From Betaproteobacteria bacterium Ga0077532 (GTDB lineage: Bacteria > Pseudomonadota > Gammaproteobacteria > Burkholderiales > Ga0077523): 64,000 nt of DNA. This document shows positions 1 through 64,000 of the stretch, in pieces. The notes below the pieces were generated by a model that did no database searches, was not told the DNA's origin, and saw nothing but the letters and a program-made list of their open reading frames with translations. Made by a program: the position numbers and the translations under genes. The stretch's first letter is position 1. Each line of letters opens with the position of its first letter. The DNA is taken from positions 1-64,000 of the forward strand of contig LNEE01000034.1 in NCBI GenBank assembly GCA_001464895.1, in the 5' to 3' direction.

Positions 1-6
1 GGCTTC

Positions 7-97
7 TGTAGGAGCGGGCCATGCCCGCGAAAGCGATGGTTCCGGTCGGGGCGTTTCCTTTCATCAACCGCTTTCGCGGCCATGGGCCGCTCCTACA
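7..97. repeat. Bipartite palindromic REP/BIME unit (two inverted arms)
   Basis: tgtaggagcgggccatgcccgcgaaagc ... gctttcgcggccatgggccgctcctaca; same unit at 10281-10640 and 28224-28314; further half copy at 141-197. Confidence 0.85.
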
Positions 98-223
98 GGG
101 GTGGTGGATGCGCATCCGCCGCGGGAGCGGGCTGTGCTTCTGTAGGAGCGGCCCATGGCCGCGAAAGCCTCGGATCCGGTCGATGCGCTTCCTTGCCCGT
201 CGCTCCCGTGCTGCGGCAACGCG

Positions 224-1714
224 TCACCGGAACGCGTCGATCGACACTTCCACGTAGACGAAGTCCGACGGGTCCGACCGGCCGCTCGTCGCGCGTGTGA
301 AGCGCCCGGGCTCGAAGCGCGCATAGCCCAGGTTCATCGCGACATGCCCACCCACCGGGAAACGTACGCGCATGTCGAACTCGTGCCCCAGGTACGTTCC
401 GCTCGCACCGGATGGGTCGCGCAGGCCGGTGGTGTTCCACCGATCGGTGCCGCTCGCGAGCCAGTAGGCGCTCAAGCCTGCGTCGATACGCACCGACGGT
501 AAGGGCGCGAACTCGACGCGCACCTTCGGCGACTGGAGGTTCTCCCATTGGATGTAGTCGTCCGATGAAAGTGGCCGGGCGAACCCGAACAGTCGTTCGA
601 ATCGCTGGTTCGTGTCGTCGGTCGGGTTGCGGTCGCCACTCGCGTAAAGGAAGCTCGCGCTGAAGCGCGGTTTCCATGCGTAGGCCGCCGTGTAGCCGGC
701 GTCGACGATGAGTGCCTGGGCCCTGTGGGTCCGGGGGCCGTCCTCGCCGAATTGCTGCGCGCCACTCACGTCCCAGTCCCATCCGGTCGTGCCCACGACG
801 CCGTACGTCCGCAAGCCCACGGTGTGGATGTCGCGAGTGACGAGCGATGGCGCCCGCGCGCCATCTTGAGCGAGTCGAAGGTAGTAGGGCTGCAGGGTGG
901 CCACGTGCGACCAGCGACGCCAATCGAGAATCACGCCCGTCAGCCATTGGGAGTCCTCGGGCTGGTCGAGATCGGAGGTGAGGCGACGGACGGGCTGCAG
1001 CGCGAGGATGTCGAGTTGCCAGTCGTTGGCGCGTTGGCCTAGCGTGGCGCGCAGGCCATCGAAGTTGTTGGTGGTATTCCGCCACTCGTTGCGTGCCAGC
1101 AACCGACGGTCCATGTACTCGAAGGCCTGTCGGCCCAGCTTGATGCTCAGGGGCCGGTTTTTTCCCAGTGCGTCGGCGAAGTACAACTCCGCGTAGGCCT
1201 GGATGGGTTCGGCGGTATTGACGTCGCGGTCGTCGGGACCGAAACGGCTGCTCGTTCGCCGCGCGTCCTCGATTTCGAGCACGAGGCGAACGGGGTCGAA
1301 GCGTTGCTTGATGCCGAGATACAGGCGCGCGCGCAGCAGAAACGGATCATCCAGAACCTGGGCCGGTCTCCGGAAGTCGTTGTCGCGATACTCGTATCGG
1401 ACGCGATAGTCGAGACCAACGTCCAGCCAATCCAGGCCCTTGAGTGCGTCGATGCCCGTGCGGTCGGCCTGACGCACGTACCGTGGCGGTTGGGATTCCG
1501 GGACGAGGCCATACCCCCGCGGCGTCACGTAGAAGTCCGTGGCGTCCGCGCTCGAGCACCACGCCGCGTGGAAGAACGCGAGTGCCAGCGCCCAGCGGGC
1601 GAAGCCGATACGGTGACTGCGACGCGATTCGACGGGCGAGGGCATTCGGGATGTCGACGGGACGGAGCGGATGGGTTGTCGTTCTTCAGTACGCATGCAG
1701 CGGCGACGCGGCAC
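224..1714 (-). CDS. Alginate-export-like outer membrane porin
   Basis: Signal-like N-term and beta-barrel pattern; DFYVTPRGYGL...YRVRYEYRDNDFRRP...KLGRQAFEYMDRRLL resembles AlgE-type export proteins. Confidence 0.75.
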   Translation of the reverse strand: MPRRRCMRTEERQPIRSVPSTSRMPSPVESRRSHRIGFARWALALAFFHAAWCSSADATDFYVTPRGYGLVPESQPPRYVRQADRTGIDALKGLDWLDVGLDYRVRYEYRDNDFRRPAQVLDDPFLLRARLYLGIKQRFDPVRLVLEIEDARRTSSRFGPDDRDVNTAEPIQAYAELYFADALGKNRPLSIKLGRQAFEYMDRRLLARNEWRNTTNNFDGLRATLGQRANDWQLDILALQPVRRLTSDLDQPEDSQWLTGVILDWRRWSHVATLQPYYLRLAQDGARAPSLVTRDIHTVGLRTYGVVGTTGWDWDVSGAQQFGEDGPRTHRAQALIVDAGYTAAYAWKPRFSASFLYASGDRNPTDDTNQRFERLFGFARPLSSDDYIQWENLQSPKVRVEFAPLPSVRIDAGLSAYWLASGTDRWNTTGLRDPSGASGTYLGHEFDMRVRFPVGGHVAMNLGYARFEPGRFTRATSGRSDPSDFVYVEVSIDAFR

Positions 1715-1785
1715 GGCGGCGATCGGGACATCGGTGCGCCACCCGAGCGGTGCGCCCGACGTGCCTGACGATCCACACAGATCGA

Positions 1786-1807
1786 GTTATATCCAGAATG
1801 ATATAAC
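1786..1807. promoter_or_regulatory. Perfect palindrome GTTATATC-N6-GATATAAC upstream of the porin gene
   Basis: gttatatccagaatgatataac, 8-bp perfect arms, 72 bp upstream of the minus-strand porin start. Confidence 0.55.
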
Positions 1808-1894
1808 GATGCCCGCTTGTCAAACGCGGGCTGCAGGGCTCGTCCCGCTTGCGTGGAATCCGTGGAGCGCCGGACGGGCGTCCGATGAGCGAAG

Positions 1895-2224
1895 TCAGTC
1901 GACGATGAAGAGCTTCGCGCCGCCGGGCGCACGCGAGCGATGCGGCTCGGCGCCGTCGGCCACCTGGTAGCTCATCCCGGGCCGCAGCACGAAGACGCGC
2001 CCGTCGGCGAGTTCGGTCTCGAGCTCGCCTTCGACGCACAACAGGATGTGGCCTTTCTGGCACCAGTGATCGGCCAGGTATCCGGGCGTGTACTCGACCA
2101 TGCGCACGCGGATCGCGCCGAACTGCCGGGTCCGCCAGAAGGCCCGGCCGGTCTCACCCGGATGTTCGGTCTCGGGTACGGACGCCCAGTCGGTCGTACC
2201 GAATGGAATGCCCTGCATCTGCAT
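1895..2224 (-). CDS. DHCW-motif cupin fold protein
   Basis: MQMQGIPFGTTDWASVPETEHPGETG...YLADHWCQKGHILLCVEGELETEL. Confidence 0.85.
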   Translation of the reverse strand: MQMQGIPFGTTDWASVPETEHPGETGRAFWRTRQFGAIRVRMVEYTPGYLADHWCQKGHILLCVEGELETELADGRVFVLRPGMSYQVADGAEPHRSRAPGGAKLFIVD

Positions 2225-2282
2225 GGTTGTGCTCCGTTGGTCGCGCTGCCGTTCGTGGTGATGCCGCCCGGGTCGGCGCCGA

Positions 2283-3139
2283 TCACCAGATCCTGACACG
2301 CTCCTGAGGCGGCACGTAGCCCGCGTCGCCCGGCTGCACGTCGAAGGCCTCGTGCCAGGCGTCCACGTTGCGCATCGGCGCACGTACACGGACCGACGAG
2401 GGCGCGTGCGTGGCGGTGGCGAGCAACTGGCGCGTCAGCTCGTCGCGGGTGACGGCGCGCCACACCTGCGCCCAGCCGTAGAAAACCCGCCGCTCGCCGG
2501 CAAGGTCGTCCAGCACCGGCGCCGGCCTGCCGTCGAGCGATAGCCGGTAGGCGTCGAGCGCGAGAACGATGCCACCGAGGTCGGCGATGTTCTCGCCGAG
2601 CGTCAGGTCGTCCTTCACGTTCGCCCCCGGCAGGACCTCGATCGCCGAGTACTGCGCTGACAGCCTGCCCGCCCGCTTCATGAACTCCGCGGAATCTGCG
2701 GCCGTCCACCAGTCGTGCAGAACGCCGTCGCCGTCGTACTTGCGGCCCTGGTCGTCGAAGCCGTGGTTGATCTCGTGGCCGATCACCGCGCCGATGCCGC
2801 CGAAGTTCACCGCCGCGTCCGCATGCGGGTCGAAGACTGGCGGCAGCAGGATGGCCGCCGGGAACAAGATCACGTTGCGCACCGGGTTGTAGTACGCGTT
2901 GACCTGCTGCGGGTTCATACCGCCATGCGGCGGCGTCGATGCGCCGGTCGAGCTTGGCGAGGTTCCATGCGTAGTTGAAGCGGCCCGCGGCGATCATGTT
3001 GCAGTGGAGGTCGTCGGGCGGGATCGAAGCCCCAGGGCTCGATCTGCGGCGCCATGGACGGCGTGGCGTCGGCCGCGAGTGCTGCGGGCGCGAAGTGGAA
3101 GGAGAGCGCCAGGGCGGCGGAGAGCAGGCGGCGTGGCAT
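2283..3139 (-). pseudogene. M13-family metallopeptidase remnant (large internal deletion plus frameshifts)
   Basis: Signal peptide/N-term frame (3139), PDDLHCNMIAAGRFNYAWNLAKLDRRIDA frame (2997) and MNPQQVNAYYNP...HEINHGFDDQGRKYDGDG...NIADLGG frame (2918) are three different frames; most of the N-terminal domain is absent. Confidence 0.85.
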
Positions 3140-3353
3140 GCGATGGGTCCCGGGGGGGCGAGACGAGGCTACGATGGGCAGAGTTGGCCCCTCGTGTCGG
3201 GAAAATCCCCCGGAGGACCGGATCGCTGCAAAGTCGGCGACTCGAATCCCCGTTTTCGAATGCAGGGTGGGATGGGCGCAAGCTCCGCGAACTTTCCCTC
3301 GGTGCGCGCTCGCGCCCTGCCGACGTGAAAGCCAGAGACCGCTGCGACGCTGC

Positions 3354-4166
3354 TCAGGCTTCCGACACCTCGTCGGTCCACACCCGGAAGCTCGTCAGCG
3401 TGTTCGGGCCGTACGAATTGGAGATCGCCACGTCGGCGGCGTCGCGACCGCGGGCGATGAGCACCCGGCCGATCCGCGGGATGTTGTTGCGCGGGTCGAA
3501 CGTGTACCAGTTTCCGTCGAGGTAGGCCTCGAACCACGCCGCGAAATCCATCGGGCCGTAGGGCGGTGGCATGCCAATCTCGCCGAGGTAGCCGGTGCAG
3601 TACCGGGCCGGAATGTTCATGCAGCGGCAGAACGCGACGGCCAGATGCGTGAAGTCGCGGCACACGCCCACCTGTTCGTTGAGGGCCTCCAGCGCCGTGC
3701 GCGTCATCCGCGCGTTCTCGTAGCCGAACGTGATGTGGCGGTGCACGTAGTCGCAGATCGCCTGGACACGGCCCCAACCCGTCGGGCCATCGCCGAAGAG
3801 CTGCCAGGCCGTGTTCGACAATCGATCGGTCTCGCAGTAGCGGCTGCCGAGGAGGAATTGCAGCGCCTCCTCGGGGAGGTCCGGCACCGGGAGTTGCCGG
3901 GCGCCCGGCACATACGGGTCCGGTATGCCGGAGTCGGTCACCAGGGCGTCGGCCGACACGCGCAGGGTGCCCGTGGGCGCCACGATGCGCGTGCACCAGT
4001 TGCCGAACCCGTCGCGGTAGGACGCCATGGGCACCGGTGGATCGAACCGCAGCTCGTCGCGACCGATGAGATCCGAAACGCGGGTGGAGTGCACGTTGAC
4101 GGTGAAGATCTTGGGCGTCGGACGCGGGCACTCGAAGGACATGTCAAAGCCGACGCGGATGCGCAT
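3354..4166 (-). CDS. Transglutaminase-like cysteine peptidase family protein
   Basis: GVCRDFTHLAVAFCRCMNIPARYCTGYL ... WFEAYLDGNWYTFDPRNN catalytic motifs. Confidence 0.9.
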   Translation of the reverse strand: MRIRVGFDMSFECPRPTPKIFTVNVHSTRVSDLIGRDELRFDPPVPMASYRDGFGNWCTRIVAPTGTLRVSADALVTDSGIPDPYVPGARQLPVPDLPEEALQFLLGSRYCETDRLSNTAWQLFGDGPTGWGRVQAICDYVHRHITFGYENARMTRTALEALNEQVGVCRDFTHLAVAFCRCMNIPARYCTGYLGEIGMPPPYGPMDFAAWFEAYLDGNWYTFDPRNNIPRIGRVLIARGRDAADVAISNSYGPNTLTSFRVWTDEVSEA

Positions 4167-4258
4167 CTTCGTTCTCCGGTTGCAGAGTCCGCCGGCGCTC
4201 TCGTGGAGATCGCGTGCCGGCGGCCAGGATGTCGTGATGCTGGTTCAGGGGCGCGTGC

Positions 4259-4969
4259 TCACGGTTCGCATGCAAGGCGGAGCGCGGTCACCACGTCGGC
4301 GCGCAACGCCGTCCATGGGCGCCCCCCCGCCAGCACGAAACGCTGATTGAGTTCGAGTTCGATCCCGACGTAGGTGGTCGGCGGAAAGAGCCGGCGCAGG
4401 TACGAGGTGAGTCCGTCATCGCGACCCGCATACGGATGGTTGCGACGGACGCGCAGTTCGGGGGCAGTGGCGGCGAAGGCCGTCTTCCATCGGGCGCACA
4501 GGTCCAGTTCGCCTGGACGCCCGGGATCGAAGAGCAGCCCCACATCCGCGCCGCGGGCCCGGCCGTCCAGCTCCGGGGTGAAGCTGTGCGACGACACGTG
4601 AATCACGCGCCTTCCGTCCGCAACGAACTGCCGGACGAGGTCCTCGACCCGGGTCCGATACGGTGTGTAGTGCTGCGCGAGAATCTCCGCGCGGAGTGCC
4701 ACCGGTGCGGTGCGCATCAAGTCCGAGAACAGTCGCCGATGCCCGATCGAGCGGTTGAGGTCGACGACCAGGCGGCTCACGGTCGAGGCGACCAGGGGCG
4801 CTTCGAACGCTTTTCCGAGCGTACGCGCCATCACCAGTGCACCGGCGTCGTAGCCGCGGTGGGAATCCAGCAGCGGTTGTTGCCCTGCGAACAGGACCTG
4901 GCAGGCGGCGGGGATACGGTTGCCGCCGTGCTCGCACGTGATGAGGAAGGCGTCGCGCGGCGTTGCCAT
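4259..4969 (-). CDS. N-formylglutamate amidohydrolase family protein
   Basis: ITCEHGGNRIP...DSHRGYDAGAL...VVDLNRS...VSSHSFTPELDG...RNHPYAGRDDGLTSYLR. Confidence 0.9.
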   Translation of the reverse strand: MATPRDAFLITCEHGGNRIPAACQVLFAGQQPLLDSHRGYDAGALVMARTLGKAFEAPLVASTVSRLVVDLNRSIGHRRLFSDLMRTAPVALRAEILAQHYTPYRTRVEDLVRQFVADGRRVIHVSSHSFTPELDGRARGADVGLLFDPGRPGELDLCARWKTAFAATAPELRVRRNHPYAGRDDGLTSYLRRLFPPTTYVGIELELNQRFVLAGGRPWTALRADVVTALRLACEP

Positions 4970-5698
4970 TCACCAACTCAGTTCCGGCAACAGCCGGAAC
5001 ACCTGACGCGTGCCCTCGATCCACGCGTCGGTGAGGGACGTGAAGTAGGCGTCGCCGTCATCGAAACGGCGGCGCCTCGTCAGCTCGAACCGGTCGCGTT
5101 CGTAGCAGATGAGGTCGATCGGCATCCCCACCGACAGGTTGCTGCGCATCGTCGAATCGAACGACACCAGCACGCACTTCGTCGCATCCGCGAGCTGCGT
5201 GCCGCGGGTGATCACGCGGTCGATGACCGGCTTGCCGTACTTGGTCTCGCCGGTCTGGAAGTACGTGGTCTCGACGCCGGCTTCGATGAAGTTGCCCTCG
5301 GCGTAGATCCGGAAGAGCCGCATCCCTTCGCCGCGAATCTGCCCGCCGACGATGAACGAGGCGTTGAACGACAGGTCGCTCTCCTGCAGGTACTTGCCGT
5401 CGCGCTGTTCGATGTCGCGCATGGCGTCGGCCACCAGCATCGCCACGTCGAACATCGTGCGGGCGCCCAGCAGAGTCTCGGTGACGGGCTCTGCCGCCAT
5501 GCGTTGCCTCAGCACACCGATGACGGCTTGCGTGCCGGCGAGATTGCCCGAACTGAGCAGGGCGATCACGCGGTCGCCGGGCTGTTCGAACACGGTCATC
5601 TTGCAGAACTTGGCGAAGTTGTCGACGCCGGCGTTGGTGCGCGAATCGGAGGCGAGGATCATGCCCTCGTCGAGCAGGACGCCGATGCAGTAAGTCAT
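4970..5698 (-). CDS. Proteasome-type Ntn-hydrolase (Anbu)
   Basis: MTYCIGVLLDEGMILASDSRTNAGVDNFAKFCKMTVFEQPGDRVIALLSSGNLAGTQAV; Anbu-type N-terminus; start taken at 5698. Confidence 0.9.
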   Translation of the reverse strand: MTYCIGVLLDEGMILASDSRTNAGVDNFAKFCKMTVFEQPGDRVIALLSSGNLAGTQAVIGVLRQRMAAEPVTETLLGARTMFDVAMLVADAMRDIEQRDGKYLQESDLSFNASFIVGGQIRGEGMRLFRIYAEGNFIEAGVETTYFQTGETKYGKPVIDRVITRGTQLADATKCVLVSFDSTMRSNLSVGMPIDLICYERDRFELTRRRRFDDGDAYFTSLTDAWIEGTRQVFRLLPELSW

Positions 5699-5965
5699 TC
5701 GGTTCTCGTTGTGCGCGGGAGGTGCGCTTGAGGGCCCGCGCGGGATGTACGTCCGGGTCGATGCGGGCGCGAAGGCGTTCCGCGGGGACGGTGGCACTGC
5801 CGAAGTCAGGCGGTGCCTGCGGGAGGCCGCCGACCGGAAGGCCGACGGCACGGCACGATTGTCAGCGCGCCGGGGTGGCGCTCACCGTTCGATGTCGCAC
5901 AGACGAATCCGGCTTGGGTTGGTGAGTGCGCCAAGGGGCTGCGCCGAAAATCCGACCACCCGCCG

Positions 5966-6553
5966 TCAGAACCGCCAGGAGAACTCGACCATGTGGAAGT
6001 CCACGCCGATGGAGCTGGGACCGTAGGCCCCCCAGTCGGAGTAGTGCATGAACCGATAGCCCACGCCCACGCGCTGGTACAGCGGCACGCTGACGCCGAA
6101 TGTCAGGGCACCTTGCAGTGGCCCACCGAAGTCCTGCTGCGCGAAGCGATGTTCGCTGATGAGCGTCAGCCCCGCGCCGAAGTCCAGCGTGAACCGGCCG
6201 TCCTCGCTGCCGAGCGCGATCAGCGGAATCGCGGAAACGACGAGCGCGGTCTTGTTGGCGCCTTCGAGGATCCCGGCACTCGCCATGAATCGAGTGCCGA
6301 TGCCCCAGCCGGATTCGGTGTACTTCTGCCATGGCAGCCGGAGGGTCGCGACGGCGTCGTACTCCCGGAACGACTCCGGGGCTTCCTTGCCGAGCACTCT
6401 CTTCTCGCCGACCCGGGCGCGGGCACCGACGCTCAGGAGGTCGAGATCCGCGGCGCGGCCGATGTTGGGCAGCAGGCTGCAGGGGGTGAGGATCGCGAGT
6501 GCAAGGCAGACCGCACTCGCGGGGGGAAGGTGGTTGGCATTTCGAGCGCGCAT
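5966..6553 (-). CDS. pagL: Lipid A 3-O-deacylase (PagL family acyloxyacyl hydrolase)
   Basis: C-term GVGYRFMHYSDWGAYGPSSIGVDFHMVEFSWRF with H-x-S and terminal aromatic beta strand. Confidence 0.75.
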   Translation of the reverse strand: MRARNANHLPPASAVCLALAILTPCSLLPNIGRAADLDLLSVGARARVGEKRVLGKEAPESFREYDAVATLRLPWQKYTESGWGIGTRFMASAGILEGANKTALVVSAIPLIALGSEDGRFTLDFGAGLTLISEHRFAQQDFGGPLQGALTFGVSVPLYQRVGVGYRFMHYSDWGAYGPSSIGVDFHMVEFSWRF

Positions 6554-6891
6554 CGCTCGCCTCCGACGCGTGATTGTTCGAGGGCTCCAGACATATGATC
6601 CTCGCCTTCGGTTGCACGAATTGCGACGTGCGACGGCGATTTCAGGCGCGACACCGGAGCGGGTGGAGGCACGGGATACGGCGATGGCCATTCTCGAGTC
6701 GGGGGTGAGGCGGCATAAGCCGCTGATCTCGCGAGACTTCGGACGAAGGCGTTGGAGAGGCGTTCCTCGTCGGGTAAACACGGGGCCTGTTGCACCCTCC
6801 GGATCCGCCTGCGTCCGGATGAAGCGGACAACAACACCTGACCCCGACCGGCAAGCCTGGCCAGGTTGGACACCGCGCCGCTCCGCATGCT

Positions 6892-8127
6892 TCAGCGCGG
6901 CGCCAGCTCTTCCGTGATCCGAAACGAGACGCCCGCGTTCGCCTGCAAACGGCGGAGCAACGTCAGACCCATGGCGGCACCGGGGGTCCACACGCCCCCG
7001 GGGGGCATGCCTGGCGCGGCATCGCGCGCCAGGCAAAGGGCGGCCTCGCTGATGATCTTGGAGGTGGAACCGTAGCCCGGGTCGCGGTCCCCGGTCACGC
7101 TCGCACGCAGCGTGCGGCCGTCAGCCGTCCGGCCGATGAACAGCACCTGGTAGCGGCCCGTCTCGCGCTGTTTCCTTGTCGGGCCCTCGCCGGGTTTCGG
7201 CAGAACGAACCGGCGGATGAGCGCCCGCGTGGGGCCGAAGGTCAGCAGTGCGTTCTGCCACCGCGCGCTACGCGCCAGGGCCCGGGCGCGCTTCTCCCCA
7301 CCCGGGCCATCGCCGGTGAGCATGCGCTCGCTGTAGACGAAGTCGGCGCCCCACGGGTGGCCGAGCAGCGCGTGGGTCCGGTGGACATTCTTGGTGTTGA
7401 TGGGGGCCATCACGAACGGCCCGGTCCATGACTGCGCCAGGTCGTCCCAGGCCGGCGAATCGTCGTCGGCTTGTTGCGGCCCCCGAAAGCCGGGCGTGAG
7501 CGCAAAGGGGTCGGCGAGCGTGCGTGCCAGCGTCGGATCCCGCCCGATCGACTCCAGCGTCGCGAGCAGGCTGGCCGCTGTGCCGCCCGAGAAGCCGCCC
7601 TTCATCTCCTTCACCCTGCCATGCACGCGCACCAGCGGCGCGCCCAGGCGCTGCATCGCCTCGTGCTGCAGGTAGACCACGCCGAGGTCGAACGGAATCG
7701 AATCGAAGCCGCACGAGAACACGATGCGTGCGCCACTGTCCGTCGCGAGCCCCTGCACGCGCGGGATCATCCGCGCCATCCAGCCCGGCTCACCGCAGAG
7801 GTCCACGTAGTCGGTGCCAGCCTGCGCGCAGGCCTCCAGAAGCGGCTCGCCGTGCAACTGGTACGGGCCCACGGTGGTGATCACCACACGGGTCCGGGCC
7901 ACCAGCTGCGCGAGCGCCAGCGCATCGTTCGCGTCGGCCACCAGCGGGGGCAGGGTGGTCGGGATGCCCAGCGCGTCGCGCACCTGGGTCAACTTCTCCA
8001 GGCTGCGTCCGGCGATGGCCCAGGCGACGTTGCGTCCGACGCCACAGGTGTTGTGGAGGTACTCGACCACCAGCCGGCCGGTGAAGCCGGTGGCGCCGAA
8101 CACGATGATGTCGAAGGCTCTGTCCAT
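6892..8127 (-). CDS. Saccharopine dehydrogenase-like / trans-acting enoyl reductase family protein
   Basis: FDIIVFGATGFTGRLVVEYL...GTDYVDLCGEPGWM...VFSCGFDSIPFDLGV. Confidence 0.9.
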   Translation of the reverse strand: MDRAFDIIVFGATGFTGRLVVEYLHNTCGVGRNVAWAIAGRSLEKLTQVRDALGIPTTLPPLVADANDALALAQLVARTRVVITTVGPYQLHGEPLLEACAQAGTDYVDLCGEPGWMARMIPRVQGLATDSGARIVFSCGFDSIPFDLGVVYLQHEAMQRLGAPLVRVHGRVKEMKGGFSGGTAASLLATLESIGRDPTLARTLADPFALTPGFRGPQQADDDSPAWDDLAQSWTGPFVMAPINTKNVHRTHALLGHPWGADFVYSERMLTGDGPGGEKRARALARSARWQNALLTFGPTRALIRRFVLPKPGEGPTRKQRETGRYQVLFIGRTADGRTLRASVTGDRDPGYGSTSKIISEAALCLARDAAPGMPPGGVWTPGAAMGLTLLRRLQANAGVSFRITEELAPR

Positions 8128-8412
8128 GGGGCATGGTCGCAGAAACATGCGGTGAGTTGCGTCCTACACACGCCATGGGGGGCGTCAGCAGGTGTTGCCT
8201 TGGTCGGACCCGGGCCCGCGAACCGTGTCGGGAGGCATTGCCGTCGTAGAGCAGCCGACAGAGGCCTGCACGCGGGAGATACCTTCGAGCGCGGCGTTCG
8301 AGGGACGAGAACTGCCAGCGATGGAATCGTTGGTGGGAAGAATCCACGTGTCGCGTGGGTCCGACCGCGAGGTGTCACGCACCGAAGCGACGCGCGGCCC
8401 CCTTGACCAGGC

Positions 8413-9585
8413 CTACTTCCGCCGACCACGCCCGCGACGCTTGGTCCCAGCCAGCATCTCTTCGATCAGCTCCAGTTCCTCCGCCGTCGGCGCGCTACGG
8501 GACTGGCGCAGCGCGTCCTTCAGTTCCCTCACATCCTGGAACCGCACGAGATCTTCCTCCAGCGAGTCGACGCGCTGGCGGGTCGCTGCCAGATCGCTCT
8601 CGAATGCCCGCACCACGAAGGCCGGGGTCAGCGTCCGTGGTGCATCGTCACCGAGCGTGAGCACGATCGGCATGGTGAGGTCGCGAAGCTCGTCCTCGAG
8701 CCGCTCGAGTTGATCCTGCAAGACCCGGTTGTAGTGCACGAGACGCTCGCGAGCAAGATCGGCCAGCGCGGCGGGGTTGATCTGCTCGATCTTCAATTGC
8801 AGCTCGAGCAGGGCCAGCAGGTCTCGCGCGTCGTAGGCGCGATTCACCTCCTGCATCAGCGCCGTCTTGCGCGCACGCTCGGTCGGATCCAGTTCGCGGT
8901 CGGGGTGGAGTGCGCTCGCCAGCTGCCGGAAGACGGCTCGCAACGATTTGGTGGCGCCCTCTTCGATCTCCGCGATCCTGGCTTCGTTTGCAAGTGCCTT
9001 CGCACTCTTCTTGCGCTGCTGCGCGCGGTTCTCTCTTTCCGCCGCGGCCTGAGCGAACTGCGCCTCGAGAGCTTCGGCCATCGCCTCCGGGGAATCCAAC
9101 GGCACATCCGTCATGTCGACACCGAAGATGTCCTCGGCCACCGACTTGATGAACTCCTCCTCGTCCGCCTGGACCTCTGAGAAGCTGGTGTCGCTGTATG
9201 TGTCGTAGAGCCGGACCAGGTCGTCGTCGTGTTCCTCCGCGATGAGGCTGTCCAGCAGGTCGAGGAGAATCTCCGTCACCCTGGCCCGGTGGGTCTTCTT
9301 GAGGAGGGGGTCCGCCATGTGCCGATCGAGCAGACGGGCCATGTCGATCCGTCTTTCGCGGTAGCGGGCGTAGAGCGGCGCCGCTTGCTCTGCGTACTGC
9401 TTCTCGTGGTCGTCGAGAAAACGCTTCCACTGTACGAGGTCCGCTCGCACGGCCTCGATCTTCGCGATCAGCTTGCGGAACTTCTTCTGTTCCGGCGTGG
9501 CGAGCTTGGACGATGTCGCGGGCTCGAGGGCCTGAACGACCCGGCTGAGTTCTTCGTCGGGGGCAAGGAGCGATGTCTGTTGCAT
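8413..9585 (-). CDS. J-domain (DnaJ-like) protein
   Basis: Coiled-coil rich; LRAVFRQLASALHPDRELDPTERARKTALMQEVNRAYDARDLLALL with HPD motif. Confidence 0.75.
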   Translation of the reverse strand: MQQTSLLAPDEELSRVVQALEPATSSKLATPEQKKFRKLIAKIEAVRADLVQWKRFLDDHEKQYAEQAAPLYARYRERRIDMARLLDRHMADPLLKKTHRARVTEILLDLLDSLIAEEHDDDLVRLYDTYSDTSFSEVQADEEEFIKSVAEDIFGVDMTDVPLDSPEAMAEALEAQFAQAAAERENRAQQRKKSAKALANEARIAEIEEGATKSLRAVFRQLASALHPDRELDPTERARKTALMQEVNRAYDARDLLALLELQLKIEQINPAALADLARERLVHYNRVLQDQLERLEDELRDLTMPIVLTLGDDAPRTLTPAFVVRAFESDLAATRQRVDSLEEDLVRFQDVRELKDALRQSRSAPTAEELELIEEMLAGTKRRGRGRRK

Positions 9586-9773
9586 CGGATTTCCCGCGTT
9601 GGTTCGGTGAGCGGGATTGTCGTGCGAATCCCGACGTTGGCCTGATGCCCTCGCGCCCTGTGGACTCCTCGGGCGTTGATCGGGTCCGGCCCGGTGCGGG
9701 CGCTACGACACCAGACCTGACCCCCGGGACGTGCGGCGGGGGCCGCCGGCCGGTTCGCGACGCGGGCCAGACG

Positions 9774-10151
9774 CTACTGGCGAACCTCGACCGCGTAGAT
9801 CTTCTGCACGATCACCCATCTGCCGTCGGACTTGATCAGATTCAGGTAGTCGTGGAAGTAGCGCGGCGGAATCTGGCACTTCACCTTGACGAAGGCGGTG
9901 GTCGGCCCGGACTGGTCGAGCATGAGAATGGCGTCGTCCCGCGCCAGGCCCTTGGATTGCGCCGACGGGCGCTCTCTCAGAAGCTTCAACCAGGCATCAC
10001 GGGGAAGGATGGAAATCTTGCCGTCCTGGTCCCAGGTGAGCGCGCTGGACTCGTGGAACACGCTGGCGATCTTGTCGGCATTCCCTTCGTAGAGACCGTC
10101 GAAATAGGTCTGGATGGTCTGTTCGATGGCGGCGCGATCGGTGTTGCTCAT
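9774..10151 (-). CDS. NTF2-like / nuclear transport factor 2 family protein
   Basis: RAAIEQTIQTYFDGLYEGNADKIASVFHESS...DGRWVIVQKIY. Confidence 0.85.
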   Translation of the reverse strand: MSNTDRAAIEQTIQTYFDGLYEGNADKIASVFHESSALTWDQDGKISILPRDAWLKLLRERPSAQSKGLARDDAILMLDQSGPTTAFVKVKCQIPPRYFHDYLNLIKSDGRWVIVQKIYAVEVRQ

Positions 10152-10280
10152 GGGCGTTTTCTCGGTGGTCCGGCAGTCAGTAATCGTGCGTCGATCGTAA
10201 TGCACCGCGCGCGGCGGTGCCAGTTCACGGGTTCCGGAGCCGCGGCCCAGGGCCACAGCGGGGGGCGCATCCCCCGCCCC

Positions 10281-10640
10281 TGTAGGAGCGGCCCATGGCC
10301 GCGAAAGCCGTCAATGCACGGAAACGCTTCGACCGGAACAATCGCTCTCGCGGGCATGGCCCGCTCCTACAAAAGCTCGCCCATCCCCACGGCGGGTTGC
10401 GTATCCACCGCCCTTGTAGGAGCGGCCCATGGCCGCAAAAGCGGTTGATGCCGTGGAAACGCATCGACCGGAACCATCGCTTTCGCGGGCATGGCCCGCT
10501 CCTACAAAAGCTCGCCCATTCCCGAACCGGGTAGTGCGTCCACCGCCCCTGTAGGAGCGGCCCATGGCCGCGAAAGCGGTGGCTGCTGCGAATGCGTATC
10601 GACCGGAACCATCGCTTTCGCGGGCATGGCCCGCTCCTGC
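10281..10640. repeat. Tandem array of three ~95-bp bipartite REP units, period ~134-135 bp
   Basis: Units start at 10281, 10415 and 10550; each is gtaggagcggcccatggccgcgaaagc-spacer-gcgggcatggcccgctcctac. Confidence 0.9.
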
Positions 10641-10819
10641 AAAACCGTGGCCCATTCCCACCGCGGATGGTGCATCAACAGGGGGATACACAAGGGGCCC
10701 TCCCCTTGTTGGTACGCCACGCGGCCAAGCCGCCGCGGGCCGACGGCCCGAGAGGCGGAGGAACTACCGCTTCCGGAGACGGTCACTCAACGCGCCTCCC
10801 ATCTCGACGGACACCTCTC

Positions 10820-11566
10820 ATGCCATGCCGCTTCAAGATCCTCGCGATTGGACTTCTGACACTCGCCGCCGGCGCCGCGGCGGCAGACGACAGCCGGTGG
10901 TCCATCGGCATCGAAACCGGTCCGGTCTGGCAGACCCGCAATGACGTCCAGCGCCCCGGAAATACCGGCACGCGTTTCGGCCTCGACGACACCGTTGGCA
11001 ACGGCCCGTATCCCTTCTTCCGCTTCGAAGCGACGTACAAGCTCTCCGACAAGCACGAGCTGCGGGGCTTGATCGCACCATTCCAGATCGAAGACGACGG
11101 CGCACTGCGTCAGGACACGAGCTACGACGGTCAGAACTTCTCCACGGGGCCGGTCAACGCGAAGTACAAGTTCAACTCGTACCGGTTCACGTGGCGCTAC
11201 ACGCTGGTGGACGCGGACCGCTGGCTGTTCAAGCTGGGTGCCACGGGAAAGATCCGCGATGCCGAGGTCTCGCTGCGACAGGGCAACACGCAGGCACGGG
11301 ACAGCAACATCGGTTTCGTACCGCTTCTTCACGCTTACGGTGAGTATCGTTTCGCCGAGCGCTGGCGCGGCATTCTCGATTTCGATGGCCTGATCGGCCC
11401 GGGCGGTCGTGCTTTCGACATGGCCTTCAAGCTGGGGTACGACGTCACGAAGAACCTCACGCTCGAAGGCGGTTACCGCATGCTCGAAGGCGGGGTCGAC
11501 AGGGACGAGGTCTACAGCTTTGCCCTCTTCCACTACGCGGTGGTAGGGGCCCGGTACCGCTTCTGA
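10820..11566 (+). CDS. Outer membrane beta-barrel protein
   Basis: Signal peptide MPCRFKILAIGLLTLAAGAAAA; alternating aromatic strands; C-term VVGARYRF. Confidence 0.75.
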   Translation: MPCRFKILAIGLLTLAAGAAAADDSRWSIGIETGPVWQTRNDVQRPGNTGTRFGLDDTVGNGPYPFFRFEATYKLSDKHELRGLIAPFQIEDDGALRQDTSYDGQNFSTGPVNAKYKFNSYRFTWRYTLVDADRWLFKLGATGKIRDAEVSLRQGNTQARDSNIGFVPLLHAYGEYRFAERWRGILDFDGLIGPGGRAFDMAFKLGYDVTKNLTLEGGYRMLEGGVDRDEVYSFALFHYAVVGARYRF

Positions 11567-11691
11567 TGTGATCGGGGCTGCGTTCGAAATCGGCGGTGGG
11601 GATCACGGTCCACGCGTTGTTTTGAATGCCACAACGGAAAGCGGGCTGCTGCGCCAGGGGCTCGCAATCGCATGGGCCTGCCCTCGATGCG

Positions 11692-12915
11692 CTATCGCAA
11701 CAAGATCGATCCCGCGACGCTGGCGCCGATGCACCAGATCACAACGAAGAGCGGAGACACGCGCCAGGCGACGAGCAGCGCGAAGCCGACCAGCGCAATC
11801 GCCATGTCGACGGGACCACGCACGCCGCTCGTGAAGACCGGATCGTAGAGTGCAGCGCCGAGGAGCCCGACCACGGCGGCATTGACGCCCGCGATGGCGC
11901 GCGCTGCGACCGACCGACCGGCAATCGCACGCCAGAGTGGCAGGACACCCCCGACGAGAAGGAAGCCCGGCAGCAGGATCGCACCGAGCGCGACGGACGC
12001 GCCGATCACACCGCCATCGCTGCCGGGAAGGCTCGCGCCGAGATAGGCGGCGAGCGTGAACATCGGTCCCGGGACGGCTTGCGCGGCGCCGTACCCGGCC
12101 AGGAAATCGTCCGACGAAATCCAGCCGGGACCGACGACTGCCTCCTCGAGCAGGGGCAGAACCACGTGACCACCGCCGAAGACCAGTGCGCCTGCCCGAT
12201 AGAACGCTCCGGCGACGACAAGGAGCCCGTCGCGCCCGTGGGCAACGAAGGGCAGGCCCACGAGGAGCAAGGCGAACACCACAAGCAGCGTCCAACCGAG
12301 TGACGACCCGTAGCGCAGGTGCAACCCGCCCCCGGGGACCGGTTGCACGCCACGGCAGACCATGAGGCCCGCGATGCCGCCGAGCGCGACGGCGAGCAGC
12401 TGCCCCCACGCCTGGCCTGATATCAAGACGAGCGCTGCGGCGAGCACCGCAATCGTCATCCGCGGCACGTCGGGGCACAGCTGCCGGGTCATGCCGAGCA
12501 CGCCCTGCGCCACGACGGCCAGCGCGACCAACTCGAGCCCGTGGACGGCGGCCTCGCCGACCGTGCCTGAGAGGTGAGGCAGCAGTGCCGCGAACGCGAA
12601 CAGCAGCAGTGCGGACGGCAACGTGAATGCTAGGAACGCGGCGAACGCGCCCGCCCAACCGGCGCGCAGGAGTCCGATGCTGAACCCGAGCTGGCTGCTC
12701 GCGGGGCCTGGGAGGAACTGGCAGAGCGCCAGCAGTTGCGCGAACTGGCTGTCGGCGATCCAGGCGCGGCGTTCGACGAACTCGCGCCGGAAGTACCCGA
12801 GGTGCGCGATCGGACCGCCGAACGAGGTCAGGCCCAGTTTCAGAAACGTGGAGAAGACTTCCCACACCGACCCGGCGTCGGGTGTCTGCGCCTGCGCGGA
12901 TTCCGGCGTGCTCAT
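11692..12915 (-). CDS. chrA: Chromate efflux transporter (ChrA family)
   Basis: FLKLGLTSFGGPIAHLGYFRREFVERRAWIADSQFAQLLALCQFLPGPASSQ and duplicated half FGGGHVVLPLLEEAVV...GYGAAQAVPGPMF. Confidence 0.93.
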   Translation of the reverse strand: MSTPESAQAQTPDAGSVWEVFSTFLKLGLTSFGGPIAHLGYFRREFVERRAWIADSQFAQLLALCQFLPGPASSQLGFSIGLLRAGWAGAFAAFLAFTLPSALLLFAFAALLPHLSGTVGEAAVHGLELVALAVVAQGVLGMTRQLCPDVPRMTIAVLAAALVLISGQAWGQLLAVALGGIAGLMVCRGVQPVPGGGLHLRYGSSLGWTLLVVFALLLVGLPFVAHGRDGLLVVAGAFYRAGALVFGGGHVVLPLLEEAVVGPGWISSDDFLAGYGAAQAVPGPMFTLAAYLGASLPGSDGGVIGASVALGAILLPGFLLVGGVLPLWRAIAGRSVAARAIAGVNAAVVGLLGAALYDPVFTSGVRGPVDMAIALVGFALLVAWRVSPLFVVIWCIGASVAGSILLR

Positions 12916-13149
12916 GCCGGGCCGGTGAACGCCGCGAGCGGGGCCCGCCTCAGCGCGCCTGCGGTCGCGCGGACCAGGGTTGAGGTCATCGCAAACAGGC
13001 CATGGCCATCACGCTCTTGCGACGCCTTCATGGGTCACCTCGCCGGCGCTTGCCCGTTGCTCGATGCACGGACGATGAAGCGGCGCGCGATCTCGTGCAA
13101 CCGGTACGCCATTCCGAAGCCCAGGCGCGGAGAAGCGGATACTTTGTTC

Positions 13150-13240
13150 AGCACGTGTCTCCGTGCACGATGCGGTGCCGATGTTCGAACAGCATCCGAT
13201 GATGGGGCAGCAGGAAGCGGACAGCCGCCGATGGGGGCGT
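13150..13240 (+). pseudogene. Fragment of a ParE-type toxin gene
   Basis: gatgcggtgccgatgttcgaacagcatccgatgatgggg differs at 4 of 39 positions from the intact toxin gene near 24047; encodes DAVPMFEQHPMMG. Confidence 0.6.
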
Positions 13241-13265
13241 GGGTCCAACTCCGGGACGGAGAACG

Positions 13266-13298
13266 ATCCCCGACCGCGTTGGCGCGGCGGTCGGGGAT
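13266..13298. terminator. Hairpin downstream of dctP-like gene
   Basis: ATCCCCGACCGC...GCGGTCGGGGAT 12-bp inverted repeat directly 3' of minus-strand gene; weak U tract. Confidence 0.45.
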
Positions 13299-13303
13299 GT
13301 CGC

Positions 13304-14428
13304 TCATCGATACGGGTAGCCGGCCTTTTCCATGACCTGGTTGTAGCGCTTGATGATGTCGATGACCTTCTTCACGCGCGCGCTGGTCTTGCCGACATCC
13401 TCCCAGAACTTCTCGGCGTCCTTCACGACCTGCGTCCACTCGTTGGCTGGCAACGCCGTGAGCTGCATCTTCTCGCCGCGGACGCGCAGCTCCGCTTCCC
13501 CGCCCCAGTACCAGACCTGCCGGTAGTAGTGCGACTGGTCGATCGTGGTACGGAACAACTGCTGCAGGTGCGGAGGCACCTTGGCCCAGCTCTTGGAATT
13601 CACGAAGTACGAGCCGCACCAGGCGCCCGTGATGCTGTTCGACAGCGCGTACTTGCAGATGCCGGCCCAGCCCACCTCATAGGCCTCTGTGAAGCCGCAC
13701 CACGCGACGCCGTCCAGTTCGCCGGTCTGCAGTGCGACCTCGACGTTGTCCCACGGCACGGTGACGGGGATCAGTCCGTAGCGGGACAGGAACTTGCCCG
13801 CCGTGGGCACGCCGAACACCCGCTTGCCCTTCATGTCGGCCAGCTTGCGGATCGGTTCGCGGGTGAAGATGTGCAGGGGATCCCACGCGCCCGCGCTGAT
13901 CCACTCGACGTTCTTGATCGTGCTGTAGGCCTCGGTCCAGATCTCGTTCAGCCCGTACTGGTTGAAGAGCACGGGGAGATCCAGGCTGTAGCGCGTGGCG
14001 AAGGGGAAGTAGCCCCCGAACACGGCGATGTCGACCGGCGAGGCGATGGTGGCGTCGTCCGATTGCACGGCGTCCACCGTGCCGTTCTGCAGCGCCCGGA
14101 ACAGCTCGGAGGTGGGGACGAGTTGATCGGCGTAGTACAGCTCGATCACCATCTCGCCGTTGGCCGCCTTGTTGAAGGCCTCGATCTGCGGACGGATCAC
14201 GTGGGCACCCAGCGGAGCGCCCGAGTACGTCTGGAGCCGCCAGCGGATCGCCTTCGGCTTCTGTGCATGGACCGCGGGCGCCGCGACCACCGACGCCGCC
14301 GCCGCGCCCCCCATCCCCATCCGCATCATGAACTGGCGGCGGCGCGCCAGAATCTCCTCGCTGGGCGACAAGGATGTGCTGCCGACGTCGACGTCGTCGG
14401 ACGGGGAAGCGGCGGGATCTTCGATCAT
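13304..14428 (-). CDS. TRAP transporter substrate-binding protein (DctP family)
   Basis: Twin-arginine-like leader ARRRQFMMRMGMGG; MKGKRVFGVPTAGKFLSRYGLIPV. Confidence 0.9.
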   Translation of the reverse strand: MIEDPAASPSDDVDVGSTSLSPSEEILARRRQFMMRMGMGGAAAASVVAAPAVHAQKPKAIRWRLQTYSGAPLGAHVIRPQIEAFNKAANGEMVIELYYADQLVPTSELFRALQNGTVDAVQSDDATIASPVDIAVFGGYFPFATRYSLDLPVLFNQYGLNEIWTEAYSTIKNVEWISAGAWDPLHIFTREPIRKLADMKGKRVFGVPTAGKFLSRYGLIPVTVPWDNVEVALQTGELDGVAWCGFTEAYEVGWAGICKYALSNSITGAWCGSYFVNSKSWAKVPPHLQQLFRTTIDQSHYYRQVWYWGGEAELRVRGEKMQLTALPANEWTQVVKDAEKFWEDVGKTSARVKKVIDIIKRYNQVMEKAGYPYR

Positions 14429-14466
14429 GGTCTGGCTCCTCTGGACGGAATGGTCGGACGGCAGGC

Positions 14467-15813
14467 TCAACGCAGCCGCACCTGGGCGGGCAGCCACAGG
14501 GCGATCTGCGGGAAGAAGGTGATGAGCAGCGCGGTACCGATCATGATGACCACGAACGGCGTGACGGATCGGTAGATGTCGCCGAGCTGGATCTCTTTCG
14601 GTGCGAGGCCGCGCATCAGGAACAGGTTGTAGCCGAAGGGCGGCGTGAGATACGCGATCTGGCAGGTGATGGTGTAGAGCACCCCGTACCAGATCAGCAC
14701 GTTGTCGATGCCGAGATCCAGCGTCTTCACAAGAGGCACGTAGAGCGGCGCGACGATCACCAGCATGGCGGTGTCGTCGAGGAACATCCCCATGACGAGG
14801 AACGAGAGCTGCATCATCAGCAGCACCTCCCAGGGGGAGAGCTCCCAGTCGTTGATGAACAGATCCTCGATCGCGCGGACGGCGCCGATCCCGTCGAAGA
14901 CCGCGCCGAAGGCCAGCGCCGCCAGGATGATCCACAGGAACATGCACGACACCAGCAGCGTGTTCCGCACGGCGCCGTGGAGCACGGCGCGCGTCAGGCG
15001 GCGCTTCCAGAGTGCCGCGACGGTCGCGGCCGTCGCGCCGACCGCCGAACTCTCCACCAGGCTGGTGACGCCCATGAGGAAGAGGCCGGTCATGAAGAAG
15101 AAGATGAGGAAGGGGATCACCCCGGCGCCGAGCAGCGCGAGCTTCTGGCGCATCGGCATGGCCAGATCTTCGTCGGAGACCGTCGGCGCGAGATGCGGCT
15201 GCAGGTGGCAACGGATCGCGATGTAGATCACGAAGAGGGCGGCCATGATCAGGCCGGGGATCGCGCCGGCGAGCCACAACTGGCTCACCGGCTGGCGGGC
15301 GATCATGCCGTAGAGCACCAGCACCACCGAGGGCGGCACGAGGATCCCGAGGGTGGACCCGCCCTGGACCACCCCGGTGATCATGATCTTGTCGTACCCC
15401 CGCCGCAGCATCTCCGGCAGCGCGATCGAGGCGCCGATGGCCATGCCGGCGACACTCAGCCCGTTCATGGCGGAGATGAGCACCATGAGCATGATCGTGC
15501 CGATGGCCAGCCCGCCGCGCAGCCGACCGAACCACACGTGGAACGCGCGGTAGAGGTCTTCTGCAATGCCCGACTCGGACATGATGTAGCCCATGTAGAT
15601 GAACAGGGGCAGCGTGAGCATCGGGAACCAGTTGAACAGCCGCCACGCGGCGCTGTAGGGCATGTCGACGGCGCCGTCGCCGTACAGAAGCAGTGCCGCC
15701 CCCGAGGCGACGAAACCGATGGCCGCGAACACCCGCTGCCCGGTGAGCATCATGAGGAGCATGGTCGCGAACATCAGCAGCGCGACCATCTCGTGGCTCA
15801 TGTCGAGGTTCAT
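14467..15813 (-). CDS. TRAP transporter large permease (DctM family)
   Basis: MGYIMSESGIAEDLYRAF...GASIALPEMLRRGYDK...GTLGILVPPSVVLVLYG. Confidence 0.93.
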   Translation of the reverse strand: MNLDMSHEMVALLMFATMLLMMLTGQRVFAAIGFVASGAALLLYGDGAVDMPYSAAWRLFNWFPMLTLPLFIYMGYIMSESGIAEDLYRAFHVWFGRLRGGLAIGTIMLMVLISAMNGLSVAGMAIGASIALPEMLRRGYDKIMITGVVQGGSTLGILVPPSVVLVLYGMIARQPVSQLWLAGAIPGLIMAALFVIYIAIRCHLQPHLAPTVSDEDLAMPMRQKLALLGAGVIPFLIFFFMTGLFLMGVTSLVESSAVGATAATVAALWKRRLTRAVLHGAVRNTLLVSCMFLWIILAALAFGAVFDGIGAVRAIEDLFINDWELSPWEVLLMMQLSFLVMGMFLDDTAMLVIVAPLYVPLVKTLDLGIDNVLIWYGVLYTITCQIAYLTPPFGYNLFLMRGLAPKEIQLGDIYRSVTPFVVIMIGTALLITFFPQIALWLPAQVRLR

Positions 15814-16376
15814 CGGGTGTCGGCGCCGCGCCAGGCAGCGTAGTCCTTGAAGACGAGGGAGACGCCCTGGAGGATCATCAGCACGAGGGCCGCCGCCATG
15901 AACACCTTGATGGGGATCACCGACGGATTCCAGAGGGAGAACAGCCGCTGGTCGATCTCGATGGAGTATTCGAGAGACGACACCGCCCCCCAGAGCATCA
16001 CCCCCAGGTAGAAGATCATGCAGACGCTGGTCGCGATGTCCATGAGCGCCCGGCCGCGTACGCCCAGGCGCGCATACAGGAGGTCCATGCGCACATGGGC
16101 GCCCTCGCGCAGCGAATATGCACCACCGCCGAAGTAGTACGCCGCGAGCGTGAACTGCGCGAACTCCACGGGCCAGTGCTGCGGCAGCTTGATCAGGTTG
16201 CGCGTCACCGCATCGAGCAGCAGCACGCCGATCATCAGGAACACGAGGTACATCGACACCAGCCCGATGCCGCCGCTGATCGCATCCACCGCACGGACGT
16301 ACAGCCGCAACGGTGCCGGGAGAGGCTGAAGGGAAGGCGGTGCGGCACTGCTGCCAGCGGCGGACTCGGCGCTCAT
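15810..16376 (-). CDS. TRAP transporter small permease (DctQ family)
   Basis: Four-helix permease, LREGAHVRMDLLYARLG; overlaps DctM start. Confidence 0.9.
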   Translation of the reverse strand: MSAESAAGSSAAPPSLQPLPAPLRLYVRAVDAISGGIGLVSMYLVFLMIGVLLLDAVTRNLIKLPQHWPVEFAQFTLAAYYFGGGAYSLREGAHVRMDLLYARLGVRGRALMDIATSVCMIFYLGVMLWGAVSSLEYSIEIDQRLFSLWNPSVIPIKVFMAAALVLMILQGVSLVFKDYAAWRGADTR

Positions 16377-16467
16377 GTCGCACCCGCTCCGGTGGCCGTG
16401 ACGGCAACGGTCAGGCGCACCGACGACGCGCCAACGAGGGGGGCGGCCCGGTGCAGCGTGCAGACCT

Positions 16468-16521
16468 GGTGGACCGCATCCCGCTGACACTGCAGGTGGA
16501 CCGCTTCCCGCTGACACTGCG
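16468..16521. repeat. 27-bp tandem duplication upstream of TRAP operon
   Basis: ggtggaccgcatcccgctgacactgca / ggtggaccgcttcccgctgacactgcg. Confidence 0.85.
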
Positions 16522-16669
16522 GGGCCTCGGCCACGAAGTTGCACTCACGGGTGGCCTGCACCGCGCCCGGTCGCACCGTCGAGGCTAGGCGAGTGAAGGT
16601 GAGGCGATCCACTGCACCGTGCCGGGCGAGCCGCAACGACAAGCGGAGTCCGGGCGCCCCCCGCCATGC

Positions 16670-16830
16670 ACCGACGCCGCCGTGTTCTCTCTCGATCATG
16701 GTCGTCCGAACGAGGGTTGCAAGGTTGCGCCGGACGGTCTGTGCGGAGGCATCGAAGCGACGGCGAATGGATCCATGGGGACGCGACCGACACCATCGAA
16801 CGATGGCCGCGATCTCGGCGTTGGGTTGCC
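16670..16830 (-). pseudogene. DeoR-family regulator HTH fragment
   Basis: Minus frame RRRFDASAQTVRRNLATLVRTTMIEREHGGVG matches the DeoR signature (xVSxQTIRRDLxxLxxxGLIxRxHGGV); no downstream effector domain. Confidence 0.6.
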
Positions 16831-17069
16831 GCGGGCTCGCCGCTCGACAGCCGGATCGTCCACGTGCGCCGCGCTCCCGAGTGGCGAAGATAGGGTGGAT
16901 AAGGTGAATCGATTCTACTGGACAGCGCCCGGGCAGCGTCAACGAGAAACGCGTGGATTCGGCGATGCAGACGCTTCCTGGAGACCGGCGTATTCGAACC
17001 GCTCTCGAATCATGTGAGCGTTGGCCGCCGTGGTGGGTTGGCAGAAAGCCTGGGGCCGCAGTGTGGGCA

Positions 17070-17640
17070 ATGGGGCAGGGTGTGGCGCCATTGCGTCCGA
17101 GGCCGCGACCGACCGAACGATGCGCCCGGCGACGATCCATGCGCGGGCGGGCTCCACGTCGCGCATCGAATCCCGGAGCGAGCGGATCGCGCGGGCGCCA
17201 TCGCCGCGAATGGCCTTCGCTTCCAGCGCAATGCGCTCGTTGCCACGATCCGGGAGGCGGTCGATGTCGGCGCCCGCGGCGGCTCTCCAGAACCAGGGCT
17301 GTGAAGCTCGATGGACGAGGCGTTCCCTCCGAATCGCGTCTTCGATCTCCAACCCTTCCCGACTGGCGCTGTGCGACGCATGGTTGTCGAGGCCGTCCAA
17401 GGTTGAGATGCTCAGCCGGTGATCCAGCGGACCGGAGTCGCGAACATAGACCTTCGGGGCCTTGGGAGCCCCTGCATAGCCTGCGCGGATCGCGTTGCTG
17501 TCGGAACAGTGACGAAACTGCGATCAGTGGCCAGGCGCGAGGTGCAGTCGATTCTGGGATATCGACAAGCCGAGCAACGCGGCCAGCGATCGCAGTTCGA
17601 CGTACCCCAAGCGGCGCAACCCTCCGGAACGGGGCCTTCC
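17070..17640 (-). pseudogene. DUF4143-type AAA ATPase remnant
   Basis: ELRSLAALLGLS (17558-17610), KAPKVYVRDSGPLD (17432-17464) and WFWRAAAGADIDRLPDRGNERIALEAKA (about 17220-17306) with an internal stop. Confidence 0.75.
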
Positions 17641-17754
17641 GGGCGGCTGACATTGTCGGCACAGTCCGCCGTTTCTCGATTGTGTGCTTCAGCACACGGC
17701 GGCCTGGTCCTTCGCGTCATCCGCCCGGAAGGCCTCCGTCGCGACCGCGCAGGC

Positions 17755-17864
17755 TATGCAGAGGCTCCCTTGGTCAGTCGTTTGACGGCATTGCGAAACC
17801 AAGGTGTCAGGCGGCGTACGCGGAACACCGATGCGCGGACGTCGACGTATCGCTCGATGTGTAC
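17755..17864 (-). pseudogene. Second DUF4143-type ATPase fragment
   Basis: Minus frame VHIERYVDVRASVFRVRRLTPWFRNAVKRLTKGASA*, equivalent to RRYLDLLEGTFMVRRLPPWHANIGKRLVK of intact family members, but upstream of the SLAALLGLS fragment rather than downstream. Confidence 0.65.
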
Positions 17865-17927
17865 GACCCTCCGCCTTTCACACTGCGTGCTTCTCGACGC
17901 ATGCGTTCCGCTCGCAACCGCCATCCC

Positions 17928-18266
17928 CTACCACGGCAACCGCGCGTAGTACGCCGCCAGATCCCGCAGATCCTGATCGGAGAGATCGCGCACCGGGTCC
18001 CACATCTGGAAGGCGAACGCCTGGTGTCGTTCCTTCGTGCGGAACTCGCGCAGCGCGCTCAGCAGATACGCGTAGTGCTGCCCGGCGATGCGCGGGTAGA
18101 GCCCGTATCGCGTTCGACCATCACCGTCGTGACACGACGCACAGGGTGTGGAGAGCCGGTAACCGCGCTCCGGATCGCCCGCCTCCGCGGCCGGATCTGC
18201 CATGGCGACACCGACCCATGCGACACCGACCCATGCGACACATGCCAGGGCGAAGGCCGCCCGCAT
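17928..18266 (-). CDS. Cytochrome c
   Basis: Signal peptide; CASCHDGDGRTRYGLYPRIAGQHYAYL. Confidence 0.88.
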   Translation of the reverse strand: MRAAFALACVAWVGVAWVGVAMADPAAEAGDPERGYRLSTPCASCHDGDGRTRYGLYPRIAGQHYAYLLSALREFRTKERHQAFAFQMWDPVRDLSDQDLRDLAAYYARLPW

Positions 18267-18267
18267 G

Positions 18268-18738
18268 TCACGCCTTCCCGGCGTCAGTGGCCGCGATCCG
18301 TGCGGCCTCGTGGATGGCGGCGCGGATGCGCGGATAGGTGCCGCACCGGCAGATCACTCCGGCCATGGCCGCATCGATGTCCTCGTCGGTCGGCCGTCGA
18401 CGCTTCGCGAGCAGCGCCGCCGCAGCCATGATCTGCCCGGGCTGGCAGTAACCGCACTGGGGCACATCGAGGGCGACCCATGCGCGAGTCACCGGATGCG
18501 CCCCGCCCGCCGCCAGCCCCTCGATCGTCGTGACGCGCAGCCCCTGGACGGCTGCCACCGGCAGCAAGCAACTTCGCGCCGCCTCGCCTTCCACGTGTAC
18601 CGTGCAGCAGCCACAGAGTCCCCTGCCGCAGCCGTACTTGGTACCCGTGAAGCCCAGCGTGTCCCGCAGGACCCAAAGCAGCGGCGTGTCACCGTCGACG
18701 GCCGCCTCGACGGGCTTGCCGTTCAGCACGAATCGCAT
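18268..18738 (-). CDS. (2Fe-2S)-binding small subunit of molybdenum hydroxylase family (isoquinoline 1-oxidoreductase alpha-like)
   Basis: [19 protein letters not shown] and [12 protein letters not shown]...[16 protein letters not shown]. Confidence 0.92.
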
Positions 18739-18760
18739 AAAGGATTCCTCTCCGCGGAAA

Positions 18761-19117
18761 TCATGGGAGGCCGGCGTAGTACTGTGCCAGCGCCTGCAAC
18801 TGCGCGTCGTCCAGATGACGGACGGCGTTCGTCATGAGCCCGCCGTTCAGGCCCTGCAGCCGGCCCAACCGATACTGGCGGAGGATGTACTGGAGGTACT
18901 CCCGGTTCTGCCCGGCGATGCGTCCGGCCGTGGGCAGCGACGCCGCCCGGCCGTCGTTGCTGTGGCAGCCCGCGCACCGCTCGATCTCCGCGGCGAGGCC
19001 TGGTGGATCTGCGGCGGCGGGGCCGCAGAGCGTCAGGGCAAGGATGCCGAGACGGGCGATGCGGCGTCTTCCGTTCGTTGCACTTCCCTTCGCATGATCC
19101 ACTTGGCTCGGCTCCAT
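18761..19117 (-). CDS. Cytochrome c
   Basis: [31 protein letters not shown]; start inferred at 19117. Confidence 0.85.
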
Positions 19118-19259
19118 CGAACGCCACGCGCAACCATACCGCAAGGCCGAGCGACTCGTCGCGCATCCAGACACACACACGGACTCGAGGCCTGGATTGC
19201 AGTCCGACGGGGCTGGGACCCAGGCGAGGAAACGACTTCGCAGTGGCTTCCTCGTGCAC

Positions 19260-19506
19260 GGAAACATCTCCCCGTGGGTCGAGCACTCGCTCGACGCACG
19301 CGTTGTTGGATTCGCCGCAGCGCCCACGCCATCGCCGCGTCGAGCGAGTGCTCGACCCACGAAAGACGTCGCGAATGGGTTCTTCGGGGATGGAGACAAC
19401 CGCGGGCTTACGGTCGCCACAACGATGTTGAAGTTGGCCTCGTATGCGATGAGAACGGCTAGAAGATCGAGGGGTATCGGGGTGTTGCGAGGGTCCGACC
19501 CCGATG
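19260..19506. repeat. ~250-bp direct repeat copy A, containing 25-bp perfect inverted arms
   Basis: Matches 23329-23583; internal cgtgggtcgagcactcgctcgacgc ... gcgtcgagcgagtgctcgacccacg. Confidence 0.9.
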
Positions 19507-19588
19507 TGGCGATGCCGTTGCGCCAATGCGCCGTGCGCCGATGCGATGAGGTCCTGCTGCGCCCGGCATCGACCGGGTTTCCGGACAC

Positions 19589-22500
19589 TTACTGCGCGGG
19601 TTGCGCTTCGCACTCGTCTGCGGGAATGAGGACCACGAATCGTGCGCCGCCATGGGGGGCGTGCTCAGCCCGGATGCGTCCGCCATGCTGGGTCACGATC
19701 TCGCGGCAGATGGCGAGGCCGAGGCCGGTGCCGCCGGCACCGCTGCGGGTCTTGCTGCTCTGGACGAACTTGTCGAAGACGGCTTCGAGCTCGCCGTCGG
19801 GAATGCCGTTGCCCTCGTCGGTGATCTCCAGATGCGCACCCGACTTGCCGGGACCGAAGGGCAGCGGGCCCGATGCGACTGTCAGACGCACCGCCCGCCC
19901 GGCGGGGGTGAACTTGAGCGCGTTGCCGAGCAGATTGCGCAAGACCTGTCCGATCCGCGCGGGATCGCACCACACGGGCACGGGCTGATCGCCAACGGCG
20001 ACCTCGACCGTGATGCCTTTCTCGCGGGCGATCTGCGACATCTCCTCGACCACTGCATCGACGATCTCGCGCAGGTCGTGCCCACCGAAGTCGTAGTTCA
20101 TGCGGCCCGCTTCGAGCTTCGACAGGTCGAGCAGATCGTTGAGCAGATTCAGGAGCCGGCCGCCGCTCGACTGGATGCGGCCGAGGTACTGGCGCAGCTT
20201 CTCCGCATCCGTCCGCCCGGCATCGAGCCGGTCGGCGCCGAGCTTCGCAAACGACAGAATCGCATGCATGGGCGTGCGCAGTTCGTGCGACATGTTGGCG
20301 AGGAACTCCGACTTGGTCCGGTTCGCGGCTTCGGCCGCATTCTTCGAGGTCTCGAGCTCGCCGGTGCGCGCCGCGACCAGTTCCTCCAGATGCTCTCCAT
20401 GCGCCCGCATGGCTTCCTCCATCCGGCGCCGCTCCGTGATGTCGAGGTATGCCGCAATGATGTAGCGCGACCCGTCCGGGAGGACGGCGCCGACCTTGGT
20501 CTTGAGCATCCACCGCGATTCGCCGGCGACTCGAGGCAGTTCGGCTTCCGCGGAGAGGATGCCGCCCCCTTGAGCCCAGAGCGCTTCGTCCTCCGCACGG
20601 GCCTGGCGGCAGTAGGCCTCGCTGAACATCGACTCCGGCAGGGTGCCGATCATGCGGTCGGGCGGCAGCGCGAAGACCTTGGCCGCAGCCTCGTTTGCGA
20701 TGAGTGCCCGTCGCTCGTTGTCCCGCACCATGACGGGGATCGGAATCGCCTCGATCACGGCATCGAGAAACCGGCGGCTGCGTTCGGCCTCCATCTCGGC
20801 GCGCTTCCGGGCGTCGATGTCGGTGGACACGCTGATCAGATAGCGGCCGTCGCCCGGGACGTCCAGCGCCGACTTGTACTTCAGGAACCAGCGCGCCTCG
20901 CCCGCGACGAGCGGAGACAGCACTTCCGACTGCAGGGACAACCCGGTGGTGATGAGTCGGTCGTCCTCTTTCGCTGTGCGGGCCGCGACATCGGGCGGCA
21001 GGATTTCCGCATCCGTGCGGCCAATCACCTGCCGGGCCTGCATTCCGAACACCTCTTCGAACGCGACATTCACCATCGACCAGCGCAGATGCTGGTCCTT
21101 GACGACGACGGGGCTGGGGATCGCGTTGACGATGGCGTCGAGGAACGTCTGGCTTCGCTGCGCCTCGAGCTCAGCCAGCTTGAGTTCGGTGATGTCCGTC
21201 ACGGTGCCCGCGCAGCGCGTGCAGCGACCCTCGTCATCCCACAGGCCATCGGCCTGGGTGCGGTAGTAGCGGTGGACGCCGCCAGCGTTCGCGATGCGCA
21301 CCACGATGTCGAGCGGCACGCGGTCGCGCAGCAGCGCCCGCAAGGCGTCCCGCCGCGCCGACCGGTCTTCCGGATGGACGCGTTGCTCCAGGGCCAGGAG
21401 ATGCCGGAGATGCACGAGGCAGCCGTCACCCAGGGCATCGGGCTCGGCACCGGACGCGATGCAGTCGAGTTCCAGCATGCTCGTGAACGCGGCACTGCAA
21501 TACAGGGTCCCGGCGGTGATGTTCCATTCCCAGATGCCGGTGCCACCGCTGCCGACGGACAGCCTGTAACGGGCCTGACTGGTCGCGAGGTGCTGCTGCG
21601 TCTCGTGTTGTTCGTGGATGTCCGAGGCCGTACCGATGAAGCTTGCCAGCGTGCCGTCGTGACGGCGCACGGGCTCGCCCGAGACGAGAAACCACCGGTA
21701 CTGGCCGCTGGCGCTCTGCATGCGTACCGCGTGGGTGAACGACTGCCCGTGCGCCGCCACGCGCCTCACTTCGGCAAGGTCCTCCGCATGGACGGCCACC
21801 ATGTCGACACCGTCCTCGGGCAGGGCCATCGGCGGCGTGCCCACGAACTGCCACCAGCGGTTGTTCAGGTAGGTGACCTTCAAATCCGGGGTCGCCATCC
21901 AGGCGATGAAGGGAGCCGTATCCGCCAGTTCCCGGAAACGCGCCTCGTTGGCACGCTGCGCAGCTTCGAGGTCGGCCTCTGCGACGGCGCGGCGGCGTTC
22001 GACGGCTTGCCCCCAGGCCACCACGGCAGCCGCGCCGAGGAGCCCCAGCCCCAGGACGAGATCGGCGCGCGACAGCCAGCCGGTGCCCCGCCGGACCGAT
22101 TCCACCCGCACGTCCCAGGGCATCCCGCCGATCTCCACCGGGTCGGTCCGGGAGAACTGCGCCACCCCTGGAACCGGCGCGACGACCGTACCCTGGATGA
22201 AATCCGCCGCCCCTGGCGGTTGCACCGACACCACCACATCGCGGAGTGAGGTGCTCACATGATCCGTCATGGTGTGCAGCCGCACCGCAGACAGTACGAA
22301 ACCGAGATGGCGTTCCGGGCCGACCCCGCCGGACACGCTGCCCGGCAGGGCCCGGAAGACCGGCGCATACATGGCGACGGCCTCGCCCTTCTCCAGTGAC
22401 GGTTTGCCCGTCGCCGGGTCGATCGCCTTCAGGGTCACGACGCTCGAATAGCCGATCTTTCCGGTGGCGAGTGCCCGAGTCAGCGCCTCATGGCGTTCGG

Positions 22501-23071
22501 GGCTCGTGGTCGCGTCGTACCCGAAGGGCGGCGCCACAGCCGAAGCCTCGGGTTGTCGGGACAGTACCAGGGGGTAGTAGACAGGTCGCTCGCCCTCGGG
22601 CCAGACGCGATAGCTCGGGTCCCTTCGCCGCATCCGGCTCTGGTGCTCGTCGAGGCGGTCAGGGGTGACGCGCTCGAGGAACCCGATGCCCGTGGCCCCG
22701 ACGCGGCCGATGGCGGGGATGTGCTGTCCGTCCACATAGGACGTCCATTCGGATTCCGTCAGGTCGGGTTTGATCGCGAACAGCGCGGCCGCCCCGACCA
22801 TCACCTGCTCGATCCGCTCGAACTGCCGGGCAAGAATCTCGCGCGCCTCGGTCGCCTGCCGATCGAACTTCTCCCGCGCGGACCGGCTTTCCTCGTAGCG
22901 CAGCCCGCTCCAGACGAGGAAGCTGAGGACGAAGAGCACACCGGCGATCCACCCTGCAGCCAGGGCCGGGCGCAGGGGCGCGGACGTACGTTTTCGGACC
23001 ATGGCGTCAGTGAGTGGGGCGGCAGGCGCGGGGCCGGATGTCCCTCGCCGGATGACGTGGGACGCTTGCAT
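19589..23071 (-). CDS. CHASE-domain, multi-PAS sensor histidine kinase
   Basis: N-term TM + CHASE-like (RDVVVSVQPPG), repeated PAS/PAC segments, NMSHELRTPMHAILSF H-box, HATPase motifs (GLGLAICREIV). Confidence 0.92.
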   Translation of the reverse strand: MQASHVIRRGTSGPAPAAPLTDAMVRKRTSAPLRPALAAGWIAGVLFVLSFLVWSGLRYEESRSAREKFDRQATEAREILARQFERIEQVMVGAAALFAIKPDLTESEWTSYVDGQHIPAIGRVGATGIGFLERVTPDRLDEHQSRMRRRDPSYRVWPEGERPVYYPLVLSRQPEASAVAPPFGYDATTSPERHEALTRALATGKIGYSSVVTLKAIDPATGKPSLEKGEAVAMYAPVFRALPGSVSGGVGPERHLGFVLSAVRLHTMTDHVSTSLRDVVVSVQPPGAADFIQGTVVAPVPGVAQFSRTDPVEIGGMPWDVRVESVRRGTGWLSRADLVLGLGLLGAAAVVAWGQAVERRRAVAEADLEAAQRANEARFRELADTAPFIAWMATPDLKVTYLNNRWWQFVGTPPMALPEDGVDMVAVHAEDLAEVRRVAAHGQSFTHAVRMQSASGQYRWFLVSGEPVRRHDGTLASFIGTASDIHEQHETQQHLATSQARYRLSVGSGGTGIWEWNITAGTLYCSAAFTSMLELDCIASGAEPDALGDGCLVHLRHLLALEQRVHPEDRSARRDALRALLRDRVPLDIVVRIANAGGVHRYYRTQADGLWDDEGRCTRCAGTVTDITELKLAELEAQRSQTFLDAIVNAIPSPVVVKDQHLRWSMVNVAFEEVFGMQARQVIGRTDAEILPPDVAARTAKEDDRLITTGLSLQSEVLSPLVAGEARWFLKYKSALDVPGDGRYLISVSTDIDARKRAEMEAERSRRFLDAVIEAIPIPVMVRDNERRALIANEAAAKVFALPPDRMIGTLPESMFSEAYCRQARAEDEALWAQGGGILSAEAELPRVAGESRWMLKTKVGAVLPDGSRYIIAAYLDITERRRMEEAMRAHGEHLEELVAARTGELETSKNAAEAANRTKSEFLANMSHELRTPMHAILSFAKLGADRLDAGRTDAEKLRQYLGRIQSSGGRLLNLLNDLLDLSKLEAGRMNYDFGGHDLREIVDAVVEEMSQIAREKGITVEVAVGDQPVPVWCDPARIGQVLRNLLGNALKFTPAGRAVRLTVASGPLPFGPGKSGAHLEITDEGNGIPDGELEAVFDKFVQSSKTRSGAGGTGLGLAICREIVTQHGGRIRAEHAPHGGARFVVLIPADECEAQPAQ

Positions 23072-23328
23072 CGTATCCCAGGCCTAGCGGTGACTCGCGA
23101 AGCTTCTTGAGCACCCCTGCCGGCGGGCGGTGTTTCTTTTTTGCCCGGAGCGGGTAGTGTCCGGCCGCGGACGCACGCAAACGTCTGATCCCTCGGCGCG
23201 CCGGCTGTCCGGAGACCTCATGTCTGCGTTGCGTGAGACCGACCCCAATGCGCCCGGCAGATGCCAGGTTGCAAGCCTCGTGGGGGGGCTACGCAATCAG
23301 ACGACGTCGCGCCGGATTCCGAGTGGAT

Positions 23329-23583
23329 GGAAACATCCCCCGTGGGTCGAGCAACCGCTCGACGCCCGCGTTCCTGGATTCGCCGCTGCGCCCACGCCAT
23401 GGCCGCGTCGAGCGAGTGATCGACCCACGAAAGACGTCGCGAATGGAGTCTTCGGGGATGGAGACAACGCGGGCTTGCGGTCGCCAAGAACGATGTTGAG
23501 ACTGGCCTCGCAAGCGATGAAAACGGCCATCTGCTGAAAGAAGATCGAGCGGTATCCGGGTGTCGCGTGGGTCCGACCCCGAT
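23329..23583. repeat. ~250-bp direct repeat copy B
   Basis: Same order as copy A from ggaaacatc to ggtccgaccccgat. Confidence 0.9.
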
Positions 23584-23607
23584 ACCCGGCCTCGCTCCGG
23601 GGGAGCG

Positions 23608-23644
23608 TTGACAGGCAGGGGAACGAGTAATACCTTGGTGTTAC
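23608..23644 (+). promoter_or_regulatory. Putative promoter/operator of the ParDE-type pair
   Basis: ttgaca (23608) and overlapping imperfect palindrome gtaataccttggtgttac (23627-23644), ~20 bp upstream of antitoxin ATG. Confidence 0.5.
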
Positions 23645-23662
23645 TTTTGAGAGGGCGATCCC

Positions 23663-23947
23663 ATGCCAGTCACCAGCCTCAAGCTGTCGGATGAACTCAA
23701 GCTGCGAATCCAGTTGCTGGTCAAGGACACCGACCGGACGGCACACGCCTTCATGGTCGAAGCCATCGAGCGGGCGACGCGCGCCGAAGAGTCGCGGCGA
23801 CAGTTCGGTGCGGATGCTGCCGAGGCCGAGGCCGAGGTCATGGCGTCTGGCAAGGCGTTCGATGCCCGGGAAGCGTTCGCCTATCTCGAGGCGCGTGCCG
23901 AGGGGAAAGCCGTTCGTCGCCCCCGGATGAAGGCATGGCGCGCGTAG
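23663..23947 (+). CDS. Ribbon-helix-helix antitoxin (CopG/ParD-like)
   Basis: MPVTSLKLSDELKLRIQLLVKDTDRTAHAFMVEAIERATR. Confidence 0.85.
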   Translation: MPVTSLKLSDELKLRIQLLVKDTDRTAHAFMVEAIERATRAEESRRQFGADAAEAEAEVMASGKAFDAREAFAYLEARAEGKAVRRPRMKAWRA

Positions 23948-24231
23948 TCCTGAGCGCTCGCGCGTTCGGGGATCTGGAACGAATCTTCGAGTTCATCGCC
24001 ACGAGCGATCCTGTGCGGGCGCAAGAGGCGGTCCAGCGAATCCGCGATGCGGTGCTGATTCTCGAGCAGCATCCGATGATGGGGCGACTGGTCGAGGACG
24101 GCCGCCGGGAACTGGTGATGGGACGAGGGGCCGAGGCGTACCTCGCGCTGTACCGATGGGTGCCGGCGGTGGGCGTGGTCATCGTGCTGGCTGTGAGGAA
24201 CGCGCGGGAGGCGGGGTACCAGGGCGAGTGA
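23935..24231 (+). CDS. RelE/ParE family toxin
   Basis: LSARAFGDLERIFEFIATSDPVRAQEAVQRIRDAVLILEQHPMMGR; overlaps antitoxin 3' end. Confidence 0.9.
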   Translation: MARVVLSARAFGDLERIFEFIATSDPVRAQEAVQRIRDAVLILEQHPMMGRLVEDGRRELVMGRGAEAYLALYRWVPAVGVVIVLAVRNAREAGYQGE

Positions 24232-24427
24232 GAGAGGGCTGTCCGGGTGCCATGACGCCAGCCTTGTCCTGCTGAGCATCAGCTCGCCGATGCGTGCACT
24301 TGTCGGGTCGCACAGCTGCGAAAACGCTGTCGAAAATGGCCTTCTAAGCGAGAAAAGCAGTCCTCTGCAGAAGGAAAAACGAAGGCTGTCAGGGTTTTGC
24401 ATGGGTCCGACCCCGATGCTGCCGCCG

Positions 24428-25087
24428 TCAGGCTCTCGTCATCCTGCGTCGGCCCGCCATCGCCGCGACGCCGCCGATGCCCAGCAACAGCATTCCGGTC
24501 GTCGAGGGTTCGGGGACCAGGGCAACGTTGTCGAGATAGCCTACGTCGGCACCCGTCTGGTACTCGGCGCGGATTCTCAGCGATGTGATGTCCGACAGCA
24601 CGGCGGCGATCTGCGCAGGGGTTGCTGCGACACCAGCGAGCGAACCTACGCGCCACCCGGGTGCGGACAGCGGGACAGCATAGGAAGTCCACGTGCCGAG
24701 CCCCGGGTTCATCGGAGTGTCGAACACGAGCGAGACACCACCGCCCGTCAGGATCACGTCGGCCGCATCGAACTGGTTCGCGGCGCCCGGATAGGTCTGC
24801 AACAGATCGAACGTGAGCGACGTGCCCAGCGCCTGCAACTGGTCGCCGAGAAAGGCGGCCGGTGCCACAAAGTAGGTGACACCGCCCAGGGTGCGATCGT
24901 CGATGTAGACACGCCCGCCCGGATTTCCGCCGGTCGGGCTCCAGGTGAGCGGCGATTCGAAATCGCCCTGCGCGGTCCAGCCTTCCGCGTCGCTGTCGAA
25001 TGTGCTGATCGCCGCCTGCGCTACGGGCGCCGCCAGCAAGAGCGCGGTCAAGGCGGTGGTACCGAGTCGGGCGAGGATCATGATCAT
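24428..25087 (-). CDS. PEP-CTERM sorting-domain exported protein
   Basis: C-term VPEPSTTGMLLLGIGGVAAMAGRRRMTRA. Confidence 0.9.
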   Translation of the reverse strand: MIMILARLGTTALTALLLAAPVAQAAISTFDSDAEGWTAQGDFESPLTWSPTGGNPGGRVYIDDRTLGGVTYFVAPAAFLGDQLQALGTSLTFDLLQTYPGAANQFDAADVILTGGGVSLVFDTPMNPGLGTWTSYAVPLSAPGWRVGSLAGVAATPAQIAAVLSDITSLRIRAEYQTGADVGYLDNVALVPEPSTTGMLLLGIGGVAAMAGRRRMTRA

Positions 25088-25798
25088 GTGTCTCCGTAGT
25101 TTGGTGATGTGGTCAGCGCTGATGAGACGGTGCACCCGTGCCGGTACCTTCAGGGGGCTAGGGTGAGTCCATGGTGAGGGTACATGGGAGCGTCGGCGCC
25201 GTCTTGATTCTGGTTCTTCAGCGCATTGGCGCCCACTACCGGAATAGTCAGACGCATCGCCTCAGCAGCCCGTCGGATCCCATGCGCGATGTTGACGCTA
25301 CTCCCATGCCGGGGTCCCCAGCCATTGACGGTGCGCGACGGCAGGCTCTGGCAACTGCAGCAACTGCGGCCTCTGCAGCCGCTGGGAGTCGCTGAGGTCG
25401 GACCCACCCAAGCATCTGGTTCCGTCGCGGAACCGCGGGGCCTCCGGGGTCGGACCTACGCAAGGATCTGATTCCGAGCGGGAAAGGCTCCCCGCCGATA
25501 CCATTCTTGAGCTTAGATGCTCATTTCGGACACCGAAATGCGGCTGAACCCCCGCAGTAGTCGTAACTGGCCATGTCGGTTAGCTTTCGCATTCCCCTCG
25601 ATCGCCACTGCCGACCCTTCCCGGTCGCTGTCGCTCGGATGTCTGTCCACGACTCTGCCGACGCCCCCAGTTCCCCCCCAGTCAACTCCCCGTTCCGTCC
25701 CAGCCTAGATTCCCGCCGCGTCCCGGGAGAGACTAGGCACGGACCGACCGACCCGTCCCGGCCACCTCCCGGGGCACTGACCACCTAGGAGAACTGCC

Positions 25799-27901
25799 AT
25801 GGCCGACGACAACCGCACCGTTCTGGGCGCCTGCCCCCACGATTGTCCCGACACCTGTTCGATGGTGGTCACCGTCAAGGACGGCAAGGTGGCGGCGGTC
25901 GCGGGGAATCCCGACCATCCGTTCACCGACGGGCGGCTGTGCGTGAAGGTGAACCACTATGAAGAGCGGGTACACAGCCCCGACCGGGTGCTGTACCCGA
26001 TGAAGCGCACGGGGGCGAAGGGGAGCGGGGAGTTCGCGCGGATCTCCTGGCAGGAGGCGCTGGACACGATCGGCACGAAGTGGAAGTCGATCATCGCCGA
26101 GAGCGGGCCGACGGCGATCCTGCCCTATAGCTATCTCGGCACGCAGGGCACTTTGAACGGGCTGAACGCGGGCGACCCGTTCTTCAACAAGCTGGGCGCC
26201 ACGATCAGCGAGCGCACCTTCTGCGACTCCGGTGCCTGTACGGGTTACATCATGACCCTCGGGCCCACGGCGGGCATGGATCCGGAGAGCCTGCAGTACT
26301 CGAAGTACATCGTGCTCTGGGCGTGCAACCCGATGAGCACCAACACCCACATGTGGCCCTTCATCGCCGAGGCGCAGAAGCGCGGCGCGAAGGTCGTCGT
26401 CATCGACCCGGCGCGCACGCGGTCCGCGCAGGCGGCCGACTGGCACATCGCGGTAAAACCCGGCACCGACGCCGCGCTGGCGATGGGCATGGCGAACGTG
26501 ATCATCGCCGAGGGCCGCGTCGACACGGAGTACGTCGATGCGTACACGACGGGCTATGACGAACTCGCGCAGCGCGCGGCGGAGTACACCCCCGAGAAGG
26601 TGAGCGGCATCACCGGCGTCTCGGTCGACGACATCCGGAAGCTCGCCCGCGAGTACGCGAAGTCGCAGCCCTCGGCCATCCGTATCGGTGTGGCGATCGA
26701 GCGCAACGGCAGCGGCGGCCAGGCAGTGCGCGCGCTGTCGTGTCTGCCGGCGCTGGTGGGCGCGTGGCGCAAGCCGGGCGGCGGCATCCTGCAGTTGCCG
26801 CTGTGGGCCTTCCCGATCAATTGGGGCAACCTGATGCGGCCCGAGTGGGTGCAGCCCGGCACGCCGGTTCTGAACCAGTGGCTGCTGGGCCGCGTGCTGA
26901 CGGGCGAGCAGCCCGACGCGCCGGGGATCCGCTCGCTCTTCGTCTACAACGCGAACCCGATGGTCGTCGCGCCCGAGCAGGACAAGATCCGCAAGGGCCT
27001 GGCGCGCGAGGATCTCTTCACCGTCGTGAGCGAACACTTCCTGACGGACACCGCACGCTACGCCGACATCGTGCTGCCCGCCACGACGCAGGCCGAGCAG
27101 TTCGACCTCATGTTCTCGTGGGGCCATCTCTACATGACGATGAACCTGCCCTGGATCGCGCCGCTCGGCGAGGCCGTGCCGAACACCGAACTCTTCCGCC
27201 GGCTCGCGAAGACGATGGGATTCGACGATCCGCAGTTCTCGTACACCGACGAAGAACTCGCCGAGCGCTCGTACGACTGGACGGCGCCTACGCTTCAGGG
27301 CATCACGCTGGATCGCCTGAAGCGGGAAGGCTGGGCGCGCCTCAATGTGCCCGCGCCGGACCAGTACGCCCCGCATGCAGCGGGTGGCTTCCCCACGCCG
27401 TCGGGCAAGGTCGAACTGAAGGCGTCGATGGCGGCCGGTGGCAACTTCGTGCTGCCCGTGTTCCGGCAGGGATCCAACGAGTTCCAGGACGGCACGCCGG
27501 TGGATCCGTTGCCCGGCTGGACGAAGCCGAACGTGGGTGATGGCCTTCCATTCGCGCTGCTCTCGCCGAAGAGCCACGCGTTCCTGAACTCCGGTTACGG
27601 GAATCTCCGCCGGCAGCAGGCGCATGCGGGTGCGCAGCACGTGGTCATCAACGCTGCAGATGCTGCTGCGCGGGGCATCGGCGACGGCGCGATGGTGACG
27701 GTCTTCAACAGCACCGGCGCGTTCCAGGCCGTCGCGAAGCTGAGCGACGAAGTGCCGACGGGCGTGTTGCAGTCGCCCATGGGCTACTGGCCCGCGGCGG
27801 GGGGCAGCAGCGTGAACGCGGTGAACACGGCGCGGTTCGGCGATCTCGGCCGGGCACCGTCTTTCTCTGACACGCGCGTCGACGTGCGCGCGGGCGCCTG
27901 A
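25799..27901 (+). CDS. Molybdopterin-dependent oxidoreductase (DMSO reductase superfamily)
   Basis: CPHDCPDTCSMVVTV...GRLCVK Fe-S motif; WACNPMSTNTHMWPFIAEAQKRGAKVVVIDPARTRSA. Confidence 0.93.
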   Translation: MADDNRTVLGACPHDCPDTCSMVVTVKDGKVAAVAGNPDHPFTDGRLCVKVNHYEERVHSPDRVLYPMKRTGAKGSGEFARISWQEALDTIGTKWKSIIAESGPTAILPYSYLGTQGTLNGLNAGDPFFNKLGATISERTFCDSGACTGYIMTLGPTAGMDPESLQYSKYIVLWACNPMSTNTHMWPFIAEAQKRGAKVVVIDPARTRSAQAADWHIAVKPGTDAALAMGMANVIIAEGRVDTEYVDAYTTGYDELAQRAAEYTPEKVSGITGVSVDDIRKLAREYAKSQPSAIRIGVAIERNGSGGQAVRALSCLPALVGAWRKPGGGILQLPLWAFPINWGNLMRPEWVQPGTPVLNQWLLGRVLTGEQPDAPGIRSLFVYNANPMVVAPEQDKIRKGLAREDLFTVVSEHFLTDTARYADIVLPATTQAEQFDLMFSWGHLYMTMNLPWIAPLGEAVPNTELFRRLAKTMGFDDPQFSYTDEELAERSYDWTAPTLQGITLDRLKREGWARLNVPAPDQYAPHAAGGFPTPSGKVELKASMAAGGNFVLPVFRQGSNEFQDGTPVDPLPGWTKPNVGDGLPFALLSPKSHAFLNSGYGNLRRQQAHAGAQHVVINAADAAARGIGDGAMVTVFNSTGAFQAVAKLSDEVPTGVLQSPMGYWPAAGGSSVNAVNTARFGDLGRAPSFSDTRVDVRAGA

Positions 27902-27910
27902 TCGGGGGAG

Positions 27911-28222
27911 GTGCGCATGACCCACGTCGTCACCGACGCCTGCGAGCGCTGCCGCTACACCGAGTGTGTGGCGGTGTGCCCGGTGGATTGCTTCCACGCG
28001 GACGCCGAACGGCTCTACATCGACCCCGACGTGTGCATCGACTGCGGCGCGTGCATCCCGGCGTGCCCGGTGCACGCGATCGTCGATGCGTTCGATCTGC
28101 CTGCGGATCAGGAGAGATGGCTCGCAGTGAACGCCGAGATGTGCGCGTCGCTTCCGCTCATCACGGAGCAGGAGGCGGCGTTGCCGACGGCGGAGGCGAG
28201 GAGGGCGGAGTTGGGGTTTTGA
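27911..28222 (+). CDS. fdxA: FdxA-type ferredoxin
   Basis: CERCRYTECVAVCPVDCFH...YIDPDVCIDCGACIPACPVHAI. Confidence 0.9.
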   Translation: MRMTHVVTDACERCRYTECVAVCPVDCFHADAERLYIDPDVCIDCGACIPACPVHAIVDAFDLPADQERWLAVNAEMCASLPLITEQEAALPTAEARRAELGF

Positions 28223-28223
28223 G

Positions 28224-28314
28224 GTGTAGGAGCGGGCCATGCCCGCGAAAGCGATGGTTCCGGTCGAAGCGTTTCCTGGCATCTACGGCTTTCGCGGCCC
28301 TGGGCCGCTCCTGC
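28224..28314. repeat. Bipartite REP/BIME unit
   Basis: tgtaggagcgggccatgcccgcgaaagcgatggttccggtcgaagcgtttcc...ctttcgcggccctgggccgctcctgc. Confidence 0.85.
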
Positions 28315-28350
28315 GAGACCATGGCCGACGCCTGCCAGGTTCTGACCCCG

Positions 28351-29664
28351 CTACCGCCCCGGCGCGCCGCAACCCTCGCCCTTCCGGCGGATCGCCAACC
28401 GCGGCACCGGCGACTCCTGCGCGAAGGCTCCCGGTGTGTGGTCCGTTCGACGCGTGCCGCAGAAATCCCGGTCGGCATCCGGCAACGAGGTCGTTTCCAT
28501 GGGCATGCCGGTCGGAGGGCGTCGCAACCGCAGGTCCAGCGTCTCCACCGCGCCGTCCGCCTGACGTAGCGCCGACGCTGCGTCGGTCAATCGCCCGATC
28601 ACGTTGCCCGACGCCTCGCCGCCCTGGATCGTGATCTCCGCGAACACGACGTTGCTCCACACCCGCCGCCGCTGCTCCGGGCCGCCGCCGAGGATGCGGA
28701 TGCCATTGCCTGCGGCGAGGACCGTGTTGCCGAAGATGGCGACTTCGCCCGGTGTGGCGTGGTGGGGCTGGATGTGGATCGCGCTACCGTCGCGATTCAC
28801 GAACACGTTGTTGTAGAGCACCAGGTGGCCCTCGCCCTGGAACAGCGCCTCGGTGGGGTTCTGGTGGAAGAGGTTGCCGTGGACGATCACGCGATCGAGC
28901 TGCCCTGGGCCGCTGAGCGGTGCGTGACCCACGAGCACGTTGGGACGGGCGAGTTCGCCCGTCGCGCTGTTGCGCGCCTTCGAGAAGACGTTGTGGCGGA
29001 TGATCGTGACGCTGTCGCCGGTGGGCAGCCCCACGTCTCCTGGCCGCGGGTTCTGGTGCTTGATCTGCACGTTGTACCCGATGGTGTCGACGACGAGGTT
29101 GTCCTCGATGAGGCCGCCCACGAACGGCGCATTGCCGTCGGAGTTGCCGAAGTACATCCCCGTGCCGCCGCCGATGATCTCGTTGCCGCGCACGATCCAA
29201 CCGGCGGCCGGGCACTTCGTCGAGATGCCCACGTTCTGCTGGTGCGGACCGTGCCCGGTGATGCGCAGGTTCTCGAGCGTGATGTGGTGCGCGAAGCGCG
29301 AGTTCCCCTCGGCCTTCACGGCGTCGACGTAGAGGTTGTCGCCGTCGAGATCGAGGTCCGAGATCGCAACGTGCATGGCGTCCACGATGCTCACGGTGTT
29401 GCGGTCGCTGCGCGAGACGAACCGGGGGCGCGCTGATGCGTTCGCCGCGCGGATGCGGATGGGGGCCGCGGCCGTCCCGACGAGACGATGCACGGGAAGG
29501 CCGTCCGCATAGTCGCCCGGGGCCAACAGCAGCGTGTCGCCGGGTTGCAGTTGCCGCAGCAGCGCGCGGTAGGTCCGAGGGTTGGCAGGGATGTCGGCTG
29601 CGCTGGCGAGGCCGGTGGCGAGCATCGCAAGCAAGGCGAGGATGGCGGGCAGGATGTGGTTCAT
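28351..29664 (-). CDS. Secreted right-handed parallel beta-helix protein
   Basis: Signal peptide, LLRQLQPGDTLLLAPGDYADG and repeated NxVxxNxI beta-helix coils. Confidence 0.8.
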   Translation of the reverse strand: MNHILPAILALLAMLATGLASAADIPANPRTYRALLRQLQPGDTLLLAPGDYADGLPVHRLVGTAAAPIRIRAANASARPRFVSRSDRNTVSIVDAMHVAISDLDLDGDNLYVDAVKAEGNSRFAHHITLENLRITGHGPHQQNVGISTKCPAAGWIVRGNEIIGGGTGMYFGNSDGNAPFVGGLIEDNLVVDTIGYNVQIKHQNPRPGDVGLPTGDSVTIIRHNVFSKARNSATGELARPNVLVGHAPLSGPGQLDRVIVHGNLFHQNPTEALFQGEGHLVLYNNVFVNRDGSAIHIQPHHATPGEVAIFGNTVLAAGNGIRILGGGPEQRRRVWSNVVFAEITIQGGEASGNVIGRLTDAASALRQADGAVETLDLRLRRPPTGMPMETTSLPDADRDFCGTRRTDHTPGAFAQESPVPRLAIRRKGEGCGAPGR

Positions 29665-29768
29665 CGGCGGGCTTCGGACGGGGACGACGCATCGTAGCGC
29701 GTCATCGGCCACCAGCGGAGAGCCGATCGGACGTTCGTCGCCCGGGCGGGCAGACGGCGTTCGGCAGA

Positions 29769-31565
29769 TCAGCCGGCGGACTGCGTTCCGACTGCTCCGA
29801 CCCTCGCCAGCGCATCGCGCAAGGCATCCATGTCGATGGGCTTGGTGAGGTAGTCGTCCATGCCGGCGGCTGCCCCAGCGTCGCGGTCGCCCTGCATGGC
29901 GTTGGCGGTGAGGGCGAGGATGGGGACGCGCTGTCCGCTGCCGTTCTCGCGTTGGCGGATGGCGCGCGTGGCCTCGAGTCCGTTCATCTCGGGCATCTGC
30001 ACGTCCATGAGGATCGCATCGAAGGCGCGCTCGGCGACGCGATCGAGGGCCTCGCGGCCGTTGCTGGCGGTGCTGACGTCGAAGCCCAGCTTGCGCAGCA
30101 TGCCCAGGGCGACGCGCTGGTTCACCGGGTTGTCCTCGACGAGGAGGATGTGGGGCGTGTGCCCGTCGGCGTGCGGCTTCGGGACATCGGGTTTCACATT
30201 GGTGGCGGGCGCCTCCGTGGTCTGCGGCGCGACCTGCACCCGCAACGTCGCGCGGAACTCGCTGCCCTCGCCCACTCGGGAGCGCACCGTGATGCGGCCA
30301 CCCATCAAGGCCGCGAGGCGCGCGCTGATCGTCAGCCCGAGGCCCGTGCCGCCGTACTCGCGCGTCGTCGAGGCATCGGCCTGCGAGAAGGCATCGAAGA
30401 TCACCTGCTGCTTGGCGTCGGGGATGCCGATGCCCGTGTCGCGCACCGTGATCGCCAACTCGAGCGAATCGCCATCGAACGGCGCGATGGCCACGTGGAC
30501 CGCCACGCGTCCGCGTTCCGTGAACTTGATGGCATTGCCCACAAGATTCACCAGGATCTGCCGGATGCGCACCGGGTCACCCACCAGGCGTGCGGGCACC
30601 TCCGGCGTCACTTCGATATCGAGCGGGAGCTGCTTCTCGTGCGCGCGCACGCCGAGCGGACGCAGCGTGTGCTCCACCAGTTCGCGCACCGTGAAGGGCA
30701 CGCGTTCGATGTCGAGCCTGCCCGCCTCGACCTTCGAGAGATCGAGGATGTCGTTGAGGATGGCCATCAGCGACGTGGAGGAGTCCTGGATCGTGAGGAG
30801 GTAGTCGCGCTGCTGGGGCGTGAGCGGTGTCTGGAGCGCGAGCTGCGTCATGCCGATCATCCCGTTCATCGGGGTGCGGATCTCGTGGCTCATGTTGGCG
30901 AGAAACTCGCTCTTGGCCTGACTGGCAGCCTCGGAAGCATCGCGCGCGGCGCGCAGTCGCGCACGCAGGCGCTGGATGTAGCCGCCCATGAGGGCGAACC
31001 ATCCGAGCACGGTGCCGAGGACAACGAAGCGCAGCAGTTCGAGCGGGACGTTCACGTCTCCCGCGTGGTTCTGCACGAGCAGCCCGATCACCAGCCCGTA
31101 CGAGGCCAGCATCGATAGCGCGAGCAGGAGAAGTACAGGCGTGCCGTACTGGAAGACGCCGAACAGGAACGCGACCATGTAGAAGAGGATGTAGACCGTC
31201 CGCGCGTCGCCGGAGTGGTAGAGCAGGTAGCTCGTGCCGCCGACCGCCGTGATGATCTGCAGCAGCGTGAGGCTCGGGTCGCGCAGGCGGCGATTGAGGC
31301 CGGTCCGGAACAATACGTAGAAGGCGAACAGGCAGGCCGCCACCGCGGCGCTGCCGTCGATCAGCGCGTCGAGGGGCATGAAGCCGACGAGGGTGCCGAT
31401 GCCTGCAAGCCCCACCAGCAGCAGGTAGCTGGCTGTGGCGATCAGGAAGCGGAGCACGCGGACGCGCTGCTTCCGGTCGGCGAAATGTGGGCCGAAGAGC
31501 AGCCGCTGCCACGGGGCGAGGTTCTTTGATGTCGTGGCTGAAGGTGGGCCCGCGCGATGGGTCAT
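29769..31565 (-). CDS. Hybrid sensor histidine kinase/response regulator
   Basis: Multiple [43 protein letters not shown] domain [18 protein letters not shown]...[18 protein letters not shown]. Confidence 0.93.
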
Positions 31566-31737
31566 GGATTCCGTTCGAGGCAGTGCGACACGCCGCCGTT
31601 TCCCAAGTGGGCATGGGTGGACGAAGCGGGACTGTAGCGGATGGTTACGGCCGGAGGCGCGACGACCTGACGCCCGTTTGAGGCAGCCCAGGGCAGGGTG
31701 TCGGAATCCAAGTGCGGTTACCGGTGCAGGGGCCGAT

Positions 31738-32330
31738 CGTGGGTCGAGCTACGCTCGACGCTGCGAGGGCTTGGGCGCAGCGACGAATCCGGGAACGCGC
31801 GCGTCGGGCGAAGCCCGACCCACGGGGGTCGTTTTCAGCGCTGGCGCATCCAGCCGCGAAGGCCCTTCGTGGGTCGAGCATCGCTCGACGCTGCGATGGC
31901 TTGGGCGCAGCGACGAATCCAGGAACGCGCGCGTCGGGCGAAGCCCGACCCACGGGGGTTGTATCCAGCGCTGCGGGTTTCCGTGGCGAAGGCCCTTCGT
32001 GGGTCGAGCTCTGCTCTACGCTGCGATGGCTTGGGTGCAGCGACGAATCCAGGAACGCGCGCGTCGGGCGAAGCCCGACCCACGGGGGTTGTATCCAGCG
32101 CGGCGTGATCCAGTGGCGATGGTCCTTCGTGGGTCGAGCTACGCTCGACGCGGCGATGGCTTGGGCGCAGCGGTGAATCCAGGAACGCGCGCGTCGGGCG
32201 AAGCCCGACCCACGGGGGTTGTATCCAGCGCTGCGGGTTTCCGTGGCGAGGGCCCTTCGTGGGTCGAGCTACGCTCGACGCGCAGCGGGCTTGGGTGCAG
32301 CGGCGAATCCCGGAATCCCGCCCCGCCCTA
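31738..32330. repeat. Tandem array, five copies of a 130-bp unit carrying the GTGGGTCGAGC palindromic element
   Basis: cgtgggtcgagc begins at 31738, 31868, 31998, 32128 and 32258 (exact 130-bp period); last copy truncated at the end of the CinA-like gene. Confidence 0.95.
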
Positions 32331-33605
32331 CACCTTCTCGAAATCGATCCGCTCGTCGACCGGAAGCCCCTGCAGGAATCGCCTCAGGCAGTCGAGGCCC
32401 ATCTCTGTGGCACCTAGGCGGATCCAGTCGCGGCCTCCCAGCAGGCGCGCATGGCGCGTCGCCACGGTGTCTGCCGTTGCAATGGCGAGGCAGATCGTGC
32501 CACCGAGTTCGATGCGATCGGCGCCTTCGTCGAGCGCCACGAGCACGGCCAGCGCGTGCGTCGCGCCGCTCGCTTTGCGCGCGGCCTCTGCGATCGACGC
32601 GGCCATCGTCACCGTGACCTCTCCCGACATCGCGGACGCGTCGACACCGACCGCGCGCCCCACTTCCTTGAGATCGCGCGAGATCACGCTTCGACGGCAC
32701 ACCGACTCCGCACCGGGCAGCGGCACCAGCCGGGCCGCGATCGCGCCGCCGGTGAACGTCTCGATGGTCGCGAGCGTCGCACCGCGCGCGACCAGAACGT
32801 CCAGCACCACGCCTTCCAGCTTGCGTTCGTCTTCCGCGAGGATGAAATTGCCGAGGCGCTTGCGCACCTCCGCCTCGATCGGCGCGAGCTTGCGCGCCAC
32901 ATCGTCGGCGTCGGTCCCGCGCATCGTCAGTTTCGTTTCCAGCTGCGGGTAGTGCGCGCGGAAGCCGAGTTTCAGGCTGCCGTCCGGGGCCATCTTTTCG
33001 AGGTCCGCGAGCAGGCCGTCGGCGCGCGACTCGCCGATCCCGTAGGAGTGGAAGCGCTTGAGGCGCGTCGCCGTCGGGCGGTCGAAGCGCGCGAGCAGGC
33101 GGGGGATGATCTGCTCGTCGAGCATGCGGTGCAGTTCGCGCGGCACGCCCGGCGTGAAGAAGAATCGCGCCCGTCCGATGTCGACCGCAAAGCCGCACGC
33201 GGTGCCCACCGGGTTGTCGAGTAGCTCGGCGCCGTCCGGCAGCATCGCCTGCTTGCGATTGTTGGGCGGCATCGTGCGAGCGCGCTTCTGGAAGTAGGCC
33301 TCCATGCGGACGTACCAATCGGCGTGGAAGACGAGTTCGACGCCGGCAGCCTTCGCGGCCATCTCCTGCGAGAGATCGTCCACCGTCGGTCCGAGCCCGC
33401 CATTCACGATCACGGCATCGGCCCGCTGCCCCGCGCGCAGGAAGGCTTCGAGGAGCGTCTCGCGATCGTCGCCGACGGTGGTCCCCCAGACGACCTCGAG
33501 GCCGGCGTCGCCGAGCTTCTGGCTGATGTGGCTGAAATTGGTGTTGATGGTCGCGCCGGTCAGGACTTCGTCGCCGGTGCAGAGTATCTCGATGCGGGGG
33601 TTCAT
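32328..33605 (-). CDS. CinA-like (competence/damage-inducible protein A) family protein
   Basis: IEILCTGDEVLTGATINTNFSHISQKL...VIVNGGLGPTVDDLSQE...ETFTGGAIAARLV. Confidence 0.88.
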   Translation of the reverse strand: MNPRIEILCTGDEVLTGATINTNFSHISQKLGDAGLEVVWGTTVGDDRETLLEAFLRAGQRADAVIVNGGLGPTVDDLSQEMAAKAAGVELVFHADWYVRMEAYFQKRARTMPPNNRKQAMLPDGAELLDNPVGTACGFAVDIGRARFFFTPGVPRELHRMLDEQIIPRLLARFDRPTATRLKRFHSYGIGESRADGLLADLEKMAPDGSLKLGFRAHYPQLETKLTMRGTDADDVARKLAPIEAEVRKRLGNFILAEDERKLEGVVLDVLVARGATLATIETFTGGAIAARLVPLPGAESVCRRSVISRDLKEVGRAVGVDASAMSGEVTVTMAASIAEAARKASGATHALAVLVALDEGADRIELGGTICLAIATADTVATRHARLLGGRDWIRLGATEMGLDCLRRFLQGLPVDERIDFEKV

Positions 33606-33703
33606 GGTGGAGCGGGGTTCCGGGCGGGATGCGTTGGGCGGCGTCGAAGGCCGGGGAGGATACCGCAGCCCCATGACATCGCACGGCGCCCGCCCGCGTG
33701 TCG

Positions 33704-34498
33704 CTACGGCTTCGCTTCGCCCGCCACCGCGACGCTGCTCTCGAACTTCAGCTCGGCGGAGTCGATCACCTCGGCGTTCAGCGTGCCCTCGCCATCGGGG
33801 AGGAACGTGAACCGGAACGCGGGGTTCTCGCTGATCGAGAAATCGACGCTTGCCGACATCACCAGCCGGTTGCGCCACGTGACTCGCACGGTGCGCACGA
33901 ACTGGGGCGGTTCGTACAGGCGGGACGACTGGTCCATCGCGAGGCCGGAGGTGTTCGGATGGCGGATGAGCAGCGTGACGGCGTTGGGGATGTCCGGCCG
34001 GATGGTGTCGGGCATCTGCCAGCGCATGCGGCCGAGCGTGGTGGCGTCGGCTGCGCGTTTGCTGCCGGGGGCCGAACAGCCCCCCGAGGCCTCGATGAAC
34101 TTCGTGGCCATGGTGAGCGTGCCGTCGTCGTACTCGGCGACCACCCGCACGGGACTGTTGTCCTCCACGCGCACGCGGGTGTCGATCTCGACGCTGCCGG
34201 CGGCGTCGCCGAATTCGAAGATCGCAGCGACGGGCGACGGGTTCCGGTCGATGAAGAGATGCAGCCTCCGGGGCGCCGCCATCCCGGGGCGCGGTCGCGT
34301 GAGCACGGTGATCGGGACGACCGCAGCGTCCTCGGCTCGGGCGGGGACGACGAGCACGAGTTCCGGACCGGCGGTCGAGATGGGACGCGTGCCGAAGAGG
34401 CTCGCCTGCACCATGGGCCAGACGTCGGTGGGTTCGTCGGCGGCAGCGGGTCCGACGAGGCTGAGAGCGGCGAGGGCGGTGAGGAGGAGGCGGCGCAT
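33704..34498 (-). CDS. Quinoprotein dehydrogenase-associated SoxYZ-like carrier
   Basis: SoxY-like IFEFGDAAGSVEIDTRVRVEDNSPVRVVAEYDDGTLTMATKFIEASGGCSAP then SoxZ-like RHPNTSGLAMDQSSRLYEPPQFVRTVRV. Confidence 0.8.
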   Translation of the reverse strand: MRRLLLTALAALSLVGPAAADEPTDVWPMVQASLFGTRPISTAGPELVLVVPARAEDAAVVPITVLTRPRPGMAAPRRLHLFIDRNPSPVAAIFEFGDAAGSVEIDTRVRVEDNSPVRVVAEYDDGTLTMATKFIEASGGCSAPGSKRAADATTLGRMRWQMPDTIRPDIPNAVTLLIRHPNTSGLAMDQSSRLYEPPQFVRTVRVTWRNRLVMSASVDFSISENPAFRFTFLPDGEGTLNAEVIDSAELKFESSVAVAGEAKP

Positions 34499-34751
34499 GG
34501 ATCGAACCTTACGCCATCGGATTGCGGTGTGACAAAGGTTGGCAGATCGGGGCGATGAGTCGACGATCTTCCCGCGCCAGCCCGTTGCATTCGGTGGCGG
34601 GCGAACCTAACATTTCGAAAGAATCGCGGAGCCGGGAATCATCACCTGGCCCCCGGGGTGCACGCCCCGGTCGTCAGTCGAGGGAAGCTAGCGCGGTCGG
34701 CCCCATGCATGTTCGAGGCCGCCGCCCCGCCACATCTTCGGGAGCCCTCCG

Positions 34752-35717
34752 ATGCGATCGACTCTTCTTCTCCTGCGGGGTCTGCCCCTGCCGCTGTGCG
34801 CCGGCGTCACGCAGGCCGCAGACCAGATCATCATCAACTCGATCACGACCTCGGCCAGGACCGAGCATATTCAGCGCACCAACGCCCCGGGCGCCGGATT
34901 GACCCTCGTCGGGCAGGACATCGATTCGGGCGTGGGCGTCGACTCCTACGCGAGCTTGGAACTGCGACACACGGCCTATCAGAGCTATTCGGGCTTCAAT
35001 GCCGTGCGGGTGGGCGTGCTGTCGGCGAACGGCTTGCCGGAGAATCGCTTCACCTCCGAGACTCGCTACGACGTGAATCTCACGACTGGGCTGGACAACG
35101 GCGGTGGGGGCTATCGCCTGTTCCTGGACTATGCGGTGTTTCCGGGTGCCGTCGGGCTGAGCACCGTCGCACCCCAAGGCGCCAGTGCCGGCTACTCGTT
35201 CCGGATCGACGCGACGTCGTACACCGGCAGCGAGCCGGACGTCGGCGAGTCGGGTGCCGTCCGCATCGAGAAGTTGGCAAACGGCACGACCGCCGAGACG
35301 ATCGACCAGATCTTCCTCGACGCCGGGACGCAGCGCGGCTCCGTAGACTTCGACGGCTTCCTGATCGGCACCCGCGAAACGCAGCCCTTCTTCGACACGG
35401 CCTACCTCGGGCAGTACGGATGGGACGAGACCGTCGAGAGCGCTTACGTGATGTCGGCCTTCGTCAGCATTCCCGGGTACGAGATTGGCGGATGGGCATC
35501 CATCGGGGATCCGTTCGCGCTGCAGGCCGATGCTGGTGCGGAGATCGAGAAGCACTTCCCGGCCGGCGCGCCGCCGTTCCGGATCCGCATGGAAGCAGTG
35601 GCGCCGATTCCGGAACCGGGGACCTGGGCGACGATGTCGCTGGGCTTTGCGCTGCTCGGGGTGTGCGTATGCCACCGTGAACGACACCGTCGCAACGGCG
35701 GCCTTCTGCGCGGATGA
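34752..35717 (+). CDS. PEP-CTERM sorting-domain exported protein
   Basis: Signal peptide; C-term IPEPGTWATMSLGFALLGVCVCHRERHRR. Confidence 0.82.
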   Translation: MRSTLLLLRGLPLPLCAGVTQAADQIIINSITTSARTEHIQRTNAPGAGLTLVGQDIDSGVGVDSYASLELRHTAYQSYSGFNAVRVGVLSANGLPENRFTSETRYDVNLTTGLDNGGGGYRLFLDYAVFPGAVGLSTVAPQGASAGYSFRIDATSYTGSEPDVGESGAVRIEKLANGTTAETIDQIFLDAGTQRGSVDFDGFLIGTRETQPFFDTAYLGQYGWDETVESAYVMSAFVSIPGYEIGGWASIGDPFALQADAGAEIEKHFPAGAPPFRIRMEAVAPIPEPGTWATMSLGFALLGVCVCHRERHRRNGGLLRG

Positions 35718-35879
35718 CGCGAGGTACCGAGCTGCCATCGGCATCCGAATCGCGCCGATCGGGCCGCCGGGGCGTGGTCCGCGGGACCATGTGCGCTACG
35801 ATCCGGCCCGGATGTCGAACCGGATCGCGCAGCGATCGGCGACATCGTGCAGGTCATTCGATTCGGAGGGGAGATCACG

Positions 35880-36734
35880 ATGCGCGGCAATCCGGTGAAG
35901 GAAAAGCTCGCCCGCGGCGAGGCGAGTTTCGGGACGATGGCGTGGGAGTTCATGACGCCCGGACTGCCCCGCGTCTGCCAGGCGGCCGGCGCGGAGTTCC
36001 TGCTGCTCGACATGGAGCACAGCGGCGTCAGTCTCGAGACCATCAAGACGCAGATCGCGCTGACGGCAGGGCTCGACATCCTCCCGTTCGTGCGCGTGCC
36101 CACGGGTGCCTACCAGTACGTCGCCCGCGTGCTCGATGCGGGTGCGCTCGGCGTGATGGTGCCGATGGTCGAGACGGCCGGGCAGGCGCGTGAGATCGTG
36201 AAGTGGTCGCGCTATCCGCAGCAGGGGCGCCGCGGTGCGGCGTTCGGTGCCGCCCACGACGACTACCTGGGCGGCCCGGTCGTGGAGAAGATTGCGACGG
36301 CGCACGCGCGCACGTTGACCATCTGCCTCATCGAGACCGAGGTGGGGTTGAAGAACGTCGACGCCATCGCGGCCGTCGACGGCGTCGACTGCGTGTGGCT
36401 CGGGCACTTCGATCTCACCGACTTCCTCGGCATCCCCGCGCAGTTCGATCACCCGAAGTACGTGAAGGGCGTGGAGCGCATCGTCGCCGCCGCGCGCAGG
36501 CACGGCAAGGTCGCCGGCTTCATGGCGGCGGACGAGACGTGGGCGCGCGACTACTACGCGCGCGGCTTCCGCCTGATCGCCTACGGTATCGACACACTGA
36601 TCATGCAGAACGGCATCGGCGCCGGCATCCGGATGCTGCGCGGCCTCGCTGCGTCGGAGGCCGTGGCGCCGTCGGGTGACGGCAGGAAGTCGCCGAAGAA
36701 GTCCGGAAAGAAGTCCGCGAAGGGAAAGCAATGA
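35880..36734 (+). CDS. HpcH/HpaI aldolase family protein
   Basis: FLLLDMEHSGVSLETIKTQI...VPTGAYQYVARVLDAGALGVMVPMVE. Confidence 0.92.
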   Translation: MRGNPVKEKLARGEASFGTMAWEFMTPGLPRVCQAAGAEFLLLDMEHSGVSLETIKTQIALTAGLDILPFVRVPTGAYQYVARVLDAGALGVMVPMVETAGQAREIVKWSRYPQQGRRGAAFGAAHDDYLGGPVVEKIATAHARTLTICLIETEVGLKNVDAIAAVDGVDCVWLGHFDLTDFLGIPAQFDHPKYVKGVERIVAAARRHGKVAGFMAADETWARDYYARGFRLIAYGIDTLIMQNGIGAGIRMLRGLAASEAVAPSGDGRKSPKKSGKKSAKGKQ

Positions 36735-37534
36735 ACACGGCGCAGATCGATGAGGCCGCTGCACTGCTCGCGGAACATCGCCTCGCACGAAAGCCGCTCG
36801 ATGCGCTGCCGGTCACCATGCGGCCCGCGGACGAGGCCGAGGCGTACGCGGTGCAGGATGCGCTGCATGCACGCCTCGTGGCGTCGCTGGGCGCCGTGAC
36901 GGGTCACAAGATCGGCTGCACGACGAGCGTGATGCAGGCCTTTCTGAAGATCCCGAACCCGTGTGCGGGTGGCGTGTTCGCGCGGACGGTGCATGCGAGT
37001 CCGGCGATCGTGCCGCACGACGCATTCGTGCGCGTTGGGGTCGAGTGCGAGATCGTCGCGCGGCTTGCGATGCCGCTGCCCGCGCGCACGGCACCGTATG
37101 CGCGGGCCGAGGTCGCGGAGGCCGTCGGGGCGGTCATGGCCGGCATGGAGATCGTGGACGCGCGCTACGTCGACTACACGCGGCTCGACACGCCGACACT
37201 CATCGCCGATGACTTCTTCGATGCGGGTTGTGTGCTGGGCCCCGAGGTCACGGGTGTCCGCGACATCGATCTGTCGGCCGTGGCAGGCGTCACGTGGATC
37301 AATGGCGTCGAGGTCGGGCGCGGCCGCGGTGGCGACGTCATGGGGCATCCGTTCGAGGCGCTCGCCTGGCTCGCGAACAAGCGTTCGGAGCGCGGCCTCG
37401 GGATCGCGGCTGGCGAGTTCGTCTTTCTCGGCAGCGTCGTCGAGACCAAGTGGGTGGCGGCGGGCGACCATGTCGTGATGGAGATCGACCGCCTCGGTCG
37501 CATCGAGGCGCGTTTCCCGGGTCCAGCCGCCTGA
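36731..37534 (+). CDS. 2-keto-4-pentenoate hydratase / fumarylacetoacetate hydrolase family
   Basis: GHKIGCTTSVMQAFLKIPNPCAGGVFA...VGVECEIVARLA; overlaps stop of aldolase gene. Confidence 0.88.
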   Translation: MNTAQIDEAAALLAEHRLARKPLDALPVTMRPADEAEAYAVQDALHARLVASLGAVTGHKIGCTTSVMQAFLKIPNPCAGGVFARTVHASPAIVPHDAFVRVGVECEIVARLAMPLPARTAPYARAEVAEAVGAVMAGMEIVDARYVDYTRLDTPTLIADDFFDAGCVLGPEVTGVRDIDLSAVAGVTWINGVEVGRGRGGDVMGHPFEALAWLANKRSERGLGIAAGEFVFLGSVVETKWVAAGDHVVMEIDRLGRIEARFPGPAA

Positions 37535-37574
37535 CGCCACCTGCGTGCTGCCGCCGTGCCACGGCTGCGATGGG

Positions 37575-38147
37575 TCAGCGCGGCGTGCGCGGCCGGCGTC
37601 GCGGTGGCAGGTCGAGCGGCTTGAAGCCGCGCACCGCGACGCGCACCTTCGTCTTGCCGAGATGGATGAATCCCAGCCGGGCGGCAAGCGCCCGGGAGAC
37701 GTCGATGATGCGGCCGCGGATGAACGGTCCGCGGTCGGTGATCGTCGCGGTGACGACGCGCCCGTTCGCCAGGTTGGTGATGCTCACTTCGGTGCCCAGC
37801 GGCAGCGTGCGGTGCGCGGCGGTGCTGCCCGATGCATCGAACGGATGCCCGCTGGCGGTGCGGCGTCCGTGGAATCGCTGTCCGTAGTAGCTGGCGTAGC
37901 CGACCTCGCCTACCCCGTCGTCGGCGATGTCGGAGCCCGAGTCGGGTTCGTCCTGCGCGGCCGACGGAGGTACCCACGGCGCGGCAGTGCCATCGGGTTC
38001 CTCCATCGCGGGTTCCCACGGTTCGAGGTCCGTTCGCTCCACTTCCATGCCCCATGTCGACGGGGTGATCAGCGGCAGGCATAGCAACGCGGAAACGAGC
38101 GCCAGCATCAGCGGACCTGGCCGACGTCGTCGCGCGAAGATATTCAT
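37575..38147 (-). CDS. rlpA: RlpA-like septal ring lytic transglycosylase
   Basis: GYASYYGQRFHGRRTASGHPFD...AHRTLPLGTEVSITNLANGRVVTATITDRGPF. Confidence 0.9.
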   Translation of the reverse strand: MNIFARRRRPGPLMLALVSALLCLPLITPSTWGMEVERTDLEPWEPAMEEPDGTAAPWVPPSAAQDEPDSGSDIADDGVGEVGYASYYGQRFHGRRTASGHPFDASGSTAAHRTLPLGTEVSITNLANGRVVTATITDRGPFIRGRIIDVSRALAARLGFIHLGKTKVRVAVRGFKPLDLPPRRRPRTPR

Positions 38148-38175
38148 CGGGGATATCGCCCGGGCCTGGAGACGC

Positions 38176-38200
38176 CGAGGCCCGCGCAGGGCGGGCCTCG
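38176..38200. terminator. Hairpin downstream of SMP-30 family gene
   Basis: cgaggcccgc gcagg gcgggcctcg. Confidence 0.4.
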
Positions 38201-38226
38201 ACGATGCCGTAGTGGCGGTGGCGCGA

Positions 38227-39372
38227 TCAGGTCAGCGTGCCGCCACGGGTTTCCACGTACACCGAGTAGAGCGACGTGGAGCCCGTCATGAAGAGGCGGT
38301 TGCGCTTGCTGCCGCCGAAGCAGACGTTCGAGATGATCTCGGGCATGCGGATCATGCCGATGCGCGTTCCATCCGGTGCGAACACGTGGACGCCGTCGTA
38401 GCCGTCACCCACCCATCCCATGCCAGCCCAGACGTTGCCGTCCTCGTCGCAGCGAAGACCGTCGGCGAAACCGACCTTGCCGTTCATCTCCATGCTGGCG
38501 AACACGCGACCGTTCTTCAGGCGCTTGCCATCGACGTCGTACACCCAGATCACGCTCTTCGCCTCGGCGTAGTGCGATATGCCGGTGTCGGCGACGTACA
38601 CCTTCTTGAAGTCGGGCGAGAAGCACAGGCCGTTCGGCTTGAAGGGCTCGTCGGCCACCTTCTGGACCTTGCCGGGGCCATCGCAGCGGTAGATGGCTTC
38701 CTTCTGGATCGGCTGCGGGCTGCCCGTGTTCAGGCGGACGCCCTCGTAGTTCATCAGGCCGCCGTAGCCGGGGTCCGTGAAGAAGAGCCAGCCGTCCGGA
38801 TGCGCCATGCCGTCGTTCGGGGCGTTGAATTCCTTCCCGTTGTCGGCCTTGTCGGCGAGGATCGTGTAGGTGCCATCCAGTTCGTAGCGGGCGACGCGAC
38901 GCGTGCCGTGCTCGAAGGCGATCTGGCGACCCTGGTAGTCGAACGTGTTGCCGTTCGAGTTGTTGGCGGGGTAGCGGAACTGGCGGGAGACGTGCCCGTC
39001 CTCCTCGATCCAGCGCAGTTGCTCGTTGTTCGGGATGTCGCTCCAGATCAGGTAGCGGCCCACGCCGTTCCAGGCCGGGCCCTCGGCCCACATCGTGCCG
39101 CGGTAGAGGCGCACGATCGGCGTGTTGCCGAGCTTGTACTTGAAGCGCTTGTCGAGAACGATGACGTCGGGGTTGGGGTACCGGGCGATCGGACCGTCCG
39201 GATCGTACTGGTCGATGAAGTTCCGCGCGAAGGCCTCGGGCGCCATCGCGGTCAGAGCGGCCAGGCCCGTCACCTTGCTGAGAAACCCGCGGCGGGTCTC
39301 CACGGTCGGCACCTTCGCGGCTGCCACTGGCTTGGACAGGTCGACGAACTCATGCTGGTGAACACGTTCCAT
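38227..39372 (-). CDS. SMP-30/gluconolactonase family protein
   Basis: Twin-arginine leader ETRRGFLSKVTG; EGPAWNGVGRYLIWSDIPNNEQLRW...DGLRCDEDGNVWAG. Confidence 0.9.
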   Translation of the reverse strand: MERVHQHEFVDLSKPVAAAKVPTVETRRGFLSKVTGLAALTAMAPEAFARNFIDQYDPDGPIARYPNPDVIVLDKRFKYKLGNTPIVRLYRGTMWAEGPAWNGVGRYLIWSDIPNNEQLRWIEEDGHVSRQFRYPANNSNGNTFDYQGRQIAFEHGTRRVARYELDGTYTILADKADNGKEFNAPNDGMAHPDGWLFFTDPGYGGLMNYEGVRLNTGSPQPIQKEAIYRCDGPGKVQKVADEPFKPNGLCFSPDFKKVYVADTGISHYAEAKSVIWVYDVDGKRLKNGRVFASMEMNGKVGFADGLRCDEDGNVWAGMGWVGDGYDGVHVFAPDGTRIGMIRMPEIISNVCFGGSKRNRLFMTGSTSLYSVYVETRGGTLT

Positions 39373-39563
39373 TTTTCTTTCTCCTCCTGCGAGTGTTGGC
39401 GTGTCGTTCGGGATCGCGCGGTCCCCATGGGGCGCGCGCAGCGCAGGATACCTCACGAACGACACGCAGTTGCATCTGTGTCGGTCGCGAGAACCCCGAG
39501 GCCGCGGGGCTCGCGTCGTGCTGCGCTGCGGAAAGACGGAGTCGATCCGCTACACTGCCGTCG

Positions 39564-40490
39564 ATGACACAGGCTCCGGACATCGGTGAAGACGATCGCG
39601 TCGCGCGCAGGGGAGTGAACCCGCGGGCCGTCCTGATGGTACTCGCCATGGCGCTCTGTTTCACCGTGCTGGAAACCACGGCCAAGTGGTTGAGCCAGAC
39701 CTACCCCGTGCCGATGGTCGTGTGGGCGCGCTACGCGGGTCACGTCGGGCTGATGGTGGTGCTGTTCCTGCCCTCGATGGGTACGCGCCTCGTGCGCACC
39801 GTGCAGCCCACGAGCCAACTGGCGCGCGCCACGCTCATGCTCGGCTCGACGCTGTGCAATTTCGGCGCGATCAGCTTCCTCCCGCTGGCCGAGGTGAAGG
39901 CGATCAGTTTCGTGTCGCCTCTGCTGGTCACCGTCTTCGCGGTGTGGCTCCTGAAGGAGGGTGTGTCGCTCAGCCGATGGATCGCGATCCTCGTCGGCTT
40001 CGGCGGCACGCTCTTCATCGTGCGACCCGGCAGCGCCATGCTGAATCCCGCCGTGTTCCTCGCGCTCGGTTCGGCCTTCTGCTACAGCCTCTATCAGATC
40101 CTCACCCGGCGCATCAGTGGTGGCGACGGTCCGATCACCGCGCTGTTCTACACCGCCTTCGTCGGCTTCGTGTTCATGTCGTTCATGCTGCCGCACACGT
40201 GGAAGACGCCGGAGCTCGTGCACCTGCCGATCTTCCTGCTGCTGGGCGCCGCGGGGATGGGCGGCCACTACCTGCTAATCAAGGCCCTCGAGATCGAGCG
40301 CGCCTCGGCGCTCTCGCCGTTCGGCTATACGCAGCTCCTGTGGATCAGCCTGGCGGGCTATCTCGTGTTCAACGACGTGCCCGACCTGCATTCGCTGATC
40401 GGGATGGCCGTCATCGTGGCGAGCGGACTGTACGTGGCCTGGGGCCATCGCTACGTGAAGGACGAGGAGCCCGAGAGCGCGATCGAGTAG
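39564..40490 (+). CDS. DMT (EamA) family transporter
   Basis: Ten TM helices, two EamA repeats, LLKEGVSLSRWIAILVGFGGTLFIVRP. Confidence 0.9.
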   Translation: MTQAPDIGEDDRVARRGVNPRAVLMVLAMALCFTVLETTAKWLSQTYPVPMVVWARYAGHVGLMVVLFLPSMGTRLVRTVQPTSQLARATLMLGSTLCNFGAISFLPLAEVKAISFVSPLLVTVFAVWLLKEGVSLSRWIAILVGFGGTLFIVRPGSAMLNPAVFLALGSAFCYSLYQILTRRISGGDGPITALFYTAFVGFVFMSFMLPHTWKTPELVHLPIFLLLGAAGMGGHYLLIKALEIERASALSPFGYTQLLWISLAGYLVFNDVPDLHSLIGMAVIVASGLYVAWGHRYVKDEEPESAIE

Positions 40491-40512
40491 CGTGGTTGCT
40501 CGATGCCCGGGG

Positions 40513-41166
40513 TCAGCGCCGCCAGCGCTTCACGTTCGCGGGGACAGGCGTGTCGGCGGCGAGGCGCGGATCGGGGATGGGCTTCCCGGCCTTCAGCGTC
40601 AGCGGGATCACGCCAGCCCAGATGGGCAGCGCGTAGTCCGGCTCGTCGTCGCCGGGCGGGCCGGTGCGTACCTTCGCGGAGGCTTCCTCGATCGGGATCT
40701 GCAGGACCGCCGTGGCGTTCACCTCCTTGCGCTTGATCGGCCGGAGTTCGGCCCAGCGTCCACGGAGGATCTGTTCGGAGATCACCTCCATCGCGTGCAC
40801 CTTGCGATCGGCCGGGACGACCTCCGCGCGCCCGAGCAGCATCACCGAGCGGTAGTTCATGGAGCTGTGGAATCCCGATCGTGCGAGCACAAGACCATCG
40901 AGATGGGTCACGGTGATGCACACCGGTACTCCCTGTGCGAGGGCGCCGAGCGTGCGGCTCACGGCAGATCCGTGCACGTAGATGAGCCGCTCCTCCCGAC
41001 CGTAGGCCGTCGGGACGACGTACGGCTGGCCGTCGGCCACGAAACCGAGATGGCACAGGAAGCCGGCATCGAGAATGGCCGCCACCGTGTCGAAGTCGTA
41101 ACTGCCGCGCTTCGGCATACGACGGACGGTGGTGCGGGGTGTCTTCAGGGACGTGACGGGCGACAT
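40513..41166 (-). CDS. Pyridoxamine 5'-phosphate oxidase family protein
   Basis: ILDAGFLCHLGFVADGQPYVVPTAYGREERLIYVHGSAVSR. Confidence 0.9.
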   Translation of the reverse strand: MSPVTSLKTPRTTVRRMPKRGSYDFDTVAAILDAGFLCHLGFVADGQPYVVPTAYGREERLIYVHGSAVSRTLGALAQGVPVCITVTHLDGLVLARSGFHSSMNYRSVMLLGRAEVVPADRKVHAMEVISEQILRGRWAELRPIKRKEVNATAVLQIPIEEASAKVRTGPPGDDEPDYALPIWAGVIPLTLKAGKPIPDPRLAADTPVPANVKRWRR

Positions 41167-41329
41167 GTAGGACTCCGGTTCGGTGATCAGCGAACGATAG
41201 CGGCAACCGGACGGCGGGTGTACGGTCTTACCGCGTAGTCGCGAAACTTGGCATCAAGCGCCCGGCGAGCCTCGAATATTTGCCGAACGCCCCTATGAAT
41301 TTCCGTTGGACTTGGTAAGCTTTTGAAAC

Positions 41330-41454
41330 TGTTGCGAAGAATATTTGCGGTTGGGCCCTCAAGCGTGAGCCGGCCGGGCCGCAAATAAAAGCAGGTCTCC
41401 TCCCCCCGCTAGGGGGTTTCGAAGGGCAGCCCCTTAAAGGCTGCCCTTTTTTTT
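41330..41454 (+). ncRNA. Candidate small RNA gene with intrinsic terminator
   Basis: Hairpin tatttgcgg...ccgcaaata (41342-41387), ctcctcccccc/ggggg hairpin (41403-41416), terminator stem gggcagcc-ccttaaa-ggctgccc + T8; no plus-strand CDS upstream since 40490; 5' end not determined. Confidence 0.55.
41422..41454 (+). terminator. Strong Rho-independent terminator
   Basis: aagggcagccccttaaaggctgcccttttttttg. Confidence 0.9.
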
Positions 41455-41560
41455 GTCCTGATTTTCGTCCCGCTTCTCGGAGCAGCGCTCACCCGGACGT
41501 CCGCGTTTCGATTTTCTCTCGGTATTTCAGGAGGTTCTGCTCTCTCGGGGCCGCTCCGAC

Positions 41561-42118
41561 CTACTCGCGGGGGGCGTGCTTGCCGAGCTTCCGCTGCAGG
41601 GTGCGACGGTGCATGCCGAGCGCACGGGCGGTCGCGGAAATGTTGCCGTCGTTCTCGCCCAGCACCCGCTGGATGTGCTCCCACTCCAGCCGATCCACCG
41701 ACAGCGGGCGGGCAGCTTCTTCGAGGGTGAGCATCGGCGAGGCATCGCCGAAGGCGGCCACGATCTGGTCGGCGTCGGCCGGTTTCGCCAGGTAGTGCGT
41801 CGCACCGAGCTTCATGGCGCTCACCGCCGTGGCGATGCTCGCGTACCCGGTGAGCACCACGATCCGGGCGTCTGGCGACTGTCGCCGCAATGCCTCGACC
41901 AGTTCCAGCCCAGATGCCCCTGGCATCCGGAGGTCCACCACCGCATGACTCGGGGGCGATTCCGACGCGAGGCGGAGCGCGTCCGGTACATCGGCTGCGG
42001 TCCGCACCTCGAAGCCCCGCCGCGTGAGCGCTCGCGCCAGCACGGTTCGAAACGTGTCGTCGTCGTCCACGAGCAAAAGCCAGCCGGGAGACGAGTCCGT
42101 CGAATGGGATGCAGTCAT
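41561..42118 (-). CDS. regA: RegA/PrrA-type response regulator
   Basis: LLLVDDDDTFRTVLARALTRRGFEV...DGNISATARALGMHRRTLQRKLGKHAPRE. Confidence 0.9.
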   Translation of the reverse strand: MTASHSTDSSPGWLLLVDDDDTFRTVLARALTRRGFEVRTAADVPDALRLASESPPSHAVVDLRMPGASGLELVEALRRQSPDARIVVLTGYASIATAVSAMKLGATHYLAKPADADQIVAAFGDASPMLTLEEAARPLSVDRLEWEHIQRVLGENDGNISATARALGMHRRTLQRKLGKHAPRE

Positions 42119-43434
42119 CACGCAGCCAGGGCGGAAAGGGGCAGTTCGATCCGGGTGCAGGCGCCACCAACCGCGCGGTTGGTCAGGGTGACCCGCCCGC
42201 CGAAACGTTCGAGTGCCGCATTGGCGATGAGCAGGCCGACGCCGTGGCCCTCCGGTTTCGTCGTGACCGGGAGGCGGCCCACTCTCGACAGCGTGTCCGG
42301 TTCCAGCCCGGCGCCGCGGTCGCGAATCTCGACGGTGAGCTGATCGGCTGTCCAGGAGCCTTGCATCTCGATCCCTTCGCCTGATGCATCGGCGGCGTTG
42401 TTGAGCAGCGTCACGAGCGTGTGTCCGAGGGTGCGCTCGGCCAGGATCCGTGGCGGCGGCATCGATCCGTCGAGGTGCAACGACAGCGGGATGCCGGGGC
42501 GCTGCACGCGCCACGATTCCACCGTCGCAGCGAGGAAGGTGTCGATGCCTTCGGCGCGCCCGTCCTCGCCGCGCGTCTGGCCGGCCGCGGCGACGAGGTC
42601 CGAAATGATCGACTTGCACTGGTCCACCTGCTCACGTACCCGGCGCAGCTCAGCACCGAGGTCCGGGTCGTTCCGGAAATCGTGCTCGAGATCGCGCAGG
42701 AGGACGGCCATCGTTCCCAACGGGGTTCCGAGCTGGTGCGCCGCGCCCGCGGCGAGCGTGCCGAGTGCGAGTACGTGCTGATCACGAAGCGCCCGTTCCC
42801 GCGCCGCCGCGAGCTCGCTGTCCCGCTCGCGCAGGGAGCCCGCCATTCGAACGACGAACCACGCGATCACGCCTGCCGACAGCACGAAGCTCACCCACAT
42901 CCCGAGCACGTGCAACCCGAAACCGTCGTCGTTGCCGTGGTGCACGTGAGGCAGCGGCACGTGGAAGAACCCGAGGAGGGTGTAGCAGACGAAGGTGACC
43001 GCCGCCATCGTCCAGGCGTGTCGCGGCGGCATGACGGTGGCGGCGATGACGAGCGGCAGAAGGAAGAGCGAGACGAACGGATTCGACCAGCCACCGGTGA
43101 AATAGAGAACTCCCGCGAGGAATCCCGTGTCCGCCAGCAGTTGGGCCAGCACCTCGCGCGGGCGCACCGGCCACGGGCGGGAGATGCGCCACCGCGTGAA
43201 GCCGTTCAGCGCGACTGCAGCGAGGACGACCACCGTGAGCGGAGTGATGGGGAGGTCGATCTCGAACGAGAACTGGACGATCGCGATGGCCCCCGCCATG
43301 GTCGCGAGGGCGATCCAGCGAAGCAGCACGAGCCGGCGCAGATGCCGCCGGTCCGGGGCGTCGTCCGCGGCCGTACCAGCGGGCGGGGCGGTGGCCAGGG
43401 GGACGGTGGGAAGAGGGGCATGCGGGTTCGACAT
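42118..43434 (-). CDS. regB: RegB/PrrB-type redox sensor histidine kinase
   Basis: GGWSNPFVSLFLLPLVIAATVMP motif, H-box AAGAAHQLGTPLGTMAVL, QVDQCKSIISDL cysteine. Confidence 0.88.
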   Translation of the reverse strand: MSNPHAPLPTVPLATAPPAGTAADDAPDRRHLRRLVLLRWIALATMAGAIAIVQFSFEIDLPITPLTVVVLAAVALNGFTRWRISRPWPVRPREVLAQLLADTGFLAGVLYFTGGWSNPFVSLFLLPLVIAATVMPPRHAWTMAAVTFVCYTLLGFFHVPLPHVHHGNDDGFGLHVLGMWVSFVLSAGVIAWFVVRMAGSLRERDSELAAARERALRDQHVLALGTLAAGAAHQLGTPLGTMAVLLRDLEHDFRNDPDLGAELRRVREQVDQCKSIISDLVAAAGQTRGEDGRAEGIDTFLAATVESWRVQRPGIPLSLHLDGSMPPPRILAERTLGHTLVTLLNNAADASGEGIEMQGSWTADQLTVEIRDRGAGLEPDTLSRVGRLPVTTKPEGHGVGLLIANAALERFGGRVTLTNRAVGGACTRIELPLSALAA

Positions 43435-43499
43435 CCGACGATTTTACCGGCCGTGCTTCCACTGCGCCCCTGCGACAACTTGTCGCACCGCGCATTCGC

Positions 43500-43925
43500 T
43501 GTGGTCAACCTACAGCGCGATGCGTCTATGGCATGGGCACAGCGGCGAGTCCGGCAGTCCGGGCGTCGGGCTGCAGCCCGACCCACTTGGGAAACCGGCC
43601 CTCCGTGCGGATGGCGTCCATCGCGGGTGTTCGTAGGTCGAGCAGCGCTCGACGCGGCGATGGCATGGGCGCAGCGGCGAGTCCGGCAGTCCGGGCGTCG
43701 GGCTGCAGCCCGACCCACTTGGGAAACCGGCCCTCCGTGCGGATGGCGTCCATCGCAGGTGTTCGTGGGTCGAGCAGCGCTCGACGCGGCGATGGCATGG
43801 GCACAGCGGCGAGTCCGGCAGTCCGGGCGGCGGGCTGCAGCCCGACACACGGGGGAAACTGGCCCTCCGTGCGGATGGCGTCCATCGCGGGTGTGCGTTG
43901 GTCGAGCAGCGCTCGACGCGGGGGT
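43500..43925. repeat. Tandem array (~3.5 copies, 132-bp period) carrying the GTGGGTCGAGC element
   Basis: cg(t)(a/g/t)ggtcgagcagcgctcgacgcg at 43632, 43764 and 43896, plus partial first copy. Confidence 0.93.
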
Positions 43926-43960
43926 GAACTCCGGGCAACACACCCAGACCTGCCCAGAAA

Positions 43961-43988
43961 CGAAAAGGGCCTGCGATCACGCAGGCCC
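43961..43988 (-). terminator. Intrinsic terminator for HiPIP/chemotaxis operon
   Basis: On minus strand gggcctgcgtgatcgcaggccc followed by ttttcgttt. Confidence 0.7.
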
Positions 43989-44040
43989 TGCAGTCGTACT
44001 TCCGATGGCCTGCGGCCCCTCGAGGGCGTGCTGACCTGCG

Positions 44041-44379
44041 TCAGGCCTTCTTGGCCCAGGCGCTGCACCAGCCCTTGCCGTTCACCTGCTTTCCCTGGAA
44101 GAGCGGACAGGCGCCCCACGGATCGGTCGCCTTGCCAGCATAGAACTGGCAGTTCGAACAAGCCTGGGTGGCTGCGTGCTTCGGGAACTTGGCCTTGTCG
44201 ACTTTGGTGGTGTCGTGCCGGTAGCCGAGGCCGACCGCCTGCGCGTCCTTCTCGTCGAGTCTTGCCGCGGCCTGTGCGGATGCGCGACGCGAGGTCAGCG
44301 CGGCCGCCGTGGTGACGGCCAGCGCCGAACCCACGCGCAGAAAATGCCTGCGGTCGATACCGGCAACTTTCGTGTTCAT
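44041..44379 (-). CDS. High-potential iron-sulfur protein (HiPIP)
   Basis: Tat signal DRRHFLRVGSAL; CSNCQFYAGKATDPWGACPLFQGKQVNGKGWCSAW. Confidence 0.93.
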   Translation of the reverse strand: MNTKVAGIDRRHFLRVGSALAVTTAAALTSRRASAQAAARLDEKDAQAVGLGYRHDTTKVDKAKFPKHAATQACSNCQFYAGKATDPWGACPLFQGKQVNGKGWCSAWAKKA

Positions 44380-44527
44380 GATGGGCTCCTGGATGGGTAA
44401 GGTCGCGCGGGAGAGCATGCAATGCGCCCGCAAGAGACCCGCTCGCTTCGGTCGGGTTCCATGCAGGTCCGGATTCACCGCATGGGGTTCGACAGATCCG
44501 CGTGTCCAGGATGGGCTGCGCGGTTGC

Positions 44528-44950
44528 TCAGGCCGTCGCGAACTCCATCTGCGTCGCCATGTCCGCGAGGAGCGCCACGGCCTGATCCAGCGACATCGAT
44601 TCCGGATCGAACCTGTCGTGGGGCAGACCGCTTCGGGCGAGTGAGCCATCCAGCCCGTAGGCATAGAAACCCATCGCCCAGGTGCTGAACCGCCGATGCG
44701 GGATGGGGCGATAGCCCAGCAGCATCACTCGGGTGTGGCGGGGGTCGCGCAGGATCCTCGCGTAGAGTCGATTGACGGCGTCGGGCGGTCCCTCGATGGC
44801 CTGCAGGAAACTCTCCGACCCGAACGTGAGCATCCCCGTCAGACCTTCGCGTGTGTTGTGGCTACGGGCGCCATCGAGAAGATGCACGATGTCGGTCATC
44901 GACATCGGCGCCGTCATCCGGCTGGTGTAGATCAGTTCGACAAGCTTCAC
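44528..44950 (-). CDS. BLUF-domain blue-light (FAD) photoreceptor
   Basis: LIYTSR...[26 protein letters not shown]...[11 protein letters not shown] contains conserved Tyr, Asn, Gln and Trp/Met positions. Confidence 0.93.
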
Positions 44951-46056
44951 AGGCGCACCTCGCTACGTTGAATGGCAAGCTCCTGTCCGGCGAACCGGAG
45001 GATCTCGCGGGCGATCTCGTTGAGCGGAACGATGTGGTCCACCGCACCGAGCTTCACGGCTTCCTTCGGCATGCCATAGACCACGCACGTCGCTTCGTCC
45101 TGCGCGATGGTCCTCGCGCCGACGTCGTGCAGCTCCTTCATGCCACGGGCGCCGTCGTCGCCCATGCCGGTCATGATCACGCCCATGCAGTTGCGCCCCG
45201 CCTGCTGGGCAACCGAGCGGAACAGCACATCGACGGAGGGCCGATGCCGGTTCACCACCGGACCGTCGATCACGTTGGCCTGGTAGTACGCGCCGCTCCG
45301 CTGCACCAGCATGTGCTTGCCGCCGGGGGCGATGAGCGCACGGCCCGGCATGACGCGATCGCCGTGGACGGCCTCCTTCACGTCGATCTGACAGAGGCTG
45401 TCCAGACGCTGCGCGAACGAGGCGGTGAACTTCTCGGGCATGTGCTGCACGATGACGATCCCGGGGCAGACCCTCGGCAGCGCCATCAGCACTTCCTCCA
45501 GGGCTTGGGTGCCTCCCGTGGAGGTGCCGATCGCGATGAATCGCTCCGTCGTCCGCGCCATGGCCTGGGCGCCCGACGGCAGGACGGCGTCCGCCGAAAG
45601 TTTCGGCGCCGGCGCCGCCATCGGCGCGGGCCCTCGGCGGATGGCGTTCGCGTTGACCTTCGCTGCGGCCTTCACCGCGCCGATCAGTTCAGCGGCCGAT
45701 TCTGTGAGGAAATCCTTCAGCCCGATCTTCGGCTTGGTCACGAAGCTCACTGCGCCGGCCGACAGCGCCTGCATCGTCGTCTCGGCACCCTTCTCGGTGA
45801 GCGTCGAGCAGATGACGACCGGGGTGGGCTTCTCAGCCATGATCTTGCGCAGGAACGTGATGCCGTCCATCCGCGGCATCTCGACGTCGAGGACGATCAC
45901 GTCCGGCCAGGTGATCTTCATGCGCTCGATCGCGAGCAGCGGGTCGGCCACCGCCGCAATCACTTCGAGCCCCGGATCGCGCGCGAGCTGATCGGTGAGC
46001 ACCTTCCGCACGACGGCGGAATCATCGACCACCAGGACCTTCGTTTTCGTACCCAT
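44947..46056 (-). CDS. cheB: CheB chemotaxis methylesterase
   Basis: REC domain + [22 protein letters not shown]...[10 protein letters not shown]...[15 protein letters not shown]. Confidence 0.97.
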
Positions 46057-46063
46057 GCGTTCC

Positions 46064-46579
46064 TCAGGTCTGCGAACGGCAACGGGCGGCGCCCGGCTGC
46101 AGTTCGAATCGGACGTTCACCTCGCCGGTGGCGAGATCGAAATCCACATGCCGGTGGCCCTCGCCGCCGGTGTCCTCCCGGTGCAGCGTGAACCGGTAGT
46201 GCGCCAGCAGGGCCCGGCCGGCGGCCACGTTGCGCTCTCCGACCTCGGGGATCGATGCACGGTGCAGGAGCGGGAACATGTGTCCGCCCCCCACCAGCGT
46301 CGTGCGGTACTCGGCAGGGCGGCTGCCCGCCCGCGTCACGGCGTCGAACAGTTTCGCCATCGCGGCATCGGCGTAGGCGCCCGGCTTGCCGTCGGTCCGC
46401 GGTCGCCCCGTGGGCAGCAGGTAGTGGCACATGCCTCCGATGCGCCGCTTCGGGTTCCAGAGCACGATCGACACGCAGCTTCCCAGCAGGGTCGCCACTT
46501 TCGCGGGGGCGCCGCCGAAGAAGAGATCGCCCGGCATCAGGAAGACGTCCTGGCTGGACAGTTCCCGTGCTGCGCTCAT
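46064..46579 (-). CDS. cheD: CheD receptor glutamine deamidase
   Basis: [29 protein letters not shown]. Confidence 0.95.
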
Positions 46580-47406
46580 CCCGCGTCGGACCGGGTCCGT
46601 GCGTAGATCGTCGGAATCTCGGCGTGCAACGCAGAGGTGATCCCGTTCAGACTCTCCGAATGGCCGATCACCAGCCTTCCATCGGGGACGAGACACTGCG
46701 CGAGGCGCTCCACGAGCGACTTCTTCGTCACGGCATCGAAGTAGATCATCACGTTGCGCAGGAAGATCACGTCGAAGGGCGCGGCCTGGGGGAAGGGACG
46801 CTGCAGGTTGACCTGTCGGAACTGGATCCGCGCCCGAAGCGTTTTCGAGATGAGGAACTGGTTCGCGTACGGTCCGGTGCCGCGCAGGCAGTAGCGTTCG
46901 AGAAAGGTCTTCGGGATGTGCTCCGCCCGCTCCATCGGGTACAGCCCGGCCCGTGCCGATTCCAGCACCCGCGTCGAGATGTCCGAGGCGTGGATCTCCC
47001 AGGGGCGGTCCCCCAGCGCGTCGGCCGCCACCATCGCGATGGTGTACGGCTCCTCTCCGCTCGAACACGCGGCACTCCAGATGCGAAAGGCCCGACCCGG
47101 CGGCGCAGCCTTCATCCGATTGCGGAGCCAGTCGAAATGCTTCGGCTCGCGGAAGAAGTACGTCTCGTTTGTGGTGAGCAGATCGATCGCGGTCTGCAGC
47201 TCCCCGGGATCGCGCCCGCCGTCGATGCGCTGCAGGTACGCCCCGTAGCTGTCCAGCCCGAGCTTAGTGAGCCGCTTGCCGAGCCGGCCGCACACCATCG
47301 GCTTCTTCTGCTCCGACAGCGTGATGCCGGCTTCGCGGTAGAGCATGGCGCGCAGCGCCTCGAACTCCGAGTCCTTGATCGCCGTGCCGAGAACCAGGGT
47401 GCTCAC
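46576..47406 (-). CDS. cheR: CheR methyltransferase
   Basis: TTNETYFFREPKHFDWL...RIWSAACSSGEEPYTIAM...FLRNVMIYFD. Confidence 0.97.
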   Translation of the reverse strand: MSTLVLGTAIKDSEFEALRAMLYREAGITLSEQKKPMVCGRLGKRLTKLGLDSYGAYLQRIDGGRDPGELQTAIDLLTTNETYFFREPKHFDWLRNRMKAAPPGRAFRIWSAACSSGEEPYTIAMVAADALGDRPWEIHASDISTRVLESARAGLYPMERAEHIPKTFLERYCLRGTGPYANQFLISKTLRARIQFRQVNLQRPFPQAAPFDVIFLRNVMIYFDAVTKKSLVERLAQCLVPDGRLVIGHSESLNGITSALHAEIPTIYARTRSDAG

Positions 47407-47412
47407 GGCGAC

Positions 47413-47952
47413 TCAATGAACGGATGGAATCGACGCGGCATCCGTGGCGGCCACCACCGACGCCATTTCGTCCACGGCGAGGACCCGGGCGAGGTCCAGC
47501 AGGATCACGAAGTTGCCCGCCACCTTGCCCATGCCCGCCACGAAGTCCGGACGGATCTGCGTGCCGAAGGAGGGCGCGGGTTCGATGTCCGCATCGGCGA
47601 TGTCGAGCACTTCGTGCACGGCATCGACGAGCACGCCGACGACCTGTGACTCGCCATCCGCCTCGATCTCGACGATCACGATGCAGGTGCGCCGGCCGAT
47701 CGGCGTGGGGCCGGCGCCGAAACGTGCGCGCAGATCCACGACCGGCACCACCGACCCTCGCAGATTGATCACACCGCGGATGAACGACGGCATCATCGGT
47801 ACCGCCGTGAGCGCGCCGTACTCGATGATCTCCTTGATGCGCAGGATGCCGACGGCGTACATCTCGCCGCCGAGCTGGAACGTGAGGAACTGTCGGGCGA
47901 CGGCCGAGGCCGTCGCCGCGGCACCGTGGGTGCCTTCGGCTGTGCGGGTCAT
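47413..47952 (-). CDS. cheW: CheW coupling protein
   Basis: FLTFQLGGEMYAVGILRIKEIIEYGALTAVPMMPSFIRGVINLRGSVVPVVDLRARF. Confidence 0.96.
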   Translation of the reverse strand: MTRTAEGTHGAAATASAVARQFLTFQLGGEMYAVGILRIKEIIEYGALTAVPMMPSFIRGVINLRGSVVPVVDLRARFGAGPTPIGRRTCIVIVEIEADGESQVVGVLVDAVHEVLDIADADIEPAPSFGTQIRPDFVAGMGKVAGNFVILLDLARVLAVDEMASVVAATDAASIPSVH

Positions 47953-47962
47953 CGCGCGACTC

Positions 47963-50786
47963 CTAGAACTGCTTGAAGAAGGACTCATCCACGCCGCCGT
48001 CGGTCCCGGTGCGACGCAGGTTGCTGGCCGGCTTCGGGCTGCGGTTCCGCCCGCCATCCGGTGCCGCCACGCGCTGCAGCTCCACGGCGTTCTGCCCCGC
48101 GGCGACCTGGAAGAAGGCCATCAGCTGCTGGAGCTGCTCGGCCTGCCCGCTCATCTCCTCGGCAGTCGCCGCCAGCTGTTCGGAGGCGGACGCGTTCTGC
48201 TGCGTGGCCTGGTTCAGCTGGTTCATCGCGCTGTTGATCTGCGACACGCCCGTGGACTGTTCCTCGGACGCGGCGGTGATCTCCTGCACGAGGTCGGAGG
48301 TCTTGCGGATGCTGGGCACCATCTCCTCCAGCAACTTGCCCGCGCGCTCCGCCATGTCGACGCTGCTGCCGGCGAGCGTTCCGATCTCCTGGGCCGCCAC
48401 CTGGCTGCGCTCCGCGAGCTTGCGCACTTCGGCCGCCACCACGGCGAATCCCTTGCCGTGCTCGCCTGCACGGGCCGCCTCGATCGCGGCGTTGAGCGCG
48501 AGCAGGTTAGTCTGGTAGGCGATGTCGTCGATGATGCCGATCTTGCCGGCGATCTGCTTCATCGCAACCACCGTCTGCATCACCGCCTCACCGCCTTCGG
48601 AAGCCTCGCTGGCGGCCTTCGTCGCCATGCCGTCCGTGACCTTGGCGTTCTCGGAGTTCTGCGTGATCGAGGCCGACATCTCCTCCACCGACGCGCTCGT
48701 CTCCTCGACGCTCGCGGCCTGTTCGCTGGCGCCTTGCGACAACGATTGCGCCGTGGCGCTCACCTGCTCTGCGGCGCCCGTCAGGGAATCCGCCGACACG
48801 CGCACTTCCGAGATCACCTGGCCGAGCCGTTCGGAGGTCGCGTTGCAGTCCTCCTTCAGCTGGCCGAACGTACCCTGGTAGTCGCGCGTGATGCGCTGCG
48901 TGAGGTCACCCTGCGCCAGCGCGCTCAGCACGCGGGCCACCTCGTTCAGGCCCGTGTCGCTCGTCTCGAGCAGCGTGTTGAGGCGTTCCGCCAGCCCCTT
49001 GAAGAAAGCGTCCTTGTTCTCGACGGAGACGCGGCGGGTGAAGTCGCCATGGGCTGCAGCATCCACGATCGCGTTGATCTCGCGTTCGACGGCAACCTCG
49101 ACCGTACGATCCCGCCACTCGACCACGGAACCGAGCCGCTTGCCGGTCTTGTCGATAATCGGATTCGCGATGAGCAGGAAGGTCCGGCCGCCGACCTCGA
49201 TCTGGGCCCGGTGCGTCGTGCGCAGCTGGCCGAGCAAGTTGCGCTGATGCGCCGGATTCTTGTGGAACTGGTCGAAGTTGGTGCCGATGATGGCGCGCGC
49301 GTTGAACTGCGGCAGACCCTTGCGGATGTCCGACTCGGCGTTCGTCAACATCTCCTGGAGGGAGGTGTTCCAATAGCGGATGAAGCCGTCGTTGTCGGCG
49401 ATCATCACATTGGTGGTCACCTGGTCGAGGGCGTTGCGCGTCGTGTTCGCTTCGTTCTCGAGGGCGATCTCCTTCGTGCGGTCCTTCCACTCCACCACGG
49501 TGCCGAAGCGCTCGCCCTCGCCGTTGATGATGGGGGTCGCCACCAGCTGGAAGGTGCGGCCACCCACCACGATCTGCGCGCGGTGCGTGCTCCGCAGTCC
49601 GCCGAGCAGGTTGCGCTGATGTGCGGGGTTCTTGTGGAACTGATCGAAGTTCATGCCGATGACGGTCTTCACGTCGAACTGCGGCAGATCCTTCCGGATG
49701 TCGGCCTGCGCTTCGGTCATCATCTCCTGCAACGACGTGTTCCAGTAGGTGATCCGGCCGTCGTTGTCGGCGATCATCACGTTGGTGGTCGCGTTGTGGA
49801 GCGCATCCTTCACTTGCATGCTGGCCACTGCGGCCTCCGCGGCGGCGCTGAGCGCCTCCCGGGTCCTGTCCATGGCAACCGTGATCTGCGCCTTGAGACC
49901 CGGCAGCCGGGTCATCGGCTGGCTGAAGTCGCCCGCCGCATACGCGGTGATCAGCTTCACGACCTCCATCTTCACGTCGATGTGGTTCTGCACGTGCTGG
50001 TTGGTCACTTCGGCCACCTGCCCGAAGATCCCCGGCAGGGTCGCCGTCGGGATGCGCTGGTCGATGGCGCCGTCCGCGAGATGGGCGCGGGCGACTTCCA
50101 CGTGCGCTGCGTGCAGCGCCTTGATGTTGTCGCGGATCCGTGCGAGTGCGATGAGCGCCTCGTCGGTGCCGGCGTCGATCGCGATGTCCACGTTGCCATT
50201 GGCGAGGGAGTTCGCGGTATCCGCGACAGCACGCTGACGACCTCCGCCTGCCAGGGTGGCCATCACGCCGCCGGCGATGGCAACGGCGACTCCGGCGACG
50301 GCGAGCAGGATCAACCAGAGGCGCGCGGTGCCGGCCGCAGCGGCGGTGTCGGCCCTCGCCTCGTCGGCGCTGCGCTTCAGCGTGGTCGCGGCTTCGAGCG
50401 ACGTTGCCATCAGCGTGGCGTGCGCGCTGCCGAAGGCCGCCGTCTTGCCCGCGGCCTGCGCTTCCTGGGCGGCCGTGGCGGCCTGCGCTTCCGCAGACTG
50501 CCAACGGGCGGCGTTGCCGCTGTCGCTGGCCGCCAGTTGGGCGACCGCTTCGGTTGCGCGCGCCGACGCGTTCTCGATGGCTTCACGACTGCCGCCGCGC
50601 ACGGCAGCGGCCCGTTCGATCGCTGCTTCGCGCCATTGTCGCAAGGCGTCGGCGGTGACGATGCGGCTGGCGGACGTGGCGGCTGCCCCGGTCCCCACCG
50701 TGTCCAGGCTGTTCGTGCCGATCGCGGCAGTGGCGATGAGCAGTGCCGCCGTGATGCCGAATCCGATACCGGTTCTGTTAGCCATG
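47963..50786 (-). CDS. Methyl-accepting chemotaxis protein with duplicated PAS domains
   Basis: TM region, HAMP, two near-identical PAS domains, [30 protein letters not shown]-term DESFFKQF. Confidence 0.95.
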
Positions 50787-50787
50787 T

Positions 50788-52974
50788 TCAATTCTCCGTG
50801 CTGGATGTGGCGGCTGGCCCGAAGGTCGACTCGGCGGTGTCTTCCCGCCTCGTCGTCCCATCCTGCCTTGCCGCATTTCTGGTGGCGCTGTCGATCAGCG
50901 CCTGTACGTCGAGAATGAGTGCCACTTCCCCGGTGCCGAGGATCGTGGAACCGCCGATACCCTGAAGATTCCTGAACAACTTGCCGAGCGGCTTGATGAC
51001 CGTCTGGAACTCGCCCAGCAGCCGGTCGACCACGAGGCCGGCGTAGGTGGCGCCGTTGCGCACCACCACGACGTTGTGATGCACTGGAGGCGGTGCGTCG
51101 ATGCCGAAGACATCGCGCAGGCGCAGGAACGGCAGCACCTCGCCTCGCAGGTTGAGATAGCTCGCGCCGTTCGGCGTGCTCTCCGGCAGTTCGATGCACT
51201 CGACGACCATGTCGAGCGGCACCACGTAGGAGGCCGGTCCGACCGATACCAGGAAGCCGTCGATGATCGCGAGCGTGAGCGGCAACCGGATGGAGACGAC
51301 CGTGCCTTCGCCGGGGCGGCTCGACAGCTTCACGGTGCCGCGCAGCGCCTCGATGTTGCGGCGGACGACGTCCATGCCCACACCGCGACCGGAGAGGCTC
51401 GTGACCTTCTCGGCCGTCGAGAAGCCGGCCGTGAAGATGAGATCGAAGACCTCCTCGTCCGGCAGCTCCGTGTTTGCGGGCACGAGCCCGCGCTCCCAGG
51501 CCTTCTGCAGGATGCGGTCGCGATCGAGTCCGCGGCCATCGTCGATCACCTCGATCACGATGCTGCCGGAGTCGTGGAATGCGTTCAGACGCATCAGGCC
51601 GCCGGGCGCCTTGCCCTTCGCGACACGCACGTCCGGCATCTCGATGCCGTGGTCCATCGCGTTGCGGACGAGGTGCATGAGCGGGTCGGCGATCTTCTCG
51701 ACGACCGACTTGTCCAGCTCGGTGTCGGCGCCGGAAATCTCGAGATCGATCTCCTTGCCGAGTTCACGGCTCACGTCGCGCACGACACGCCGGAACCGGT
51801 TGAACGTCTCGCCGATCTGCACCATCCGCATCTGGAGCGCGCCGTTGCGGATCTCCTCGACGAGATCGGTGATCACCTGCGTCGATTCGAGCAGGCGCGG
51901 ATCGCCAGCCCGGCGGGCGAGAAGATTGGCACCGGCGCCCGCGATCACGAGTTCGCCGACCAGCGTGATGAGGCTGTCGAGCTTGTCGGCCTGCACGCGG
52001 ATGAACCGGCTCTCTTCGGTGCGTTGATCCCGCTGGCGGGTGACCGCCACCTGCAGCACCTGATCGGGGACCGAGTTCTGGGCAACGAGAAGCTCGCCGA
52101 TGGGGAGTGGTACCCCTTGACTGTCCTGCTGTGTCGCGAGTGCGCGGCTCAGCTCGTCCTGGGTCACCGCGCCGCAGTTCACGAGCATCTCGCCGATGCG
52201 CTTGCCATGGGCGGGCATGCCCTGAAGCACGCCGATCCAGCGTTCGACCTCGGCGTCGGGCGCGGTGATGCGAAGCTCGCAGTCGTCCTTCACGAAGTCG
52301 AACACTGCGGTGAGGTCGGCCTTCGTGCACTGAGCTTCGAGCAGGATGTCGAATCCGAGATGGCAGATCTCGGGGTCGAAAGTCTCCGCGGCGGGCATCG
52401 AGTCGATGCGCGTGGTCACGCCGATGACATCGCCCTTGGTGCCGAGGTAGCGGATGAACGACAGCGGGTCCATGCCGTCCCGGAAGATGCTCGGACCGAA
52501 GTCGACTGCGATGTGCCAGGGGCGTTCGGGCGCCGACGCCTTTGGTGCCGATGGCGTGGATGCCGCGAGGGCGCCGGCGCCGGCGGAAGGGCACCAGGCG
52601 AGGAGACGCGATTTCAGTGCCGCACCGGCGGCATTGGTCTCCGATTGTTCGATTCCGTCGGCGGTTTCGGTGAGCAGGTGGCCGATGTGGTCACCGCTCT
52701 CCAGCAGGAGAGCTGCCAGATCCCCGTTCAGCGCGATCTCACCGGCACGGAGCCGGTCGAGCACTGTCTCCACCTCGTGGGTGAAGCCGCCGATGCGATC
52801 GAAGCCGAAGAGGCCGGCCGAGCCCTTGATGGTGTGGGCGGCGCGGAAGAGGCCGTTCAGAGTCTCGTCGTCGTGCGTGTTCGATTCGAGGGCGAGGAGG
52901 GCATCCTCGATCTGCCGCAGCATGTCGCGGCTCTCTTCGAAGAACGTCTGCTGTGCCTGTTCGTACTCGTTCAT
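50788..52974 (-). CDS. cheA: CheA histidine kinase
   Basis: Hpt [47 protein letters not shown], CheW-like C-term. Confidence 0.97.
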
Positions 52975-53255
52975 GGGACCGCCTCCTCCAGCGCGTCGGT
53001 GGAGAGACCCGCGACGTGCAGGACTTCCTCGACGGCCGGACTCGCGCTGCCGATGCGGAGCCGCTTGCCGCGGTTCGCCGCCTCGCGGCGGGCGAAGAGC
53101 AGGAGCTGGAGTCCCGCGGCGTCGATCTCGGTGATGTTGCCCAGTGCCAGCACCGGTTCGTCGATGTCGATCACGTGGGCCAGGATCTGGGGTTTCAGTT
53201 CGGCGGCGCGGTAGATGCCGAACTCGCCGTCGATGGTGAGTGTGTTCTCGTCCAT
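52971..53255 (-). CDS. STAS-domain protein
   Basis: LTIDGEFGIYRAAELKPQILAHV...ALGNITEIDAAGLQLLLFARREA. Confidence 0.88.
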   Translation of the reverse strand: MDENTLTIDGEFGIYRAAELKPQILAHVIDIDEPVLALGNITEIDAAGLQLLLFARREAANRGKRLRIGSASPAVEEVLHVAGLSTDALEEAVP

Positions 53256-53271
53256 GAGGAGGCTTCCCGGA

Positions 53272-53640
53272 TCAGGGCAGGACGAGTCGCGACACGGCGT
53301 CGAGAAGTTCCGGCGGTTTGAACGGTTTGACGATCCAGGCTTTCGCGCCGGCCGCCTTGCCTTCCATCATCTTGCCTTCCTGGTTCTCGGTCGTGAGCAT
53401 CACGACGGGCGTGAACTTGTAGTTCGGGTTCGCCTTGACCGCCTTCACGAACGAGATGCCGTCCATGTTGGGCATGTTCACGTCGCTCACGATCAAGTGG
53501 ATCTTGCGGCCGTCCAGCTTGGTGAGCGCGTCCTTGCCGTCCGAACCCTCGACGACGTCGTAGCCGGCGCCTTTCAGCGCGATGGCCACCACCTGTCGCA
53601 GGCTCGCAGAGTCGTCAACCACCATGATTGTCTTTGCCAC
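53272..53640 (-). CDS. cheY: CheY-like response regulator
   Basis: KTIMVVDDSASLRQVVAIALKGAGYDVVEGSDGKDAL...DVNMPNMDGISF...KAWIVKPF. Confidence 0.95.
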   Translation of the reverse strand: MAKTIMVVDDSASLRQVVAIALKGAGYDVVEGSDGKDALTKLDGRKIHLIVSDVNMPNMDGISFVKAVKANPNYKFTPVVMLTTENQEGKMMEGKAAGAKAWIVKPFKPPELLDAVSRLVLP

Positions 53641-53703
53641 TGCTATCTCCAATCACTGCACATCGATGCGTCGCGCATTCGAACCGGCCGCGGCGCCCAT
53701 TTC

Positions 53704-54861
53704 TCAGAAGAAGTTCACGCCACTCGCAGTGCGTCCGACGCTGGCCGGTATCGGGCCTCCGTGGTTGGCCCTCTCCTCCTCGGTGGCGTAGTGGCGCGCC
53801 AGGTCGTCGCGCCAGCGCGCGGGGTCGACGTGATCGAGGGCGCCTGGATTCCGCGCCGCGTCGGTCGCGACGCCCTGGAGCTTCTCCATGTCCTCCAGCG
53901 TGTGCCCGAGGATCTGGCTCACGCGGTCCTGGTACTGGAACCCCACGAGCAGCTGACCGATCTCGTGCCGGATCGCGGTGTTCTCCGCGACGAGGTGCCG
54001 GGTGTTGCCGTCGAGGGCGCTGGCCAGCGAGTTGAATCGCGCGAGGACATCGCGGATCGCCGCATCCGCGGCTGTCGCGGCGGCCGCCTGCTCGTCTGCG
54101 GAGCTGGCCGTTGCCTGGACGGTGGCCTCGATCGCCTTGGTGATGATTCCGACCTTCTCGGTGATGCGCTTGCCGGTCTCCGCCGACTGGCTGGAGAGCT
54201 TGCGGACTTCGTCGGCCACGACGGCGAAGCCGCGGCCGGATTCACCGGCGCGGGCGGCCTCGATGGCGGCGTTCAGCGCGAGGAGGTTGGTCTGAGCGGC
54301 GAGGCGGCCCACGTCGATCGCCATGTGGCGCATCTCTTCCGTGAAGCGCGCCATGGCGCCGACGTCCGCGAGGACCTGCTGCTGGGCCTGGTGCGCGGTC
54401 TGGAGCGTGACGCCGACGGGTCGAAGCTGGTTCTCGCACTCGGCGAGAGTCCCGACCACACCGAGGCCATCGCCGACTAGGGCGCCCGAAGAGGCCTGCT
54501 CCGCCGCAGCGAGACGTTCCACGAGCGCGGCGAAGCTGACCGTCAGATCCTCCACGGCGACGCGCGACTGGTCGCGGGCGGAGGTCACGTGTCGCGACCA
54601 GAGCGGCACCACCGCTTCGCACAGGGTCGCGAGCCGCGCCTCGTGGGAAGCGGGGTCGGTGCTGGAAGGAACGACGGCGTGAAGGGCTGCTTCGGCAAGC
54701 CGGATCTGTTCCGCTCGCCGTCCCTGGATGAACGCGATTCCGGCGGAGATCGCCGCAGCCACCGCCGACACCAGGCAAGCGGTCCAATCGGCACCGAGGG
54801 CGGCGATCACGCCGGTGCCGCCCAGACCTGCTCCCAGAACCATCCCCGAGTACCACAGCAT
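53704..54861 (-). CDS. Short methyl-accepting chemotaxis-type transducer
   Basis: Two N-terminal TM helices; [36 protein letters not shown]. Confidence 0.92.
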
Positions 54862-55238
54862 CGTGTTGTCTCCCTGAGGGTCCCACCCTGCGCAAGACCG
54901 GAAGGTCTGTCGAATCCTCTGCGGGGGTGTTGGACCTGGGTCCGGTTACGACTGCCGGACTCGGGGACTGAAGCAGCCGGCGACCAAATGGCATCGCCTT
55001 CATGAATGTTTTCCGAAACGTGCTACTTGGTGCCCGGCCGGGCTGTGGAAAGTGGGGTTGGCGCGACGTATCGGGCTGTTGCAGTGCAGGCGTGTCGCCG
55101 ATAATTCTGCTTTGGGCCCATGCAGCAGCGCTGTGGCGGAAGCGCTCTGTCGGTCGTTCCGATCCATCAAGGAGTCATGCTCGAATGCCCGGAGTCGGAC
55201 TGTCTTTCCCGCTGGGCCATCACTGCGGAGAGTCCCGG

Positions 55239-56344
55239 TGACTTCCGTGGGGCTTCCAACGGTTGGTGAGGCTGACGCGGCCATTGCGTCGGCGTCGCCA
55301 ACGCACGAAGCATCCCCGCAGGTCCCGGGGTGGTCGCGCATCCGGACCGAGGACCCCGACGCGTTGGTGTCCTTCTATTCGGACATGGCCGCGCGGAGCC
55401 TCGATCAGATGGCGCCCGGGCCGTTCATCGTCTCGGCAGAACTCGGGCGCTGCGGCAGCACTTTCGTCTTCCGTGAGTCCTGCTCCGCACTCACCCAGAC
55501 CTGGGCACGCTTCCGGGAACTCAGCTACGCGTGCGTCGTTCCGGTGGAGCCCTTCGAGCGGGGCCGCTACTTCGGTCAGGCGATCCGCGAGACCAGCGTG
55601 CTCACCCTCGAGCCGGGCCTCGACTTCTGGATGGTCGCTCCGGCCGATGCCGACTACGCCGGACTCGTCATGCCCCAGTCGCTGGTACTTCGATATGCGT
55701 CGTCGCTGCAGTTGGCGGGCGAGGAGCATCTTCGCGATTGCCCGCGCCTGATCGATCTTCCGGCGCACCGCCTTCAGGCACTGCGCCGCTTCATGGTGAG
55801 GGTGTTGTCGAACTTCGAGCGCAACGCCGCCAACCGGGTGTCTGCAATGGCGTGCAGTCAGATCGAGGAGTCGGCGGCAGTCCTGCTCATCTGCACTTTC
55901 CTCGGCCGCTCCCGCCTGCGCGGGGCAGGCCGACCGAAGTCGTCGTACGAGCGCATTGCGAGGCAGGCGCGGGATCTCGCGATGGCGCGCCCGGATTCAC
56001 CGCCTACGCTGGTGGAGCTGTGCGAGCACCTGCATGTCGGGTTGCGCGCGCTCAACTACGCGTTCCAGCACGCCGTGGGCACGAGCGCGGGCGAATACCT
56101 TCGCGTCGTGCGCCTGAATCGCGTCCGGGAGGAACTGCTGGCCGCCCGCGGTGGTGGCCGCGTCATCCTGTCGGCGGTCGCAGCCCGGTGGGGCTTCTGG
56201 CATGCGAGTCAGTTCGCGCGCCAGTACCGCGCGCTCTTCGGCGAGCGTCCGTCGGAGACGCTGCGATTGGAGGATCCTGCACCGGCCAGCCTGCCGCCGG
56301 TCACCGGGAAGGCGCCTGCCCGACGGCGCCTTCCCGAGGGCTGA
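55239..56344 (+). CDS. AraC family transcriptional regulator
   Basis: LVELCEHLHVGLRALNYAFQHAVGTSAGEYLRVVRLNRVREELL...WGFWHASQFARQYRALFGERPSETLR; GTG start inferred. Confidence 0.88.
56305..56336. terminator. 12-bp hairpin at convergent gene junction
   Basis: cgggaaggcgcc-tgcccgac-ggcgccttcccg. Confidence 0.45.
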
Positions 56345-56384
56345 GGCGGAGGGTGCAGGGGGCGCTCTTCGCGTTTCCCGAGAC

Positions 56385-56744
56385 TTACTTGGGCGCCTTG
56401 CGCTTCGCGTTCTCGTCCTTCAGCCAGGTGATGATCTGCCAGGTCTGCTCTTCGGTCATGTCGCCGGAGAAGCCCGACATCGCGGTACCGGAGCGGCCGT
56501 TCCGGATGGTGTTGAAGATCATTTCGTCCGTCGGCTTGCGCATCCATTCGTCGTCGGTGAGGTCGGGGCCCACGGCGCCCCGGGCATTGTTGCCGTGACA
56601 GGCGATGCAGCCGGCGCTGTGGTAGAGCTTGCGGCCCGCCGCGATGACGTCGGCGTCGGGCGAGAGCGGATTCACGATGGCGTCCGCGGCCATGGCGGGC
56701 GCGGCGGCGATCAGAAGGGTAAGCAGGGTGATGGTCGTTTTCAT
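56385..56744 (-). CDS. Cytochrome c (probable electron acceptor of PQQ dehydrogenase)
   Basis: Signal peptide; GCIACHGNNARGAVGPDLTDDEWM...TAMSGFSGDMTEEQTWQIITWLK. Confidence 0.9.
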   Translation of the reverse strand: MKTTITLLTLLIAAAPAMAADAIVNPLSPDADVIAAGRKLYHSAGCIACHGNNARGAVGPDLTDDEWMRKPTDEMIFNTIRNGRSGTAMSGFSGDMTEEQTWQIITWLKDENAKRKAPK

Positions 56745-56814
56745 GGATGTCGTCGAGATGCGGTCCGGGGGCGTACTGCTGCCCCCGGAGTGCCAGCGTG
56801 ATTGCTTCTGGTGA

Positions 56815-58578
56815 TTATGGCTTGGGTTCGAACAGCGCGAACACGTGGACGATGCCGCCCTTGCGCATGTTCTTCAGGTGCGGCGAACCGCCCTTGCCGC
56901 CCCAGGTGGCCCAACCCGTCCAGCCACCCCAACCCGACGGCACGGCGATGTACTGCTTGCCGTCGATCGAGAAGCTGACCGGGCTGCCGACCATGCCGGA
57001 GCCGGTCTGGTAGGACCAGAGTTCCTCGCCGGTGCGGATGTCGAAGGCCTTGAACTCACCCTCCGGAGTCCCCGCAAAGGCGAGCCCGCCGCCGGTGGTC
57101 ATGACGCCGCTCGTGAAGGGCGAGGGGGCCTTGACCGTCCACACCTTCTCGCCCGTCGTCACGTCGAAGCCCACCAGTTGACCGTAGCCCTTGATCCAGT
57201 CGGCTTCGGCGATGCCGAGGTTGTACTTGCCCTCGACGCGTTCTGCCTTGCCCGCCAGGATGTCGACGCAGATCTCGCGGCTCGGGATCACGACGATCTT
57301 GCTCACCGGGCTGTAGCTCATGGGGTTCCACCACTTGCCACCTTCCGAGGCCGGGCACACGTTCATGGCCTTGTTCTCGTAGGTGGGCACCTTCGTCTGG
57401 TCGACGATGGGGCGGCCCTCCGGGGTGAAGCCGGTCGCCCAGTTCACCTTCGAGATCTCCTTCGCCCAGTTGAACTTGCCGTTCGTGCGATCGATGTTGT
57501 AGAGGAAGCCGTTGCGGTCGCCGTGCAGCCAGACCTTCTTGCCGTTGACGTTCGCGAGGATCGTCTCGTTCACGCCGTCGAAGTCCCAGACGTCCCAGGG
57601 CGTGTACTGGTAGTGGAACTTGATCTCGCCGTCGTCGGGGTTCAGGGCCAGCGTGGAGTTCGTGTAGAGGTTGTCACCGATGCGCCCCATGCCGTCCCAG
57701 TCGGGGTTCGGGTTGCCGGTGCTCCAGTACAGGATGTCGAGATCGGCGTCGTACGAGCCGGTGATCCAGGTGGAGCCGCCGCCGTACTTGCCGGCCTCGG
57801 GATCCTTGTCGCCCCAGGTGTCACCACCGGGCTCGTGCGGTTCCGGGATCGTGTAGCGGCGCCACACCTGCGCGCCGGTGTTCGCGTCGAGGGCGTCGAT
57901 CCAGAGGCGCGTCGGGTACTCGGCGCCGGACATCCCGACGACGACCTTGCCCTTCACGATGAGCGGAGCCACGGTCATGGTCTGCGCCTTCGTCCAGTCG
58001 CCGATGACGACGTCCCAGACGACCTTGCCGGTTTCGCGATCGAGCGCGATCACGTGCGAGTCGGGTGTCGCGTAGAACACCTTGTCCTCGTAGACAGCGG
58101 CACCGCGGTTGCCCACGTCACAGCACATCATCTTGCCGATGTTGTCGGGCAGCGGATGCGAGTAGCTCCAGAGTTCCTGACCCGTCGCGGCGTTCACGGC
58201 GTAGATCTTTCCGTGCGATGCCGTGACGTACATGATCCCGTCGACCACGATGGGCGTGGTGTTCTGCGCGTCGAGCGTGCCGAGCGCGAACGAGTACACG
58301 GGGACCAGTCGCTTGACCGACTTCGTGTTGATCTTGGCGAGCGGGCTGTACCGCGTGCCGGCGTAGTCCCGCCCGACCATCAACCAGTTGTTGGCTTCCT
58401 TGTGGGCCTCGAGCAGCATCTTGTCCGTCACCGGGGTATGGACCGGCTCCGCTTGCACCACGCCTGCTGCGAGCAGTGTCGCGCAGAGTGCGCTCGACAG
58501 AATGCCCGGGTGCCGCATGTTCTTCGTCTGCATTTGATCTCTCTCCTGCCAGGATGACCGATGTGGGATTGCCTGCAC
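56815..58578 (-). CDS. PQQ-dependent methanol/ethanol-family dehydrogenase
   Basis: MMCCDVGNRGAAVYEDKVFYATPDSHVIALD vicinal Cys pair; tryptophan-docking motifs; TPWDVWDFDGVNE. Confidence 0.95.
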   Translation of the reverse strand: MQAIPHRSSWQERDQMQTKNMRHPGILSSALCATLLAAGVVQAEPVHTPVTDKMLLEAHKEANNWLMVGRDYAGTRYSPLAKINTKSVKRLVPVYSFALGTLDAQNTTPIVVDGIMYVTASHGKIYAVNAATGQELWSYSHPLPDNIGKMMCCDVGNRGAAVYEDKVFYATPDSHVIALDRETGKVVWDVVIGDWTKAQTMTVAPLIVKGKVVVGMSGAEYPTRLWIDALDANTGAQVWRRYTIPEPHEPGGDTWGDKDPEAGKYGGGSTWITGSYDADLDILYWSTGNPNPDWDGMGRIGDNLYTNSTLALNPDDGEIKFHYQYTPWDVWDFDGVNETILANVNGKKVWLHGDRNGFLYNIDRTNGKFNWAKEISKVNWATGFTPEGRPIVDQTKVPTYENKAMNVCPASEGGKWWNPMSYSPVSKIVVIPSREICVDILAGKAERVEGKYNLGIAEADWIKGYGQLVGFDVTTGEKVWTVKAPSPFTSGVMTTGGGLAFAGTPEGEFKAFDIRTGEELWSYQTGSGMVGSPVSFSIDGKQYIAVPSGWGGWTGWATWGGKGGSPHLKNMRKGGIVHVFALFEPKP

Positions 58579-58876
58579 GTGATGCGCCGGACGTTCGAGT
58601 GCCCGGGTGACCGCAGCGTGCTCCGGCGGAGCCCCCAGGGCGCAAGAAGCCTGCCCTGCACCATGCTCATCGATGGGGCGTCACAGCCCCGGAGCGTGGT
58701 TCGTTCCGGGCATGCCGTTTCCGCTATGACACTGGTGATTCGCGAGGACGGCATGCACCGGAATGGGTGCCTGGATGCGGCGCAGCGCGACGCAGTCACC
58801 GCCCAATTGTAGGGCGATGTCCAGGGAAATGAATCACTCCCGGTGCAAAGAAAAAATCCTGTCCGATAGGGAAGTT

Positions 58877-59362
58877 TCAGACGGTGATGTCGAGCAGCGC
58901 GCCGATCTCCGGCCCCGACTCGTCGTCACCGCCCAGCGCCTGGATCGTGTCGAAGAGCGACATCGCCGATGACAGAAGGCTCGCGGCATCGCGGTCGTTC
59001 AAGCCCTGGAGAGCACCGGGCAGTCCGTTGCGACCGAGCGCCGCCTCGAGGCCGAGATCACCGAGATAGGCCGGCGTGAGTTGGAGCGGATTGACCGCCC
59101 CGATGCCCTGCCCGAAGCCGGCCACCAGATCGCGGAAGTAAGAGCTTTCCAGGACCCTCGCGACATCGACGCTCCCGGCTGCGGTCGCGGATCCCACGCC
59201 GGGCACCGGTGCGCCGGTGGCGACGGAAGTCTGCAGGGCGCGGGTGAAGAGGTCGGTCGGCGAGACCGACGCAGTGGGCGGGATGAACGCCGGGATGAAC
59301 GTGCTGCGACCGACCGGTGCGGCCAGCGTCGGCATCAGCGAGGGGAGTGCGGAGATGGCCAT
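58877..59362 (-). CDS. Hypothetical protein
   Basis: Uninterrupted 161-aa ORF with plausible composition; no family recognised. Confidence 0.5.
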   Translation of the reverse strand: MAISALPSLMPTLAAPVGRSTFIPAFIPPTASVSPTDLFTRALQTSVATGAPVPGVGSATAAGSVDVARVLESSYFRDLVAGFGQGIGAVNPLQLTPAYLGDLGLEAALGRNGLPGALQGLNDRDAASLLSSAMSLFDTIQALGGDDESGPEIGALLDITV

Positions 59363-59489
59363 GGACGGACACTGCCGTGGCTTGGGGATGCCAGGAGCTT
59401 AGTCTGGCGGACGTCGGGTTGCCAGGGGCGGTCGGGCGCGTCGTGCGCCAGGGGGTGGTGAGGCGAGGGGCGTGCTGCTGTCGCGGGCC

Positions 59490-61313
59490 TCAGCGCCATC
59501 CGCGCGCAAGGGCGAGCGGATCGTCTCCGGGGGGCTGGATGGCGCCGCCTTCGCTCTGGTCGGAATCGAAGAGTCCTTCCAGTTCGCGAGCCGCCTCCTG
59601 CGACGTCTGGACGAGGCGGTCCTCGTCGCGGTGGACGGCGTACTGGCGCTCGAGGACATCCTCGTCGTGGCGACGGAAGCGGGCGATGGTGTCCTCGGCG
59701 ACCGCCGGGGCGAGGCCCGCAGCGACGAGGGTGGACTCGGCCATCTCGAGCGCCGATGCGAAGGTCTCGCGCGTGATGACCTTCACGCCGAGTTCCCGCA
59801 GTTCGAGGGCATGGATGCGGTTGCGGGCGCGGGCGTGGATCTCGAGATGGGGGAAGTGCTTCCGCGCGAGGGCTGCCGTTCGGGCCGAGGCCTCGACGTC
59901 GTCGATGGCGAGCACGAGGATGCGGGCCTGGTCGGCCTTCGCGGCGCGCAGGAGGTCGAGCTTCGAGACGTCGCCGTAGTACGCCTTGCGGCCGAAGCGG
60001 CGGACGACATCCACCTGGTTCGCATCGATGTCGAGTGCCGTGTACGGGATCTTCCTCGCGTTCAGCACCCGCGTGACGATCTGGCCCACGCGACCGATCC
60101 CCGCGACGATGATGGGCGTGGCTTCGTCGTCGATCTCGTCGAACTTCGGTGGCACGCCCCGCGCGAGCCATGGGCCGAGGACGTTCTCGTTCAGGAGGAA
60201 GAAGACCGGGGTGAGCGCCATCGAGAGCGTCACGGTCATGATGAGGAAGTCGTTCTGGGCCGCATCGAGCAGTCCGCTGGACGCCGCCACGCCGAACAGC
60301 ACGAATGCGAACTCGCCTGCATGGGCGAGCAGGACGGCGAGGCTGCGCGTGCTGGCCGCCCCGTGGCCGGTGGCGGCACCCAGACCCACCAGCACGACCG
60401 CCTTCACGGCCATCAGCCCGAGGGCGGCGCCGATCACCGCCAACGGATGCGACGCCAGCAGGCCCAGATTCGCGCTCATCCCCACCGCGATGAAGAAGAG
60501 CCCCAGCAGCAGCCCCTTGAACGGCTCGATGCTGGCTTCGATCTCGTGACGGTACTCGGAGTCCGCGAGCAGCACGCCGGCGAGGAAGGCGCCCAGCGTC
60601 ATGGAGAGTCCGGTGGCCTCCATCAGCAACGCAGTGCCGATCACCACCAGCAGCGCGGCGGCGGTGAAGACTTCCTGGATGCCGCTGTCGGCGACGGCCT
60701 TCAGCACCGGCCGCAGCAGACGGCGGCCACCGAAGATCACGGCAGCGATCACCAGCACGGCCTTGCCGGCCCCCCACCACGGATTCGTCGCCTGTGCCGA
60801 CTCGTGCGCGACGAGGAGGGGGACGAGCGCCAGCAGCGGGATGACCGAGATGTCCTGGAAGAGGGCGATGGCGAACGCCGAGCGGCCGTGCCGCGTGCCG
60901 AGCTGCTTGCGCTCGCCCAGCAACTGCAGCACGAAGGCGGTGGAGTTCATGGCGAGCGCGAAGCCCGTCACGAGTGCGGCCTGCCACACGAATCCGTACG
61001 CGTAGGCGATGCCGCCCAGAAGCAGCGTGGTGACGCCCACCTGGACACCCCCCAGGCCGAACACCGGACGCCGCAGCGCCCAGAGTCGCGAAGGCTGCAA
61101 CTCCAGCCCGATCACGAAGAGCAGCAGCACCACGCCCAGCTCCGCGAACCCGAGGATGCTCTCCACCTCTGTGACGAAGCGCAGACCCCAGGGCCCGATG
61201 ACGAGCCCCGCCGCGAGGAAGCCGAGGACCGCACCGAGCTTCAGCTTGCGGAAGATCGGAACAGTGACGACTGCAGCGGCCAGGAAGACGGCGGTTTCGG
61301 TGAGGAGCTGCAT
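59490..61313 (-). CDS. Kef-type potassium/proton antiporter with RCK/TrkA-N domain
   Basis: GYLAAG-type LGFLAAGLVIGPWGLRF; C-terminal IIVAGIGRVGQIVTRVLNARKIPYTALDIDANQVD. Confidence 0.93.
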   Translation of the reverse strand: MQLLTETAVFLAAAVVTVPIFRKLKLGAVLGFLAAGLVIGPWGLRFVTEVESILGFAELGVVLLLFVIGLELQPSRLWALRRPVFGLGGVQVGVTTLLLGGIAYAYGFVWQAALVTGFALAMNSTAFVLQLLGERKQLGTRHGRSAFAIALFQDISVIPLLALVPLLVAHESAQATNPWWGAGKAVLVIAAVIFGGRRLLRPVLKAVADSGIQEVFTAAALLVVIGTALLMEATGLSMTLGAFLAGVLLADSEYRHEIEASIEPFKGLLLGLFFIAVGMSANLGLLASHPLAVIGAALGLMAVKAVVLVGLGAATGHGAASTRSLAVLLAHAGEFAFVLFGVAASSGLLDAAQNDFLIMTVTLSMALTPVFFLLNENVLGPWLARGVPPKFDEIDDEATPIIVAGIGRVGQIVTRVLNARKIPYTALDIDANQVDVVRRFGRKAYYGDVSKLDLLRAAKADQARILVLAIDDVEASARTAALARKHFPHLEIHARARNRIHALELRELGVKVITRETFASALEMAESTLVAAGLAPAVAEDTIARFRRHDEDVLERQYAVHRDEDRLVQTSQEAARELEGLFDSDQSEGGAIQPPGDDPLALARGWR

Positions 61314-61348
61314 GGGGGGCAGGGGCTGGGGGCCAGCCCCTGGGGTGA

Positions 61349-61702
61349 TCAGACCACCGCGGCCGTGATCCGGATCTCGACCTTGTACTTCGGTGCGGCG
61401 AGCTTCGATTCGACGCAGGCGCGGCCGGGGGCGCAACCTTCGGGCACCCAGGCGTCCCATTCCTTGTTCATGGCGTCGTAGTACGCCATGTCCGAGAGCC
61501 AGATCGTGGCCGAGAGCATGCTCGACCGGTTGCTGCCGGCCTCGGCGAGGAAGCCGTCGATCTTCTTCAGGATGTTGGCGGTCTGGGCGCCCGGATCGTC
61601 CGGCACCGGTTCGTCGGCGACGATGCCGGCGAGGTAGACGGTCCCGTTGTGGATCACCACCTGCGAGAGGCGTTGGCGGACATGCTTGCGGACGATGGTC
61701 AT
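61349..61702 (-). CDS. RidA family protein
   Basis: VIHNGTVYLAGIVADEP...QTANILKKIDGFLAEAGSNRSSMLSATIWLSD...GCAPGRACVESKLA. Confidence 0.93.
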   Translation of the reverse strand: MTIVRKHVRQRLSQVVIHNGTVYLAGIVADEPVPDDPGAQTANILKKIDGFLAEAGSNRSSMLSATIWLSDMAYYDAMNKEWDAWVPEGCAPGRACVESKLAAPKYKVEIRITAAVV

Positions 61703-61742
61703 CGTTGGAGTCTCCTTTGGTTAGAGGGTGTCGAAGCGGTTG

Positions 61743-63140
61743 TCAGGCGAACATCTTCGTCAGCTCGGTGGCGAGCGACGGGATCACGAAGCCGATGATG
61801 AAGACTGCAGCCACCCACAGCAGCGTCACCATCCAGGCGGGCGCGTGCAGCGAGCGGCGCATGTGCTTGTAGTAGAGGTACAGCGTGGCGCACGAGATGA
61901 TCGGCAGCATGGCTGCCTGCGCCATGCCGCCCCACGTCACCATCTGGACCGGCGCCTGCCCGAAGATCCAGAACATGACGACGGGGATCACCGTGAGCAC
62001 GACCACGAAGATGTCGCGCCAGCGATTGCGGGCCTTGAGATCATCGTGCTCGAACTTGCCGAGCAGGCGCATCAGGTCGGAGCACATGCGGGAATGGCCG
62101 GCCGTGGCCGCCACGATCGTGCCCCACAGGATGATGATCGCGCCCGCGTAGAAGAGATACTGCGCCCACCCCCCCAGCGTCTGCGTGTAGATGTTCGAGA
62201 GCACGGCGATCATCTCGGCACCGTTCGGCACCTGGCCCGCCGGATGCAGGATGCCCGCGCCGAGCAGGTAGAACGCGACGGTGGCGATCGTGTAGATGAG
62301 CATCGAGAAGACGACGTCGATGTTCATGACGTGGGCCCAGCCGCGGGCGCGACGGCGCCACGCATCGGAGTTCACGTACGGGCCGGTGTTGCGGGCGTAG
62401 CCCTTCTCCATGCACCAGTACGTGTAGACGTACAGCTCCGTCGCGCCGACGCCCGTGATGCCGAACACGGCGATCGCGATGGCGAGGCCTTCCTTCGGGA
62501 TCTCGAAGGCGAAGCCCTGCATCATCTCGTTCACATGGAAGGTCGGCGACCCGACGAGCAGGATCGCCGCGAGCAGCGTGATGAACGTGAAGAGGCCCAC
62601 CTTCACCATCGCGAGTCTCTCCATGCGCGCATAGCCTCCGCCCAGGAGCAGCGCCAGCGTGAGCGCCCAGAACACGACCACCCACATGCCCACCGGCAGG
62701 GTCGTGAGCTGGAACATGACCTGCGAGACGCCGATGAACATCGCGGCGATCTGGAAGAGCGTGAGGAACACCATCATCGCCCAAGCGACGATGACCCAGT
62801 TGATCCGCTTGCCGCGGGGGCCGGGCACGTGGTTCACGGCGTCCAGACCGGTCTCGGCGCGGGCGATCACGTAGCGGCCGAGGAAGGCCTGCACCACGGC
62901 CTTGATGAGACAGCTCACGATCACGAGCCACAGCATCGTGTAGCCGACCTTGGCGCCGAGCGCGGTGGTGGCGATCAGCTCGCCCGAGCCCACGATGGAC
63001 GCTGCCAGCACGATGCCCGGTCCGATCTTGCGCAGGATGTTCCAGAACCCGACCGGCGGTTCGAGGATGTCCTTCGGGTCGAGCTGGTACGGGTCGAAGT
63101 GCGCCGGGGTCGCGCGGGTGCCGCGCCGCTGGGTGGTCAT
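61743..63140 (-). CDS. Nramp family divalent metal transporter
   Basis: GPGIVLAASIVGSGELIATTALGAKVGYTMLW...GTIVAATAGHSRMCSDL. Confidence 0.88.
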   Translation of the reverse strand: MTTQRRGTRATPAHFDPYQLDPKDILEPPVGFWNILRKIGPGIVLAASIVGSGELIATTALGAKVGYTMLWLVIVSCLIKAVVQAFLGRYVIARAETGLDAVNHVPGPRGKRINWVIVAWAMMVFLTLFQIAAMFIGVSQVMFQLTTLPVGMWVVVFWALTLALLLGGGYARMERLAMVKVGLFTFITLLAAILLVGSPTFHVNEMMQGFAFEIPKEGLAIAIAVFGITGVGATELYVYTYWCMEKGYARNTGPYVNSDAWRRRARGWAHVMNIDVVFSMLIYTIATVAFYLLGAGILHPAGQVPNGAEMIAVLSNIYTQTLGGWAQYLFYAGAIIILWGTIVAATAGHSRMCSDLMRLLGKFEHDDLKARNRWRDIFVVVLTVIPVVMFWIFGQAPVQMVTWGGMAQAAMLPIISCATLYLYYKHMRRSLHAPAWMVTLLWVAAVFIIGFVIPSLATELTKMFA

Positions 63141-63192
63141 GAGTTCTTCTCCTCTGCCGTTCGATACCCGACGCCGTCGCTCCGGACGACCG

Positions 63193-64000
63193 TCAGACGT
63201 CGCGCCGCGCGTCGCGCGCAGTCTTCATGGTGACCATCTCTTCCGACGCCGTCGGATGGATGGCCACCGTGTCGTCGAATTGTTGCTTCGTCGCGCCCAT
63301 CTTCACCGCGACCGCGAAGCCCTGCAGCATTTCGTCCGCGCCCGGCCCGATCACGTGGCAGCCCACCACGCGTTCTTCCGCTCCGGTGACGACGAGCTTC
63401 ATGGCCGTCTTCACCGTGCGCTGCGTGAATCCGTGACTCATGGGGGTGAAGCGTGTCTCGTAGATCTTCACGTCGGCACCGTACCGCGCCACCGCCTGCG
63501 GTTCCGTCAGCCCGACCGTACCGATCGGCGGATGCGAGAACACCACCGTAGCGATGTTCTCGTAGTCGAGATGACGCCCGTTCATGCCACCGAACAGGCG
63601 GTCGGCCAGACGCCGGCCGGCAGCGATGGCCACCGGCGTGAGTTCGTGGTGCCCGGTGACGTCGCCCACCGCGTGGATGCCCGGCACCGGGGTGTCCTGG
63701 AATCGGTCCACCGGGATCACGCCGTTGTCGTCCGTCGGCAGGCCTGCGGCCTCGGGGGCCAGGGCGGCGGTGACGGGCTTGCGTCCGATCGCCCAGAGCA
63801 CGCAGTCGAACGGGCCGTGCCGCGAGCGGTCCTCCCCGACGAGCCAGAGTCCGGCGTCGTCGCGTTCGACGCGCGCCGGGTGGAAGCCGGTGACCTGCCG
63901 GATGCCGTCCGCCAGCATGTGTTCCGTGAGGTTCGTGCGGAGCATGGGATCGAAGTCGTGCAGGACGTGGTCGCGGCGGAGGAACTGCGTGACCTCCGAC
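63193..64000 (-). CDS. gor: Glutathione-disulfide reductase, N-terminal part beyond the window edge
   Basis: VLWAIGRKP...[32 protein letters not shown]...[18 protein letters not shown]...[42 protein letters not shown]. Confidence 0.95.

Follow-up and report, generated by a model that had tools for sequence, protein, structure and literature searches.

The locus and its surroundings

The window, which is the whole stretch of 64,000 nucleotides analysed here, carries a predicted small RNA (short form, ~64 nt) at positions 41391-41454 of the plus strand. These limits are taken from the conserved core, from the match to a covariance model and, for the 5' end, from the position of a promoter-like element. 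The predicted RNA begins with an anti-Shine-Dalgarno segment (CAGGTCTCCTC, 41392-41402, plus strand), whose assignment draws on GGTCTCCT being invariant in 12 homologs. This segment is annotated as mostly unpaired; in the folding ensemble it is only partly unpaired, and a weak 3-bp helix competes. The sequence CTCCTCCCCCC can be read directly at 41397-41407. The first hairpin, with a CCCCC/GGGGG stem (41403-41416, plus strand), is predicted by folding, and two-sided changes are seen in three of its five pairs across homologs. The second hairpin (41421-41449) forms the intrinsic terminator (41421-41454, plus strand) together with a U-tract at 41447-41454, and two-sided changes are found in six of nine pairs. 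Direct reading gives AAGGGCAGCC (41422-41431) and GGCTGCCCTT (41439-41448) as its arms and places the T8 run at 41447-41454, in agreement with the plus-strand terminator described in the original prediction.

The nearest plus-strand coding region is that of an EamA permease, which ends at 40490 and lies 931-964 nucleotides from the locus, and the large gap claimed earlier is therefore real. The locus is divergent to a Pyridox_ox_2 gene (40513-41166, minus strand) and convergent with a gene for a RegA-like regulator (41561-42121, minus strand). These coordinates agree with the placement between a divergent PNPOx-like gene and the 3' end of regA that had been proposed. The terminator would not serve regA, as was also suggested, because no T-run follows the hairpin when the minus strand is read. 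None of these neighbours is a flagellar gene. Further downstream, at ~43500-43940, translations of open reading frames recur every ~120 bp (AMAWAQRRVRQSGRRAAARPTWETGPPCGWRPS), which points to a tandem DNA repeat beyond the start of a histidine kinase gene.

The region 41336-41454 is predicted to fold with -60.1 kcal/mol, compared with -44.5 kcal/mol in shuffled sequences (z -3.85). Terminator-like sites are found three times in 7 kb, where shuffles lead one to expect 3.5, and such a site alone is at chance level. This density, and the fact that no Rfam family reaches its cut-off, would be consistent with the absence of a gene, the locus being just an isolated terminator in intergenic DNA that folds by chance. 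That reading is very improbable given the conservation of the core among species with different neighbours, the compensatory changes and the occurrence of tandem copies, which are described below.

Conservation and covariation of the core

A BLAST search with positions 41240-41460 against 100 relatives finds homologs in 10 of the 11 other members of the genus, with E values from 2.5e-78 to 7e-9, such that 11 of the 12 genomes of this uncultured Burkholderiales genus are represented. The same search yields a weak homolog in G049, which belongs to another family of the order, and two tandem copies in G003. The remaining genus member, G010, has fliA but no BLAST-detectable copy of the window type, which weighs against the FliA-driven reading given below. 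A covariance model of the core reports copies in every genus member, but the one in G010 is no more than a diverged copy preceded by a sigma54-type promoter. The core also occurs in a few families beyond the genus, where the model exceeds 40 bits in G049, G134, G065 and G171, the last having five copies on a single contig. The window itself matches at 41392-41458 with 85.3 bits, a score to be read in light of its presence in the training set.

Mean column identity in the core alignment is 80%, and GGTCTCCT, much of the C/G stem and much of the terminator are invariant. When the 40 matches (37 distinct sequences) are aligned, 97% of cells are paired and two-sided changes occur in 9 of 14 pairs; this alignment leans towards the model because it was fitted to that model. 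The covariation score of 0.328 exceeds both the 0.121 obtained with shuffles and the maximum of 0.09 among slid controls. The first core alignment, for which no structure was used, already contains a GC-to-AU exchange in the terminator stem. When named genomes are scanned for the exact pattern, the core is recovered almost only from metagenome-assembled genomes (MAGs) of uncultured Burkholderiales or Betaproteobacteria. The scan also reports one Pseudomonadota MAG, which is a genus member, and one match in a Bacteroides MAG that may be due to chance.

The core is kept across species despite differing neighbour genes. This conservation with compensatory changes, rather than the terminator-like site, is what settles the question of a small RNA gene, which had been the central claim of the original prediction. 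The covariation analysis in relatives that had been proposed as a check is likewise favourable. Judged from these comparisons, positions 41391-41454 of the plus strand very probably constitute a small RNA gene, and we have high confidence that the gene is genuine.

Promoter-like elements and proposed mechanism

A FliA (sigma28)-type -35 element, CTCAAGCGT, is located at 41358-41366 and a corresponding -10 element, GCCGCAAA, at 41378-41385, both on the plus strand. Both were identified with a weight matrix, and the upstream alignment, in which CT..AG and G.CG.A columns are invariant, also supports the -35 element. The matrix was built from 18 training sites that score 18.3-27.3 and had been selected because they resemble the E. 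coli consensus. They were drawn from promoters that precede flgM, motA and a GGDEF gene next to fliA, in members of the genus and in one case in G049. These promoters carry CTAAAGTTA or TCAAGNNN, a spacer of 11-12 nucleotides, and then GCCGTAAA or GCCGTTAT. The window site, CTCAAGCGT-N11-GCCGCAAA, scores 16.0, which is below all training sites and is reached by 0.06% of random 70-nucleotide segments. Ten other copies score 18.8-25.1 (the second copy in L005, those in L007-L010, L012 and L084, and three in L078), whereas the boxes in L002-L004, L006 and the first copy of L005 are weaker still than that of the window.

The end of the -10 element lies 9 nucleotides upstream of GTCTCC in the window and in the high-scoring copies, except for L007 (8 nucleotides) and L084 (16 nucleotides). 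This fixed spacing indicates that the RNA most likely starts near 41391, and not at 41330 as had been supposed. Thus, a FliA-type promoter stands at a fixed distance from the predicted RNA start, as is expected of the FliA regulon, although the window scores lower than flagellar promoters do.

Further upstream is an IHF-like site, TAAGCTTTTGAAA (41316-41328, plus strand), which has one mismatch to YAANNNNTTGATW. It begins 79 nucleotides before GTCTCC, and at the same position the site is perfect in L002 and L004 and imperfect in L005 and L006. In L008-L010 a perfect site begins 83 nucleotides before GTCTCC. Sites with at most one mismatch occur in 0.4% of random 130-nucleotide segments. Upstream of the IHF-like site, at ~41293-41305, there is also a conserved CTATGAATTTCCG, which is CTA(T/G)GAATTTCCG-like, in L001-L005.

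The 9-bp inverted repeat that had been taken for an RNA stem, TATTTGCGG (41342-41350) and CCGCAAATA (41379-41387), does exist on the plus strand (41342-41387), but it is probably no part of the RNA. Its 3' arm overlaps the -10 element and is invariant in six homologs, in all of which GCAAATAA is unchanged, and its 5' arm mispairs in two of them (L005 and L006). Because the arm holding the -10 element is invariant while its partner mispairs, the comparison suggests that the repeat is probably promoter DNA rather than an RNA element. One alternative is that a longer transcript arises from an upstream promoter, that the TATTTGCGG hairpin is a real RNA stem, and that RNase E cuts the AAAUAAAAGC linker in the manner by which S17S is derived from S17L. 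S17 is published as being processed in this way (PMC11722255), most RF02278-type homologs from other parts of the order have a longer leader that looks conserved, the TATTTGCGG hairpin folds stably in the window, and GCAGG is preceded by an AU-rich linker. However, the mispairing of the 5' arm opposite an invariant 3' arm, the constant spacing between the FliA-type box and the short form and the lack of a sigma70-type promoter in a simple scan make this alternative unlikely.

It is similarly doubtful, in our estimation, that the RNA is real but that a different sigma factor recognises its boxes or a regulator binds them, such that the link to flagella is coincidental. Compared with flagellar promoters, the window and L002-L006 have weaker boxes, and the neighbouring genes are non-flagellar. 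In addition, the RNA persists in G004, the only genus member that lacks both fliA (at the curated cut-off) and flhA in a genome that is 79% complete. Yet this copy (81 bits) has neither box upstream, the FliA-type box included, and the loss of the box in a genome without flagellar genes argues for FliA, as do the strong FliA-type boxes in L007-L010, L012, L078 and L084.

We consider it likely that the locus is an independent ~64-nucleotide small RNA gene, driven by FliA and IHF, whose product acts with the aid of Hfq as a trans-acting repressor at ribosome-binding sites. The computation shows that sequence and structure are conserved, that promoter-like boxes keep fixed positions, and that the window's own genome has hfq and fliA. 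We infer that the RNA is transcribed in dependence on FliA and IHF, that it binds Hfq and that it represses in trans, and any target is likewise inferred. Guided by FliA, the flagellar sigma factor, RNA polymerase would start at ~41391 and stop at the 41454 terminator, and IHF, bound ~65-75 bp upstream, would probably aid this start. The 5' end of the RNA would expose CAGGUCUCCUC, which is complementary to ribosome-binding sites, and Hfq would probably occupy the 3' U-tract. Pairing in trans with GAGGAGACC-like ribosome-binding sites would then block translation initiation of a set of mRNAs, a mode of action that has been reported for S17 and proposed for NcS27, and their repression would belong to the motile state. 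Since the RNA appears to be switched on by FliA, it may tie translation control to motility.

The original prediction held that CTCCTCCCCC could pair with ribosome-binding sites, an idea that agrees with the known relatives NcS27 and S17. By likeness to these RNAs, GAGGAGACC-like sites are the expected pairing partners of the window RNA. There are 32 occurrences of GAGGAGAC-N(2-12)-ATG in the window's genome compared with three for the reversed control. This difference shows only a Shine-Dalgarno motif because the other three letters at the last position average 38 sites, such that GAGGAGAC start sites are no commoner than other GAGGAGAN sites in this genome. Comparison of the proteins downstream of GAGGAGAC sites across three genomes gave no convincing common target. 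The sole coinciding pair is a weak one of short-chain dehydrogenases with 36% identity. Single duplex energies were given no weight as target evidence.

Paralogs and known relatives

A second, diverged double-hairpin copy is present in the window's genome at C16:75239-75318 (L071:3240-3319, 40.5 bits). It is located ~130 bp upstream of groES and is preceded by a sigma54-type -24/-12 element, GGCATTCCTGATGC. A second CCTCC is found in the loop of its terminator hairpin. In G007-G010 the copies share TGGCAC...TGC at a constant 63 nucleotides, and three of them have an IHF-like site at 107 nucleotides; groES is not beside these copies in the stretches read. In G049, FliA-type and sigma54-type copies are adjacent (L079:8564-8747, minus strand). 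The five copies of G171 form a cluster (L078:4156-7492, minus strand), and FliA-type and other promoters are mixed in the G171 and G049 clusters.

An RF02278-like hairpin pair is found directly after a stop codon in G007-G009 (L174 ~1900-1965, minus strand; L175; L176). The L174 pair, in G007, scores 33.9 bits and follows the stop codon of a phasin gene, so a possible reading is a 3' UTR-derived small RNA tied to storage granules. Another weak RF02278-like pair (26 bits) is located just after an ammonium transporter gene on C31 of the window's genome (L179:2665-2731, minus strand), and is the best RF02278 match of this genome outside the locus. It is conceivable, though somewhat doubtful, that within this Burkholderiales lineage one double-hairpin family is spread over FliA-type promoters, sigma54-type promoters and a phasin 3' UTR, and that similar seeds repress overlapping sets of mRNAs in different physiological states.

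A FliA-type copy offers a concrete lead on what triggers the widespread double-hairpin RNAs of Burkholderiales. A copy with a flagellar-type promoter alongside sigma54-type paralogs suggests a testable way in which broad repression of translation could be tied to motility and nutrient state. A search of open-access literature brought up no report of a FliA-driven double-hairpin small RNA.

No Rfam family matches the window at gathering score. The Rfam search suggested earlier nevertheless returns, with relaxed thresholds, RF02278 as the best family below its cut-off (41394-41454, 32.1 bits), followed by STnc250 (31.2) and mmgR (30.3). RF02278, the Betaproteobacteria toxic small RNA, has matches in 64 of 100 sampled Burkholderiales genomes, 34 of them above the cut-off, and there is no above-cut-off match anywhere in the window's genome. 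The window RNA has the layout of this family, with a GUCUCCUCC 5' segment followed by a short first hairpin and then a terminator hairpin. It aligns over its full length to the Rfam model, and the core model in turn finds RF02278-type loci. We do not file it under RF02278 because it misses the 50-bit cut-off, although it would work like RF02278 RNAs. Many RF02278-type homologs (L142, L145, L146, L151, L159, L167, L171) have an upstream TTGCANTGCA-like box, which might serve as a -35 region or as an operator.

NcS03, NcS05, NcS27 (bdhR1) and NcS62 of Burkholderia cenocepacia (PMC5688073) are likewise double-hairpin RNAs of ~60 nucleotides, with several copies per genome. Growth slows when NcS27 is overexpressed, and a CU-rich region of this RNA is predicted to cover ribosome-binding sites (PMC5688073); NcS27 also affects amino acid and carbohydrate use (PMC10987360). 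In contrast to these relatives, the first loop of the window RNA lacks a second CUCCUCC, and its FliA-type promoter is located directly at the short form. The mmgR/suhB family (RF00519) is also CU-rich with a strong terminator, but it has CUCCC in the linker between its hairpins, and the window's 30.3 bits miss its gathering score of 41.

S17 of Bordetella pertussis depends on Hfq, and in its short form it acts directly to repress a sigma54 activator gene (PMC11722255). It shares the CU-rich 5' segment followed by two hairpins, and the short form has a similar length (67 nucleotides). However, S17S arises when RNase E cleaves S17L, which has a promoter that is higher in Bvg+ mode (PMC11722255), whereas in the window a promoter is predicted immediately ahead of the short form. 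FliA control, predicted here, is the likeness to UhpU, MotR, FliX and FlgO of E. coli (PMC10578931) and CJnc170 of Campylobacter jejuni (PMC11187230). The E. coli sigma28 RNAs come from mRNA UTRs (PMC10578931) while the window RNA is intergenic. The window RNA appears to be a relative of the 'toxic', growth-slowing small RNAs known from Burkholderia and Bordetella, and it resembles NcS27 and S17. We have fair confidence that it is a FliA-linked variant of the double-hairpin anti-Shine-Dalgarno small RNAs.
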